Source: Tetrahymena thermophila SB210 (lineage: Eukaryota > Ciliophora > Oligohymenophorea > Hymenostomatida > Tetrahymenidae). Taken from it: DNA of 64,000 nucleotides. Positions 1-64,000 of this stretch are shown in pieces; position 1 is the stretch's first letter; each line of letters starts with the position of its first letter. The position numbers and the translations under genes were made by a program. The stretch covers positions 558,001 to 622,000 of the forward strand of contig NW_002476454.1 of assembly GCF_000189635.1 (NCBI RefSeq), given 5' to 3'. The notes beneath the pieces are model-generated. The model saw only the letters and a list, made by a program, of their open reading frames with translations, was not told where the DNA came from and made no database searches.

Positions 1-2
1 AT

Positions 3-1523
3 GAATAAATTTTTTCGAGATAATCTACAGCAACTTAAGCTACTCAAAAAATATTTAACTTAAATTATGATCTTTCGTTAAGTAGCTCTTAAGAAAATAA
101 TTCATCATGTAAGAGAAAATTCTCTCATAAGCTATCATTGACGAATGAATCACCTATAGATATAAATAAATCTGAAGAAGGAGATAAGCACTATTTTAAT
201 TAGACATCACCATTTTACTGTGGTTTTTCATTGGATAGCTAGAATTAATTAAGTTCTTCATAAGTAAATAGTAGTACACTTATTCCAATATCGAATACTT
301 TAGTTAAAGAATAATTACTAGGTTCAAATACTTAAGATTTTAATGGTAGTATAACAGAATACTAAGATATAGATATCGAGGCTTAGACATTTGATGGAAT
401 TTCATATTACAAGGAAAGAATTAATAGAGAAGCTAATAGCAAAAATAAAAAAATAATTTTAAGTAGACTCAAAATAAAAAATAATACAACAGAGAAATAT
501 AAAAATAATACATTAGAAGATAACTAAGAAGAAAAAGAATATACAGAATCAAACAGAGATTAAAGAGTCTTTAGATAAATTCCATTAATAAAAAACCATT
601 AATAGAATATTTTATAATTTAGGAAAAGAAAAATAGAGTTCCCACATAAAAGAGGAGTATCTGCTTAAGAATCTCAGTATAATCCTTATTTACCAAACAA
701 CCCTTTCAATTAATTAAAATCTTATGTGTAAAGCACTTGTGAAAAAATATCAGAAAAAAGATAGTTATCTTTGAATACATCATTTAATATAGATTTTTTA
801 TAATGTAATGATAAATTAAATATTGGCAGTAGCCAGTCAAGTTAAAATAAACACATATAATTTGATTCTGACTGCTATAATTTTAGTATAGGCAATACCA
901 TTTCAAGTCAGCAAGGTTCGTAAAACGGTAATCAGTAGTAAAGTAAACAATCCCCCAAAGGACACATTTTTACAAGTTGCAGAAAACGAGTTTAAAGTGT
1001 TTAAGAGGATTTTTAGAAAACAATAGGATTAAAAGGCGAAGATTTTTTATATATATAGTCATTATAATAATATCCTTTTACATCTAAGAATTCATCTTCT
1101 AAATAAAATATATTTTATGATACTACCACAAAAAACCAAGTTTTATTAGACTAAGGCTTGGTTCCGAGCTTCTATGATTATAAAAACTATGAAACCACCT
1201 TAGCTCCAATGACAGTTAGCTTTTATGATAACAATTTTCAATCTCCTAAAAACCCAAAATCTAAATTCTAGAACTAATAAAATTAGACTGAAAAATATTA
1301 TAGTGGAGCAGGATTGTGCTAACCAGTCTCACCATAAAAAATGAATCCACCTCCTTCATATTTAATTCTAAAAGATTTTGTACAAAAAAGATAAAAACCT
1401 GATAAAACTTATAACCAAATTATTGGTAATTCCAAGACAGAAAAGCCAAAAAGAATTCCAAGTGATCAATTTTCTCCTTAAAAAATTATATAAATAAATT
1501 CTCTAGCATTAGAATTCAAATGA
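3..1523 (+). CDS. Asn/Ser/Gln-rich protein of unknown function, 5' truncated by the window edge
   Basis: The frame starting at base 3 is open for 506 codons to TGA at 1521-1523 when TAA/TAG are read as Gln. The other two forward frames meet TGA within the first 150 bases. No in-frame ATG occurs until about base 1206, so the true start lies upstream of the window. The protein is low in complexity, rich in Ser, Asn, Gln and Lys, with basic patches and no membrane segment or recognisable domain. The C-terminal part is Pro/Lys-richer and ends near SDQFSPQK. It could be a disordered regulatory or cytoskeletal protein. That is a guess from composition only. Confidence 0.75.
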
Positions 1524-3163
1524 AATAGCAACCTGTAGATACATTATTCAACTATTAATATATTATAGTATATCATAAAATTTATTTAAAATTAACATAC
1601 AAAACCAATTAAAAGTTAATACATACTTACTTCATTTATATATTAAATTAAAATAAAACAGAAATACCAAAGCGAAATAAAAAAACAATAAACTTTTTAA
1701 GAATTAATTAATATCTAAGTAAATATACTATATTCTCACTAATTTAAGTATTTGAAAAGCATTTTTTTTTTTTCCTTGTTTTAATACCTTTTTAAAAAGT
1801 TCTTTGTAGATGTTTCATAAATAAAAATCCAAATATTTATTACAGTATATTTTTACTTTTGTATTTTCATCATAATTTCGGTATTATAACATTAAAAAAC
1901 CAAAAAAATAAATCAATTTATAATTCAAACATAAAAAATGAATAATTTCAATAATTAAAATTTAAAATAAATATTGATGTTTAAATTTCTTGATATAAAT
2001 TGCTTATTAAAAATTGTATTGAATAATAAATTAAATTGAAAATCTAACTTAATGTTAAGATTATAAAATCAAATAACTCGAAATTAAAAACCTAGAAACA
2101 AAAAACCTTTGCTGATCAGTTTTCTTCATAAAAATAAAAATAGCTGAATAAGAAAATTAAAAAAAGATGATATTTATTACTAAAATAGATCTGTGAATAT
2201 TAATCTTAATTTTATTATTATAAATTAAAATAATTTTTTCAATATTTATTTTAGTGTGTTAAATAAGGAAATAATAATTAGTTTTTTTTTCAATTATAAA
2301 ATAAGGTTTGTCAATTCTAATTAATAAAATAAAATATAACTTGATAATTAAAGAAATACAAGTAGCACTTTATTGTAATTTTTTTTTTTAAATTTGTTAT
2401 TTATAATAGTAGAATCTACTAGATAGATTTAATTATTTATATTCTTTATTTTTTATATTTTAAAATTTGTTAAATGAAGAAAATTTTATTATTTTGTTTT
2501 TTATCAATTTATCTATTTTTTTTTAATATCTTTTAAAGACTTCTTTTTGAAATAATAATTAATTTGTGTTGGAAAATTAATTACTCCATTATATTTTAAA
2601 ATTTTTAGAGACATTAATTTTTTTGATATATTTTTTCAAAAATTCGAAAGTTGATCATTTTTTTATAAATGATTGGCTGATAAATTCTGTTCTTACTTAA
2701 TTTTGAATTTTATAAAACGGCTGTTTTAATTTAAAATAAAATGAAAATTATTTTTATCATTTTACTAACTAAATTTATTTTAGATGATCAATTAAAAAAT
2801 TGAATTTTTAAAAAACAAACAATAAGATCAGATTAAAGCTCAATCAATACCTATCTTACTTGAAATATTGTAGCTAATTTTTTATTTTATTTTAATGATT
2901 AATAAAGACTATAAATACTCCTTAAAAGGCCTTTGGAAACAGCATGCAAACGTAATTAATGAATGACTCTTAGTTATTTAGATAAAAGATAAATTATTGT
3001 TTATTTAAATATTGTAAAATATAGATAGATATGGATGGATTTTCTAAGAATATATACAATTACTAAATAATTAAATTTATATATTTATTTTATATATTAT
3101 TCAATTATAACTCAATTTAACAATTTATATTAAAAAATTATCAATTATTCTCGTTTTTAAATA
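1524..3163. other. AT-rich intergenic spacer
   Basis: About 1.6 kb of A/T homopolymer runs and short direct repeats with frequent TGA in all frames. The only coding-like patch is around 2065-2170, listed separately. Confidence 0.6.
2065..2170 (+). other. Possible duplicated terminal exon of the upstream gene
   Basis: A short forward frame ends in TGA at 2168-2170 and encodes ADQFSSQKQKQLN near its end. The upstream gene ends with the similar string SDQFSPQKIIQIN, preceded in both cases by a Lys-rich stretch. This could be a decayed tandem copy of that gene's 3' end, or an alternative last exon. The similarity is short and low in complexity, so chance is possible. Confidence 0.2.
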
Positions 3164-3568
3164 ATGTATTTGATTAAAATTATTTATTTTTCATTATTCT
3201 TTTTTCTTAGTGTTATTAGCATGCTTTCATTCCAAGACTCGTTTGTTATTGAGACCTATGATTTCAACAGCACATTTTTGAGGCCCTTAACTTCAATATT
3301 TAATTTTTATTGAAAGAATGATGGAAGGGATTGCAAAGAGGGATAAGGTTTTGTTGAAATATTAGTAATTTTATAGATGATCATTCAATAATTTATTTAC
3401 ATGATTGGATAAAACTGCTAGTTAATGTAAATGAAATTTGCATCAACTAGTTTGTTTTAATATTAAAATACTATAGATAAATGGACTATTAATAACAATT
3501 AACTAGCTTAATTTAAACATTTATAAACAAGTTTCAAACATTTAAATTGCAAGGCAACATATAAGTGA
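3164..3568 (+). pseudogene. Small secreted-protein-like ORF interrupted by one in-frame TGA
   Basis: An ATG at 3164 opens a frame whose first about 20 residues look like a signal peptide (Met, Lys, then a run of Leu/Ile/Phe). It meets TGA at 3311-3313. The same frame then runs on with Cys- and Gln-containing sequence to a second TGA at 3566-3568. It could be a broken small gene, a 49-residue secreted peptide, or a UGA recoded as selenocysteine. The AT-rich context and lack of a recognisable family keep confidence low. Confidence 0.25.
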
Positions 3569-3735
3569 ACTAACTATTCACAGAAGCTTAGCTTTTTTCA
3601 AGCGTGAAAATATTAAGGCTAGTTTTCAACTATGTACAAGAGTTTTATTAACAATTTAGTTAGGTTTAAATATATTTATTAACAAAAATTTGACAATTTT
3701 TAAGAAAAATGATGTTCTTCAATTTGAAATGGCAA

Positions 3736-3757
3736 GAGTGAGTGAGTGAGTGAGTGA
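3736..3757 (+). repeat. GAGT tandem microsatellite
   Basis: Five and a half perfect GAGT units, followed to about 3783 by imperfect GTGT/GAGTGATTAAGTGAGT. It lies in non-coding sequence downstream of the cyclin gene. Confidence 0.85.
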
Positions 3758-4217
3758 ATTGTGTGTGAGTGATTAAGTGAGTTAATTTTTCTTTAATTGT
3801 TTTCAAAACGTAAAAAACATTTACCAACATGAAAACAAGCTAACCATAATAATCGATCAGAGTGATTTATTAACAATTCTAAGTAAGACCCAGTATTATT
3901 GAAAAAGTTAATAAATAAAATCACACTGATGATATTACTAAGCGATGAAACTAATTAAAGAAACAATACGTTGAAACGCTTAAAAAATTAACTCAAATTT
4001 GGTTGATTTATCTGCAAGATAACATACTGACTGACTGAATGTGATGTGATACCTTTTTTCTTCTTAAAATTATTCATTTCTTTACTTAGACCATTAAGAT
4101 TAAGACATTGTAATTATTGCTATTAATTTCCATATTAAGTTATATATAGGTGCTTTGAATTTCTTGGAATTGAGCATAAATAACAATAGAAAGGATAAAG
4201 TTGTTGAGAGAAGATAT

Positions 4218-5808
4218 TCAAGCATTAACAGCTCCAGATTGAATGAGAGAGTTGATGAGCTTCATGAAGTGGTTGAATCTTTGAGGTGAAATGAATAATC
4301 TATAATTCAAAAGCTCGAGAAGTTCGAATTAAAGAGAAATGAGCTCCTCAAGAGGAATACCAGCAATCTTTTGTGCATAGTAAGCATCAGTGAAATTGAT
4401 GTCTTCATAGAACTTGACACTCAACCAAAGGCATATGGCCATAAGTCTATATTAATAATAAGAAATTGATTAATTTAATGGTTAAGAAAAATAGAATTGT
4501 TTGTTTATTTGTATATTTGTTATCTATGCTTTTATTGTGAAGTTAATGGCTCTATAATTAATTTTTTAGGTTAAATACAGAGGGATAATCTATTTATTTT
4601 TATAAGTTTTTGATATTGGAATAGAAGGATGTAGCGAAAAATAGAGTGAGAGATAGCTCTCTTTTATATAAGAATAATCAATCAATCATACGTTTTTATT
4701 TTTTAGCGGAGAAATATTGATTAATTGAGTGGAAATTATAAAAGTATCCATTTTTTTAGTAAGGGGGGTTTTTCAAAAATTTGCAGATGCACTCTCTTTG
4801 ATTTTTTTTGAAACATCTACTTACTTTAAGTTCTATAACTAACTAACTAACTAACTAATCAATCAATTAATAACTCCTCTCAATTAACAGAAAATTTCTT
4901 TTTCGAGTGTGCAGTTAATTTCGCCTATTTCTCCTCATTCCTTCCTTGCTCAGTCACGAGTTTATTTATTCTCTCTTCCACTCCTTCTCATTCGAAATTC
5001 ATTTAATTTTAAAGTCCAGAATTTAATATTTTTTTCATCTCTTAAAATTTCTATTTAGCTTGAATGAGCTTCAGTAGCAAAAATCAACCAGGAAGAATAT
5101 TTTATTAGTTCTAATCAGATCGTATGAAATTTATCCTCAATAAAAATAAATGGAAAAGCATAGATGTGTAAAATTTTAAAAACTAAAATGAAATTTTATT
5201 AAAATAATAAATTACTTGTGAACATTGATGCGACTATAGTTTAATTTCTTCTTCTTGTTTAGTCTATCGAAGAGTAACAAGGCAAGAATGAAACAATTAT
5301 CAGAACATTCAGTTAGTTCTTTAAGTCTTTTAACATAAGAAGCAAATGAGATTTTAATGCGCTTGTTTTCTTCTAAATAAAAGGAGCAATTCTCAAGGTA
5401 TTCAGCGTCTTCATTCTACAATTAGTAGAGCTCAAAGGCATCCTTCCAAAGGTCGTTGACTACCCAATCAGTCAATTTAATAACATTAATCTTCTTTTAA
5501 GAAATTTAAGAAGATGAAATAGAGCTTTTAGAACTTGATTTAGATTTATTGCTGTTCTCTAGCTTGTCAAATTGTTCAATAATTTGCTAATATTTAGCAG
5601 CGTTTAAAGGCTTTTAAGCAATAATTGAAGATTGTGATAAGGAAGATGATGAAGTTGAGACAGATGACAAAGAGCTCTATGACATTTGCTTGGCTTTAAG
5701 GGTGCAGTTTTTATCTGAGATTGAGTTAGCTACAATAGAATCAAAATTGTCGCTTCCACAAGTACTCAAAAAGTGTTCAGGTGAATTTCCATGATATAGA
5801 TCAGTCAT
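4218..5808 (-). CDS. PHO80-type (P/U-type) cyclin, two exons
   Basis: Exon 1 is 5808-5216 and exon 2 is 4446-4218. They are joined over a 769-base intron with donor GTAATT and acceptor TATAG. The phase fits (CAC AA | A) and gives 273 residues ending at TGA 4218-4220. After a Ser-rich N terminus comes a cyclin box. Its first helices carry a SFASYVKRLKE motif and LLLFDRLN. After the splice the box continues with SVKFYEDINFTDAYYAQ, KIAGIPLEEL and LLNYRLFISP. These are hallmarks of PHO80/CYC2-like cyclins, which activate Pho85/CDK5-like kinases. Read without the splice, exon 1 runs into AT-rich sequence and looks like a truncated cyclin; exon 2 corrects that. The intron is long for this organism. 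Confidence 0.9.
4835..4870. repeat. CTAA/TCAA tandem repeat inside the cyclin intron
   Basis: Five to six AACT units run into AATC AATC. The repeat lies within the 769-base cyclin intron (4447-5215). Confidence 0.7.
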
Positions 5809-6852
5809 TTTTTGTAATTTTAATTATCAGATTTAAATTTTAAAGTGGATAAGTAATGAAGTTGAATGTTTGTTTTATCAAGGAGGCTTGCGCTTTGGAT
5901 TTAGATAAAAGAAGTGCGCAACTATGTTGTTTGTGATGATTTTTCTCAGTCTTGGAGACTTTTAAATTCTTTTTGAATGAATAAAAGAGATGGTAAAAAT
6001 TTAGCAAGGATAGTTTGCTTTTTGTTTGAGGATTTTGTATTTTGGAAGATTTCCTTTTAAAAATTAATAATAAAATTTAGGTTTTGTGATTGATTATTTT
6101 TCAAATAAAGAGAGGAAAAAAAAATTTTTTACTTGAAGTGTTATCTTTTTTTTTTTTTTCAGAATATTGTTAATTTTTTTTCGACTCTTTACCTTCGCTC
6201 TATAGCACCTATTAGATAAAACAAAAAATCAGCAAATAGATTAAGTGGTCTATTTTGATTAATTTTTTTATTTCTTTAATTCCCCTTTATATAGCTATTT
6301 TAGCTTAAGCTTAACAGATATTATTTATTTAAACAAAATGATAGTCTAGTTACTTTAGTTAGCCTTATATTTTTAGTAAATAGGTATCTATTTTATAAAC
6401 ATATATATTCACTCATACTTTCATTTTAAGATATTATAATAATTTCTCACAAAAAAAACTTTTGATTCAAGAGATGATATTCGAGTTACAATAACAAATA
6501 TTTTACCATTATAATTTGAATAAAAATTGTATCAAGTTAATTTGAATGTAAATAATTTAAAATGGAAACACTAATATTTCCTTCAGTCTAACCTCATAGT
6601 GAAGAAATAAAAATCGCAAAGCAGTTTTAATAAATTAAATTTAATTAATTCTATGTAAATATATTTTTTAAGTATTTACTGATGGAATTATTTGCAAAAA
6701 TATTTTTTTTAAAAGTTGAAAAATACTAGAGGAATATTTGATAGACTTAAAATAAATTTTATTAAATATGATAAAGTTAAATTAATAAATAGAGTCTAGT
6801 TGATATATTTTACTTAGCTATTTTGTTATATAGCTGAAATACATCCATCCAT
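5809..6852. other. AT-rich spacer upstream of the cyclin gene
   Basis: Contains a T-run near 6150 and no open frame I would defend. It probably holds the cyclin promoter. Confidence 0.5.
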
Positions 6853-7230
6853 TCATACATAAATTAGTGACTAAATTTAAAACAGTTCAATATTTTATTT
6901 GATTTATTTTCGTCTTTGATATTTTTATTCCTGTTTTTCAAGTATTTATATAAATCTCCATACAAAAGTTGATAAAGTAAAACCAAAATATAATTAAGAC
7001 ATATTTTTAAGATCTAAATTGCATTTGATTCCTAATTAAATCTTAACTTACTTTTTAAAAAAAAACTACTAAAAATTTTATAAGTCTAAAAGCATTTCTT
7101 TGAATTTGAAATTATCTATTATTTGTTAAAGATATACTAATTCTTCTTCTGATAATGTCAAAATAAAAATTCTCTCGATAATATAGAAATCTATAAATAG
7201 TGTTATGACAGCACATTTACCTTAATACAT
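6853..7230 (-). CDS. Weak 125-residue ORF, unknown
   Basis: From ATG at 7230 the reverse frame is open to TGA at 6853-6855. The middle is acidic and helical-looking (LSEEELVYLQQIIDNFKF) and the C terminus is basic. A possible 30-base GTAAAT...TATAG intron lies just after the start and keeps frame either way. There is no family match. A frame of this length is not rare by chance when only TGA stops translation, so this may be spurious. Confidence 0.25.
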
Positions 7231-7763
7231 TAAAATCTCTGCCAATAAACAGGTGAAGATAAAAACATTAAAATATATAAAAATAGGAAAAAATATTTTA
7301 ACTTTGTTTAAGTTATGTGTTTGCTATTTTTTTACATTGATTTTAATGTATTAATTATAGTTATAAAAACATAAAGAAAATTGATCTACTTTAATATTTT
7401 TGAAGAGAAAAAAATATTTATTTATGTATTTAAATAATGAAATAGAATGACTTTAATATAAGCTTTATTTTATTTAAGAAAAAACACATAACATACTTTG
7501 GTAGACAATTTAAGATGCTAATGAAGAAGTCTTTAAAAATTTAATCTATTTTAAAATTTTAAACATAAATAAAGAATATTTTTAATTTAAGGGGAATACC
7601 GAGTAAGTTTTATACAAATAGAAAAATAAATATATTCTACATTTTACTTTATTTATTAGAACAAACATATTTAAAGGTGGGGTTAGTTAGTTTGTGAGTT
7701 ATTCATTTATTTTATTAATTAATTAATTGAACTAAATTATAAATTTGCTCTCATATCATTCAT

Positions 7764-9994
7764 TCATTATTATATAGAAGAATACTTACTTTAAATATCA
7801 TTATATTGATTACCCTTTTAGGATAGCAAATCAAATTCCAGTTTCTCTAATTAAAGCTCTTTTTCTTTCGCTTCTAAATCTCTTCTTATTTATTTTACCA
7901 TATCTCTTTCCTTTTCTAATATTTGCTTGTCTTTATTCGTTTTGCTGATGTATCCTTAGACCATATTTTAGACTTTTTATATACTTATAATTGCTTATTG
8001 TGTTGTATTGTTCTCGTTAGATGGTTAGTATATTTGTTAAAATATTCTTTCTGCTTCTTTAAAGAAATCTTACCACAGTTGATTTAATTATTATTCATTA
8101 TTCATTTGAATCTTTTATTTCTCTTCTAGTAATTTACTCTAAATTATTAAAAGATCATTCACGTAAAATGCATTTATTTGTTTAATAATTTTATTTTTCT
8201 ACATAAAAAGATTATTATAGTAATTTTCATTAATTATTTACCTCTTATTAAAATTGTGATAGCCTTGTTTATAGTTTTTTTTGGTTTTAGCTTAGACAAA
8301 GCTCTTTCTTTTTCAATAGAGCTAATCTTCTTTTCAAAGCATTTTCTTTATGATATATATCATTTAATCTAATTTAAACTTCACTTTCCAAACTTTTCTA
8401 CTACTGGTCTTATGACTATAAATAGTTTTAATTTTCATACAATTTCTGTTAAGTCTAGATCTTATCTCTACACATACTTCCCTCAATCTGACTCGAATCA
8501 CTTATTTTAAAATTAATATTTTACTTTATCAAAATGAATTTTATTTATTTATTTACCACGATTTTCTTGTGTCCCAAGTTGAAAATGTAGTATCAATTTA
8601 TTATTTTTAGAATACACTTTTTAGCTGTCTCCAAGCGATTTATTGCTGTTATTGCAGCTTTTCTTAATAATCTTACTTATTTAGCAGCTCTTGGATACTA
8701 CATTTAAAATCAAACTCAGCATTCCTAGTGAAATTAATATTTAGCAATTCACTCAAGCCCTCTCTTATTTCTTACACAAATTTATTTATTTCTATTTCAT
8801 GCTATTCGATAATTTGTTCCAAATGATTGCCATCAATTTATTACTTTACTTAAATGCTTTTTAAAAAAATTTTAAATAAAGCCAAAAATAAAATAATTCT
8901 ACTTTGAATTTGGACTGCCATTTTATGAAGAAGATCTACTTGCTTTTTAGTTTTATTGCTATAGTTGTGAAGAAACATTTTTATTCTATTAAGAAATAGA
9001 TTTTTCTTCTTTTTAGCATTCTAAATTATCATTGTTAGATTATTTTTTTTACTAAAAATAGTTATTGGTGTTTACTGGAACATTCTTATCAAAAATATCA
9101 TCAATATACTGAGAATATGATTGGCTGTTGCTTTGTGATATTTATTAGGTAATTTTTTTCATCAAAATATCTTGCTGTTGAAGTTATAATTGATAGTCGA
9201 GGCTAGATGTAACAGCTTACTTTTTCATTTACTAAATCATATTCTAAGAAAGAATAAATTCTAATTCCTTTTGTCTAAACAGTAAGCTATTTTCTTCTTA
9301 AAGCTTGCTAATCTCTTATTAATATTGTTATTCTTTATTTGAGTCTTCAAAAATTTAACTTATCTACAAATGATCAGGAACATTAGCTACAGATGAAAAG
9401 TTACTAATAGAAAGAGATATATCATTGATACTATTATTTTAATCTTTTTGGCAGCTACAATCGTAACCTAATTTTTTTGAGTCTATAATCTTACTTTACT
9501 TTAAATTTTCTGATACTAATAGGAATATTTATTCATAAATTTGATCTCTCAAAGCCCTAGGATCTGTTCCTACTTGAGTGATTTAATTCTTTTAAATTTT
9601 TTATAAAGTCTTGAGCTTAAGCTTCTCAAATTCTTGTATGACCAAATCCGTTTCAATTATTTATTTTTTTTAAGGCTTCTTGTTGCTGCTAAATGTTTAA
9701 GGATTAGAGTTTTACTATTAATTTTTTTGTTATTTCAAGTCACTTTTCTTTTCATTTTTATCTAAATTTATTAATTCTTTTTAAGGCGTAGTGTTTATTT
9801 CATTGAATTTCAAAGAAGTAAGAGGTGGCCTCCCTTTGATAAAATTTAAAATAAAATTAAATAAATTTTAGAAAATTAGAAATATCATTTTTATTATTAT
9901 GCAATAAATTACTTTGAGTTTATTACGAAGATTGCTAGGAGACCTATGAAGTAAATGAGTTATCTAGAGTGGATTTTTGCTTACTGACTTACAT
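7764..9994 (-). CDS. Coiled-coil, Gln-rich protein of unknown function, five exons
   Basis: Exons are 9994-9913, 9833-8903, 8856-8557, 8500-8242 and 8198-7764. The introns are 79, 46, 56 and 43 bases, all GTAA/GTAG...AG, and every junction keeps phase. The product is 668 residues, ending at TGA 7764-7766. The N-terminal third is basic and low in complexity. From roughly residue 190 on there are long Glu/Lys/Gln heptad-like stretches (for example KLQEENSLLFRQKELEFIL and KERDMVKQIRRDLEAKEKEL) that predict coiled coil. There are no membrane segments. A cytoskeletal, basal-body or scaffold role would fit but is inference only. Confidence 0.8.
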
Positions 9995-10523
9995 GTAATT
10001 TGACAAATGTTTTAATACTCTTTAATCTTTAATATAGATATATATATCAAGAGAATTTCTATTATTATCTTAAGGTAGATAGGATGAATTGATTGATAAA
10101 AAGATTGGTATTTTTTCTTTATTAAGAAAAATTTTTAGTTTTTGCTTTGTTTTGTATGCTTTTTTGTTAATTTTATTATTGTTTTGATTTTTCAAACTCT
10201 AACGAATATAAACAGCAAAAAATCTTTCAATTCAATTAATTATCTTCACACTATGCAAATTTTCAAAAGACATAATTCCTTTGCTCACTAAACATAGCAA
10301 TCGGATAGATACTCTTTAAAAATATAAACATATACAATTTGGATGGATTCATATTAGTATTATTATTTCTTTGCTTACTTTCATTTAAAAGCTATAATAT
10401 TACAATTTAAATTAAAAATATGATGTGATAACAAGAAAAACATTAAATAAAACATTTTATAGATATCTATTTGATTATATTTTTATAAATGAAATTAATT
10501 AATTAATTATTGATATCCTTCCA
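9995..10523. other. AT-rich spacer between divergent ends
   Basis: Promoter side of the coiled-coil gene and 3' flank of the polyamine synthase. No coding frame or RNA-like element seen. Confidence 0.5.
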
Positions 10524-11636
10524 TCACTATGTTTTTTAAACATAAGCGATAGGTAAATTTTCTCCATATTCAGGAGTCTTACTTAAAATAATATTGTAAT
10601 TTGTTAAACCTAACTTATCCCATTTTGCCTTGGATACTGGAATCATTTCATTGTAAGAAAGTTGTTAAGAAAAGAAACACCCATTTTTTAAACATTTTGT
10701 TATATTTATGTAAAATTCTTCTGTAAATAATGAGCTAGATACTCCACCTTCTGGAAGAAAATCAGTGCAATCTATAATAACACCGTCAACTTATTTTCCT
10801 TGGTCTGCTAACTCTTTGGCATACAAAGATCCATCTTAATACACAATATTTAATTTACCTTTTTCAATACTTTCATTTACTAAATTAGAGTCAAAGAAGT
10901 AAGTTTTAACAACCTCAATTACTCGTTGATCAATTTCACAAATTGTAATTTTTTATACAACATCGCTAAACTTCTCAAGCAAATAGTTAGCAATAAGCAT
11001 GTCGCCACCACCAATAATCAAAATATGGTCATATATTTTGTTTTGATTTTTATTAACTACTCCTGCTACCATATCAATAGTATAATTATCTTCTACCTCT
11101 TAAGTAATTTGTACCATATCATCTAATAATAATATTCTGCCCATTTATAAAGTATCATAAACCCTGAGCTCTTAATAAGGTGTCATTTCCCTATAAATTA
11201 ATTTAGAGTTAAACAAGATTTCACTCTTATTTTCACTTTCATTACATATTAGTTTACATTTTTCACCTCTAGTTAATGAAATATTTGATGTACAGTTTTG
11301 CCAGCCAAGCCACTCACAAGCAGCTTCTTCTAATAGCTTAGCATTTTAATCAGATTTAGTTGTAGGATCGTAATAACTTATTGCTAAATTTTTTTATTAT
11401 TCCCAGGTATATATCATAATGCAAACTCCATTTGAAAGTAAATATGCAAAATTTTTGCCATGATCTGATTAAATTATCTTAGGACGGAGGATTTCTTCTT
11501 AAAATAAGGTTAAAATAATTTTTTCAAAAATACGAAGAAGCATTTCTAAGTTGCTTGATTCCAAATTTTCTATATCTTTAAAGTCTAAAAATATCGAATT
11601 ACCTAATTTCTATCTATTAAATAGTTAACAATTCAT
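10524..11636 (-). CDS. Spermine/spermidine synthase family aminopropyltransferase
   Basis: A single exon runs from ATG 11636 to TGA 10524-10526 and encodes 370 residues. The C-terminal two thirds is a polyamine synthase fold. It has a beta-strand entry LIYREMTPYQELRVYDT, the nucleotide-binding loop HILIIGGGDM (Gly209-211, Asp212), the acidic EIDQRVIEV motif, and a DGVIIDCTDF segment followed by LFTEEFY. About 130 extra residues precede it. They resemble the N-terminal S-adenosylmethionine-decarboxylase-like dimerisation domain of animal spermine synthase, and total length (about 366 in human) also fits. The enzyme would transfer an aminopropyl group from decarboxylated AdoMet to a polyamine in the cytosol. 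The usual GGGDG is GGGDM here. Whether the acceptor is putrescine or spermidine cannot be told from sequence alone. Confidence 0.88.
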
Positions 11637-12092
11637 TTTTATAAGTTTGATCAAAAGTATATTTTTTATTAAATATTACACTATATCAAATCATAATTAA
11701 CTCCTTTAAAAAAACAAAAAAATTGATGCCTATTTGCATAATTTCGTACTACCAGTTTATAGTATAGAAATAACTTAATGTATTTGTTTAAAAATGTTTA
11801 CAGTAAATAAATAATTTATTCTTTATAATACGCAAAAAATATTATTATTATTTTATAAGATATTTTGATGTTAAAATTTTTTGATATAAATGGTATAATA
11901 ATAATAATAATAAGAAATATTATATAACATTACATACATTCAATTTTTGTTATTTCGATTTTATTAATCAAATTGATAGATCATAGATTCTTATTTTAAT
12001 TAAAAAAGATATTTTAAATATATGCATTTTAGATATTTCAGTAATATGATTTGAAATAATTACATTATTTATTAGATATAAATTACATAAAA
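11637..12092. other. Divergent promoter spacer
   Basis: AT-rich region between the divergently transcribed aminopropyltransferase gene and the gene starting at 12093. It includes a (TAA)n run near 11899-11913. Nothing else recognised. Confidence 0.5.
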
Positions 12093-13541
12093 ATGAATAA
12101 TCAAGTTAAATCAGTAGTAGCTAATTTTATAAAATCTGTTTAATAGCAACAATCTTAGTAAAAAATAGATGAAATACTTGAGAAAAACTCTCCAAATTTC
12201 TTCAAATCCTTAAGTGTATATTTATTTTAGTATAATTTATTTTGAAAATGTTTTGAAATATAAAAATATTTAGCAAAATATTGATTAAAGTGAAGAAGCT
12301 TTTAAAGACGAGGCTATCTCATCTTAGCTTTTTAATATTTTTCAAAATTAATTCATCCTTTAGGTGAGAATATTTCAATTAAATATATTATTTATTCATA
12401 TTTAAATGCATATAGAATTAAATATGGGTAGGTTTTACTTTTGATTTAATACTGATTGCGTATGATAACAAAAAAAGAGTTTTTATGCAGCTGTTTGTAA
12501 AGAGTTTGATTCCAATTTTAATGTCGATTTATATAATAAAATACTATGAAGAGTTTAGTATGAAGGAAAAGAGTTAAGATGGTTAAAAGATAGATATCAA
12601 TTGTAAACAAACATTTTAAAAAATTGCATATTAATTATTTTAATTTTAAATTTAATACAAGTGGTGGCAGGTCTTCTAATAAAAATTTATAACTTTGAGA
12701 TAGAAAATGCTAAAAAGTTAAATCAGGCTTAAGACTTAAACTCATTTAAAGAATTAACTTCATTTCATGTAAATAAAATTTATAAGAATCACTATTAAAT
12801 ATAATCTATTAAAAAATAAAATATTTAGGAAAAATATTAAAAAACTTTATAAGAAACAAGTGAATAATAGTAACAGCTAAAAGAAATATAATATAATGAA
12901 ATTACAGCAATCAATCCTCACCAACACTTAATTCTTGTAAAAAAATGATTAACTATTATATTATAAGTATTAAAATTATTAAAAAGTGTGAAATTCTAAT
13001 CAGAATATTCTGTTAAGATTTAAATTACTATTTCTCTTATGTGATACCAACATACTTAAGAATGATTTTTGTGTAAATTACTTAGAATATATTATAAACT
13101 AATATTAATAAAAATAATCATATTTAGTATAACTGGAGTGCCTCTTAGTGTATCTGACCTGAAGCTAGATACCTAAATTTAGAATTTTAAGATAAATCAA
13201 GCTTAAATATTTATTGTTAGAATTACACCTCCTGCTATATAAGTGATTTTTTTTTTCTTTCTTCATTTTTTTTCTAATTAATTGGTTTTTAATTGAAATT
13301 AGGACATTATTTCATCTGTTTACAATATACTAATCAGTCATAAAAATTTAAGTAAGTAAGCAAATTAGTGCTTGGATCTGCTTTTATAAAAAACTAGCAA
13401 CGAATCTTAATTCAAAGTAAAAATTAAACAATTTTATTATTTATTTAAAAGTAAAATTAATTTCAATAAAAGCTAGCAGATATGTGCCAAGCAGTAATTG
13501 AACTAACAAGAGACGAATATGATGATATATACGATATCTGA
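12093..13541 (+). CDS. Multi-exon protein of unknown function
   Basis: Exons I can support are 12093-12215, 12274-12363, about 12478-12936, 12987-13072, 13128-13242, 13303-13351 and 13477-13541, with a TGA stop at 13539-13541. Donors and acceptors fit (GTAAATT...TTTAG and similar) and all junctions keep phase. The large third exon holds one in-frame TGA at 12547. A further intron of 36 or 66 bases ending at 12558 would remove it, giving about 306-316 residues. The protein starts with a Gln-rich helix. The middle is a coiled coil (IENAKKLNQAQDLNSFKEL). The C-terminal part is compact and mixed (VPLSVSDLKLD, FIVRITPPAI) and ends acidic, ELTRDEYDDIYDI. No family recognised. The middle of the model is the weak point. 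Confidence 0.6.
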
Positions 13542-13806
13542 GCGATTTATAGGCAAAAAAATATCATACAAATTAAATATATGTGAGTGTATGAAATCAA
13601 TCTATTATTTACAAATAATTAATTTTATTTCACTTATTAGCTCAAGTTATTATCTAAATTAGGACGATTCATAAATATTATAAATCTTTTTTAAATATTG
13701 AAAAATTATGCAAAAGTTTGTTGAAAAGTTTTATGAATTGTAAATTTGTTCATAAATAATAAAATAATCATTTAAATATATTTTTATTTGTTTATTAAAA
13801 AATAAA

Positions 13807-14754
13807 TCAATTTTGTTTGTTTTTTTACCAAACAAAAGTTAGCTCATTTTTATTATATGTAAGATGAAAAATCTAAGAATTTGGTATTGAGGCAAATTCT
13901 TCTATTATTTCAAAATCAATATCTCCTTAAAATTTTATAGTACAAACCATGTTATTTACTTTATTACTACTTATCCATATTTTTATGTATTAAAGCAATT
14001 TTGTTGGATAACAAATTAGATCGCTCAATAGCCAGTCTATTTCTTCTTTAAAGTTATCAGGTAGAATTTTAAACGCATCCTGTTATATAAATTGCAATTT
14101 ATCATATTTTAACAGTTTGGGATCTAACAAAGATTTATCGCATGATAGGATTTTAGCTCCAAATTATTAAATTACCCAAGTCCAACCTCCAGGAGAGGAT
14201 CCTAATTCAATCACAAATTAGTTATTTTGAGGGTATTTATTTATAATAGTAAATACCTCCCAAAGTTTTAGATAGGCTCTGTTGGGAGGATTAACTTTAT
14301 CTTCTTAAAAATGAATCTCTCCATTAGCAAATTTGCTACTTGTTAAAGGGCTGTATAAAGCTAGATTTTTTTCTAGAAGAGTAAATCCCCCTAATGAATT
14401 CATATTTCTTTATATTGGAAAAATGAACTCTTCAGTTTTTATATGAGGAAGATGATCCTAGATTAATTTGCATCTTAATCTTAATATTGGAGAGTAATGA
14501 TACCACCAATTTGATTATTACTTCAGCTAAGAAGCACACTATTTTATAGAGTCTATTTTTAACTCAAACAAATCTTGCCAAATGTTCTACTACCAATAAA
14601 CTTTAATATTCTCATCCTGACTACTTTCTGCAATAAAAAGTCTTCCATGCTATTTTTCTATTTTAATTTTTTTATATTATAGCTCTTTTTATAGATTCAT
14701 TTCATAGTTTTAAGGGGCTAAATAACCTACTAAACCTTTCAGATTCTTCTTCAT
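13807..14754 (-). CDS. FtsJ-fold RNA 2'-O-methyltransferase, RlmM-like
   Basis: A single exon from ATG 14754 to TGA 13807-13809 encodes 315 residues. The AdoMet-binding motif is VIELGSSPGGWTWV (SSPGGW at 186-191). The likely K-D-K-E catalytic set is visible: Lys in NRAYLKLWE, Asp in DWLLSDL, Lys in VCTIKFQG, Glu in NKNELTFVW. The order, the spacing and the C-terminal FHLTYNKNE resemble bacterial 23S rRNA C2498 methyltransferase RlmM more than eukaryotic cap or FTSJ1-3 enzymes. The roughly 130 residues before the domain are not clearly a THUMP domain. The substrate is unknown; a ribosomal RNA, possibly mitochondrial, is an inference. I see no obvious mitochondrial presequence beyond a basic N terminus (MKKNLKG). 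Confidence 0.85.
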
Positions 14755-15181
14755 TTTCTAAAGCTTTAAATATTAAATGATTTTTTCTATGTTTTTTCAA
14801 AAGAATGTTCTGTTTCATTCAAGTATAATCAATAGCTGTTTGATTTTAAACAGCAACAAACACAAATATTTTTTATTAAAAATGTATTGGACTAAAAAAA
14901 ATTATTATTTGATAAAACAATTTAAAAAAATAATTTTTTATAATTAAATTAAGATATGAATTTTTTTTTTTCAAACTTAAATAATTTCAATCAGAATATT
15001 TTTCCTATCTGATGTTAGTTGATAAAAAATGAGCTTTGATGGCAATTAGAATATGATAATTTATTTTTATTTATTTCAATTTTGCTGAAAAATATCTTTT
15101 AAAATTAATAATTAATTTAATTGAAAAATAATTAATAAACAAAGAAAAAATAATTAAAAGATTATAAAAAGCAATATTGAA

Positions 15182-16363
15182 ATGAATAATTCACAAACAG
15201 GATGCACACTTATTTTTGAGATGTGGTTTTTAAAAGTATATTACTAATAAAGCTAACAGCAAATTACTATTGAATACCATATTCATGAAAATACAAGCAA
15301 ATAAGGTTCATTTGGCATCGTTGCATTTGAAACCCTAAAGAGAGAGTTTTTAGCATTGAAATAATCTGAAGAAGTTTAAAAATAATATCCCTATTTATTT
15401 TCAAAAATAGAAGTTTCTGATAAGCTTGTGAGACATATTATAGATTTAAACTTTTACGAGGTAATAGATTACTTCCAGCAAAGTGAAGAAGACCAAATAA
15501 AACAATATAACTCACTTTTACAGCAAATGATTTTCTTTTTTTAACAAGAATAATATATATGCTCATATAATTTCAATAAAATTATAAAACTTAAATATAA
15601 AAATATTTATAGCTTTTTGATATTTCCAGGATTAATTTCATTTGAAGATTCTTCAGAGAGAGGAATAAATTTATAAGATGATGTTAAAAAATTGGTTAGG
15701 CCATAAATTTCTCATAGAACAGACAAAAAACTAGAAATTTTGACTTTTATGAAAAATTTTGTTATATAAAAATATGAAAAGTAATTTTAAGAGATAGTAA
15801 AATATTTTCGTGAGGATTTGGAATTACTAGCTAAAGAAAATATTATATTAAAAAATAATAAAATTGAAGGTAAAAGTTATTGTTTATTTAATTTAGCATA
15901 TGATATTAACAGAAATCTAAATCATGATCAAAATATTGAAAAATATAAAGAAAATAAAATTTCATTCACATTTTAATTAGAAAAATGTGATGAAAAATTA
16001 TCTAATTTATTATATTAAATATGTTTATACATGGATAATGAAAATAATTTAAAGCAAAAAAAAAAATAAATCAATGAATATGTAAGTTAAGAAAAGGAAT
16101 AGAGATAAAAAATAGAAGAGGCCTTCAATACATTCTATGAAGAAGATTATAAATAAGAAGATAAGCTTTAAAAAAACTTTTAAAAACTTGAGTCTGAGAT
16201 CTAAATATTTAGTTAGATTATAAACAATAATGATAATTTCATACTAAACGAGAAACCTGAGAGAATTAAATATATAGATTAACTGAGAGAAGATATGAAA
16301 AAATATAGAGAAACTATTTTAGAAAATATCAAAATTTAAAAATAAATGAATGAATTTTAATGA
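15182..16363 (+). CDS. Globular head plus coiled-coil protein, unknown
   Basis: A single exon from ATG 15182 to TGA 16361-16363 encodes 393 residues. The first about 200 residues are mixed alpha/beta in character (TLIFEMWFLKVYY, FLIFPGLISF). The last about 190 are charged, heptad-like helix (YVSQEKEQRQKIEEAF, LQKNFQKLESEIQIF). A head-plus-stalk layout is shared by XRCC4/SAS-6-like proteins, but I could not match the diagnostic residues of either. There is no signal peptide or membrane segment. The gene is separated by AT-rich DNA on both sides. Confidence 0.75.
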
Positions 16364-17208
16364 ATATATATGCCAATAAAAATAAAATATAAATTTTATA
16401 TATTTATTATATTGAAAATTTTGTTTAATTAATCATAAATCAAAATATATTTCTTGTATTTACTTAATTAATTTCTAAATTAATTTATTCAAATTCCATT
16501 TATTTATTTATTTATTTTTAAATATATTTTTTTTATATACGAACACTAAAATAATTTATTTTGCTTTATTTTTATAAGAAAAAGGCTATTTTATTTTTTT
16601 TAAGGTCAACAAATTTTATGCATACATATAATTACGCTTTACAAACATTTTAAAAAAGGAAACAAATAATGTAAAGTCTTTTATTGAGTTCGCTTATTTT
16701 AGAAATCAATTTTTCCTTTCTTAATTTTTTAAAACTATATTTTATTTGAAAGAAATATTTGTAATGCTAATTAACTCTTTTAATTTAAAAATTATCAATT
16801 AATTTATTTTTTATAAATTAATTATCAAGGTGTTAATAAACAAAATACTGTATTTAGTTTTCCATTAGCACTTTTGAGGTCATATAATTTTAATAAAAAT
16901 GACCAAAATTTTTAACAAATATTTATTAAAATCAAATTAGATGCTCTCAATTGTATTAAAAAATACTATGGTTAATATTATTATATAAATAAGTAGTTAG
17001 AGTTTCTTTCATTAAATATTTTTAACAATAATTATATATATATGTTATTAAGAAAATTATCATTTTAAAAATAATTTAAACTTAATTTATTAATTAAAAA
17101 TAATAGTCTAAATTTTCTAACAAAATAAATAATAAAATGTGAACATAAAATATTATAATTATATAAATAATTAAATCCAAAACAATATTCTTAATTATTT
17201 TGTTTCTT
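16364..17208. other. AT-rich spacer between converging genes
   Basis: 3' flanks of two converging genes. Only A/T-rich runs are seen, including a TTTA tandem near 16500. Confidence 0.5.
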
Positions 17209-20200
17209 TCATTGCTCTTGCTCAGTATTCTTACTATTACTTTTATTTTTGAATGCATAAATATCCTTAAGTTAAAATATTTATTTGCTTTTTCCTTTAT
17301 GTTCATTATTTTAATTTAGGTTTTATTAAGTATCTTAGTTTGAAAATATTGCTTCTGTTTTATTGTTTTGATCAGAATAAAAATTTGTTATAAAATTGTT
17401 TTAATTTGTCGCATTAAATTATTCTGAATATTTATTTTCATTGTTGTAATTAGTATCTACTATTTTTATTTCTTTCTATTCATTTATATCATATTCATCG
17501 TCAGGTATAGATATTGAATCAGTTATTTTAGAAGAAAAATTTCTAAACAGCTTTCTTTACATTTATCTAAAATTGGGAGATTTTGACGGAGATTTTAAAA
17601 TAGATTGAAACTTAGATTGGTTTTCCTCATTTTATATTTTAAATATATCCAGAAGGTCTTATCCTAGAGAAGCAATTAATCTCTCATTAATTCTTTTTAA
17701 ATTAAAAATTAATTTTAAAACGGGTCAAAAAATTCAAAGTAGAATTTAAATAAAATATTATAGATGAAAGGAATTTTAAAATTGAATAATTAGTTTATTT
17801 AATCTATTTAATTACTTTAAATTTTAAGATGCAGGCTCCTAGCATAAAATTATTTATAAATAAGCCTAATATAACAAACGGAAGCTTTCTAACTCTGTAA
17901 AGTGTTTTGGAGCAGTAAATAAATGCTATTAATTTATTTCTTCTTTTTTTACTATTGTTGACCTTTTTCTCAACTTATTGGCTGGAGTTTCATTGATTTT
18001 TTAGGATTATTTGAGATCTTCTTAAATTTTAGATTTCCATAAACTCAGAACTTATTTTGGCGAGCCATGATATGATTACTTTCTTTACAGAGGCTCATTT
18101 AGCTTAATTAGAGGTTTTGGGAAAAAGGAAAATAGATTTCTTTAATTTTCATCTAATAAAATAGTTTTTAGCTTTTCTATCTCTTAGAGTTTATACAAAA
18201 TAGTTGAAATGTCTAGATCTTCGTTTATGTGAACAAGAGATTTGGAAAATAGTGGAAATAAATTGTCTTTAAAGTATTTTTTGCATGTTAGCAAATGAAG
18301 AAAAAGCTTAAAAGATAATTTAACTTTTTGGTATTAATTTAACATATTGTTAAATTTTACCCAAAGTAAATTAGTTTTTTCTGTAGATTCTAAAGTTTTT
18401 CTACTGCTAAAAAGCTGATGTTCAATTGTTTCTTAATCAGATTATATTTAATTATTATATTTTATTGAGTTTTTGTGCTATTGTATAATAATATCAGGTG
18501 ATTAATTTTAATTTGCATCATTTTGATGACGTTTTTCAGTTGTCTATGCAATTTAATTCTCATCCTCAAAATTAAATATATTCGTATGTTATTTTTTAAA
18601 AGAAGATCGAATCTCTTGGTTATTAATATTATTTTTTTTCTGGCTAGACAAGGGTATTTTGTTTTACCCATCTGTTTCGTTATTTGAAACTAACTATTTA
18701 TCACTTTTTATGTATTATTTACTCTTCAGATCTATGTCATATAGTTCATTTATGAGTTAAACTTTAAAGAGTGTACCATAAAACATGAAGAAAAAAATAC
18801 TAAGAGCTGATATAAAGACTTAAGCAATACCTCCCAGTTCTGAAAGAAAGGACTAAAGGCTTTTAAAAGATCTATCATAATTGTAAGTAATTAGACTTCT
18901 TCTTAAGTAGAAAACTGCTTAATCTCCATTCTTTTTTCCTTATTAATACTAAAGATTGAACCTATTCTCTATGTTTGTGAATATATCTAATCTCTTACTA
19001 CTTTCACTAGAGGAGCTGATAAGAGATTCATCAGTCTGTATAAAGCTTTTCTTTAAATTGAATAAGATTATAATTAATTAGTTCATTTTTAAACTTGTTA
19101 CTTAAACAAAAATATCAGAAGTTACAACATTGGTATTAGGAATAAAAGTATATTAATAGCTATCATCGATTGATTTTTTATAATACTTCTCTTAGCTTGG
19201 ATTAATTGTAACTGAGGGAAAGAAAATCTAGGCCCTTATTTACCCAGCCGAATTAATTTAAGCTTACAGTTACGCATCTGTTTTGCAATTTGTAATGTTG
19301 CTTGTACAGGTAGTAAACGCAATCCTTAAATAGTTAAAATTTACATTAAAATAGGTTCCTTAGACATAGATTAGCTTACTGTCTTCAATACTTTATTTTT
19401 TAAAATAATAAAAATGGTAAAATAAAGAAAAATTGTTTCAAGAATTAATTTAAAATTAAAGTAAAAATAAATTTAGCCTGAATTAATAGCAAATTCCTTC
19501 AAACTAATTAAGTAATATTTCATCAATCAATTTTTAATAGCTAATAATTTAAGGTGGGAAATTATTTAATTAAATAAATAAACTGCTGAGATTTCTTTTT
19601 TAAAAAAATCTTATTTTTGAATAATTTAAGAGTAATAAACACAAATAAGTTAGTAAATCATTGTAACGCTGCTTATGCTTTCAAAACAGTAGAAGCCAGT
19701 TAGAAGAAAGACTTATCAAAGTAAGATTATAAAAATACTTAAGTATTTATGTGATTTTATTAAAATTTCAGTGTTTTAATTCAAATGAAAAATATTTATA
19801 TATTTTTTACGATGGACATAAAGCATCATTTATGCTGTATCTATTTAAAATAGTTTGAAAATCACCATCTTCAGGATCAAGAAAGTTTTGCCAATGCTCT
19901 AAAGTACATGGTACCATCCTGATTATAGAATGAGTTCTAGTGCTATTTCCTTGAGAATCTATTGTTTAATTACTTTTAAAACAAATAACTTAAGAAATTA
20001 TTTATATAAAAAAGTACGTTTAAAGAACTGTTAAATTAAGAAAAGGGTTTTTCAAGAAGTTAGTTTGTTGAATCCTGATAGCAAACATGAATTAGTTTGA
20101 ACTTAGTTAAATTAAATCTGGATTATCTGATTTAGAAGTTACTAGATTATAATTTACACTTTATCTCTGTAATACATTTTCTAAACCTAAAATTATTAAT

Positions 20201-20454
20201 ATATAAATGAAAAAAAATAATGAAAGAATGAATTAAATATTAAGTTAAAATTAAACACTAATTGAAAAAAATGAAAAATACAATTTATAATTTTTTCTTA
20301 TCATACCATTTCTTGAATAATATATTAAGAAGGCTATAAGAGCAAGTGTAGTGAATCCTCCAAAGTAAGACCTAAAATAATCACGTGATTTGTAATTTAG
20401 ACATATTGGTCTCCCAAATATATCGATACTCTTAATTGCACTTAAGACAATCAT
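17209..20454 (-). CDS. Two-TM ciliate membrane protein with Cys-bearing luminal domain
   Basis: Exons are 20454-20307, 20186-19811, 19390-17816 and 17692-17209. The introns are 120, 420 and 123 bases, all in phase, and the product is 860 residues. The N terminus reads SIDIFGRPICLNYK and then FGGFTTLALIAFLIYYS, a transmembrane helix. Next comes an extracytoplasmic region with spaced Cys (VPCTLEHWQNF, DALCPS, FTTCTSNITNCK). A second helix follows (ELGGIAQVFISALSIFFFMF), then about 400 hydrophilic, Asn/Lys-rich residues. This FG(R/K)P...FGG opening and two-helix layout recurs in a large ciliate family of uncharacterised membrane proteins (from memory). Function unknown. The first intron is also open in frame, so retention would add a 40-residue loop. 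Confidence 0.85.
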
Positions 20455-20864
20455 TTTCTTTTTAATTAATTTTTGAAATAAATATAAATTATATTATAAT
20501 CTATTGATTCTTTTATGGATTAAAAGAGTAAAAAATTATGATCAATTAATTTTAAATAAATCAGGTTATTTATTTGCTAAAAACCAATGCAAGCATACTT
20601 AATTAAGAAGATAATAAGAAAACTAGTATCAATCATAAATAAACACAAGAAAATTAAGCAGCTTCTTAATTAAAATTAATTAAATAAATAAGATTGAATT
20701 ATAAGCCACAAATTTTGTAAGCTAAAAAAAAAAATGAATGCTCTATTTGATGATTTAGATTAAAATTACATACAGTTAATAAATATATGGAAAAATATTT
20801 TAATTTATAATTAATTATATGGAGACTAATTTTTGGAAAAACTATTTATCTTTTTAACACATTT

Positions 20865-23800
20865 TCAACCATTTTTAACAAAATTTATTGCAGCTGATAA
20901 AGTCTTCTCTTCTATCTCGCTTATTTTGTCTTTTAGTGATATCTATTATTTAAATTAATTTTAATAGAGTAATTGAAATTCAATATTTACCTAGAAGCAC
21001 TTACAATTTTCTTGTTGTAAAGCTTATAAAAATTCAAACTTGTGTGAAACAATTAAAAATTAAGACTTTTAGCTATTTTCAGATATTCTTTTGCGTAATA
21101 GTAAATAAATAAATAAGTATGTGTTATTAATTTAATACTTAATTAAAAATTAACTTACATCTTTGCAATAGGTCTAATATAACCAGCGTCTAATGCTGCA
21201 TCAAATTCATCAAATATATAGTATGGAGCTGGATCACATCTCTATAGAGCCATTAAAATAAGAATAGCAAGACAACTCTTTTCTCCTCCACTTAGCTCTT
21301 TTCTATTTGTCTTTTTTGTTTCTAATATAATAAATATTTTGTTAAATACTTTTTTTTGATGCTTTAAAAATACCATTTGTAGTTTATTTAAAAGCAACTG
21401 ATATACTGATTTCATGATTATGCATAAGTTTAACGTCTATTGTACCTGCAGAAGATATTTATTTGAAATAATTTTTCATATAATGCTCAAACTTAGAAAA
21501 TGCCATTTTAATAGTTTATTCACATTTTGATTTAAATTAATCAATTAGATTTTTGGCTTATTCTTCATTTTTTGTTAATTCAGTGTATTTGGATTTGTAT
21601 TCTTCATATTTCTCGTCCAAATCTTTTAATTTTTCAAATAGAATTTTATCTTTTGCTGTGTATTTCTTAATGGTTGTTTATTAAGTAATTCTATTCAGCT
21701 TATCTTTTAAATTATCTTTAGAAAGATGAGAATTTTTTTGGATAAAATCAGGGCTTACTACTAGTAATTCCTTTTTTTAATCTATTTCGTACTCTTTTGA
21801 AATATATTGTTGTTTACGGAGAAGTAAAGCACTGATTTATTATTCTAAATTATTGCAAAGTTCTTACTAGCTTTGAATTTGCTCTTTCAGCTTATCTTAG
21901 CTTTCTCCCTCAATCTTTTTTATTTATTCTTCGAGTGTTTTCTTACTTTGTGTAGCTTTTTCCACAATTGCTTTTTAAGCTTTGAGAATACTTTCTTGAT
22001 GTTTGAGGTCTTACTCTGAAGAACTTATTCTTTGATCAATGCTTTAAAATAAGACTTCACCATCTTTCATACCACCACCTTCTGATAATTGGGATAAATG
22101 ATTAGTTAGCTATTATTCTTCATTTCTATACTTGTTATACTCTTTTTCTACATTTTACTTTTCTTTCAGAGATTTTTACAAAACAGTAGTTTTAGACTTA
22201 ATTTCTTCTTATAGTTTATACATTTTTTACTTGTCCTCTTAATTCAAGGGTTCAAATTTAGAGGATTTGCTAGTATTTTCTAAACCTATTTTCTCTTATT
22301 CTAAATCTTTAAGTTATTAAGAAAAAGACTATAGGAGTTAATTTGTTTCGTTTAACTCATCAGTCAATACTTTTTTCTCTACTTCAGATGATTTAATTAG
22401 TTAACGATTCATAAATATAGTGTTACTCTATTTTGCTAAGCTAGCTTATTCTTTGCTTACATTTGAATTTATATCATTTTATTACAATTAAATATCATTC
22501 ATAGACTTCTCTAGTTGCTCTATTTCTTTAGCAATAGCATCTTTCTTAGCTTTAAAGCTTTTGTATTCATTGTAAAGTGTTATTTTATCTACTTTAGCCA
22601 CAGTACAAAAACCAACATGAGAAATAAAACCTCCACTATAAACAATTTATCTCTTCTCTGTAATGCAGTTTACTTTAAATTAAGATGCTACCTCTAGGGC
22701 ATGTTCATACTCTTTAATTACACCATATTTTTCAAAAATATTCTTAGCTAACCTTTTTATATCATCTGCATGATCTCCTTTTGCCTTAACATACCTAGTA
22801 TCAAATAGCTTTTAAAATCCGAATCCTGCAATTTAGTTTTCTTTTTCATCATCAATATCATCTTCAACCCAATCTAGGGGAATAATATTTAAATTTGATG
22901 TTTTAATCTTCAATTTCTTAACAATATCAATTATTAAAGAGGCAGTATTTTGATTATCGACTATCAAAGAAAATAATTTTCCTAGCAATAAGTTTATAAA
23001 AAAATAAATATTTGCAAGAAAAATAAAAAATGTGAAATACCTTTTTGAGCAATATCATATGCATAAGTAAGTGCAGAATTAAATTAAAGATGATCTATAA
23101 GCAGTCCTTTATATCCCTAAATACCTTCTTTTTATATTGATTCCTCGATTTGCTCAATTGCTTGGATTAATCCTGATTTCAACTACTTTTGTATATCATC
23201 AACTCTCTTTTTTATTTAGTTGTTTAAATCTTCCAACTCTATTTTTTTATCATTAATTGTCTTTCTCTTTTCAAGCTACTCTTGTCTCAATTTTTAGATT
23301 TAATTCTTTTTATCTAATTTTAAGTTAATAAAAATAATTTAAATATTTTAATTAATTAATTACCATTTATAGTTTTTTGTGCCTTATTGGATTCAGTTTA
23401 AAAACTATTTATTTGATTTTACAATTTTTCAATTTCTTAATTAACTAAGTTTAGTCTTTATTCAGATTTTTTCACTTTCTCTTTAAGATTCTGTTAAGTT
23501 TATGATTTTTCACTAATACTTTGTTTAATGTCTTGGATTCTCTGATTAAAATAGCTTTGCTTTTCTTACTAAGTTTTAAACTTTTCTCTTAAGACTAATT
23601 GCTCATATTCTTACTGCTTGGTGTCAATCCTTTATCAAAATTAAACATCAATAAAAATTTTTTTATTCATATTAAAATGATTTATTTACCCATCTTTTTC
23701 ATTTGTTATTTTATCAATGACTTCATCAAGATCTTTTTATAATTTAGTGCATTAAATATTAACTTCTTTTAATCTTGCTTCAATTTCTTTTTCATCTTTG

Positions 23801-25096
23801 TTAGTTTTTATTGATTTTAATTTTTAGATATTCTACTCAAGACTGTTGACTTTGTTTTAAAGATTCATTTAATCTGATTTTACTTGCTCTTCTATAACTG
23901 TTAATCTTTGCAATTTTTCTTTAAATCTTAATAGTTCTTCATTTTTAGCTTCTTTCTAATTTTATAAATCCTGAAGCTTTTACTTCTCTTCTTACAATTT
24001 TTGATTATTGATTTCTTTGTTGCATTCTAATTTCTTCTTTTAAAGCTCTTCTTTCAATTTATCATAATAGATAGATTACAAGCTAATAAAATATTAAAAA
24101 AACATATTTATATTTTCAAAGGCAATAATGTTTTTTATACCTTTATATAATAATTTCCTATTCTTAATTTTGTGCATACTATTCTTTCTCACCACTTAAC
24201 TAGCTTATTTTATCTTCTATTTCTTGTAAGGATTAATCTATGCCTTCCTTTTCTCTCTCTTTAAAATTATATTTCCTTCATATTATTATTTAGTATTAAA
24301 ATAAAAAATTACAAGCTTTTTCGAAAAGCTCTTCTGCTTTTTCTTATTTATTCATAAAAGCTTCTATTCCAGCTACTTGCTGTAACAACTTATAGATTTC
24401 TGAATCACTCATGTTTGATATTTCTTAAATTCTATTTTATGCAACTATTGTAAAAGGATTCTTTCTTGAAAGACCAAAGCACTCAAAAATATTATTAAAC
24501 TAATTTAAATTAACAACTCTATCATCTACCCTATAAACATTCTCCCTTTACTCTAAAGTTCTACTTAATAAAACACTATCACCGCTGGTCTAAATAAGAA
24601 TATTAAATAAAAATTAACATTTTTCATCAATTTGAACAATAATACAAAATAATTAAATTAATAAAACTCATAAAAAAGAGTACAGGAATAACTTTTTGTG
24701 CTTTTGGCTCATCTTCCATATCTTTTTTATCTATTTTAACTAAATTATCTAACTCTATTTCGACCTTAGGATCACCTTCTTTATAATTCTATATAAAATA
24801 AAAATAGGTTAGTTCTTAATTTAGAATTTATTTATGAAAATATATATTACTTTCATTAATTATGCTCGATCAGCTCTATCGTACTAATCAGAACTTATAA
24901 ATGATAAAGCTAATTTTAGCAAAAAAAATATATTAAAAGCTAAATTTCTAAGTAATATTTTTTATGTACCAGCCAACAAATTAGATTTTCCAGAACCATT
25001 CTTGCCATACAGAATATTTATATTGTCAGAGAGTCCTTCTATCTTGCAGTTAGAGTAACTTTTAAATTTTTCTATAGATATTGATTTAATGCTCAT
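20865..25096 (-). CDS. SMC3: Cohesin subunit SMC3
   Basis: The gene runs from ATG 25096 to TGA 20865-20867 with roughly ten short introns, for example 24969-24910, 24850-24789 and 24683-24590. The N-terminal ATPase half has ILYGKNGSGKSNLL (Walker A) and SRKNPFTIV. Two long coiled-coil arms flank a hinge region. The C-terminal half carries the ABC signature LSGGEKSCLAILILMAL, then RCDPAPYYIFDEFDAALD (Walker B and D-loop) and the H-loop LIVSHKFEF. The CDPAP(F/Y)Y(L/I)FDE string is the mark that separates SMC3 from SMC1, SMC2 and SMC4. The final exon encodes ISLKDKISEIEEK. As part of cohesin it would hold sister chromatids together in the nucleus by ATP-driven loop and ring handling with SMC1 and a kleisin. 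Exact splice sites in the arms were not all fixed. Confidence 0.93.
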
Positions 25097-25982
25097 TTAT
25101 TTTTACAAAAGATAGTAATTTGTTTATTTTGCGCAGTATTTAATAATTAATTATAATATAAATTAATAGTGAGTATCTTTTAATTATTAACTTATTGTTT
25201 GAAATATTATTTCTTTTTTTATATTAAAAATTCAAATTTTTATAATAATTTGCCGCTAAATCTTATCTTGAATACAACAATTTTACAAAACCTCATGCTA
25301 ATTATTAAAATTCTAATAATTAGTTAAGCTAATTTCTGATTCTAAAATATGCTTTGTGTTTAAAACTTTAATAGTAATAATAATAAATAATAATATCCAC
25401 AATATGTAAATGTTTTAATAATATTTAAAAGGATTTCACTAAAACCTGCATAAAGTTTTAATATTTGATTTGTTAAATAATTTTTATAAATCCTAGCCAT
25501 TTTCAAAATCTTGAGAATTGAATGAGAAATACATTTTTTTTTATTTAAACCATAAAAATAATTCTTTAACCACTCAAAACTAAAAATATAATTTTTAGTG
25601 GGTTATTATTGTATAGGATACAATTAATTTTTTTAATTTAATATTTTTATTATTATTACTTTAAATTAACATCTTACAAAAATAATACAAAAAAAAGTGA
25701 ATTTCATATAAAAGTAACAAAAGTTTTCTTTTGTATTTGATGAATTCAAAATTTAGAAAATTAATTTAAATTTAATTAATTAATTACTGTAAATATTAAT
25801 ATGATATAAATTATAGTAAGTTTTATTGCATTTTATTATTATTTAAATAGGTTAAGATATATTTTATTAAGATTATGTACAATTAATTTCTATTTTCTCT
25901 TGTTTTTATCAAAAAAAAATTGTTCAATGGAATCTATTTAAATCCTTATTATTTATTCTTAGCACATTCATTAATAGTTTTT
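25097..25982. other. AT-rich spacer, SMC3 promoter side
   Basis: Very AT-rich; no coding frame or RNA-like block recognised. Confidence 0.5.
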
Positions 25983-27802
25983 TCAGCAAATAATATATTA
26001 ATCATTATAATTTCTAGATAAATACTATTATTTTAAAACAACACAGTTTCTTATTGAAACTTCATTACCTACCTTAACACCACATCCTAATATAGTAACT
26101 TTTTCATCAGGAGTGCCTTCTACTCTGCTCCAATACCCTAATTCACTATGCCATCCTATAATACTGTCGCTTATAAAACTGTGATCCTATAATATTTAAA
26201 TCTTTAGAATATATTAAAATTTTAGATAATTACTTTTATGATTGAACCCTCTAAAATAATAGAGTTTTTTATTCTAACACCTTTTCCGATTGTAACTCCT
26301 GTACATATAACTACATTAGGGCCTATATCAGCAGATTAATCTATTGATGATAAAGTATCAATTAAGACACTTTCTTATCTATGTTCCCAGTTTTAATGAT
26401 AACTTTTATTCCAAATTTAGCAGTTTACGTTCAATGTATTTAATAAAAACTTTTAAGCCCTAAGTACATCTCTAAAAATAGAAATAATTGATATATTAGA
26501 TATTCTAAATTTCTAATTAAATTACATAGGAGATTTAACTTGTGTCCAAAAGAAGTTCTTTTGCTAAGGAATTTCATAGACATATATTTATCCACTTGTA
26601 ATATTAGTTGAAATTACATCACTTTCTAAGCTAAGCCACTTATTGTTTTATAAAGGAGAGTGTCTAATTAATTAATTATATTTCATGATTAATTACTTAA
26701 ATTAGAATAATTTGTTTTGATATACAGCTTTTATAAGAGATGCTCAGGATACATTTATAAAAGAGAGCTATTTCTAATTTACTTAGAATAATCTAATATC
26801 TAACTAAAAAGAGGGGAAAGTATATAAATTCCAGTATTTATAAGAAACTCAGAGACATAATTATCTGGTTTTTCTACATAATGAACAAGCTCTAATATAA
26901 TAAATAAAAAAAACAATGTTTATAAATTTAAATATGTTTGATTAAATAAATTACATTTAGTTTATTCATTTTTAATAATACAGCCATATTTTTATAGGTC
27001 TTCATGCTCTTCTTTTTGTTTAGCTCCGATTGTGCATGCAGAGTTTTTCAGGGATTTATGAAAATCAACGAAATCTTAAAGGTTTATATTATGTGCAATA
27101 TCTCCATTTATTAGAATGACACTTTCTCTTTTTTAAAATTTGTAAGTTAAAAAACATACATATTCTTTTAATTTAATAAATTTTTTTCGCTCTAAAAAAA
27201 TAAATTTTAATTAAATTATAAAATTATTTGTATGGTAGGCATTAATATAAACTTTAAGAGCAGATAAATTAGTATTTAACCTAAATAATTAAATAAAATT
27301 TTACGTTTCTTTGCAAAATAAATTGTTTTTAAATTAATAAAGACTGCCTGCTGTACCTTTTTCTTCTTCTTCATAAAGATATCTATATAATAGATATAAA
27401 AATTATTATTTTATTCTCAACTTGCATTAAAATATTAATTATTACTCAAATGATATATTTTTGTATTCTGCTCTGCATTTTAAGATAAACTACTAAATTT
27501 AATTTTAGGTATACAGTCCAATCAGGTAAATATGTGTGATCGATTTAAGTTAAGACAATGCAAAAATATGGTGATATATCAATTCTACTCCTGCAACTTA
27601 TTTATAAGAGTTATATGAGTAAAACTGTTTACAATTATAATATTACAAACATTGCTTAATTCAAATATAATAATCATTAATCATCACAAATATTTTTTCT
27701 AAAATTACTTGGAAATAATGGAGCGGGCTAACTGCTAGTAAAGGGTGCTAACTAATTACTTTTATAAGGTCCTCCTATTAAAACTACTCCTTTTATTCCC
27801 AT
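25983..27802 (-). CDS. GMPPA: Mannose-1-phosphate guanylyltransferase, alpha (GMPPA) type
   Basis: The gene starts at ATG 27802 (MGIKGVVLIGGP) and ends at TGA 25983-25985, with about eight short AT-rich introns. The nucleotidyltransferase part shows VILINGDIAHNI (metal-binding Asp), an HYVEKPDNYVSEF segment and FLINTGIYI. The C-terminal part is a left-handed beta-helix with hexapeptide repeats (IGPNVVICTGVTIGKG), then SIIGWHSELGYWSRVEGTP and GCGVKVGNEVSIRN, ending LSRNYNDQYIIC like the conserved GMPPA tail. The loop that in catalytic GMPPB reads GGxGTRLRPLT is GGPYKSNQLAPFT here. That matches GMPPA, usually a regulatory partner of GDP-mannose synthesis rather than the main enzyme. Confidence 0.88.
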
Positions 27803-28410
27803 TTATACTATATATTTGGTTTAATTAAAGTTGGCTAAAGTTAGAAAAATTATTAACTATCTTATATTTTAATTAATGATTATAGTCCTACTTATTGAAA
27901 CAAAAAACACAAATTCAAAAATATTAAAAAAATCAAAAGCAACTAACAAAACAAATTAATTAATTCTATGAATTTTATCCTTTTTGATTGATTTCTATGA
28001 TTATTTTATTATTTATTTTTACTAAAAATCTTTTAGATTCTTCTATTGATAATAAATAAATCAAATCTTAAGATTTTTGATATGTTTAAATTCATAAAGT
28101 TTTATTTTTTTAGCAAACATCTTATTAAAATATTAATTTTTTTTAACTAAATTTTTCATAAAAATGTGATAAAATAATTTTCTCTTATAAGAATAAATTT
28201 TTTGTTTTTATTTTGATGCCATTAGCTTGCTTATTTATTTATTCATTTGCAAACTTTAGTTCTAGCATTAATTTTACTATAACTATAAATTATTTATCGA
28301 CTAGATATTTCAATTAAATTAAAGACTAAAACCAATGATAGGAAATTATAAATACGAATTAAAATTAATTAAATATTATAATAAAAAATATTATTTTCAA
28401 ATTAATAAAA
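27803..28410. other. AT-rich spacer
   Basis: Spacer between the GMPPA start and the eIF2A stop. No feature recognised. Confidence 0.5.
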
Positions 28411-30708
28411 TCATTTATTATTTTTTTTGGCTTCATTTTTTGCCTTTATCACCCACTCTTCTTCTCCAGTTAACTTCTTTGGGCCTTCTTCACCTCTTTC
28501 ATTTCTAAGACTTTCGGCAAATGATCCACCTCCGAATAAAGGTCTCTTACTGGTTTAAGATTTAGTGATTTGTCTCTGTTTGTTCAATTCATTAGTAATT
28601 TCGTTTTCAGGAATAGGTGTCATATCAGTATACTGTTAATTCTTTTTCCAAACAACTTCATACAATTCAGTATGAGAGAAATTACAAGTATTAATGAGTT
28701 CACCATTCCATTTAAATAATTTAAAGTTATTGTCAACTCTTAATCTTGGGGTAAGAACTCCAGTCAAAATCTGATTATTCATTAATAAAAAAAATATTTA
28801 TTATTAAATATTGAAGAAATTTTAATAAATACGTGTTTTCCATCTAATGACCATTCGATAGAAGCTGAGGTATTTGAATTAAATTTAGCTAATTTTTCTA
28901 ATGAATTTAACTCCCAAACATCAACATCACCAGAAATATTACCAAAACCACCAAAAAGTACAAATCTTCCTTATGGCTAGAAACGAATAGTATTTCTGTG
29001 CATTGTACCAAATGAAAATAAGGGCTCGCAACGGAGATTGTAAAGAATAGGCTTTGCAGGCATATAACCAACAATAGCAATAAACTATTCTCCGTTAGGA
29101 TGCCAATCAACATCATGGACAGGGCCCTAAAATAATTTAAAATAATTTTTAAAAAATTAATTAATAAATTTAAAATGAATTTCATTAAGTTAAGCAAATA
29201 TGAAAATGTATTACATCAATAGTTGGAATTTGGTGAAGGTATTTTTTACCAAATTGATATCTCCACAAGGCAGTTTAACCATAATAAGTATTACCTGTAG
29301 AATCGTGAATTGTTTAAGTAGTCAATATACAATTGTTACCATCAGGTGACCATTTTATATTAATTTCTTAAGCTTTTTCAATATTTTTCACTTTTTCTCT
29401 CTTATCTTTTTCCAAGTTATAAAATTATAATTTAGCTTGAGTCTTTTCATAACCTACCATATGCTATAAACAATCAGTTAATATATTAATTAATGAGTTC
29501 AAATATTATTTACTTCAAGGAAACAACCAACAATAAAATCATGTTCAGGTGATACTTAGAAGAAATCTAAGTTTTACATTTCTGCTTACTAAACAATTTT
29601 GGAAAAATCAGGTGTTTCATATACTTCAATGAACCCAGTGGAGTAATTGTAATAAAAAGCTTTTGTCTCTTATTTATTAAATTTAACATAAGGAGCGTTT
29701 TCCTTAATGTATCTCTTCTCATTGAATTCTTTCAACTATTTTTAAAAATATAGTAAGTAATTTGTTGTCTAGCTGAAAAAAAATATCAAATATTAAAATA
29801 TTTAATAATTTTTTGGCAAATGTATAAGATTATACAAGCTTAAAATCGGGGAAGGAGAAGACATATGAAGTGTATTTGTTGTTGTCAATTCTGTCCAAAA
29901 CCTAAATGTATTTATTGTTCTAAGAAAGATTAGTGTGTTTGATAGAAACAAATTCTCTTTAGCTAACAACTGAGTTGTCGCTAATTTTAATGACCTTAAC
30001 TACTGTATCTAAAGTTACTAAAATATATTGCTCGTCTTTTGATAGACACATAAAATCTGCTGGTCCTGTTAAAACCTTTTTTTCATTAATCATAGATTAA
30101 GAATAACAACTTGTCTCATAAATTCCTTCTTTTGATCTGATTAGGATTTTATGAGGAGCATTGTAGTTAGCATTTACTACTTCGTATACTTTAGTAGCTT
30201 ACTGTTGCTATTACTACTATTATGGCTATTGCTACTACTACTATTAAACAGATGATAATGTAGGCAACTAGGAAACTTACTTTTAACTAGAGCTTTCAAC
30301 TTGGGTATTTTCTGAGTTAACTTTTTTCTCCTCTACTTAATCCTAAGGTATGTTATCTTTTTGTTAATCAGGTTTATTTTTGCTGCTATTAAAAAACTAA
30401 AATCTTCTTGGTTAATCTTCTTGTTCTATATTAAGAAAAGTTATTTTTCAAATCATTAATAAAATATTTTAGTATAAAAATTAATTACTTTCAACATAAA
30501 CGGGCTTTTGCTATTATTTGTATCCTTGATTGCTTCCTTAATTTTGCTAAGAGCTGATATTGTTGTTATAGTTTCTATTGTTGTTATTATTAGAATTACG
30601 ATTGTTATTGTTGTAGTTATTTTTGTTTTAATTATTTTGGTTCCTATTTTGATTATTCTTTTGATTTGGTTATTGAGGAAGTTCTTAAAAATCGTCCCAG
30701 CCTGACAT
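28411..30708 (-). CDS. EIF2A: Translation initiation factor eIF2A (WD-repeat type)
   Basis: The gene runs from ATG 30708 to TGA 28411-28413. The first intron is 30488-30426 and several more follow. The N-terminal about 150 residues are low in complexity: an Asn-rich block (from residue about 15) and a Gln run encoded by TAG/TAA/CAA around 30185-30245. A beta-propeller follows. Its late blades carry GPVHDVDWHPNGEQFIAIVG, YMPAKPILYN, FGGFGNISGDVDVWEL and PRLRVDNNFKLFKWNG, the conserved eIF2A core. The C terminus is basic (EEWVIKAKNEAKKNN). eIF2A is a non-essential monomeric initiation factor that can bring initiator tRNA to the 40S subunit under stress. It is distinct from eIF2 alpha. The Asn/Gln tracts look like a local expansion. 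Confidence 0.9.
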
Positions 30709-31080
30709 TTTTTGGTTATGTGTTTATTTATATTTTGTTTTGCTTTATTTATTTTTTGAAATTAAAGAGGTAGATATGTGAATCAAATTTTATGATAATT
30801 AGGTTTTTATAATTTATAGATTGCCAAGTGATCTATCTAAAAAATTTATAAAAAATATTAGATTTATATTCTGAAGATACAAAAATTTATAATGATGGTC
30901 CACTATTTAAATTATCTGCTTAACTAAATATTAGAGTTTTTGAAAATTGTTCTAACATTTACTCAAAATCAGCAACATAAATCAATAAATAAATAAATAT
31001 ACATATACTTAGATCAATAATTAATTAATAAGTAGTCATTATGAGATACAGTTTAGGAATTTCTATATTTAAAAACTTTA
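30709..31080. other. AT-rich spacer
   Basis: Short flank between the eIF2A start and the Leu-rich gene stop; nothing recognised. Confidence 0.5.
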
Positions 31081-32925
31081 TCATTGTTAAAGCAATTCAA
31101 GCAAAGAAGTTTTAAAAATCTATTTTTCAGCAGAAAACAAGCATTTCTTATTTATAGCATTTAGGGAGAATAGCAAAGAAATATTATTATAATAAATTTA
31201 AGAAAAAATGGTTCGTTTTTGTCCTTCAGAAGTGTTGAAAAATAAGAATATATTTTTATTCATAAATATTGCCATTTTTTACTTTGGATTCAGTTATTAA
31301 TTGACTTGCAGATAAATATAAGGAATATTCAATCCAAAAAATTTGTCATTTATATTTGGGATTTAATCAATTTTAAGATGTAAAGCTTAAAGCGATTTTA
31401 GATTTAAAAATAGCTGATAAAAGAATTGATAGCTATTTTTATTTACAAAGCAACTCATTGTTTGTATATTTGAATTTGCAAGATGCATAATTGTATTCGT
31501 ATTGAAAACTACTTTTTGTTCAAATTTTATTTAAAAGTGTTTTAATTGGTTGTTTATTCTAATTTTTTTTGAAAGTTTTTCTAAGTCTCCTTCCATAATA
31601 GACTGAATGCTCAGGTTCAGCTTAGTTATTTTAGAACTTAAAATATAAATGCACAAAATTGCAAACCTATTATAAAAAGTTTTTCTATTATCGTAGCTAA
31701 AGCTCTAACTACAAGCAAGAGTTAGGTTATTAATACTCACTTATTCAACTTACTATTAATTTAGAACATTTATCATATTGATTTCATCATCTTTTTCCTT
31801 TGAAAATGTTTAGGGATATAAGTTAAACTAATTAGGTATTACTTTAATCACAAGCTTGACATAGCTTTACTGCCTCTTGAATATTTCAAAAAGCTATATT
31901 ATTTAGTTTACAGTTATCGTAAGGGAAATATCGAGCAGGTTTCTTGTAGATAAGGTTTGGTAAAATTCCTTTTCTGCACTAAACTTTTAAAATTTAGTTG
32001 TTTATGTTAAGTATCTTTCATAAGGTAGAAATAGTGAAAAATCAACTAAATTTCTATTATCTAGTACTTTTTGTAAAATGCTTGGATGCAATGAAGAAGA
32101 GAATTGCTCTTGATAAAAAAAGTTTATTCTATCTACTTTTTAAATTTAGGATATCTAACTAGTTAGAATTGGCAAAACTATACTTTGTGTGGAATAACTT
32201 GTGTTGTCAATATAAGTTATTTCTAGCTAATTAATATACTTTAAGTGAGACAAAAAATTGAGCTTTAAAGTAGAATATTGTCTTTATGACTCTTCAATTT
32301 CTAATTATATTTTAGCAGGCCATGCAAAAATTTCAAAGAGTTTGAAAGGAATATCCTCTTTAAGAATAAATTTTGCTTTAGATAGCACCCTAATTTTATG
32401 AGAATACTAAGATAGCGATCTTAGAGACTGCAAACAATATTTATCTATTCTAAGTATTAATGTCCCAACTTATTTAAACTAAAGGAGATCAATCAAATTC
32501 CAATCATATTAATTGTCTATCTAATTCACCCAGATTTCAACTTATGTGAAACAAGATTTTGTTTACAAAACTTCTTTAAGGATATTGATTTCATCTTCCT
32601 AAATGACTTGTTCTCCATTTAAAACAATTCTCAAAGTGAAAGGAAAACTGTTTTTCTTAAAAATATCTAAAAGTTTTAAAAGACGCTTTTAGGAATCAAT
32701 TCTATATTTAATTTTTTCTATTTCTAAAACAATCTGATATTATTAATTATCTACTTAATTTACTTTTTATTCTGAATTCAATTTTTGTTTATTTATATTG
32801 TCAAGCGCCTTTTGCAAATCATTATCAAAGTCATATAAATTCTAAGAGTAAGGATTAATTACTACTAACTAAATATCTTAAGAATTAGCTTGAGCAGCTG
32901 GTTAATATGATGTAAAATAAAGCAT
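31081..32925 (-). CDS. Leucine-rich protein of unknown function
   Basis: A single exon from ATG 32925 to TGA 31081-31083 encodes 614 residues. Much of it has an irregular leucine pattern like degenerate leucine-rich repeats (LLKLLDIFKKNSFPFTLRIV, LFLNLKSLQALHLKIDQI, ILSSKITKLNLSIQSI). There is no signal peptide, no membrane helix and no convincing F-box at the N terminus. Ciliates encode many such intronless LRR-like proteins. I cannot name a function. Reading these as LRRs is inference from Leu/Ile spacing. Confidence 0.75.
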
Positions 32926-33240
32926 TTTTAAAAATATTTAATTTTTTATTTTAATTAAATCAAAATTCAATTATATTTAAATATATTTTGTTTATATATT
33001 TAAAATAGTTTTATATATAGTATGGAATAAATATAGCTTTGAACCTAATTTTTCATTGAATTATCTTTATTAAAAAAATTATTAGACACTAAGAATATAC
33101 AACAAGTAAGTACACTTTATTAGAATTAAAAAAATGAAGATAAATTAAATAAATAACAATTTGTTAACTTAAAAATATAATTATTTGTTAAGGAAATTAT
33201 TGAAAAGATATGCACAATTTTTTGTTTTAAAGGGTAAATT

Positions 33241-34155
33241 TCAAAAGTTTTCAAGCCATTAGTGGTCTAAAACTTAACTAGCTGTCATTCTTTTGAGAGG
33301 ATCAGGATTAAGAATACTTTGAATGAATTCTACGAATAAAGAATATTTGAATTCTTTTTATTACTTCCAATATTAGATGTATTATTCATATTCTTATCTA
33401 GCAAAAAAGAGATCAGGATTGCTGTGTAAGAGTTTAAACTTTTTGTCATAATTTCTGTATTAATCTGATTCATAAGGTAATTGCCCACCAAACATTAAAG
33501 AAAAGATAGTTAATCCAAAAGAAAAAATATCTGATTTAAAAGGATTAAAATGAATAATTTTTTATTCAGCCAAGCCATTGATTTCAGGTGCTAGATAAGT
33601 CTTATTCATAATAGAAGTAATATAATTTAAGTGCTCTGAAGATTGGCCTTCTGACATTGAGGCTGTACCGAAATCACTAAGTACTACATTGCAACTTTCA
33701 TCAAGCAATATGTTAGATGGTTTGATGTCATTATGCGATATTTGCTTTGAGTGTAAATATTCTAAACCTTTTGCAATATCAGATATCATATATCTCAAAT
33801 CGAATAAGCTAAAAGTAGGAAGAGGAGTAGAATTTTAAGCTATGAAATCACTTAAATCACAATAATAGCTTTCTAAAACTAACATTTTACTTTATTAAGT
33901 TTCATGTAACCCAATAGCCTTAATGATATAATCATTATTGAGCTCTTTTAAAATATTAATTTCATTATCAAGTAGCTTTAAGGAGAAGTTGCAAGATTTT
34001 GAAATAGATTTACCAATGTAATAACCCTCTTGAGCGTTTAAAAAAAATTTATTGTTTTGATTTGTACTTTAGGAAGATTTGCTCAAGTAAACTTCGTAAA
34101 TTTAGGTTTCTAAAGAACCAGTAGTAATTGATTACAATATATTTACATCGATCAT
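33241..34155 (-). CDS. Small Ser/Thr protein kinase-like protein
   Basis: A single exon from ATG 34155 to TGA 33241-33243 encodes 304 residues, almost wholly a kinase domain. The C-lobe is clear: catalytic loop ISHNDIKPSNILL (His141-Asn142-Asp143), metal-binding SDFGTA (Asp161-Gly163), TYLAPE, then KSDIFSFGLTIFSLMFGG and DPLKRMTA. The aspartate and lysine of the catalytic loop are kept, but Asn replaces the usual Arg of HRD. That suggests activation-loop phosphorylation is not needed. The N-lobe is divergent: no clear glycine-rich loop, and the beta-3 Lys is uncertain (GYYIGKSIS). An alpha-C Glu is plausible in LDNEINILKE. Its family within Ser/Thr kinases is unclear. Confidence 0.85.
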
Positions 34156-35881
34156 TTTATAAGTTTGCTAAATATAAAGAAGACCCTCATTTTTTACAAT
34201 TTATAGATTGTTTTTGATAATTTATAAATTATAGTTATATTTTGAAATCAAAATTATTTAATAGCCAATAAAATAAAATACATTTCTGATTAAATAAATA
34301 AATAAATAGTCTATTAGGTTTGCTTATCAGACGTGATAAAAGAATTAATAATTTTCTTTTCTAATAATGTCTATTTTAATAAAAATTCTTTTTTCTGCTA
34401 GAGGAAGTGAATAAATAAATGATGCACTATCGTTTTATACATAATTCTTTTACTAAAATTTTATATTTTAATATTAAAAATATTTAAATTAGTTTCTAAA
34501 ATTTATTTTATTCTAAATTTAATCCTTAAATAGAAGATTAATAATTTTTTTTTCCATTTTATTTATTTATTATTCATAAATAAATTTGAAATAGAATATT
34601 TTGGAGTTTTTAGAAATTTCTAAACTTTCTTAAGATATATTTTTATAGATATTTCTAGAATGAAGAATATTTGATTGAGTATTACTAGAATATTTAAAGA
34701 AAGCTTTTTAATATATAATTGATAATAAATTTTAGAATATTAAATTATATTTTAGAAAACACCTTTTTAATGAGATAAAAAATATTTTTATATAGTTACA
34801 TTGTATTAAAAACATTTAAATATTTATTAAGCTTCTAAATAAACTTTTGATTAGCAATTTTAGAGAAAATTAATTTAGATTATAATAGAAAAAATATAAT
34901 ATTTTTAAAAATCAGAAAGCAAGTAAATTATTTTTTTCTTCAAAAATGAGGCTTTTTTCTTTATAATTTATTTTTTAACTTTATCTTAAAAAAATGAATA
35001 TTTTTATAATTGTATCAACTTTAAAATAGCTAAATAATCAAGTTTATTTAAAAGCTTATGAAAATATTTCAAAGAAAAGACAATTTAATATATTTAACAA
35101 TCATGATTAACAAATTTTAAAACACATACTGGAATTTCACTTTTAGATCAAAAAAAGAATAATGAATTTATTAAAATACAATTATTCTGATATTAAATTA
35201 ATAAACTTAGGTTTTATCTTTTAAAAAAAATAAATATTGAAAACACTAATTTTTATTTAAACTTTAAAAAAAATAAAATATCTACAACTGCCTTAATATG
35301 TACTTTATTTACTAATTATAACTTAAATAATAATAATTTATTTGAAGATAAAAATATAAAATATTAATTTTAAAAAGAAATAAGCAGAGCATATAATAAA
35401 TATAAAAAAATTACTTTTTAATAAAAAATTTGATTTTATAAAATTCGATAAGGTTCAAAGTAGCAAATATATAGTGTGTATAAATCAAAGAACAAAAACA
35501 TAGTAATATTTTTGATGATTTAGAAGATGTTTTTAATTGAATATTCTTAACCTTTTTATATTTTAGTTATTTATTTATTTATCTATAATTATTTTATTAT
35601 TTAAGTATGGATTTTTGTTTTACAAAAAAGTATATTAGAATTATATATTTAAGAAAATTATTTAAGTTTGCTCAAGAAAGATAAGCAATAAGATTGAAGG
35701 TACTTATTCATTTTTAATAAATCTTCAATAATTTATCAAAAATAAATTAATGCAATTCTAAAATTGCTCATTCAAAATGAAAAAGCTAAATATAATCAAA
35801 TGAAATATGACTGACTATGAGTGAGTTTAAGTTTTTTTTATTTATTATATTTAGTAATAAAAAACTAAATATTTAGTAAAT
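34156..35881. other. 1.7-kb AT-rich spacer
   Basis: The longest gene-free stretch in the window. Long A/T runs and short ATTT/TTTA repeats; no frame, RNA-like block or repeat family recognised on either strand. Confidence 0.55.
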
Positions 35882-38800
35882 TCAGTAAGTATACTTTTAT
35901 TAAGCTTCTGTGATGGGCTCTATTTGAGAAAAAGCATATCCTGTGTATGGCTTAGTGCTAGTAAGATAATTAGAATTCATGTGGGAATTTTAATGGTTAG
36001 ATACAGTCTTAGCGGATTTATTTGGATAAGGAGGATTGCTAAGAGATTCGCTGGAAGGCACCTTTTCTTCTTCTCCATATAGAGGCTTGTGCTACTTTAG
36101 ATTTATTGGTTCTTAAGTTTAGTATCCATTTTTGAGCATCCCAACACACGTTATAATCTCGTCTCTGTTTTCTTGTTAATAATTTTTATTTTCTGCTGAA
36201 TTACTTTTTGAACCTTCAAGATTTAATCCTTCATTTTATTAATATGTTAGAGCCTCATTAAGTAAAGCTAATTTCTTTTCATCTTGTCTTTTAAGTACTT
36301 AGCTAAAATATTCCCATCTTCTATCAGTAGAATCAAATATAGTAGCGATTCCTATAATTATTATTGAACAAAACCAAAAGTAAGGGCTTGAATAAGTGTT
36401 TGAAAAAGTATTGAATATATCAGATGTGACATAGAAATAGCTTGCCAGCCCATGATTTGAAATATAGAAGATAATACTTCCAAAAACACTTATCAATAAA
36501 GCTGGGTTGTAAGTGTTGCTGAAAATATAAACTTTTAAATTTCCAATGAAGACAGTAGCTCCGAAAGTAACAGTTCCTGTGGCTTAGAAAAAGAAATCTT
36601 TTCCATTAACCTAAAATGTTCCATCTAAACCTACAAAGCTTATGAAACAACTTAAGAAAGCATGCCAAGATCCATTTATTATCCAAAGCCAGTATTCTCT
36701 TTGATTAAAAAGTAAACCTTTTATACCTTGGACATAAAGATCAGGATTTTCAACCAAATATTCATCACTAAACTCTTGGTCAAAAATAGCATATACTTTA
36801 TTATAAATAATATTAAATTTGTTTTTTTATAAATTGAATATTAATAATAATTCTATTTTGATTTATTAAAAGCTTATTCAATAATAAAGGAATTAATAAG
36901 TTAATTTATTTATTATTTACCAACAATTGGAAGAGAAGTGTAACACATATTATAAAGTTAATAAATCCAAGGGTCATACATGGAAGAACCCGAATACCCA
37001 CTAATGAAGGCATACCACCACTATGGTAAGACTAATAGCATATTTTTGTAAAAATTGTAGCATATCAAAGTTGAATTTTTTCTATAAGATTCTCTTCCAT
37101 GATTAAAAAGTAAGGATTTTAATATTTTAAATTCTCCAACAGCAAAATCGCTTGCTCTAGCTGCTTGTTATCCTTCTTTTCCTCTAATGCCAACACCAAC
37201 ATGAGCAGCACTTATCATATTCACATCATTAGCTCCATCTCCAATTGCTAAAGTTGTTGACTCTGGTTTAGCAACTCTAACTAAATGCACAATTTCTTAC
37301 TTCTGTTTAGGCGAAACTCTACAAGCAAGAACTACTTTACAATGTTCTGATATTTTCATTAGAGTTTCATTATTCTCTTTATTTTCTGTACAGTGTATCA
37401 AAGCATCTCCTGTCAGGATTAGAGCGAGATCTAAACTAAAGTTCTTTATCATTTCGTTCTTTTATGACTTTTTTCTATTGCTTTAAAGGATAGTTTAGTT
37501 ATGATTTTCAACTTCATTTAGGATAGACTTGTAAGCTGCCTGTAAAGATTTTTATACTTCTTCTAAACTATAACCATCAACAAGAATTCTCCTTAACTAA
37601 TCATTCAAAAGTGAGCAAGCGTAGCCTATATTAACTGCTGTTTCAACTTTATCTCCTGTCAGCACCCAAACCTTTTATGATTTATTAAATATTAATCTAA
37701 ATCTATATTTATATAATTATCTTACTTTTATTCCAGCTTTCTTCATAAGCTAGATAGTTGAAGAAACTTCGTCTTGTAATTAATCTTCTATCGCAGTAGC
37801 TCCTACTAAGATAAGATTTTTTTCTATCTTTTTTTGTAACCTTTCCATTTCTTCTTCTCTGTCTTTAAGGCTGCAGCATGCTACTTAGTACTGTTCATTC
37901 CATAAATGGTACTCATCTTTTTAAATTTCTTTTTATGCTAAAACAAGAGTACGGAGACCAACAGATGCATACCTAATAAAATTATATTTTTAAATTAATT
38001 AGAAATAAAAAAATTGGTAATTATTTATTATAAATAAATAAATAAATACCTTTCTAAGTTAATCCATGTCTACTCTATTATATGATCTTCATTTAATTTT
38101 TAGTCAAGTAGCTTTTGTAAGACACTGTCTGCACCTTTACAAAACAAGAAAATCTTGCCATTAGAATCTTCCACAATAATACTCATGCGCTTTCTTACTG
38201 AATTAAAGTCTAATACATTCAATACCTTAAATCTGTGCATTATATTTTCTTACTTAATTCTCATAACACTGTCTTCGTCAATTCCAAGATACTCGAATCC
38301 ACAAAATTTAGCAAAATTTATAAGTGCCAGCTCATCTGGTGAGGAAGCATTGTATTCTATTCCTTCTGATGTCTTTTCTGTAATCACAGTATGGCAAGCA
38401 GAGAGTACTTTTAAAGCTGTAAAAAGATGTTGTTGCTATTCTGAACCCATAGCTTTTTTACCTTACATGTCTTCAAATAACTTTTTATCTAAAAATTTAA
38501 CATTTGTTACATTAGGCTTATCTATCAACTCTTATTCAGTCATATTATCTTACTCACCATAAGATACGCCATTCACTGTTAAGCATTTATATTTCATCGT
38601 GTTGCTTGTTAATGTTCCAGTTTTATCAGAAAAAACATACTCTACTTATCCTAATTCTTCATTCAATCCACTGCATTACACAGTGCACTGAATATCATAA
38701 GTTTTTGAATATGTATTTGGATCTTATGTAATTCTGATTCCTTACATAAATTTCACCATTTCCAAGGTTACAATTAAGCCTATTAATATTTTTCAAAAAA

Positions 38801-40252
38801 AAAAATTGAAGTTAATTTGATTTTTAATAAAAATAAAAAAAAAGCCAGAAAAGAATAGAGTCAGCAAGAAACGAATAAAATTAGAATTAATAAAATAGCC
38901 AATATTTGTTTATTTGCTTGAGTGTATGTGTGCAAATGAATTTAATTAAATTTGAAGAAAAAAGAATTTTATGATTTCTTTTAATTTAATTAATTATAAA
39001 ATAATAATGTAACACAGCATTCATTCAAATTTGAATGATTTAAATTAATAACTAAAAGTAAGTTACTGATAGGAACAAAGTTAGTAAATATAAGAATCCA
39101 AGCACCCCACTGCACAACTAATAAATAACCAAAACTGTTGTCTATTTCTGCTGTACTACTGACTCCAAGCATAAAAATGAGGCTTGATTTATTTTAATTA
39201 AACCAAATTGCAGCACCTAATGCAAATGACAAGCATACTACTATTTAAAGCAAGAAGACCAAACTAATAAAAACATTCATTTTTTTTTCTATATGAGATC
39301 TCTTTGATCTTGCGTTTACTGTATTCATCATTATTTTAGAATCTCTTCCAGTATAAGAAACCAAGCCAATTACATAGTCTGTATTTTTCAGAGAGCATCC
39401 TCTAAGTATAAAATTGTTGTAATCTAGGGATATTTTCTACTATTAATCGTAACCATCTGTTATTTCCATGTTTCCTTAAAATTTATATAAGTAGGGGTTT
39501 GGTTTTTCACAATTAAAAGTAAATTTTTAATGTAGAATAGCAGCTTCTCCTAATTGCTATAAAGATTTATTCGATATTTTGCGCTTCAAATTGGTTTCGC
39601 CATCTAGGTTTTTAGTTTCTACATAGCAAAGGCCCTTAGAATCAGTTGTATACATACATAAAATATCTGCAGGAAAGAGTTAGTTTTTTTCTACTTTTAC
39701 TATTTCTCCTACTAATAAACTCTACCAATATACTCTTATCCACATGCCATTTCTATAAGTCCATACCTATTAATAAATTGCCAAATATTATTAAAAAAGT
39801 AATTTTTTCGTAGAAATATCATATAAATAAATGAATTTATGAATAAATTCCTCCTTATGCATCTAAATAAACTTAATTGCTAATTGGAGGAAATTAGATT
39901 TTAAGTTGAAACAAAAATTTACCAATCTTTGATTCTCTTCTTAATCTGACTTGTTCCTTTTCATATCTTCAAATAGATCTTTAATTCCAGATATCATCAA
40001 AACAACAAAAAGCGGAACATATATAACCGGCTAACCATTCGAAATAGATATTTCATTTATCATTTGCATCATTCCAATAAATAAAAAGTAGACATTTGCT
40101 AACTTACTAAATTACTCAACTAGATTCATGGGAATAAAAGTGAAGAGAGTGTACTTTGTGGTTGAGATACTATTATTACAAAATTTAACATGCTCAGGAC
40201 AATTACTAACAATAGTCCTATCAGGCATGTCTTACCATCTTTTTCTAGGCAT
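35882..40252 (-). CDS. P4-type ATPase, phospholipid flippase
   Basis: Exons are 40252-39923, 39766-39067, 38779-38050, 37972-37726, 37671-36921 and 36795-35882. The introns are 156, 287, 77, 54 and 125 bases and all are in phase, giving 1,223 residues. The opening [17 protein letters not shown] and [20 protein letters not shown] is the P4 N-terminal signature. The phosphorylation site is [11 protein letters not shown] (near 38,630), followed downstream by [12 protein letters not shown] and a [18 protein letters not shown]-type hinge. The last half holds six or so membrane helices, and the tail ends PITEAQQKYTY. It would flip aminophospholipids from the outer to the cytosolic leaflet, normally with a CDC50 partner not seen in this window. 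The start could lie further upstream if the small exon-like ORF at 40508-40777 is joined to it. Confidence 0.93.
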
Positions 40253-40507
40253 TTTAGTGAGCTTTCAACTTTACTTCTTTGCAATTTATTGATGTTTTCT
40301 TTTTATTTAATATATATATATATAGGTAAATCAGTGTTATTTCTTGTTTTTTATTACTTTTAATTATGTTAATAAATAAATAATTACTTTTTATCCTTAA
40401 TTAAAAAAAAATATGCAATAACAATTACATATTATAATAAGTCTTTATTTGCTATATTTATATTCTCAACATAAGCTTATTAACTCTTTAATAACCTAAT
40501 TTTTATT

Positions 40508-40777
40508 TCACATTTTGATTGAAAGGTAGAGAATTCCTTAAAAAAATTAACTTTTTTTAAAATAAATAAATAAATAATTTATTCTATTTATTTTTTAGCT
40601 TCTTATTTTACTATCGATTGTCGGATTATTTTATTTTCCATTAATTTTTTAAATAATTATAGGTTTTTGATTGATACTCTTCTTTTATTATTCATTTATG
40701 AATTAGAAAAGCTTTTATGGACTTTCTATCCGTCTAATAATTTCTTATCTGAGATTTATTTTTTTTATAGTTTCCAT
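40508..40777 (-). CDS. 89-residue basic ORF, possible upstream exon of the flippase gene
   Basis: ATG 40777 opens a frame to TGA 40508-40510. The product starts METIKKINLRQEIIRRIESP and is rich in Lys, Ile, Gln and Asn. It ends in AT-rich sequence with an intron-like stretch near 40540-40570. It sits just upstream of the flippase start in the same orientation. Either it is a 5' exon, a small separate gene, or chance. No splice pair that joins it cleanly to the flippase frame stood out. Confidence 0.35.
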
Positions 40778-41202
40778 TAAAAATAGAAAATAACTGTAGA
40801 TACCTAAAAATTAAGCATTTAACTCTTAAAATATCTCAATTTATTAGATTTTGATTTTATTATTTTAGATAATTTTAACATATAAAGAATTTTTTAAATA
40901 CATATTCAGCTTGTGCTAACAATAATTTCCCATGCATAATTTGATAAATAAAATAGCATCATATTAAATAAATTAAAATAACTGCATGTATTAATTAAAA
41001 GCTCATTAAAATGTAAAGTTAATTGATTTTTATAAGCTGCTCATAAAAAAATTGAATATATTTTTAACATTAATATACTTTTCATATCCAGTGATAAATC
41101 AAAACAAAATAAATTATGTTGCTAACAACAAAACTTTTGATGATAATAATAATAAATAATTATTTTCAATTTTAAAATTAATAAAAATAATAAGAGCTAC
41201 TA

Positions 41203-43649
41203 TCATATTTTCTCAGACTTTTAATCTTTAATAATATCAGTATATTTATCAAGAAATTAAAGAAGCTTTTGAGGTGTGTTGCCTGTTGATTCTTTCATTT
41301 CGTTATGTAATTCTTCATCTACACAAAAAGATTACAATATGCTATCAGAAGAAGAACTGTAAACAGTGACGAATATATTTCCAATTGTAAATGTAATATA
41401 TGTTATTAAAACAGTAGGTAAAACTGGACTATATAGTTCTTTTTTATAAGTCTCGCTATCACTCAAAATAAGATAGCATAAAAAGGTACTTGAGCAACAA
41501 ATAAAGCACTTACCAAGAAGTAGCATCAAAGATCCTAATCCTTGCAAACTCTTAAAATACTTTTCATTTCTTTTCATTAAATAAAAGCTTTCATGACAAG
41601 CCTTTTTAAAATCTCTTCCAGTAAGGGCAGTCTTTTTTGATAAAAATTTTTAAATAATTTGTATATTTGTACAAAAAATAATTTTAAAACCTAAATAATT
41701 CCTTCTTTTTTAACAAACCTAAATCTTCCTTCATACAAATTCGAGCAAGATACACAGCAATTAGAAACCTTATCTATTTAATCTTTAGAATTATTTTCCC
41801 ACTCTGCGTCGTATTAACTCTAAGCTCTTTTTCTTTCTGTTTCTTTACTTTAAATCCCCTTACCGCATCCCTAATTTAAAAAAAAAAAAATTTTAATTTT
41901 GATTTCTTACTAGCCCAAATTTAATAGCTTATTATTTTATTAATAAACCAATTAAATTAGTATTTAAAGTAAAGTTTAATTGTTTACATAAAAAATTTCA
42001 AAAATAAAATTAGCTATTGTATAGAGAGGCAACACCAATGAAGCATATGCCAAAGTTCCTAGATGATAGAATCCAAGCTTCACTGCTTACCTAATTTTTA
42101 CATAAAACACACTTTTTACTATTTTTTAATTCTTAAAATTTGTTTACTTGACTGGTGATTTTAGCAGACTTTAATAAGATCTTTTAAAATACCACTGTTG
42201 AGCAGAAGAAGACACTAAAAAATAGGCATAAATAGATAGAAATTCACTAATCCAAATCAGTCCAAAAATATAAAATAGAATTAAATATCTATTTGAGTTA
42301 TAGATATACTTATTGAAAGGGTTTTGTGGTTAGTCAGATTCTTCACCTATGCCATATGCATAAACTCCTGCTAGTAACAAAAATACGAGGCACAAAACAT
42401 AGATAAACCACATTACAAAAGGAATAAGTTATGAAGTGCAAACATCTGTTGTGTAATCGGAAGAGACATCAACTAAAGCGATTCCCATTCTGATTTGCTT
42501 ACATTTACAGAGAACATATAGTAAACTTACTATTCCAAATATGATACAAAAACTACCAAGGACTTTAATTCCTTCCTTTTAGTTGCTGTCAACTGTACCA
42601 GAGCTTATAATTCTTATTATAATATTATATTTTTAACAAAAATAAATTGAAAAAATAAAATTACCCAATAGTATCGTTTGAAACCATTAAACCTCCTACT
42701 ACAAAAAAGGAAGATATAACAGTAATTATACAGAACCAAGTTAAGCATCCACTGAATTTTTTCATCATGAATAAATAAATATAACTATTTAAAAAAATAA
42801 TTTAAATTAAAATCCTTTTTTTTTAGGATAAAAAAATTTGAATTTTTTACCCTATGGCTAGAGAAATAAAAATTGATCCTAGCATAACAGGCCATGAAGC
42901 TTATAAGTCAGCCATATGTTATTAGAAAGTTTATGAAGGTTAAAGATAGCTTTATGTTTTTGCCTTTAAAGCCTCGTCATCAGGGATACAAGCTGTTACA
43001 TCTATTGAAAATAATTAATTGATTAGAATGTATCGTTGCAACTCAATTTTATAAAAATTTACATTTTGTTGTGTTAAAGAATTTAGCTGACGATAATTTA
43101 CATAATCCATTGTTGCTATCAATTTAGATTTGTGAATTTTATTTGCACTTAAATTCTACTATATCTTATTCCTAAGTCTTGGTAGGGCAAGATGATACAC
43201 ATACGGATTTACTATAATCACCAGACTAAGGATCCAACAGAAAAATATATTTATAATTTTGAAAGCCAGATGATTTTCCGCATACATTACCTATTTTGAG
43301 GTTAATTAAATATTTTTCAAAATAAGAATATGATTTATTTATATTTTTATCTCTTACCATCTGTGTCATAAGGAAGCGCATAGGAAGTAGTTGAACCTTC
43401 AGAGAATGAGTAAATAGAAGAAAAAAATAAGCCAACTAAAAACCCAATAAATAATAATGAACAAATGCAATCTGTTATTCCTCTATTTTTTATAGGGCCA
43501 TGTATTAAATTCCTATCTGTTCCAATTTTGTCACCCATATAATTAGGATCATTTTCTTTGTACTTATAAGTAACTTTAATTGACTCCGTCATAATCTCCT
43601 CAGAAGATTCTTTTTTTTCTATTTTTTCTAGATCTGGTAACTTACTCAT
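41203..43649 (-). CDS. Choline-transporter-like protein (CTL/SLC44 family)
   Basis: The gene runs from ATG 43649 to TGA 41203-41205 with several short introns. The N-terminal cytosolic segment leads into GPIKNRGITDCICSLLFIGF, the first membrane helix. Then come SFSEGSTTSYALPYDTDG and, after a splice, NVCGKSSGFQNYKYIFLLDP and CVSSCPTKT. This Asp-x-x-GN-x-CG plus Cys-rich first loop is typical of SLC44. Many hydrophobic helices follow, and the tail is short and hydrophilic (CVDEELHNEMKESTG). Family members move choline and related substrates across the plasma or organelle membranes. The neighbouring flippase also concerns phospholipids, but co-location in a ciliate is not evidence of joint action. 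Confidence 0.88.
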
Positions 43650-44194
43650 ATTAATTTGTTGATATCTAACCTATTCCTTGCCCTTGCTCACTATTATACA
43701 AAGTATTTAATTAGTAGATCTTTGAATTTGTTATTCTTTATTTAATTTATTAACTTTAAACAAAAATCTCTTATTTTATAATTATTCAAATTTATCAGTT
43801 TACTTTGAAAATTGAGTGAAGAAATTAATACTTTGTTTTATTATTTTTTCACAATCCAAACAAATTGTATTTAATTATTTATTTATGATAAATTATTTAA
43901 TCTCAGCTTAATGTTTTATTATAATTATCACGGTACGTATCTAGTTAAGCGAATTAAATCTTATCAAATTTAATTTAAAAATCTATTATTATCCTTACTT
44001 TTTAATTCGCTTTTGTAAAAAGTAAAAATCATAAAAGTCATTCAAAATATTTCATTTTTTTAAAGATCTTATTTTAATTTGATTAAAATATTACTAAAAT
44101 TTACTCTTTGTAATAGAAAAAAATTATAATTTGAAGGAGGAAAAATATAAAATTTTCTCATTATTTAAGAAATTTTTAATATATTAATATATAT

Positions 44195-44201
44195 AAAAAA
44201 A
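44195..44201 (-). terminator. Pol III T7 terminator of the ncRNA gene
   Basis: On the reverse strand seven T's directly follow the last base-paired stretch (ending ATTGC) of the RNA. A run of four or more T's in the RNA-like strand is the standard Pol III stop. Confidence 0.7.
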
Positions 44202-44497
44202 GCAATGTCTGGCTTTGATAGTAGAACGATTAGTTTGACAGTTAATGAGTATGTTATCCTTCCACCACAACAAGCGGCAAGTTTTCCCTGTTCTGTTGCC
44301 AGCCTGAGGCGTTTCCTTAGCTCTTTAATGCCCTGGTGGAGTCCTATTACTAGGTTACCACCATAGCAACTCATTGTTTGGAGCGGGCACACTCTTAGCA
44401 AACTGTCTCATCAAACTCTCATATCCTATCTATCACAACCTACATTGTTTATGCCACATATAGACACAGGTATTGCTACCCTGGCAATAATACTTAC
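44202..44497 (-). ncRNA. Structured Pol III-type non-coding RNA, about 295 nt, family unassigned
   Basis: A sharply bounded GC-rich block (about 40-45% G+C by eye, against about 20% around it) with no ciliate-code gene. On the reverse strand its 3' end GCCAGACATTGC (213-202 of 44 kb) can pair with 5' segments GCAAT, GTCT and GGC (476-472, 465-462, 455-453). That closes the molecule with two 6-nt bulges. Inside, 44334-44363 forms a two-part hairpin (6 bp and 4 bp, 3x3 internal loop) capped by GUAA, a GNRA tetraloop. GGCAA/TTGCC (276-280 with 296-300) and TATTGC/GCAATA (471-476 with 484-489, competing with the end helix) are further stems. A PSE-like plus TATA promoter lies upstream and T7 directly downstream. 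It is not U1-U6, U3 or telomerase RNA by key motifs. RNase P, RNase MRP, SRP-like and the Tetrahymena heat-induced G8 RNA remain open. Confidence 0.75.
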
Positions 44498-44521
44498 GAG
44501 ATAAAGATATTTAAACTTGAA

Positions 44522-44549
44522 TTTTATAATTAATAATATTTGATGGGTC
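44522..44549 (-). promoter_or_regulatory. PSE-like element and TATA box of the ncRNA gene
   Basis: On the reverse strand GACCCATCAA (44549-44540) is followed 11 bases later by TATAAAA (44528-44522). From memory, Tetrahymena U6 and telomerase RNA genes carry a proximal element with core ACCCAT near -55 and a TATA box near -25 to -30. Those spacings put the start at about 44494-44500, exactly where the GC-rich block begins. Confidence 0.65.
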
Positions 44550-44873
44550 TCCTATGTTAATATAATTTTGAAAAAAAGATATGATTAAATTTCTTAAACT
44601 GAAAATACTTAAATTAATTAAAAAACAATAAATAAATACCAAACTGAATTGTCATACAATATAGATTCTAATTTTAAATAATACCAAGTTATTATTAATA
44701 TAAAAATAATACAAAATTCAAAAAAAAATGTATTATTTTTAATTAAGATAGCATATGTTGAAAAAATTTAAATATTCTAAGGTGAAAAAAAAAATATTTA
44801 TTTTTAGTTTGTCTGTATATTAGCTAAATACAAAATATTGAATATTAATGTTTCTGCAAATAATAAATTTATT

Positions 44874-47800
44874 TCATTTTCTAAGACCAGCTGATTAAAG
44901 TTAATTTTCCATGTAACTAATCACACTAGGATCTCTACACTGTTCTCTAATCATTTCAAGTAAGTCTAAATTTTTTCTTGAATTGATTACATCTTACACG
45001 GCACGCTTTGCCTCATCGATTTTGAGAAGGATAGTAACTCTTTCTTCCATTTTTGGAATATTTAATATCAAACGAACTGCTTAGTCTTTTGCTCCTTCTT
45101 TTATTAGTAAATCGGCAACCAATTCGTAGGGAATAACAACGTTCTTTTTATTAACTTCTTTAACCAAGAAAAATTCAAGCTACTCATAATCCTTCTCTTT
45201 TATTAAATTACGAACTTTTAAAAAATCTGTACGCTTTTAAGAAACATTAAAGTCTTTTATTTTATCTTTGATTGATTTGGCATCACGTGCTAAAGTGTCT
45301 GATAAGCTCTTATTGACTGTCCATTCTAAAATTTCATCTATGAAGTGTTTGTTCAATTCATCTGTAGGACTGCCCAGTATATATTCCAAACTTTAAATTT
45401 CTTTTAATAGTGCTTATCCTAAAAAGTTATCATCTATTTTCTTTTAATTAATTTCTTTTAAAGCTTGTCTTAAATTTTCATGTCTGTTTATCAAATTTTC
45501 TTTTGTAGACTTCTTATAGTTAGTTTAAAAGCTATTCTTGATGAAGTAGCTTACTTTTTCTAAACCTTAATCATTATTACAATAATTTATAAAATTTTTA
45601 TATCTTTCTTGTTTAGACTAAGAAGAACTGTTTTTTAAATAGTTTTTATAATGGTTAGCATAAATTTATTCACTTTTTAACACGTGGAACTTTAAAGTTT
45701 CATTTTTCATGTATGTATCCATTTCTTTTAAGCACATATAAATTAATTCACTATCGCGACTTTAAAGTGCCTATTAGAGCGCATTTTCATAATGACGTGC
45801 TTACCTAGTTTAAACATCTTCTTTCCATTCCTTAGATTTAAGCTTTTCTTCAATTTCATTTCTGTCTAATCCACTTTAAGTTAGGGCATTTGATTCAAAT
45901 TCTAAGCAGTTTTTCCCCATCCAAATCAAAACTGGAACTCTTTTGAATGCAGATGGCTCCTAGTAAAGTAGTTTCATTGCTAAATTTTATCTACACTCTT
46001 TTGTAGCTCTCTTAGCTATATTTACAAATGAAACATTCTTTTCATTTCTAAGCTTGCTTATGATTTTTTCAGCTACTCTGTTATCCTCATTATCGGCATT
46101 ATATTACATAGAATTCCATGAATCTTTATTTCCTCCTATGCCTCCTAAATCATTACTGTTTCTTTGTTCATGCTATCTTGCTGCAGCAGAACTCTTTTCA
46201 ATGACCCTTTCAGCCCAATGCTCAAAAATATAAGTTCTAACTTTTGGCTTAAAATCAAGTTAATTACATACATTAAAGGCTAATTCATGATAATCGTATC
46301 TAAGCATTATATTTATCAATTGTTATTACAAGTCTCCTGAGAGCAGATTATTAACCTTTATGATTTATGATTTATTTATTTTATCATTCAATAAAAATAT
46401 AATGAGAAAGTTATACCTATGCACAAGTTATCATACGTTTGATACTCACTTCTCTAAAATTATAAACAACCCTTAATTTTTGACACAAAAGCCCAAATTC
46501 ATCATGGTTAATCGCATCTGGTCCCAAATAAGTCTTTCCATAAGATGCTGCTTTTAGAAGATCTTTTTATTTCTCTTCATCTGTAATAAATGCAGCTACT
46601 GTCATACAATCTTTTACTGCTTATCTAAGTTAAGCTGGGTTGCTTCTAAGATCTGAGTCATCGAAAGGTTGCTTTGATTTCAAATTCAAATAATTTTGAA
46701 GTAATTTAGCTGCCTAATAATATATTTTTTATTGTGGATATTATGAAATATTTTAAATAGAATATAAGTTACAGGTTTTTATGAATCCCAATTTGATATG
46801 TACTCAGGATATACATTTAAAAAAGCATCTGGTAATGAACGGAGCAATTTATCACCTTTCTTTGTTATGATTCTTATTCCATCTACTTCCTTCGACATGA
46901 TAAAATCTTCATTAATTTAAATGATTTCTGTAACATCTGGCCCTATCATAAGAATAGATTAATCTATTTATAATACACAGCAGTCATCACCACACCACAT
47001 CATCTGCAATTATGATTCCTTGGAAGAAATAGTATTTGGCAATTTAAGTCCTTTTAAGTCAACATCACAAACTGTATATCTCTTAGCTTCGTAATCATTT
47101 GAAAGTACACTAAGCTTAATTTTTCCATTTCCAACTTCCCTATTTTACAATATTTTTTGAAAATTTATTTTAATTGCTGATTCTAAATATTTTTAATTAC
47201 TATAAGTAAGCTATCAAAGAATTGCTAGGTGACAAAGCTATAAATTGTATATTTTTAATAGGAGGAAGACTACTAGAGACTTATTTAGGTTAAGCTGAAG
47301 CTTTATCTGATTGATTTACGTCAGGAATCTGGTAATATAATTTACGATTAGTTTCAGTTAGGCTAATAACACCGCTTTCAGGGTGAGTCATTTATATTTC
47401 TAGTGTTTTTAATTCAGATTAATCCTTTGTCATTATAATCCAATCTCTTGGCATTTCTTTAATTCCAGATTTATAGAAAGCTTTTTCTGGAATAATTTTG
47501 TCTCTTGTTTGCATATGCAAATTATCAACATAAAAGAACCTTACTTCTTCTGGTTAGTTTTAATTGGTTATTTTTGCACAAAATGCAAATCCATTACCGA
47601 AAGCCTTTTTGTTTTAAATAATATAATAATTATAAAAGTAGCCAATATGCAGTAAATTGATAAAAATTTAAAAATTAAACTGATGGTATTATTGAAATAA
47701 AACTTTATGTATTTTATCTACCTTTGCTTGATAGATGTTACTTTGAAACTTTGTATCCAAATTATAGGGTTTAAGATTTTATTCATTCCTGAATGGGTCA

Positions 47801-48147
47801 ACTAAGTAATACACAGGAGGATTGCTAGTAAGAATTAAAAGCAATTCATTTTATAGGAAATCAAAACAAACTACATCTCTACCTTGATAATCAAATTTTA
47901 TATGATTAAAAATAACACCATCGGATGTTAAAAAACATAGTTCATTATTCAAAACAGAAGTTTTTAAGTTAGGAACAATTTTATTTTTATTTCTCATGAG
48001 AGCTATTGGACCACCATACTTAGCTACTGCACTGTGAAAATAACTTAACTTTATATTATCTTCTTATATTTTAGAGTCCATAGTAAAAAAATCTTTATAC
48101 TCATATGGCTTTTCTCCTAAATTGATAATATCTTCGTGAAATATCAT
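44874..48147 (-). CDS. VPS16: Vacuolar sorting protein VPS16 (HOPS/CORVET core)
   Basis: The gene runs from ATG 48147 to TGA 44874-44876 with about four short introns (near 46.4, 46.7, 47.2 and 47.7 kb). The N-terminal half is a beta-propeller: HSAVAKYGGPIALMRNKNKI matches the VPS16 PYGGPIALLR motif, and later VDGIRIITKKGDKLLRSLP matches the propeller exit. The C-terminal half is alpha-solenoid with a helical core (LMLRYDYHELAFNVCNQL, KRVPVLIWMGKNCLEFES). VPS16 with VPS11, VPS18 and VPS33 makes the tethering core at endosomes and vacuoles. In Tetrahymena the CORVET-type subunits also serve phagosomes and mucocysts (general knowledge). The C-terminal region near 45.0 kb is Lys/Glu-rich helix as usual. 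Confidence 0.9.
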
Positions 48148-48714
48148 TTTACTATTTTAATAATTATTTTATGAGTTCTATTTTCTTATCCTAAAATATC
48201 AACTTGACTTACAAATGTATCTTTCTGATTTTATTACTTTTAATTTAATTGTGCAATCTATATGAAAAATATCACTTTTAATTATTTATTTTCATTTGTT
48301 ATCAGAAAAATTTATTATTTCTCAATTCAAATCAATTAAGAATTATAAAAGTAATTATTTATAAAGATTTTTATCAGCAATCATCAATAAAAACAAAAAA
48401 AGCTTTCAATATCAAAAAGAATTTATTGTTTTTGAAGAGAAGTATGGCAATATAAACGGTATCAGTTTTTAGAATTTTTTTCAAATACTTTTGCTAAAAT
48501 GAATTTCTCAAATATTAACTAAAATTTAAGTACTTAAATAATATGAAATTATCAACAAAAAATTCATAAATTTTATCACTTTTACTTTCATCATATAAAA
48601 TTACTGAAAAAATGTTATGATGCAATACAGATTCAGAAATTATTAATTAATTAATTTTATAATTCAATCGTAATTTATGATTGATTGTTATTATAGATAT
48701 TTATTAAAATTTAA
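48148..48714. other. AT-rich spacer, VPS16 promoter side
   Basis: No coding frame or RNA-like element seen. Confidence 0.5.
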
Positions 48715-49716
48715 TCAATAAAATAAACCAACTTTAATTTAAAAAGGAATTTAGTATTGATTTGCATAAAGATTTATTTAGTTCAATAGAGCATTAAATA
48801 CAAAGTGTCTTCCATTAAAATTAATTGTAATAGAATAGTTAGCTAAGAAATTCAATAGCTTCTTAATTTGAATTAGATTATATTGAAAATTGACGTATGA
48901 TTTAGTAGTCTACTTAATAAAATAATTTAAACAATAGATAGTCTAATTTGAAAATAAATGAGTAAAATAACTAAACAAGTAATTAAATGTTTGCTAAAGG
49001 AAGCTAAGTGTACGGATAAACGCCAGGAGGAATGTCTGAAATTAGAAACATTTAAAATAATAGAACGCCATAAGGTTTTGACTAAGAATACTATAGTAGT
49101 AATCAACAATATTAATATTAGCAAAGTTAGTAAGGGCTCTACTCACAATGGGATGATACAAAAAATAACTAATTTATTCAATAAACTCCTAATGCTTAGA
49201 TAAATAAGTACCATTTTTTATTAGTATTAGCTAAATACTTTAAATTATTTTTATTTTCCAGTTAATATAATAATTAGAAGTAAAAAAATGATAGGATCTA
49301 ATAGGATTATAATCAAGATAGATTTTAATAACAGTAGTTAAATTTAACTTAAAGCCATAACATTTACAAGGATTATCCTCCTGAAAACAATCAAACATAA
49401 TTTTATAAATAAAGTAATTATTAATAGAATCCAAGTTAATAAATGGGCTATAATATTTACACGCCCAACCCAGAAACGCAAAAGAAAAATGAATCTCAGA
49501 TAAGATAATCAAATTAATAGATATTACAACAATAAGGTAACATTGTAAAGAAATTTTAATTCTCTATTTCAATTTAGAGCACTTGAAATTAATATTGAAA
49601 TTTATTAAGATTTTTGCTTTTTAAAATAGAAAATAGTGGATAAAATGGAAGCTAATATAGATATGAAACACCTATAAGAAATTAAACTCCGATCTAAGGT
49701 GATACTATCTTTATAT
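48715..49716 (-). CDS. Open frame of 333 codons, unknown, coding strand uncertain
   Basis: The reverse strand is free of TGA from 49716 to the stop at 48715-48717. It encodes a Phe/Tyr/Leu/Asn-rich sequence, for example SFAFLGWACKYYSPFINLD and SITINFNGRHFVFNALLN, with hydrophobic stretches. No ATG lies near its 5' end, so it would need an upstream exon, which I could not place. A forward frame from ATG 48958 to TGA 49810-49812 (284 codons, Lys/Ile/Asn-rich) covers the same DNA and continues in frame into the proposed first exon of the otubain gene. Only one is likely real, possibly neither. A decayed gene is a third reading. Confidence 0.3.
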
Positions 49717-52561
49717 TCAATTTTTGTATTTTTAAAAACAATAATAAATTCTTAATATATTCCATAATAAAGAGTAGCTGAGGTTTTCACAGAATAAATA
49801 AGATTCAAATGATCCAAACTTAGAAGATTTGTAAGTAAGTAACATCCCAGTATCATTACCTGTAAAGATATAGGGAAGTATTATCAATCTTGATTCCAAA
49901 ATTTCTTAAAGTAATTTAAATAATAAAGATATGACTTTTTAAATCAACAATTCTAGCAGGAACTATCAGCTACCTGATAATTAAAGATAAAGTCACTCAT
50001 TTAATACAAGCAATTATCCTCTTATTAATCCGACTGAATCTCAAAGAGAATAATCATCGGGATATTTTTATAAGTAACAAAGCTAATAAAAGCAAATGAA
50101 TAATCAACAAGCTTTCAATCCAGATGAAGATGTCAAGCAAAATTTAAATTAGTATGATTTTGATGATGATACAAATATGAACAATTCTAACAATCCATTA
50201 AATAATATAGTTCCTTAAACGATTAATTATCATCCAAGTAAAATAAAAACTAAATCAGGAAATTTTAATTACAAAAACTAGTAAAAACCAGATGCAAGTT
50301 ATGAACATAAAGATGAAGCTATACTATGTTTAGATGAAACTGAATAACTTTAAGATGAGAACAGCAATAATCTAATAGTCTCAAGCTATCAAAGAGATAG
50401 TAATAAATGCAAACTATATAGCTAATATAATGATTTTAGTAATAATAATTAGCAAAGGGATGCTGATTACTACAGATCTGATAATGGAAGAAAAGAATCA
50501 CTATTTAAATATGACCCATCCATGTTTTAATCAATTACAGGTTATTTCTATCCTTCTGTTGGAACATAGTAAGCAATAGCTGCCAGTTTTAATAAAGATG
50601 AAGCTTTACTAAGCTTGAACAAGTTTTACTAAAATTAACCATAAAAACTGTAAATGTTTTAATCATTGATTTAGAAATATTTGGTGGAATAAGAAAGGGT
50701 TTTCATTTAAAGGATAAATAGAGAGATATCTGGATTATAAAGTGCTGAAAACTTGGGTGATTTTTTTATCCATAAATATAAAAACAATTTACAAAAAAGG
50801 GTTGCGGGGTGCTCTCGTGCCTAAATATTTCCTGTTTATATTGGTGTCCGTGGAGATGGAAATTGTTTTTATAGAGCACTTATTGTAAATTATTTAGTCA
50901 TTCTATTAAGCAAATATGATACACTTGATTAATTTGAATAGCTAATAATCGATATTTATAACAATAAGCATCCATTAATTGATTTAGAATATTAGGGTTA
51001 GACAAGAAGTGATAGAGATAACGTAAAAATTATTCTTATGTAACAATTTTTGCTTCTTCTGATAGAACGTATGTAGGCAACAACAAAGGAAGAAATATCT
51101 TTATTTTTAATGAAAATGTTTGATAGTATATCAAGTGACCATGATTTTGATTACTCTCTTGTTGCACTTTGCCGCTCTATGATCTTATATGCCCTAGAAA
51201 AATATGGAACCCATCAAGTTTATCAAGAATACTTAATTTAAGAGGATATTGAATAGACTCGTATAAAATTATGTACTTATAAAGAAGATGCTGAATACCA
51301 TGCAATCAGTTTAAGTACTGAAATATTTAGACATCCTATATAGATAATTTAGCTTTAGAAAGATAAATTTGGTAATTTTGAATTTAATGAAAAAGTAATC
51401 TATCAGCCTAACGTGAACTAACCAGCTCAAGGTAATATATACATTTTACTGAATGATGGGCATTATGATTTAGTTTTTGATAGAGAAACATGTCTTGACT
51501 ATTTTCCTTCTTTGAGCTTATTCAACAACCATTAGTAATATCATGATGATTTAGAGCTTCTCATTAAATAACCAGGCATTTAACAAAATTTAAGATAGTA
51601 CTACATATAATTGATGGCAGAATATGAAAAATTCCTAAAAGACTAAAGCAATCAAGCAGTTAAAGTTAGAGAATCATATATTAATTTACAAACTCTATAT
51701 TAAACCAAAATAGGTAGAATTTCCTCAGTATCATCTATTTTAAATCACTAAGAAAATTAAGAAAATCTTGTTTCTAAAGTAAATAATAATCAATAACAAA
51801 ATCATTTAGTCCTTTTTGATTCTATTATTTCTCAATCTCAATCTCAACTTAAAGGATAAAACACAAGCTAGCTTCTATAAAGTGATGGTAAAAAAATTGA
51901 TAATATGGGGTCTTCAAATGAAAAGCTTTTTTCTTAAAGAGATGGAGATACTTTTAATTAGAATTTATTTGTAAAAAGATAAACATAATAAAATGAAACG
52001 TAACTCTATTAAGAAGATCACAAAGAGTTAAAATTAAAATCTAATACTTAAGATACATAAACAGATACTCCTAATATGTAAAGCTAAATGCATATGAAAT
52101 CTACAGATGATTCTTCTAACTATACATTCCAAGGTGAGGGTATAAATTTTAAAAGTAACTTCTATAATTTACATAGTGATAAACTACAAAAGCAGTAAAA
52201 TTTTTCTTTGACACCTAATCCCCCTTCAATAATCAGTGATGGTTCGAAAAAGGAACCAAAAATATAGAAGTAATAACAAAATAATGATGTATTTTTACCA
52301 TGTGATCATGCTGGGTATAACGATGTGGTTATAAAATCAATAACATGCTGTAAAGTTAATTACGAAATCTGTTATCCTTGCTTTAAAACTAGATAAATTA
52401 TCAAATGTTAATTTTGCAACAAAGAACTACTAAGCAACAGTAGGATAGCTTAGACAAGTAAGAATAAACTTATTTATTGTAAGAAATGTGAGTAGAAAAC
52501 AGATTTAGTAATACTATTTAATAAAATATATTGTAAAGCATGTGTTAGCGATTAAAAGTGA
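49645..52561 (+). CDS. Otubain-type OTU deubiquitinase with Cys-rich C-terminal module
   Basis: My model has exon 1 at 49645-49698 and, after a 94-base intron, exon 2 at 49793-52561 (TGA 52559-52561), 940 residues. A start at ATG 49931 gives 876 residues in one exon; the frame is open upstream of it without another ATG. About 350 Asn/Gln/Ser-rich residues lead to the catalytic domain: GVRGDGNCFYRAL (Asp373, Cys376 in the longer model), DYSLVALCRSMILYALEKYG, DAEYHAISLSTEI and NDGHYDLVFD (His575). This is the Cys-His arrangement of otubains, which cut ubiquitin chains. A disordered linker follows. The last about 90 residues hold paired cysteines (PCDHAGYN, ITCCKVNYEICYPC, CQFCNKEL, YCKKCEQ, YCKACVSD), likely a zinc-binding module absent from animal OTUB1/2. 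Confidence 0.88.
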
Positions 52562-52998
52562 AATTTTTATTATCTTATTCCTTATTATAAATAACTAAAG
52601 ACCTTACTAAATGATAAAATACATAAAAATTAATTAGAGACCAAATTTAAAATTAATTTAAATGCACTTTAATATACATGAGTTTATTTTATGTATTTAT
52701 TTTAACTACTTTAATTTATAAATATTTCTTTCTTTTGTAAAAAAATTGTTTTTATAAAAGTATAAAGCATTCAAAAATAAATATGAATATTTCTGAAAAA
52801 AAACTAGCTGATCTTGATAAATTTAAATAAATAAATAATTCTAAATTTTAATATTTTATCAAATTAAATATTAAGCATCTATCAAAAACTAATTTAGCTT
52901 TTAAAGATTGGTTAAAAAGCTTAGATTACTTATTTATTTATTTTTATTTATTTTTTATTTTTTAAGTATTTATCAATATCATTCATTAGGTATTTTTA
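52562..52998. other. AT-rich spacer
   Basis: 3' flank of the otubain gene and promoter side of the PRP38 gene; a TTTA/ATTT tandem lies near 52925-52960. Confidence 0.5.
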
Positions 52999-53967
52999 AT
53001 GTCAAATAAAACATAAGCAGCAGCACTTTCTGTTAGAGGTTAAAACCCTTAAAACCTTATAGAGGCTGTTATAAGAAATAAGATATATTAAAATAGATAT
53101 TGGAAAGAAAAACTACCAGGTTTAACAGCAGCATCAATAATTGACGAAGCATTGGAATTAGATTATGTAGGAGGCACTTATGGTGGCAATAGAAAGCCAT
53201 CTAAATTTTTAATGCTATCATTAAAGTTACTATAAATCAGTCCTGAGAAGGCTGAAGTTATGGAATATATTAACTAAGAAGATTACAAATATTTGACTGC
53301 TTTAGGATGCTTTTATATTCGTTTAGTAGCTTCTTCAGAAGATATTTACAAAATTTTAGAACCACTTTATGCAGATTATAGGAAATTGAGATTCAGAGAT
53401 TTAGATGGATCTTTTAAAATAATTCATATGGATGAGTTTGTTGAAAGCTTAATAAACTAAGAAGTATATTTAGATACCTTACTTCCTAATATATAAAAAA
53501 GAAGAGTTTTAGAAGAAAATGGAACTTTATAGCCAAGAGCTATTCCTCAGTTATTACAATAAGAAATTGAAAGGGAAGAAGAAGAGCTAAGAAAATAAAT
53601 GGAAATAGAAGAAGAATAAAAATAATAAGAAGGCGAAGTAATAAGTAATAATTAAAGTAAAGGAGATGAGTAATAGGAATATTCAGATAGAGATAAAAGC
53701 TAAGAAAAGAAAAAGAAAAAGAAGAAACATAGAAAACTTAGTTCTTCTAGGTCTAATTCAAGATCTAATTCAAGGGATAGAAAAAAGAAAAGTCATAAGC
53801 ATAGATCTTGGCGTAGTGTAATAAAGGGAGGACCGAATAGAGATAGAAGATCAAAATCAAGATCAAGGTCCTCGTCAAATGAACCTAGAAGATAAAAACA
53901 ACCTGATAAAAACTCAATAGAATTTTGGAATTAGGAAAGAGCTAAATTAGGCCTACCTTTATTGTGA
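52999..53967 (+). CDS. PRPF38A: Pre-mRNA-splicing factor 38 (PRP38A type)
   Basis: A single exon from ATG 52999 to TGA 53965-53967 encodes 322 residues. The first about 180 residues are the PRP38 domain: LIEAVIRNKIYQNRYWKEK, ALELDYVGGTYGGNRKPSKF, LLQISPEKAEVMEYI, LTALGCFYIRLVASSEDIYK and LEPLYADYRKLRFRD match family blocks closely. A Gln/Glu-rich linker and a Lys-then-Arg/Ser tail (SSSRSNSRSNSRDRKKKSH) follow, as in metazoan PRPF38A/B. The protein joins the tri-snRNP/B complex and is needed for spliceosome activation in the nucleus. Lack of introns in a splicing factor gene is unremarkable in this organism. Confidence 0.95.
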
Positions 53968-54609
53968 TATGATAAAAAATGATAATTAATTAAATGCAAA
54001 GCGAATAAATTTTTAAAAATTGAAAAAGAGTTTTATAAATATTTTAAATTAATATTTTATATTCTTAAATGTTGTTAATAAATATCAATAAAAAATCTAA
54101 TTTATTATAGAATTTTTAAATTAAAAATCTTGCACATATCTAATTAATCAAGGAATTATTTATTTATTTATTTATTTAATTTATATTATTTTGCAATGCT
54201 TTTATAACTCATAATCAAAAATTTTAAATTAAAATACTACTAATATCAGAAATATATAAATTTATTTTTAAACAGAGTTTTAAATCCATCTGTTTCTATT
54301 TTAGCAATCTTTTTTTTAATTTTGGAAATTCTATTTATAAATTTTTAGGTGAGTTCATTTCAATATCATTTTTGTCTTTTAATACAAAAATAAATTAAAA
54401 TTCTATTTTTACAGTATGTTCATTTGAAATATATTTTCAAGTTTTTATATTTTTAGGTATTATTTTTAATAAAATGAATCAAAATAGCTCAAAAAAAAAT
54501 TTTTGAATTAGCAAATTTTTTTAGGATTATTTAATAAAGACATAAAAAATTTTTTTAAGAAACTATATTTAAATAATTAACTAACTTTTTATAGAAAATT
54601 TAACATTTT
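53968..54609. other. AT-rich spacer between converging genes
   Basis: No feature recognised beyond A/T runs and a TTTA tandem near 54158-54178. Confidence 0.5.
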
Positions 54610-56331
54610 TCAGCTTAGCTTTTCATATAAATCATAATATATTTAATGAGGATTGTTTAGTAAATATTTGCTTTATGCTTTTTAGAATGCAATAAATTAT
54701 ATCTATGCTGCAAGTACTCTCAGCTGAATCTTTGAAATATACTTAAAGAGACCTAATGTTTATCTCTCCTCTTATTGGAAAAAAAATTTATACTTTTTTA
54801 ATTAAATTTAGACAGAATCAATATGATTTACTAAAGACCTTTAAACTTATAAAGCATTTATTCTATTCATTTTTTCATAGAATTTAAAAGTAAAAAATTT
54901 AGATCGAATTTATCCGACTTCATTTAGAGCTAAAGATAAATCAGTAGCTACTGAATTGGTCATTTTAAATATAACTGAATTGGAAGATCTTTACCATATT
55001 ACAAAATCATTGAATTGAGATACAATTATATTAGTTTTTTACTAAGATTATAGTATATATTTAATCATTTGTACTCTTGTTTTTTAATCTATTTGGTGAT
55101 ATTCAAACTAATGGTTAATGTTAAATACAATTAAATGAAGGCTTCTGTTTTTAGGTATTTTTTCTAGCTATGTTTTGAAGTGAAGAACATTATCTTCATT
55201 CTAACAATCTTATAATGTTGATAATATTGATTATGATTGTAAACTATTTGAATTCAGTTACTCTTTAATTACTTATAGTATGATGCATTTTTTACAAGAA
55301 ATATAGCTATATGCAATATTTAGTATGTCAGCTAAGGTAATAGTTCCATAAATAGCTATTGATATCAATATACTTATACAAAAAATAGGATTCCTTTCAT
55401 ACATTTCCTAATATTTATCTATATTTAAACTAAAATACATAGAATAGAAAATAATCATTTCTATAGCTTGAGCATATTTATAGAAATAAATGATATTTTA
55501 TTATAAAATCAAAGCCATTTTTGATGAATAATTATTTATAATAGGAGTCATCAAAAATAGAAACCCAGCAAACTCAAATTGCAGTATGAAGATTGTGTAA
55601 TATAAAAGAGAATCTGAAACAATATTAGAGCCAGAACCTAATTTAGAAATATACTTAGGTATCGTTTTGTTACAGCATTTTAATATGAAAGGAATGAAAA
55701 ACATAATAAATATTCTTGTGCATAACATTGTGTAAGAAATCAGAATTGTTTATACACTAGTTGCGTAAGCAAAAGCAAATACAGATATTTGAAGATAACT
55801 TAACTAATAAATAAATACAGCTGCTTTTTAGAATATTGACAAGCTATCAGTATTGTAATGATAAATCAATGTTATTGCATTATATCTACTAAAGTTGATC
55901 AAAATACAAAAAAAAATAAAAGAATTACTAAGTATGTTTTTTTCATCAAAGAGTACATTAAATAAGACTAAAGTGTACAAAAATATAATAGGAGTGATAT
56001 CTAAATATTTGTAATTTTAGCTTAAATACTTCTTTTTTTTTAGAGATAAATCTGAGCTATTTTAAATTTAAATAGCTAAAGGTAAATCAAATACAATAAG
56101 AGAGTAAAGTGTTATCTAATATTTAGCTATATTTAGATATCTAATTTGCGATATCCAAAATTAAATAGCCTGTAACAAGTAACAAAAGTATATTAAAGAT
56201 CCAATATAATAACCTAGATTTTTATACAGCATTATAGATACAACAATTATCGAGATTATTGTCAAACTACGTAAAAAAGAAATTAATGGAAAGCTAAAAG
56301 GTTTCATCAAAAACTAGTCGCTTTAGTTCAT
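54610..56331 (-). CDS. Multi-pass membrane protein, paralogue of the next gene upstream
   Basis: A single exon from ATG 56331 to TGA 54610-54612 encodes 573 residues. The first about 370 residues hold around eight hydrophobic helices (SLTIISIIVVSIMLY, YTIFILQFEFAGFLFLM, IFCISILISIAIYGTITLAD). The last about 190 are hydrophilic with charged helix and end NPHQIYYDLYEKLS. The neighbour at 57161-58906 has the same layout and ends NPFHIIYDLYEEILN, so the two are an old tandem duplication. No known transporter or receptor motif seen. Confidence 0.8.
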
Positions 56332-57160
56332 TATTTACTATTCTTCTTTAGTTTTAATCAATGTTATTTATTTATTTTTTATACCCAAAATTAATTTATT
56401 TAATAATCAATTAATGACGAAACCACCAAAAAAATTTAGATGAAAATCTTTTAGTTTACAGAAATAATAATGAATGAGAAAGAAACTATTTTATTTGAAT
56501 CTAAAATAATCATTCATTTAATTCTATTGTTTTTTTAAAAAGTATTATTAAAGTTTTTAAAAGCAAAATTCCTTTTTATTTTTTATCATAAAATTGAAAA
56601 TAAACTTAAAAATTATATAAAAACAAATCTTCTTAACTATAAAAAATTTATCAATTCATAATAATACATTTTATTTCTTTAAATTAAATAATTTTTACTT
56701 AGCGATGATAATACAAAAATTTAAAAATAACACTTGATAATACCTCTTAAAAAATAACAAATACTGTTTTTATAAAAAATTAATTAAATAATTAAAAGCA
56801 AAATTTGATAAGAAAAATATTTATGAAAAAAATTAATCAATAAAGTTTTACAATAATTTAAATTAAATTTGTTAAAAAATTTAAATCTTTTTTTATTTTT
56901 ACTTTTTTAAAACTTTTTAAATAAAAACAAATAATTATAGATTTAAGAGGAAAATAATTAACTTTAAATATTCATAAAAATTTTAACAATTTATCAACCA
57001 ATCAATATATTTTATATATCTTTTATATTTTTTAGCATTTTAAATGATAAGCTCATTAATAGTCACTTTCGAATATTTGAATCCATTTTTTTTCTATTGA
57101 ATTTATAATATCTAATACATTCTATTATATTTTGTTGAGATTTATTTGATACACAAGATT
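56332..57160. other. AT-rich spacer between the tandem membrane-protein genes
   Basis: Very low GC, poly-A/T rich. It holds the promoter of the 54610-56331 gene and the 3' end of its paralogue. Confidence 0.5.
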
Positions 57161-58906
57161 TCAATTTAAAATTTCTTCGTATAAATCATAAATAATATGA
57201 AAAGGATTATATATTTATAATGAAGATATTTATTGATAGAAAGCAATAATTTGAAGATAATCATTCAAATATTAATTGTAAAAACTAATAATTTATGTAT
57301 AAAAGCCTTTCTCAAGTTATATGTTTATTTCATTAGTATCAAATTCAATTTATTGTATTGAATATAAGTGAGTGATAATTGCTTTTATTAACTTTAATTT
57401 ATTCTTTTAGGATATTTTATCTTTAAAATTTAAAATGAGATTATTTATATTTATTTTATCACAGCTCATTAAACACTCGGTGAAAATTTGTGAAGTTAAA
57501 TTATTTAAATAAATATAGCAACGATTTTTATTTATATCTAAGGTAATTATATCATCTTGTATTAAAATTAAAGATTTTTGTTATTTAAGAGTTAGAAATT
57601 CAGTTAATATGTCTATTAACTCTTCTTAAGTTTATCTTTTACCCAGGTTTTATTCTGTAGTAACGATTTATAGCTACACAAAATGTTTATTTGTTTTATA
57701 AGTTTATTTTATTTTATCTAATTCTTTATCTTGACTACCAAATTGTTGTTAAATTAAAGATTGATTTATATCATTATCTTAAATATTGTTGTTTTCATTT
57801 AAGTTAACTTCTGGTAAAGCTTTTAAATAGAGTGTTGGATAGCAATTTTTAAATCTCATTATAAATTGTAAAATAAAGTAGATTAAATTAAATAACAAAT
57901 ATACTGATGTGATAGCTAAAGAAACTTAAAAGAAATCAGCTTAAGTAATAGTTGTACTATTAAAATAAATATTGTATACTAACAAAGCTAAGATTTCAAG
58001 AGTATTATATATTCTAATTATAATAAAAATAGGTTAAATAGTCATCCTATCATAAACATTAGAAAATCTCATCATAGTCGGAGATATGTCAACATTTAAA
58101 CCAAATATTATATAAGCTCTGAGTATATTTCTAACAAATTGAATCTATCTATCTGTAGTGAGAAAAGGAAAAAGTAATTAAAACTTCAAACGAGAGTAAA
58201 TATTATATTTTGGGATTACATATGAGTAGGCTATTATAAATGCAAATCTTAAGACAAAAAAAGTTATAATAGAGTAAACATTTTCATATCCTACTTAGAT
58301 AAATAGATAGATATAAGAAAAAATAGAACTAAATATGTAAACAGCTTAGATTAGTTTTCTAAAAGGAGAAATAGGATAGTTATAATTAGCAGAGAAATAG
58401 CATGATAGAATCATATTCGCATAAGTTAAGCCTAATACTATATATATACTTTATAGGAATAGAATTAATTTTTTCTTAGAATCATCCATTTAGAAATCAA
58501 AATTTAAGAACTAACAAAAATCAAATTTGAGGAAAAAAAATAAAAATATATAGCTACTGCAGAACTATATAATATAAATAATCATCCAAAATTATTTGAG
58601 TTTCATTCTTTTACATTAATCAAACTTATATGCTTCTCTAAAATCTATGAGAAGTGCAAATAACAGAAAGTGCCTTTTAGTTACTTTAACATTACTAGTA
58701 GGAAGTTTAGATAAAGTACTCCAAATTAGCATTTTTTAACTTGAAGTTAAAATATAATAGAATATCAGCAAACCTATTGATACAGTAAATTTTCCTAGCA
58801 CTATCAAAAAAATAAAAATAAGAAATTATGAAAACTATATCAAGCTTAAGATTAAAAACGATGAATATTATTATTTTGGATTATCCAAGCTGATAAATTA
58901 ATTCAT
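57161..58906 (-). CDS. Multi-pass membrane protein, tandem paralogue
   Basis: A single exon from ATG 58906 to TGA 57161-57163 encodes 581 residues. Around eight hydrophobic helices lie in the first about 360 residues (LIFIFLIVLGKFTVSIGLL, FSSIFSYIYLFIQVGYENVY, SLAITSVYLLFNLIYFIL). A soluble C-terminal region of about 200 residues follows (SLILIQDDIITLDINKNRCY). Shared helix layout, a similar short N terminus (MNQFISLDNP against MNQSDQFLMKP) and the matching C-terminal YDLYEE mark it as paralogue of the downstream gene. The soluble part might bind nucleotides or proteins; nothing in it is diagnostic. Confidence 0.8.
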
Positions 58907-59762
58907 TTTAAATCTCTTTTACTCTCTCAATAACTATTGCAATCTATATTTTCTTTTATTCCTTTTCAAATTAATTTGTGCTTATTTTTTTTTATCAGAT
59001 ATTGTTTATTTGTTTACAAATTTACCTCTTATTTATTTTTGATTATAAACTATTATGTTTATGCTTCCTAATCTACAAAGAATACAATATTAACACGTAT
59101 TTATTACCTAATAAGGTTATTTAAGTAATAGAAAAATGTTCATAAGGTAGAATATAAATCTTTATAAAAGAAGTTTAAATTTCTAATAATTGTTAGTCAT
59201 TGATAAAATAAATTTTATTTAGATTAAAAAAATAATAAATAAAATATTTTGGTGATTATTTTAACATTTTTATAAAAATAAAAAATCTATTAAATTTAAA
59301 AATTGATTTAATTTCATAATTCAATAGAACAAAAAATTTAGATAAAATCTTATATTTGTTTGCTTACTTAGCTTTTTTTGATTTCAAAGTTAATAAAATG
59401 TCATATTATTTAATAATTTAATTTTTATTACATTTTGACTATTAAAACTTAATATTTCATTATTATTATTTCTATTGTATTTAAATTAATAATAAAAGCG
59501 TCATTCAAACTTCATTTGTAAAAGAGTATGAATTACGAGTAGAATAAATAAGATAATTGTAAACAAATGATTATTTAATCTTGATTATAAAATTATTATG
59601 CAAAATTTAGAATTTGTGACTCATAAAGATATATTTTTAGTATGATTATGATGATATATTAAAGATGTGTTTTTAGTTATTAAATATTCACAAAAATTGA
59701 ACAAGATAAGATTTATTATAAATAAAAATACATCAAAAATAATTTAGATAAGCTAGTTGGAA
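58907..59762. other. Divergent promoter spacer
   Basis: AT-rich DNA between the membrane-protein gene (-) and FAHD1 (+). Nothing recognised. Confidence 0.5.
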
Positions 59763-60528
59763 ATGGAAAGAATATTTACTCAAGCCACTAAGAGAATCAA
59801 TCCCAAAATATTAGCCTTAGCTTAAAACTATATTCCACCTGGATAAAAAGACGTCCCAGCTTAACCACTTATATTTACAAAGCCTCACTCTTCTATTTTA
59901 TACAAGGGAGAGAATCTTATATTAAATTCTAAAAACTAAATAAATTATGAAATTGAATTAGGAGTGATGATTGGTAAATCTGGAAAAAACATAGCTAAAC
60001 AGTAGGCCTTTGATTATATCGGAGGATACTTTTTGTGCCTAGATATGACAGATTGGGATATGTAAAAAGCTAATCGCAAAAATGGTTTCCCTTGGGATAT
60101 TGGTAATTATTATTAATTAAGTTAAAATGAAATTAATTTATTTATTTATCAAAACAGGCAAAGGCCAAGATGGATTTTTACCAATTAGCGATTTTATTGA
60201 GAAAAAAGATATTAAAGATCCTCATAATATTAACTTAAAACTCTAAATAAACTAGAAAAGTGAAGTCGATGACAATACTAAAAATATGTACTTCAAGGTA
60301 TTTATTATATTTAGTAAATAAAATAAGATTTAATTCTATCTAATATTATAGATTGATGATATTATCTAGTATGTAAGCTAATACATGACTTTAAATCCAG
60401 GAGACTTAATTTTAACAGGCACACCTAAATTAGCTCCTGTTGAAAACGGTGATAAATTATTTGCCACTTTACACTAAGATGGCAGATAGATGGCTTAAAT
60501 AAATGTTGATGTTTTCAGAAATGGTTGA
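59763..60528 (+). CDS. FAHD1: Fumarylacetoacetate hydrolase domain protein (FAHD1-like acylpyruvase/oxaloacetate decarboxylase)
   Basis: Exons are 59763-60102, 60158-60297 and 60352-60528. The introns are 55 and 54 bases and in phase, giving 218 residues, very close to animal FAHD1 (about 221). The fold markers are FTKPHSSILYKG, INYEIELGVMIGKSGKNI (metal-binding Glu pair), FDYIGGYFLCLDMTDWDMQ (metal-binding Asp), KNGFPWDIGKGQDGFLPISDF and NPGDLILTGTPKLAPVENGD. The enzyme hydrolyses acylpyruvates and decarboxylates oxaloacetate, in mitochondria in animals. The N terminus (MERIFTQATKRINPK) is short and basic, and a weak presequence is possible. Confidence 0.92.
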
Positions 60529-61129
60529 AAAATATTTTTATTCTATAAATGAATATTTATTTATTTAGCTAACAAACTTACTTAACTGATTGATTGATTG
60601 ATATTTTTATTTTGAAATTTTTTATATTTTATTTTAAAATATAATTAGTGAAATTAAAGTGAATAATAAATAATTAATTATTATAATTTAAGTTAAGAGC
60701 AATAAATTTCTTTACCTTTTATTTTTAGATGATAACTCACTCTTTCTTCCTCTTCCCTCACTATTTCCATTTCAAATTAATTTTTAAAAATCTTCAGATT
60801 TTAAAAGTATTTATTAGAAAAATGTTTAAATCATAAAAAATTTTAAGTTATTTATATTTTAATTGATAAATTTATATAACCAACTATAAATCTTAAAAGT
60901 TTTAAGCTTAAAACTGTATGAAATTTTTTGTTAACTATTATTTTTATTTCCTTCTAAGGATAATGGGTTATATTATTAGTCTTTAAGTGAAATTTAAACT
61001 ATTTTATCACTAAATATTGTTAAAATTAGTTAAAGTAATTCTGTTTCCTAAAAATTATTTTTTGTTTGAAATAAAGAAATAATAAATTTCATAAAAAAAA
61101 ATTAATTAAAATTAGAAAAATTAAAAAAT
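60529..61129. other. AT-rich spacer
   Basis: 3' flank of the FAHD1-like gene and promoter side of the PARG gene. No feature recognised. Confidence 0.5.
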
Positions 61130-62503
61130 ATGATCGAAGCGGAAAAATAAGAAAATAAAAAAATCTAAGATTATTAATTTCCATTACCATAAAAAAATAG
61201 TGAACTTTGGATAATTTAAAAAAAAACTCTCTAAGATTTAAGCTCAGGAAAATAAAAACTAGATAGCTTTTAATCTCTAGAGTCTATTTTAGAAATATTG
61301 AGAGACAGTAAAAACTAAAACGATGAGAAGTATTTTAACCTAAAAGCTGTATTTGAATAGCTTGATAAAGAAGAGCAAACATATTTCTTGGAATAGTTCA
61401 TTCCTAAAATATGCTAGCTTGTTCTAAAAATTAAAAAGAAGTAATTAAAAAATTAGATTCCAAAAGAATCTAAGATTTATGAAGCTGCTTTCTCTAGAGA
61501 AGAAATATCTTACTATGTTAGCTGTATGTTTTTATGTATACTCAAAGACTAAGACAGAAAAATATATAAAGATTTTAGATTAATATACCTCAAAGACCTA
61601 GTGTAATAAATTAACATACGCAGATAAGAAAAAATAAAATGCTTTTATGAATACTTGAAGCAAGCTTTAGACTTTTCGGAAAAAGAATCTAAAGAGGTGG
61701 TTATCTTCTAAAGAATTAATTGTGGTCAATTAGAAGATTATGAAAATTGGGTTGACAAATTAAAGGCTATTAAGTTAAAAAATGTTTAACTAACAGATGA
61801 TAAGCTAATCGAAGACTTTCCAGGTACCCTTCAAGTAGATTTTGCAAATTGTGATATAGGGGGAGGTATTTTAGGTAATGGATTGGTTTAAGAAGAAATA
61901 AGATTTTGTGTATGTCCTGAAATGTTAGTAAGCTTGCTAGTTTTTGATTAATCTATGGAAGCAAATGAAGTAATTATAATGAAAGGAATTAAATAGTATT
62001 CTGATTATTAAGGTTATAGTAATTCATTTAGATTCGTTAAAATGGGAAATTCTAAGATTTAAAAGTAGAAAAGAAACAACCCTTAAACGATATTAGCTAT
62101 AGATGCACTATGTTTCAATAGCTCTGACAATTAATTTTCTGAAGTAAATGTTAGCAGAGAGCTTAATAAATCGTATATGGGATTTAAATAAGAAGATTAA
62201 TTAAAAACAATTTCAACTGGTAAATGGGGATGTGGTGCATTTCTAGGTGTATTTGATTTAAAATTTGCAATTCAGTGGATAGCATCCAGTAGATCAAATA
62301 AAAAAATGATAATATGTACTTTTTAAGATGAACAAACTACAAAATAAATCTAATAAGTTTTTGATCTTTACAAATAAAAGAATGCTTCAATTTTTTTGAA
62401 GCTTGTTATGGATTATCCAAACTCTAAATACATGGAGGATTACACGCTTTTAGAATACTTAATAGAATTAGGAAAAGAAAAAGCAACATCAAAAAATTCT
62501 TGA
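61130..62503 (+). CDS. PARG: Poly(ADP-ribose) glycohydrolase (PARG)
   Basis: A single exon from ATG 61130 to TGA 62501-62503 encodes 457 residues. About 100 Lys/Gln-rich residues precede a helical accessory region. The macrodomain-fold catalytic core follows: VDFANCDIGGGILGNG with Gly244-246, then LVQEEIRF with Glu255-Glu256, the catalytic glutamate pair. ILAIDALCF and STGKWGCGAFLGVFDLKFA complete the conserved core. The enzyme cuts ribose-ribose bonds in poly(ADP-ribose), reversing PARP signalling. All signature residues are intact, so it looks active. Length matches the compact PARGs of protists rather than the long animal form. Confidence 0.93.
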
Positions 62504-63107
62504 TAAAAATTCTTATCAAAAAATGTTTTTATTTTAAAAGCTATTATCAAATACAAATAAATATTAAAATTTTTAAAATTTGAGCAAATAATTATTAAAA
62601 TAATTCTATAATATAACAATTAAAATTTGATGCTTTATATTAGTTGATTTGCATATCTATTCATCCAGTAAAAGTAAAAAATAAATTTATATTAAAAAAT
62701 GTATCTTGATTGATTTTAACATAACTAAAAATTTAAAAATGTTTTACAGTTTTTCTTTTGATGATATTTTAAATTTTATTTATTGATTTTGAAAATATTA
62801 TTGTCAAAAATAATTTATTTATACATTTTTTATTTTGAAGACAGTAAATTACTACTTATAGTCTCTAAAAATTATTTTAGAATTTAAGTTTATGATTTTA
62901 AAGCAATTTTATTTAAATTATAATAATTAACATTAAAAAAAACAAGAGTGATATATTTGATAAATATTTTTATTCATTTTTTCATCAATTAACAGATGGT
63001 AGTAAAGTTTTAGATTGACTAATATATAAATATATAAATAGTTAGATTAATAAATACTGGATAATTTTCAATTTTTAAGAAAATCTTTTATATTTTAGGT
63101 ATTTTTT
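62504..63107. other. AT-rich spacer between converging genes
   Basis: No coding frame, hairpin or repeat family recognised. Confidence 0.5.
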
Positions 63108-64000
63108 TCATTGCTCTTTTAATATGCAATCTTAAATATATGAAGTAATTTATCTTATTTCTTTGTCTAATTTTGAAATTTACTCATTTATCTTTGAAAT
63201 ATACTGCTTGTCTTTTAGTTTTTTTTGACCTTTAACATATTCAATTTATTCCATTTCTGATGTGGTTATATTTTTAGGGGCAGCTATTTCCTCTCTTTTC
63301 CTTATTGCCCTTTCAATTTATTTTATTTTTTAAATTTCTTTTTCTCTAATTCCTTACAAATCTTACAACTCTTTTTCTGCCTTTAAATATTGTTTTTTTG
63401 CTGAGCTTCTTATTTTATACCCTCTGCTCTTATATACATCATCCTAGCTTCTATTTAAAGTATTATAACTTTTAGAATGGTGTCTTATATGTTCATCAGT
63501 ACTAGATTAATTATTTAGATTAGTTTCAAAAGTGTTTACATAGTTGTCTTTGCGTAGATAATCTTAATCATAGTAATCAATTGATCTAAAATTAGAGTTT
63601 TTAGAGGAGTTTTCCTGAACTAAAGTTCTAATAATTTTATTTTATTTTTTTAGTTAATCCATTGAATTTTTATATTCCCTCAGTAGCTGCTTATGGAACT
63701 AAGGAATAGAATCTTTTGACGAGTCTAACTCCTGAACTTTTTAATATTAAACAGGAGTGTAATGAGAATAACTTTAATTTGCCTAAAACTCATCCTACTA
63801 ATTTTATATGTTAATAGGATTTTAAGTGCTTTAATTATATGATCTATTAATTATTGAACTCTGAGAGTGATGGTGGTGATGATGATAATACTATTAAGAT
63901 AAACGACTCTGCAATTCTTAACTTCTTTTGATAGACTCTTCACTGAAAACGTTTTCTAAAAGAATTAAATTCCTGGTCAAATCTAAATATGTCAAATTCT
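63108..64000 (-). CDS. Coiled-coil protein, 3' part only, with natural His6 tract
   Basis: The reverse frame is open from the window edge (first full codon at 63998) to TGA 63108-63110, 297 codons, without an intron. The 5' end lies beyond the window. The visible part is Gln/Ser/Asn-rich, carries six consecutive His codons (63884-63867) flanked by QQYY and SQSS, and ends in charged coiled coil (QKIKQIERAIRKREEIAAPK, DKQYISKINEQISKLDKE). Structural or ciliary roles are possible. No family recognised. Confidence 0.75.

Follow-up and report, generated by a model that had tools for sequence, protein, structure and literature searches.

A signal recognition particle RNA gene in a GC-rich block of Tetrahymena thermophila DNA

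The locus and its neighbours

The window analysed here (the whole 64-kb stretch of Tetrahymena thermophila DNA) carries on its minus strand a GC-rich block that matches signal recognition particle (SRP, 7SL) RNA over its full length, with a promoter element and a TATA-like element before it and a run of seven T's at its end (Table 1). The GC content is 0.37-0.50 in five 100-base windows within 44200-44499, against 0.12-0.14 (44000-44199) and 0.12-0.17 (44500-44849) in the AT-rich flanking windows of the same size. These values confirm the GC island described in an earlier note on this DNA, which was made from the sequence alone. The same note saw no gene in the ciliate code in the block. Open frames run across it mechanically (for instance 43911-44543 on the plus strand, 210 codons); the sequence is explained by the RNA.

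Just upstream, on the same strand, lie exons of a Vps16 gene (44874-46307 and 47095-48147), which are readable only with the ciliate code, their two frames containing 24 and 18 reassigned codons, respectively. Downstream, a further minus-strand gene extends over 42589-43649. Its frames 42592-43287 and 43320-43649 gave no Pfam match; its start, judged by eye, resembles a choline-transporter-like protein.

Table 1. Features of the SRP RNA gene, in window coordinates; distances in bases are relative to the RNA start
Feature	Position	Strand	Basis
SRP (7SL) RNA gene of about 290 nt; 5' terminus near 44485, reading GCCAGG	44197..44485	-	Rfam RF00017 full-length match
ACCCAT core of proximal sequence element, -63	44543..44548	-	between -61 and -65 in nine of the ten genes examined
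TATAAAA, taken for the TATA box in the earlier note, -43; off register	44522..44528	-	offset in 1 of 9 genes
TATA-like element TTTAAA, -30	44510..44515	-	33 bases after ACCCAT start, as in eight other genes
Alu 5' domain	44453..44485	-	Rfam alignment, consensus fold, pair test
Helix 2	44485-44483 with 44455-44453	-	Alu 5' domain
Short helix 3 with GCAA loop	44480-44469	-	U-A/C-G compensatory pair
UGU of the Alu domain	44468-44466	-	present
Weakened helix 4	44464-44456	-	one of two pairs lost in the studied copy
Helix 5, 5' strand	44369..44447	-	four clean two-sided compensatory pairs
Helix 6, GUAA tetraloop at 44350-44347	44329..44368	-	14 pairs, all identical in the three copies
Helix 8, SRP54-binding internal loop	44278..44319	-	Rfam alignment; compensatory pair 169-208
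Helix 5, 3' strand	44203..44275	-	Rfam alignment, pair test
T7 run, candidate Pol III-type terminator	44195..44201	-	sequence

Identity of the GC-rich block

The SRP is a universal cellular machine; it directs newly made proteins to the secretory membrane. When the whole window was scanned with 4227 Rfam families, each at its own cut-off, Metazoa_SRP (RF00017) was the one match listed, together with a lower-scoring overlap of the same clan that was removed. The match scores 103.4 bits (cut-off 70, E 3.3e-25) and its alignment spans model positions 1-299 of 299, so that the block corresponds to a complete SRP RNA. At a permissive threshold on the locus, Plant_SRP (RF01855) ranks first with 100.2 bits, slightly under its own cut-off of 105, and the other three locus matches listed have E values of 1.2-7.8. 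RNase P and RNase MRP RNAs were absent both from the Rfam matches of the window and from the locus matches at E <=10. Furthermore, the folding energy of the RNA is 3.5 standard deviations better than that of dinucleotide shuffles, none of 200 being equally good.

On these matches the block is an SRP (7SL) RNA gene, and we put the probability that it encodes the RNA of the cytosolic SRP of Tetrahymena at about 0.98. The earlier note had rightly described a stable, Pol III-type RNA gene with an ACCCAT promoter element of ciliates. An SRP-like RNA was among the candidates it named, for which it suggested a covariance-model search, and it is this candidate that the search returned. The note was also right that the RNA is neither telomerase RNA nor U6, the genes for both of which lie elsewhere in the genome. 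Its suggestions of RNase P or RNase MRP RNA are wrong or not needed, as each has a gene of its own elsewhere, and the labels of unassigned gene and possible new class give way to the family assignment. The gene is real and complete, but it is of a long-known kind and not a new class. SRP RNA of the genus Tetrahymena is already in print and the gene is an ordinary one; what had seemed an unassigned RNA gene is thereby identified as one for a standard cellular RNA, and a false lead is removed.

Copies in the genome

At least three SRP RNA genes were detected by the covariance model in the genome searched (101.0 Mb in 445 contigs), with 26 of 80 candidates scored. A DNA search, in which all three candidates were scored, recovered the same three genes. 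In 14 prokaryotic control genomes the model gave matches in five, none of them over the cut-off. The two other copies, here C78a and C78b, lie in tandem on contig C78 with starts 710 bases apart and score 103.3 and 103.2 bits.

The differences between copies are concentrated at the ends of the RNA, on the Alu side. The studied copy differs from C78a in 25 of 97 end columns and from C78b in 24 of 97, and from each in only 2 of 188 central columns; these two central differences compensate each other. The C78 copies differ from one another in 7 of the 97 end columns and in none of the 188 central ones.

Structure of the RNA

The RNA can be laid out as an Alu domain and an S domain joined by a long helix 5 (alignment columns 40-118 with 212-284). 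In the Alu domain, helix 4 has one pair in the studied copy and two in each paralogue, and the base following UGUG is U in the studied copy and A in both paralogues. With regard to the S domain, the perfect two-part hairpin closed by GUAA that the earlier note had pointed out is present and corresponds to helix 6 of SRP RNA. Its GUAA loop is of the GNAR-type tetraloop kind and stands where known SRPs have their SRP19 site. In helix 8, CAGG (44306-44303) stands opposite AACA (44292-44289), with an apical GCAA (44299-44296); the 3' strand of this internal loop is AACA in all three SRP RNAs, while both the metazoan and the plant Rfam consensus have AGCA. In the free minimum-energy fold, the pairing of helix 8 departs from that of the SRP model. 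The SRP pairing is preferred here, because pair 169-208 covaries whereas the consensus-fold pair 169-181 breaks in the studied copy.

A pairing between the two ends of the block (GCAAT, GTCT and GGC with ATTGC, AGAC and GCC) had also been proposed. All 12 pairs do exist in the studied copy. They are not conserved, however, as each paralogue retains only 9 of the 12, and forcing the pairing costs 11.3 kcal/mol in the studied copy and 30.2 and 31.4 kcal/mol in the other two relative to the free fold. Given the loss of pairs in the paralogues and the 11.3 kcal/mol, the end pairing is probably not the working fold and was rejected. At the base of SRP helix 5, all 6 pairs are formed in each of the three RNAs, with one compensatory change.

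Compensatory changes

The three SRP RNA paralogues of this one genome were aligned and tested against an SRP structure drawn up manually on the basis of the Rfam alignment and a consensus fold, and hence partly derived from the same three sequences. The invariant pair 6-19 was removed from this structure, since column 19 belongs to the UGU, which reduced it from 93 to 92 pairs. Over the three rows, 98.2% of the 276 cells pair. Both sides have changed in 8 of the 92 pairs, a number reached by none of 500 shuffles, and six control structures obtained by sliding the model by 1-3 columns gave 0-3 two-sided changes. Another of the five measures, the number of further pair types, was 11 and was reached by 146 of the 500 shuffles.

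Six of the two-sided pairs are intact in all three rows: 9-16 in helix 3, 42-282, 53-270, 59-265 and 63-261 in helix 5, and 169-208 in helix 8, the last being an A-U/G-C change. Pairs 49-274 and 52-271 are compensated in one row and broken in another. The unpaired cells comprise the helix 4 pair 23-31, which is lost in the studied copy, together with four in the variable helix 5 stretch 49-52. All six clean changes separate the studied copy from the C78 pair, the rows being three related sequences. To look for related ciliate sequences, viral contigs and bacterial and archaeal genome contigs were each scanned once with S-domain stretches, with no match, so that three paralogues from a single genome are the whole basis of the covariation.

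Promoter and terminator

Upstream of the block, GACCCATCAA is found at 44549-44540 on the minus strand, and this element, the TATAAAA and the T7 run are all present, as the earlier note described. The ACCCAT promoter element is real. Of the ten small-RNA genes examined in the same genome, nine have an ACCCAT beginning between -61 and -65, namely three for SRP RNA, four for U6, and those for telomerase RNA and RNase P; the note had named this element as known from ciliate U6 and telomerase RNA genes. These distances use model or known starts for U6 and telomerase RNA, and for RNase P a 5' end placed 6 bases ahead of the model start, since it pairs with the 3' end. With 21 occurrences of ACCCAT in 168,006 strand positions, a chance match in the seven-base slot has a probability of about 0.09% per gene. 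The telomerase RNA locus of the genome resembles that of T. thermophila, whose telomerase RNA promoter has reportedly been published by Hargrove et al. in 1999, as cited in PMC9841428.

In all nine genes with ACCCAT, a TATA-like variant (TTTAAA, TTTATA, CTTATA, TTTAAG or TATAAA) stands at the same offset from it, so that a TTTAAA-like element is found at -28 to -32 in 9 of 9, whereas the offset of TATAAAA occurs in one of the nine, the SRP gene studied. The proposal that TATAAAA is the TATA box is therefore not upheld, and judging from its position this motif is probably not a functional element. Nor does the block begin 25-30 bases after it, as had been supposed: with the RNA start at about 44485, 36 bases lie between them.

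The run of seven T's at the end of the studied gene has its counterpart in a T5 at the end of both paralogues on contig C78. No B box with up to two mismatches was found in the SRP RNAs, and A-box-like words, all of them with one mismatch, occur 2, 2 and 3 times in the three RNAs. ACCCAT, TTTAAA and T7 together match the layout of ciliate type-3 Pol III genes, which need no internal boxes.

Several other small-RNA genes were noted in the course of this comparison. The RNase P RNA gene (contig C426, 78466-78783) has ACCCAT and TATAAA in the layout of the SRP, U6 and telomerase RNA genes. At least four U6 genes are clustered in some 3 kb of contig C424 (90278-93186), and every one has an ACCCAT and a TATA-like element of its own. 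The RNase MRP RNA gene (contig C258, 102064-102338) is the one miss among the ten: ACCCAT is absent from the 500 bases before its model start. It also has no run of four T's within 20 bases past the model end, and RNase MRP RNA may be made in another way.

Protein partners and proposed function

Two SRP54 genes with M domains were found in the genome, and SRP54 chains are the best PDB match of both. The paralogue on contig C65 (210110-210406 and surroundings) is divergent and reads QLFRISKGSG in the RNA-binding M domain, where the SRP54 on contig C169 has RIVRIARGSG and PDB chain 7nfx_x has RIQRVARGSG. SRP19 is represented by one partial match, covering only positions 15-51 of 95, with 27.6 bits at a cut-off of 25. 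SRP9 and SRP14 gave no Pfam match in the genome, nor in any of the 14 control genomes; introns break the frames.

In SRPs in general, helices 6 and 8 are the binding sites of SRP19 and SRP54, the signal peptide is recognised by SRP54 at the ribosome, and translation is slowed by the Alu domain until docking of the ribosome at the endoplasmic reticulum; part of this is stated in the abstract of PMC8137916. As regards the studied gene, we infer its transcription, polymerase, assembly and function. RNA polymerase III would be recruited through the upstream ACCCAT element and the TATA-like element 33 bases on, transcribe about 290 nt and stop at the T run. The RNA folds into two domains. The Alu domain, made up of helices 2, 3 and 4 with the basal part of helix 5, would slow translation; the S domain, with helices 6 and 8, would bind SRP19 and the signal-peptide reader SRP54.

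Alternative readings

Points against the SRP reading include AACA in place of AGCA in all three copies, the one-pair helix 4 of the studied copy, an RNase MRP gene devoid of the promoter element, SRP9 and SRP14 unmatched as in the 14 control genomes, and a covariation drawn from three related rows, in which most of the paired changes set the studied copy apart from the other two. The proposal that the block is instead an RNase P, RNase MRP or telomerase RNA, a U-snRNA or a new class of Pol III RNA has the common promoter layout as its one point in favour. The listed cut-off match of the window belongs to the SRP family, the omitted match being of the same clan, and RNase P, RNase MRP, telomerase RNA and U6 each have a gene elsewhere in the genome; this reading is scarcely credible. 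The heat-induced G8 RNA was counted as a rival for its length, which we take to be similar to that of the RNA studied here. In the excerpts of PMC6315972, G8 is described as expressed exclusively during stress. An SRP RNA suffices as an account of the block, and an identity with G8 is very improbable.

Within the preferred reading, that of an SRP RNA gene, the status of this copy can be seen differently. It could be a drifted, decaying pseudogene, the working SRP RNAs coming from the tandem C78 pair, as the missing helix 4 pair, the U in place of A after UGUG and the many Alu-side differences would suggest. Decay is nevertheless hard to reconcile with helices 3, 5 and 8, where relative to those two genes both partners of a pair have cleanly changed in compensation, with a promoter in register and a T7 end, and with a central block whose two changes compensate each other, and we regard it as distinctly unlikely. 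It could also be a specialised SRP RNA, with its own promoter, serving a particular condition or client set, possibly together with the divergent second SRP54. A copy-specific Alu domain beside a conserved central region and the altered M-domain stretch of that SRP54 point in this direction. On the other hand, nothing links the studied RNA to the divergent protein; the three RNAs share the same helix 6 and the same internal loop of helix 8 and therefore give no sign of RNA-specific pairing at SRP54; and divergence on the Alu side by itself fits drift under pairing constraint. Specialisation is thus possible but unlikely. A fuller form of the idea posits two kinds of SRP, a common one from the tandem genes and an Alu-variant one from the studied gene, with its own promoter sequence and degenerate helix 4, possibly joined by the divergent SRP54, so that the slowing of translation would differ by condition or client. 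We consider it quite doubtful; a separate Alu-variant particle would, if real, mean SRP specialisation within one cytosol and would be surprising.

Among the literature matches listed, no title was on point for a second SRP54 in Tetrahymena or for SRP RNA variants. A sentence on Tetrahymena rostrata in the excerpts of PMC8137916 is the one mention of a Tetrahymena SRP RNA found among them, and others may exist; PMC8321541, as far as its excerpts go, deals with a mitochondrial protein of T. thermophila and not with SRP RNA.

Comparison with known systems

The Tetrahymena RNA resembles eukaryotic SRP RNA (RF00017 and RF01855) in length, in all the main helices, in the GUAA loop of helix 6, in a helix 8 with a CAGG internal loop, in the UGU of the Alu domain and in ending at a T run. 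It differs in its very short helix 3 with a GCAA loop, in a helix 4 of only one or two pairs and in AACA instead of AGCA. According to the excerpts of PMC8137916, the SRP RNA of T. rostrata has a short helix H3, and the short helix 3 of the studied gene agrees with it. The same excerpts treat the open form of the SRP Alu domain of Plasmodium falciparum, another alveolate Alu RNA with small apical loops. Its helices 3 and 4 are described there as extended, while both are minimal in the Tetrahymena SRP RNAs. The Alu loops of the three Tetrahymena RNAs are GCAA in helix 3 and UUCG, UUAG or UAUAU in helix 4, and from these loop sequences a loop-loop pseudoknot looks unlikely, as in Plasmodium.

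With regard to the promoter, the SRP gene is akin to the ciliate type-3 Pol III genes for U6, telomerase RNA and RNase P in the same genome. It shares with them the position of ACCCAT (-61 to -65) and the 33-base distance to a TATA-like element, and differs from them in its RNA product. Nine ciliate genes with one promoter layout provide a tool for seeking further small-RNA genes.
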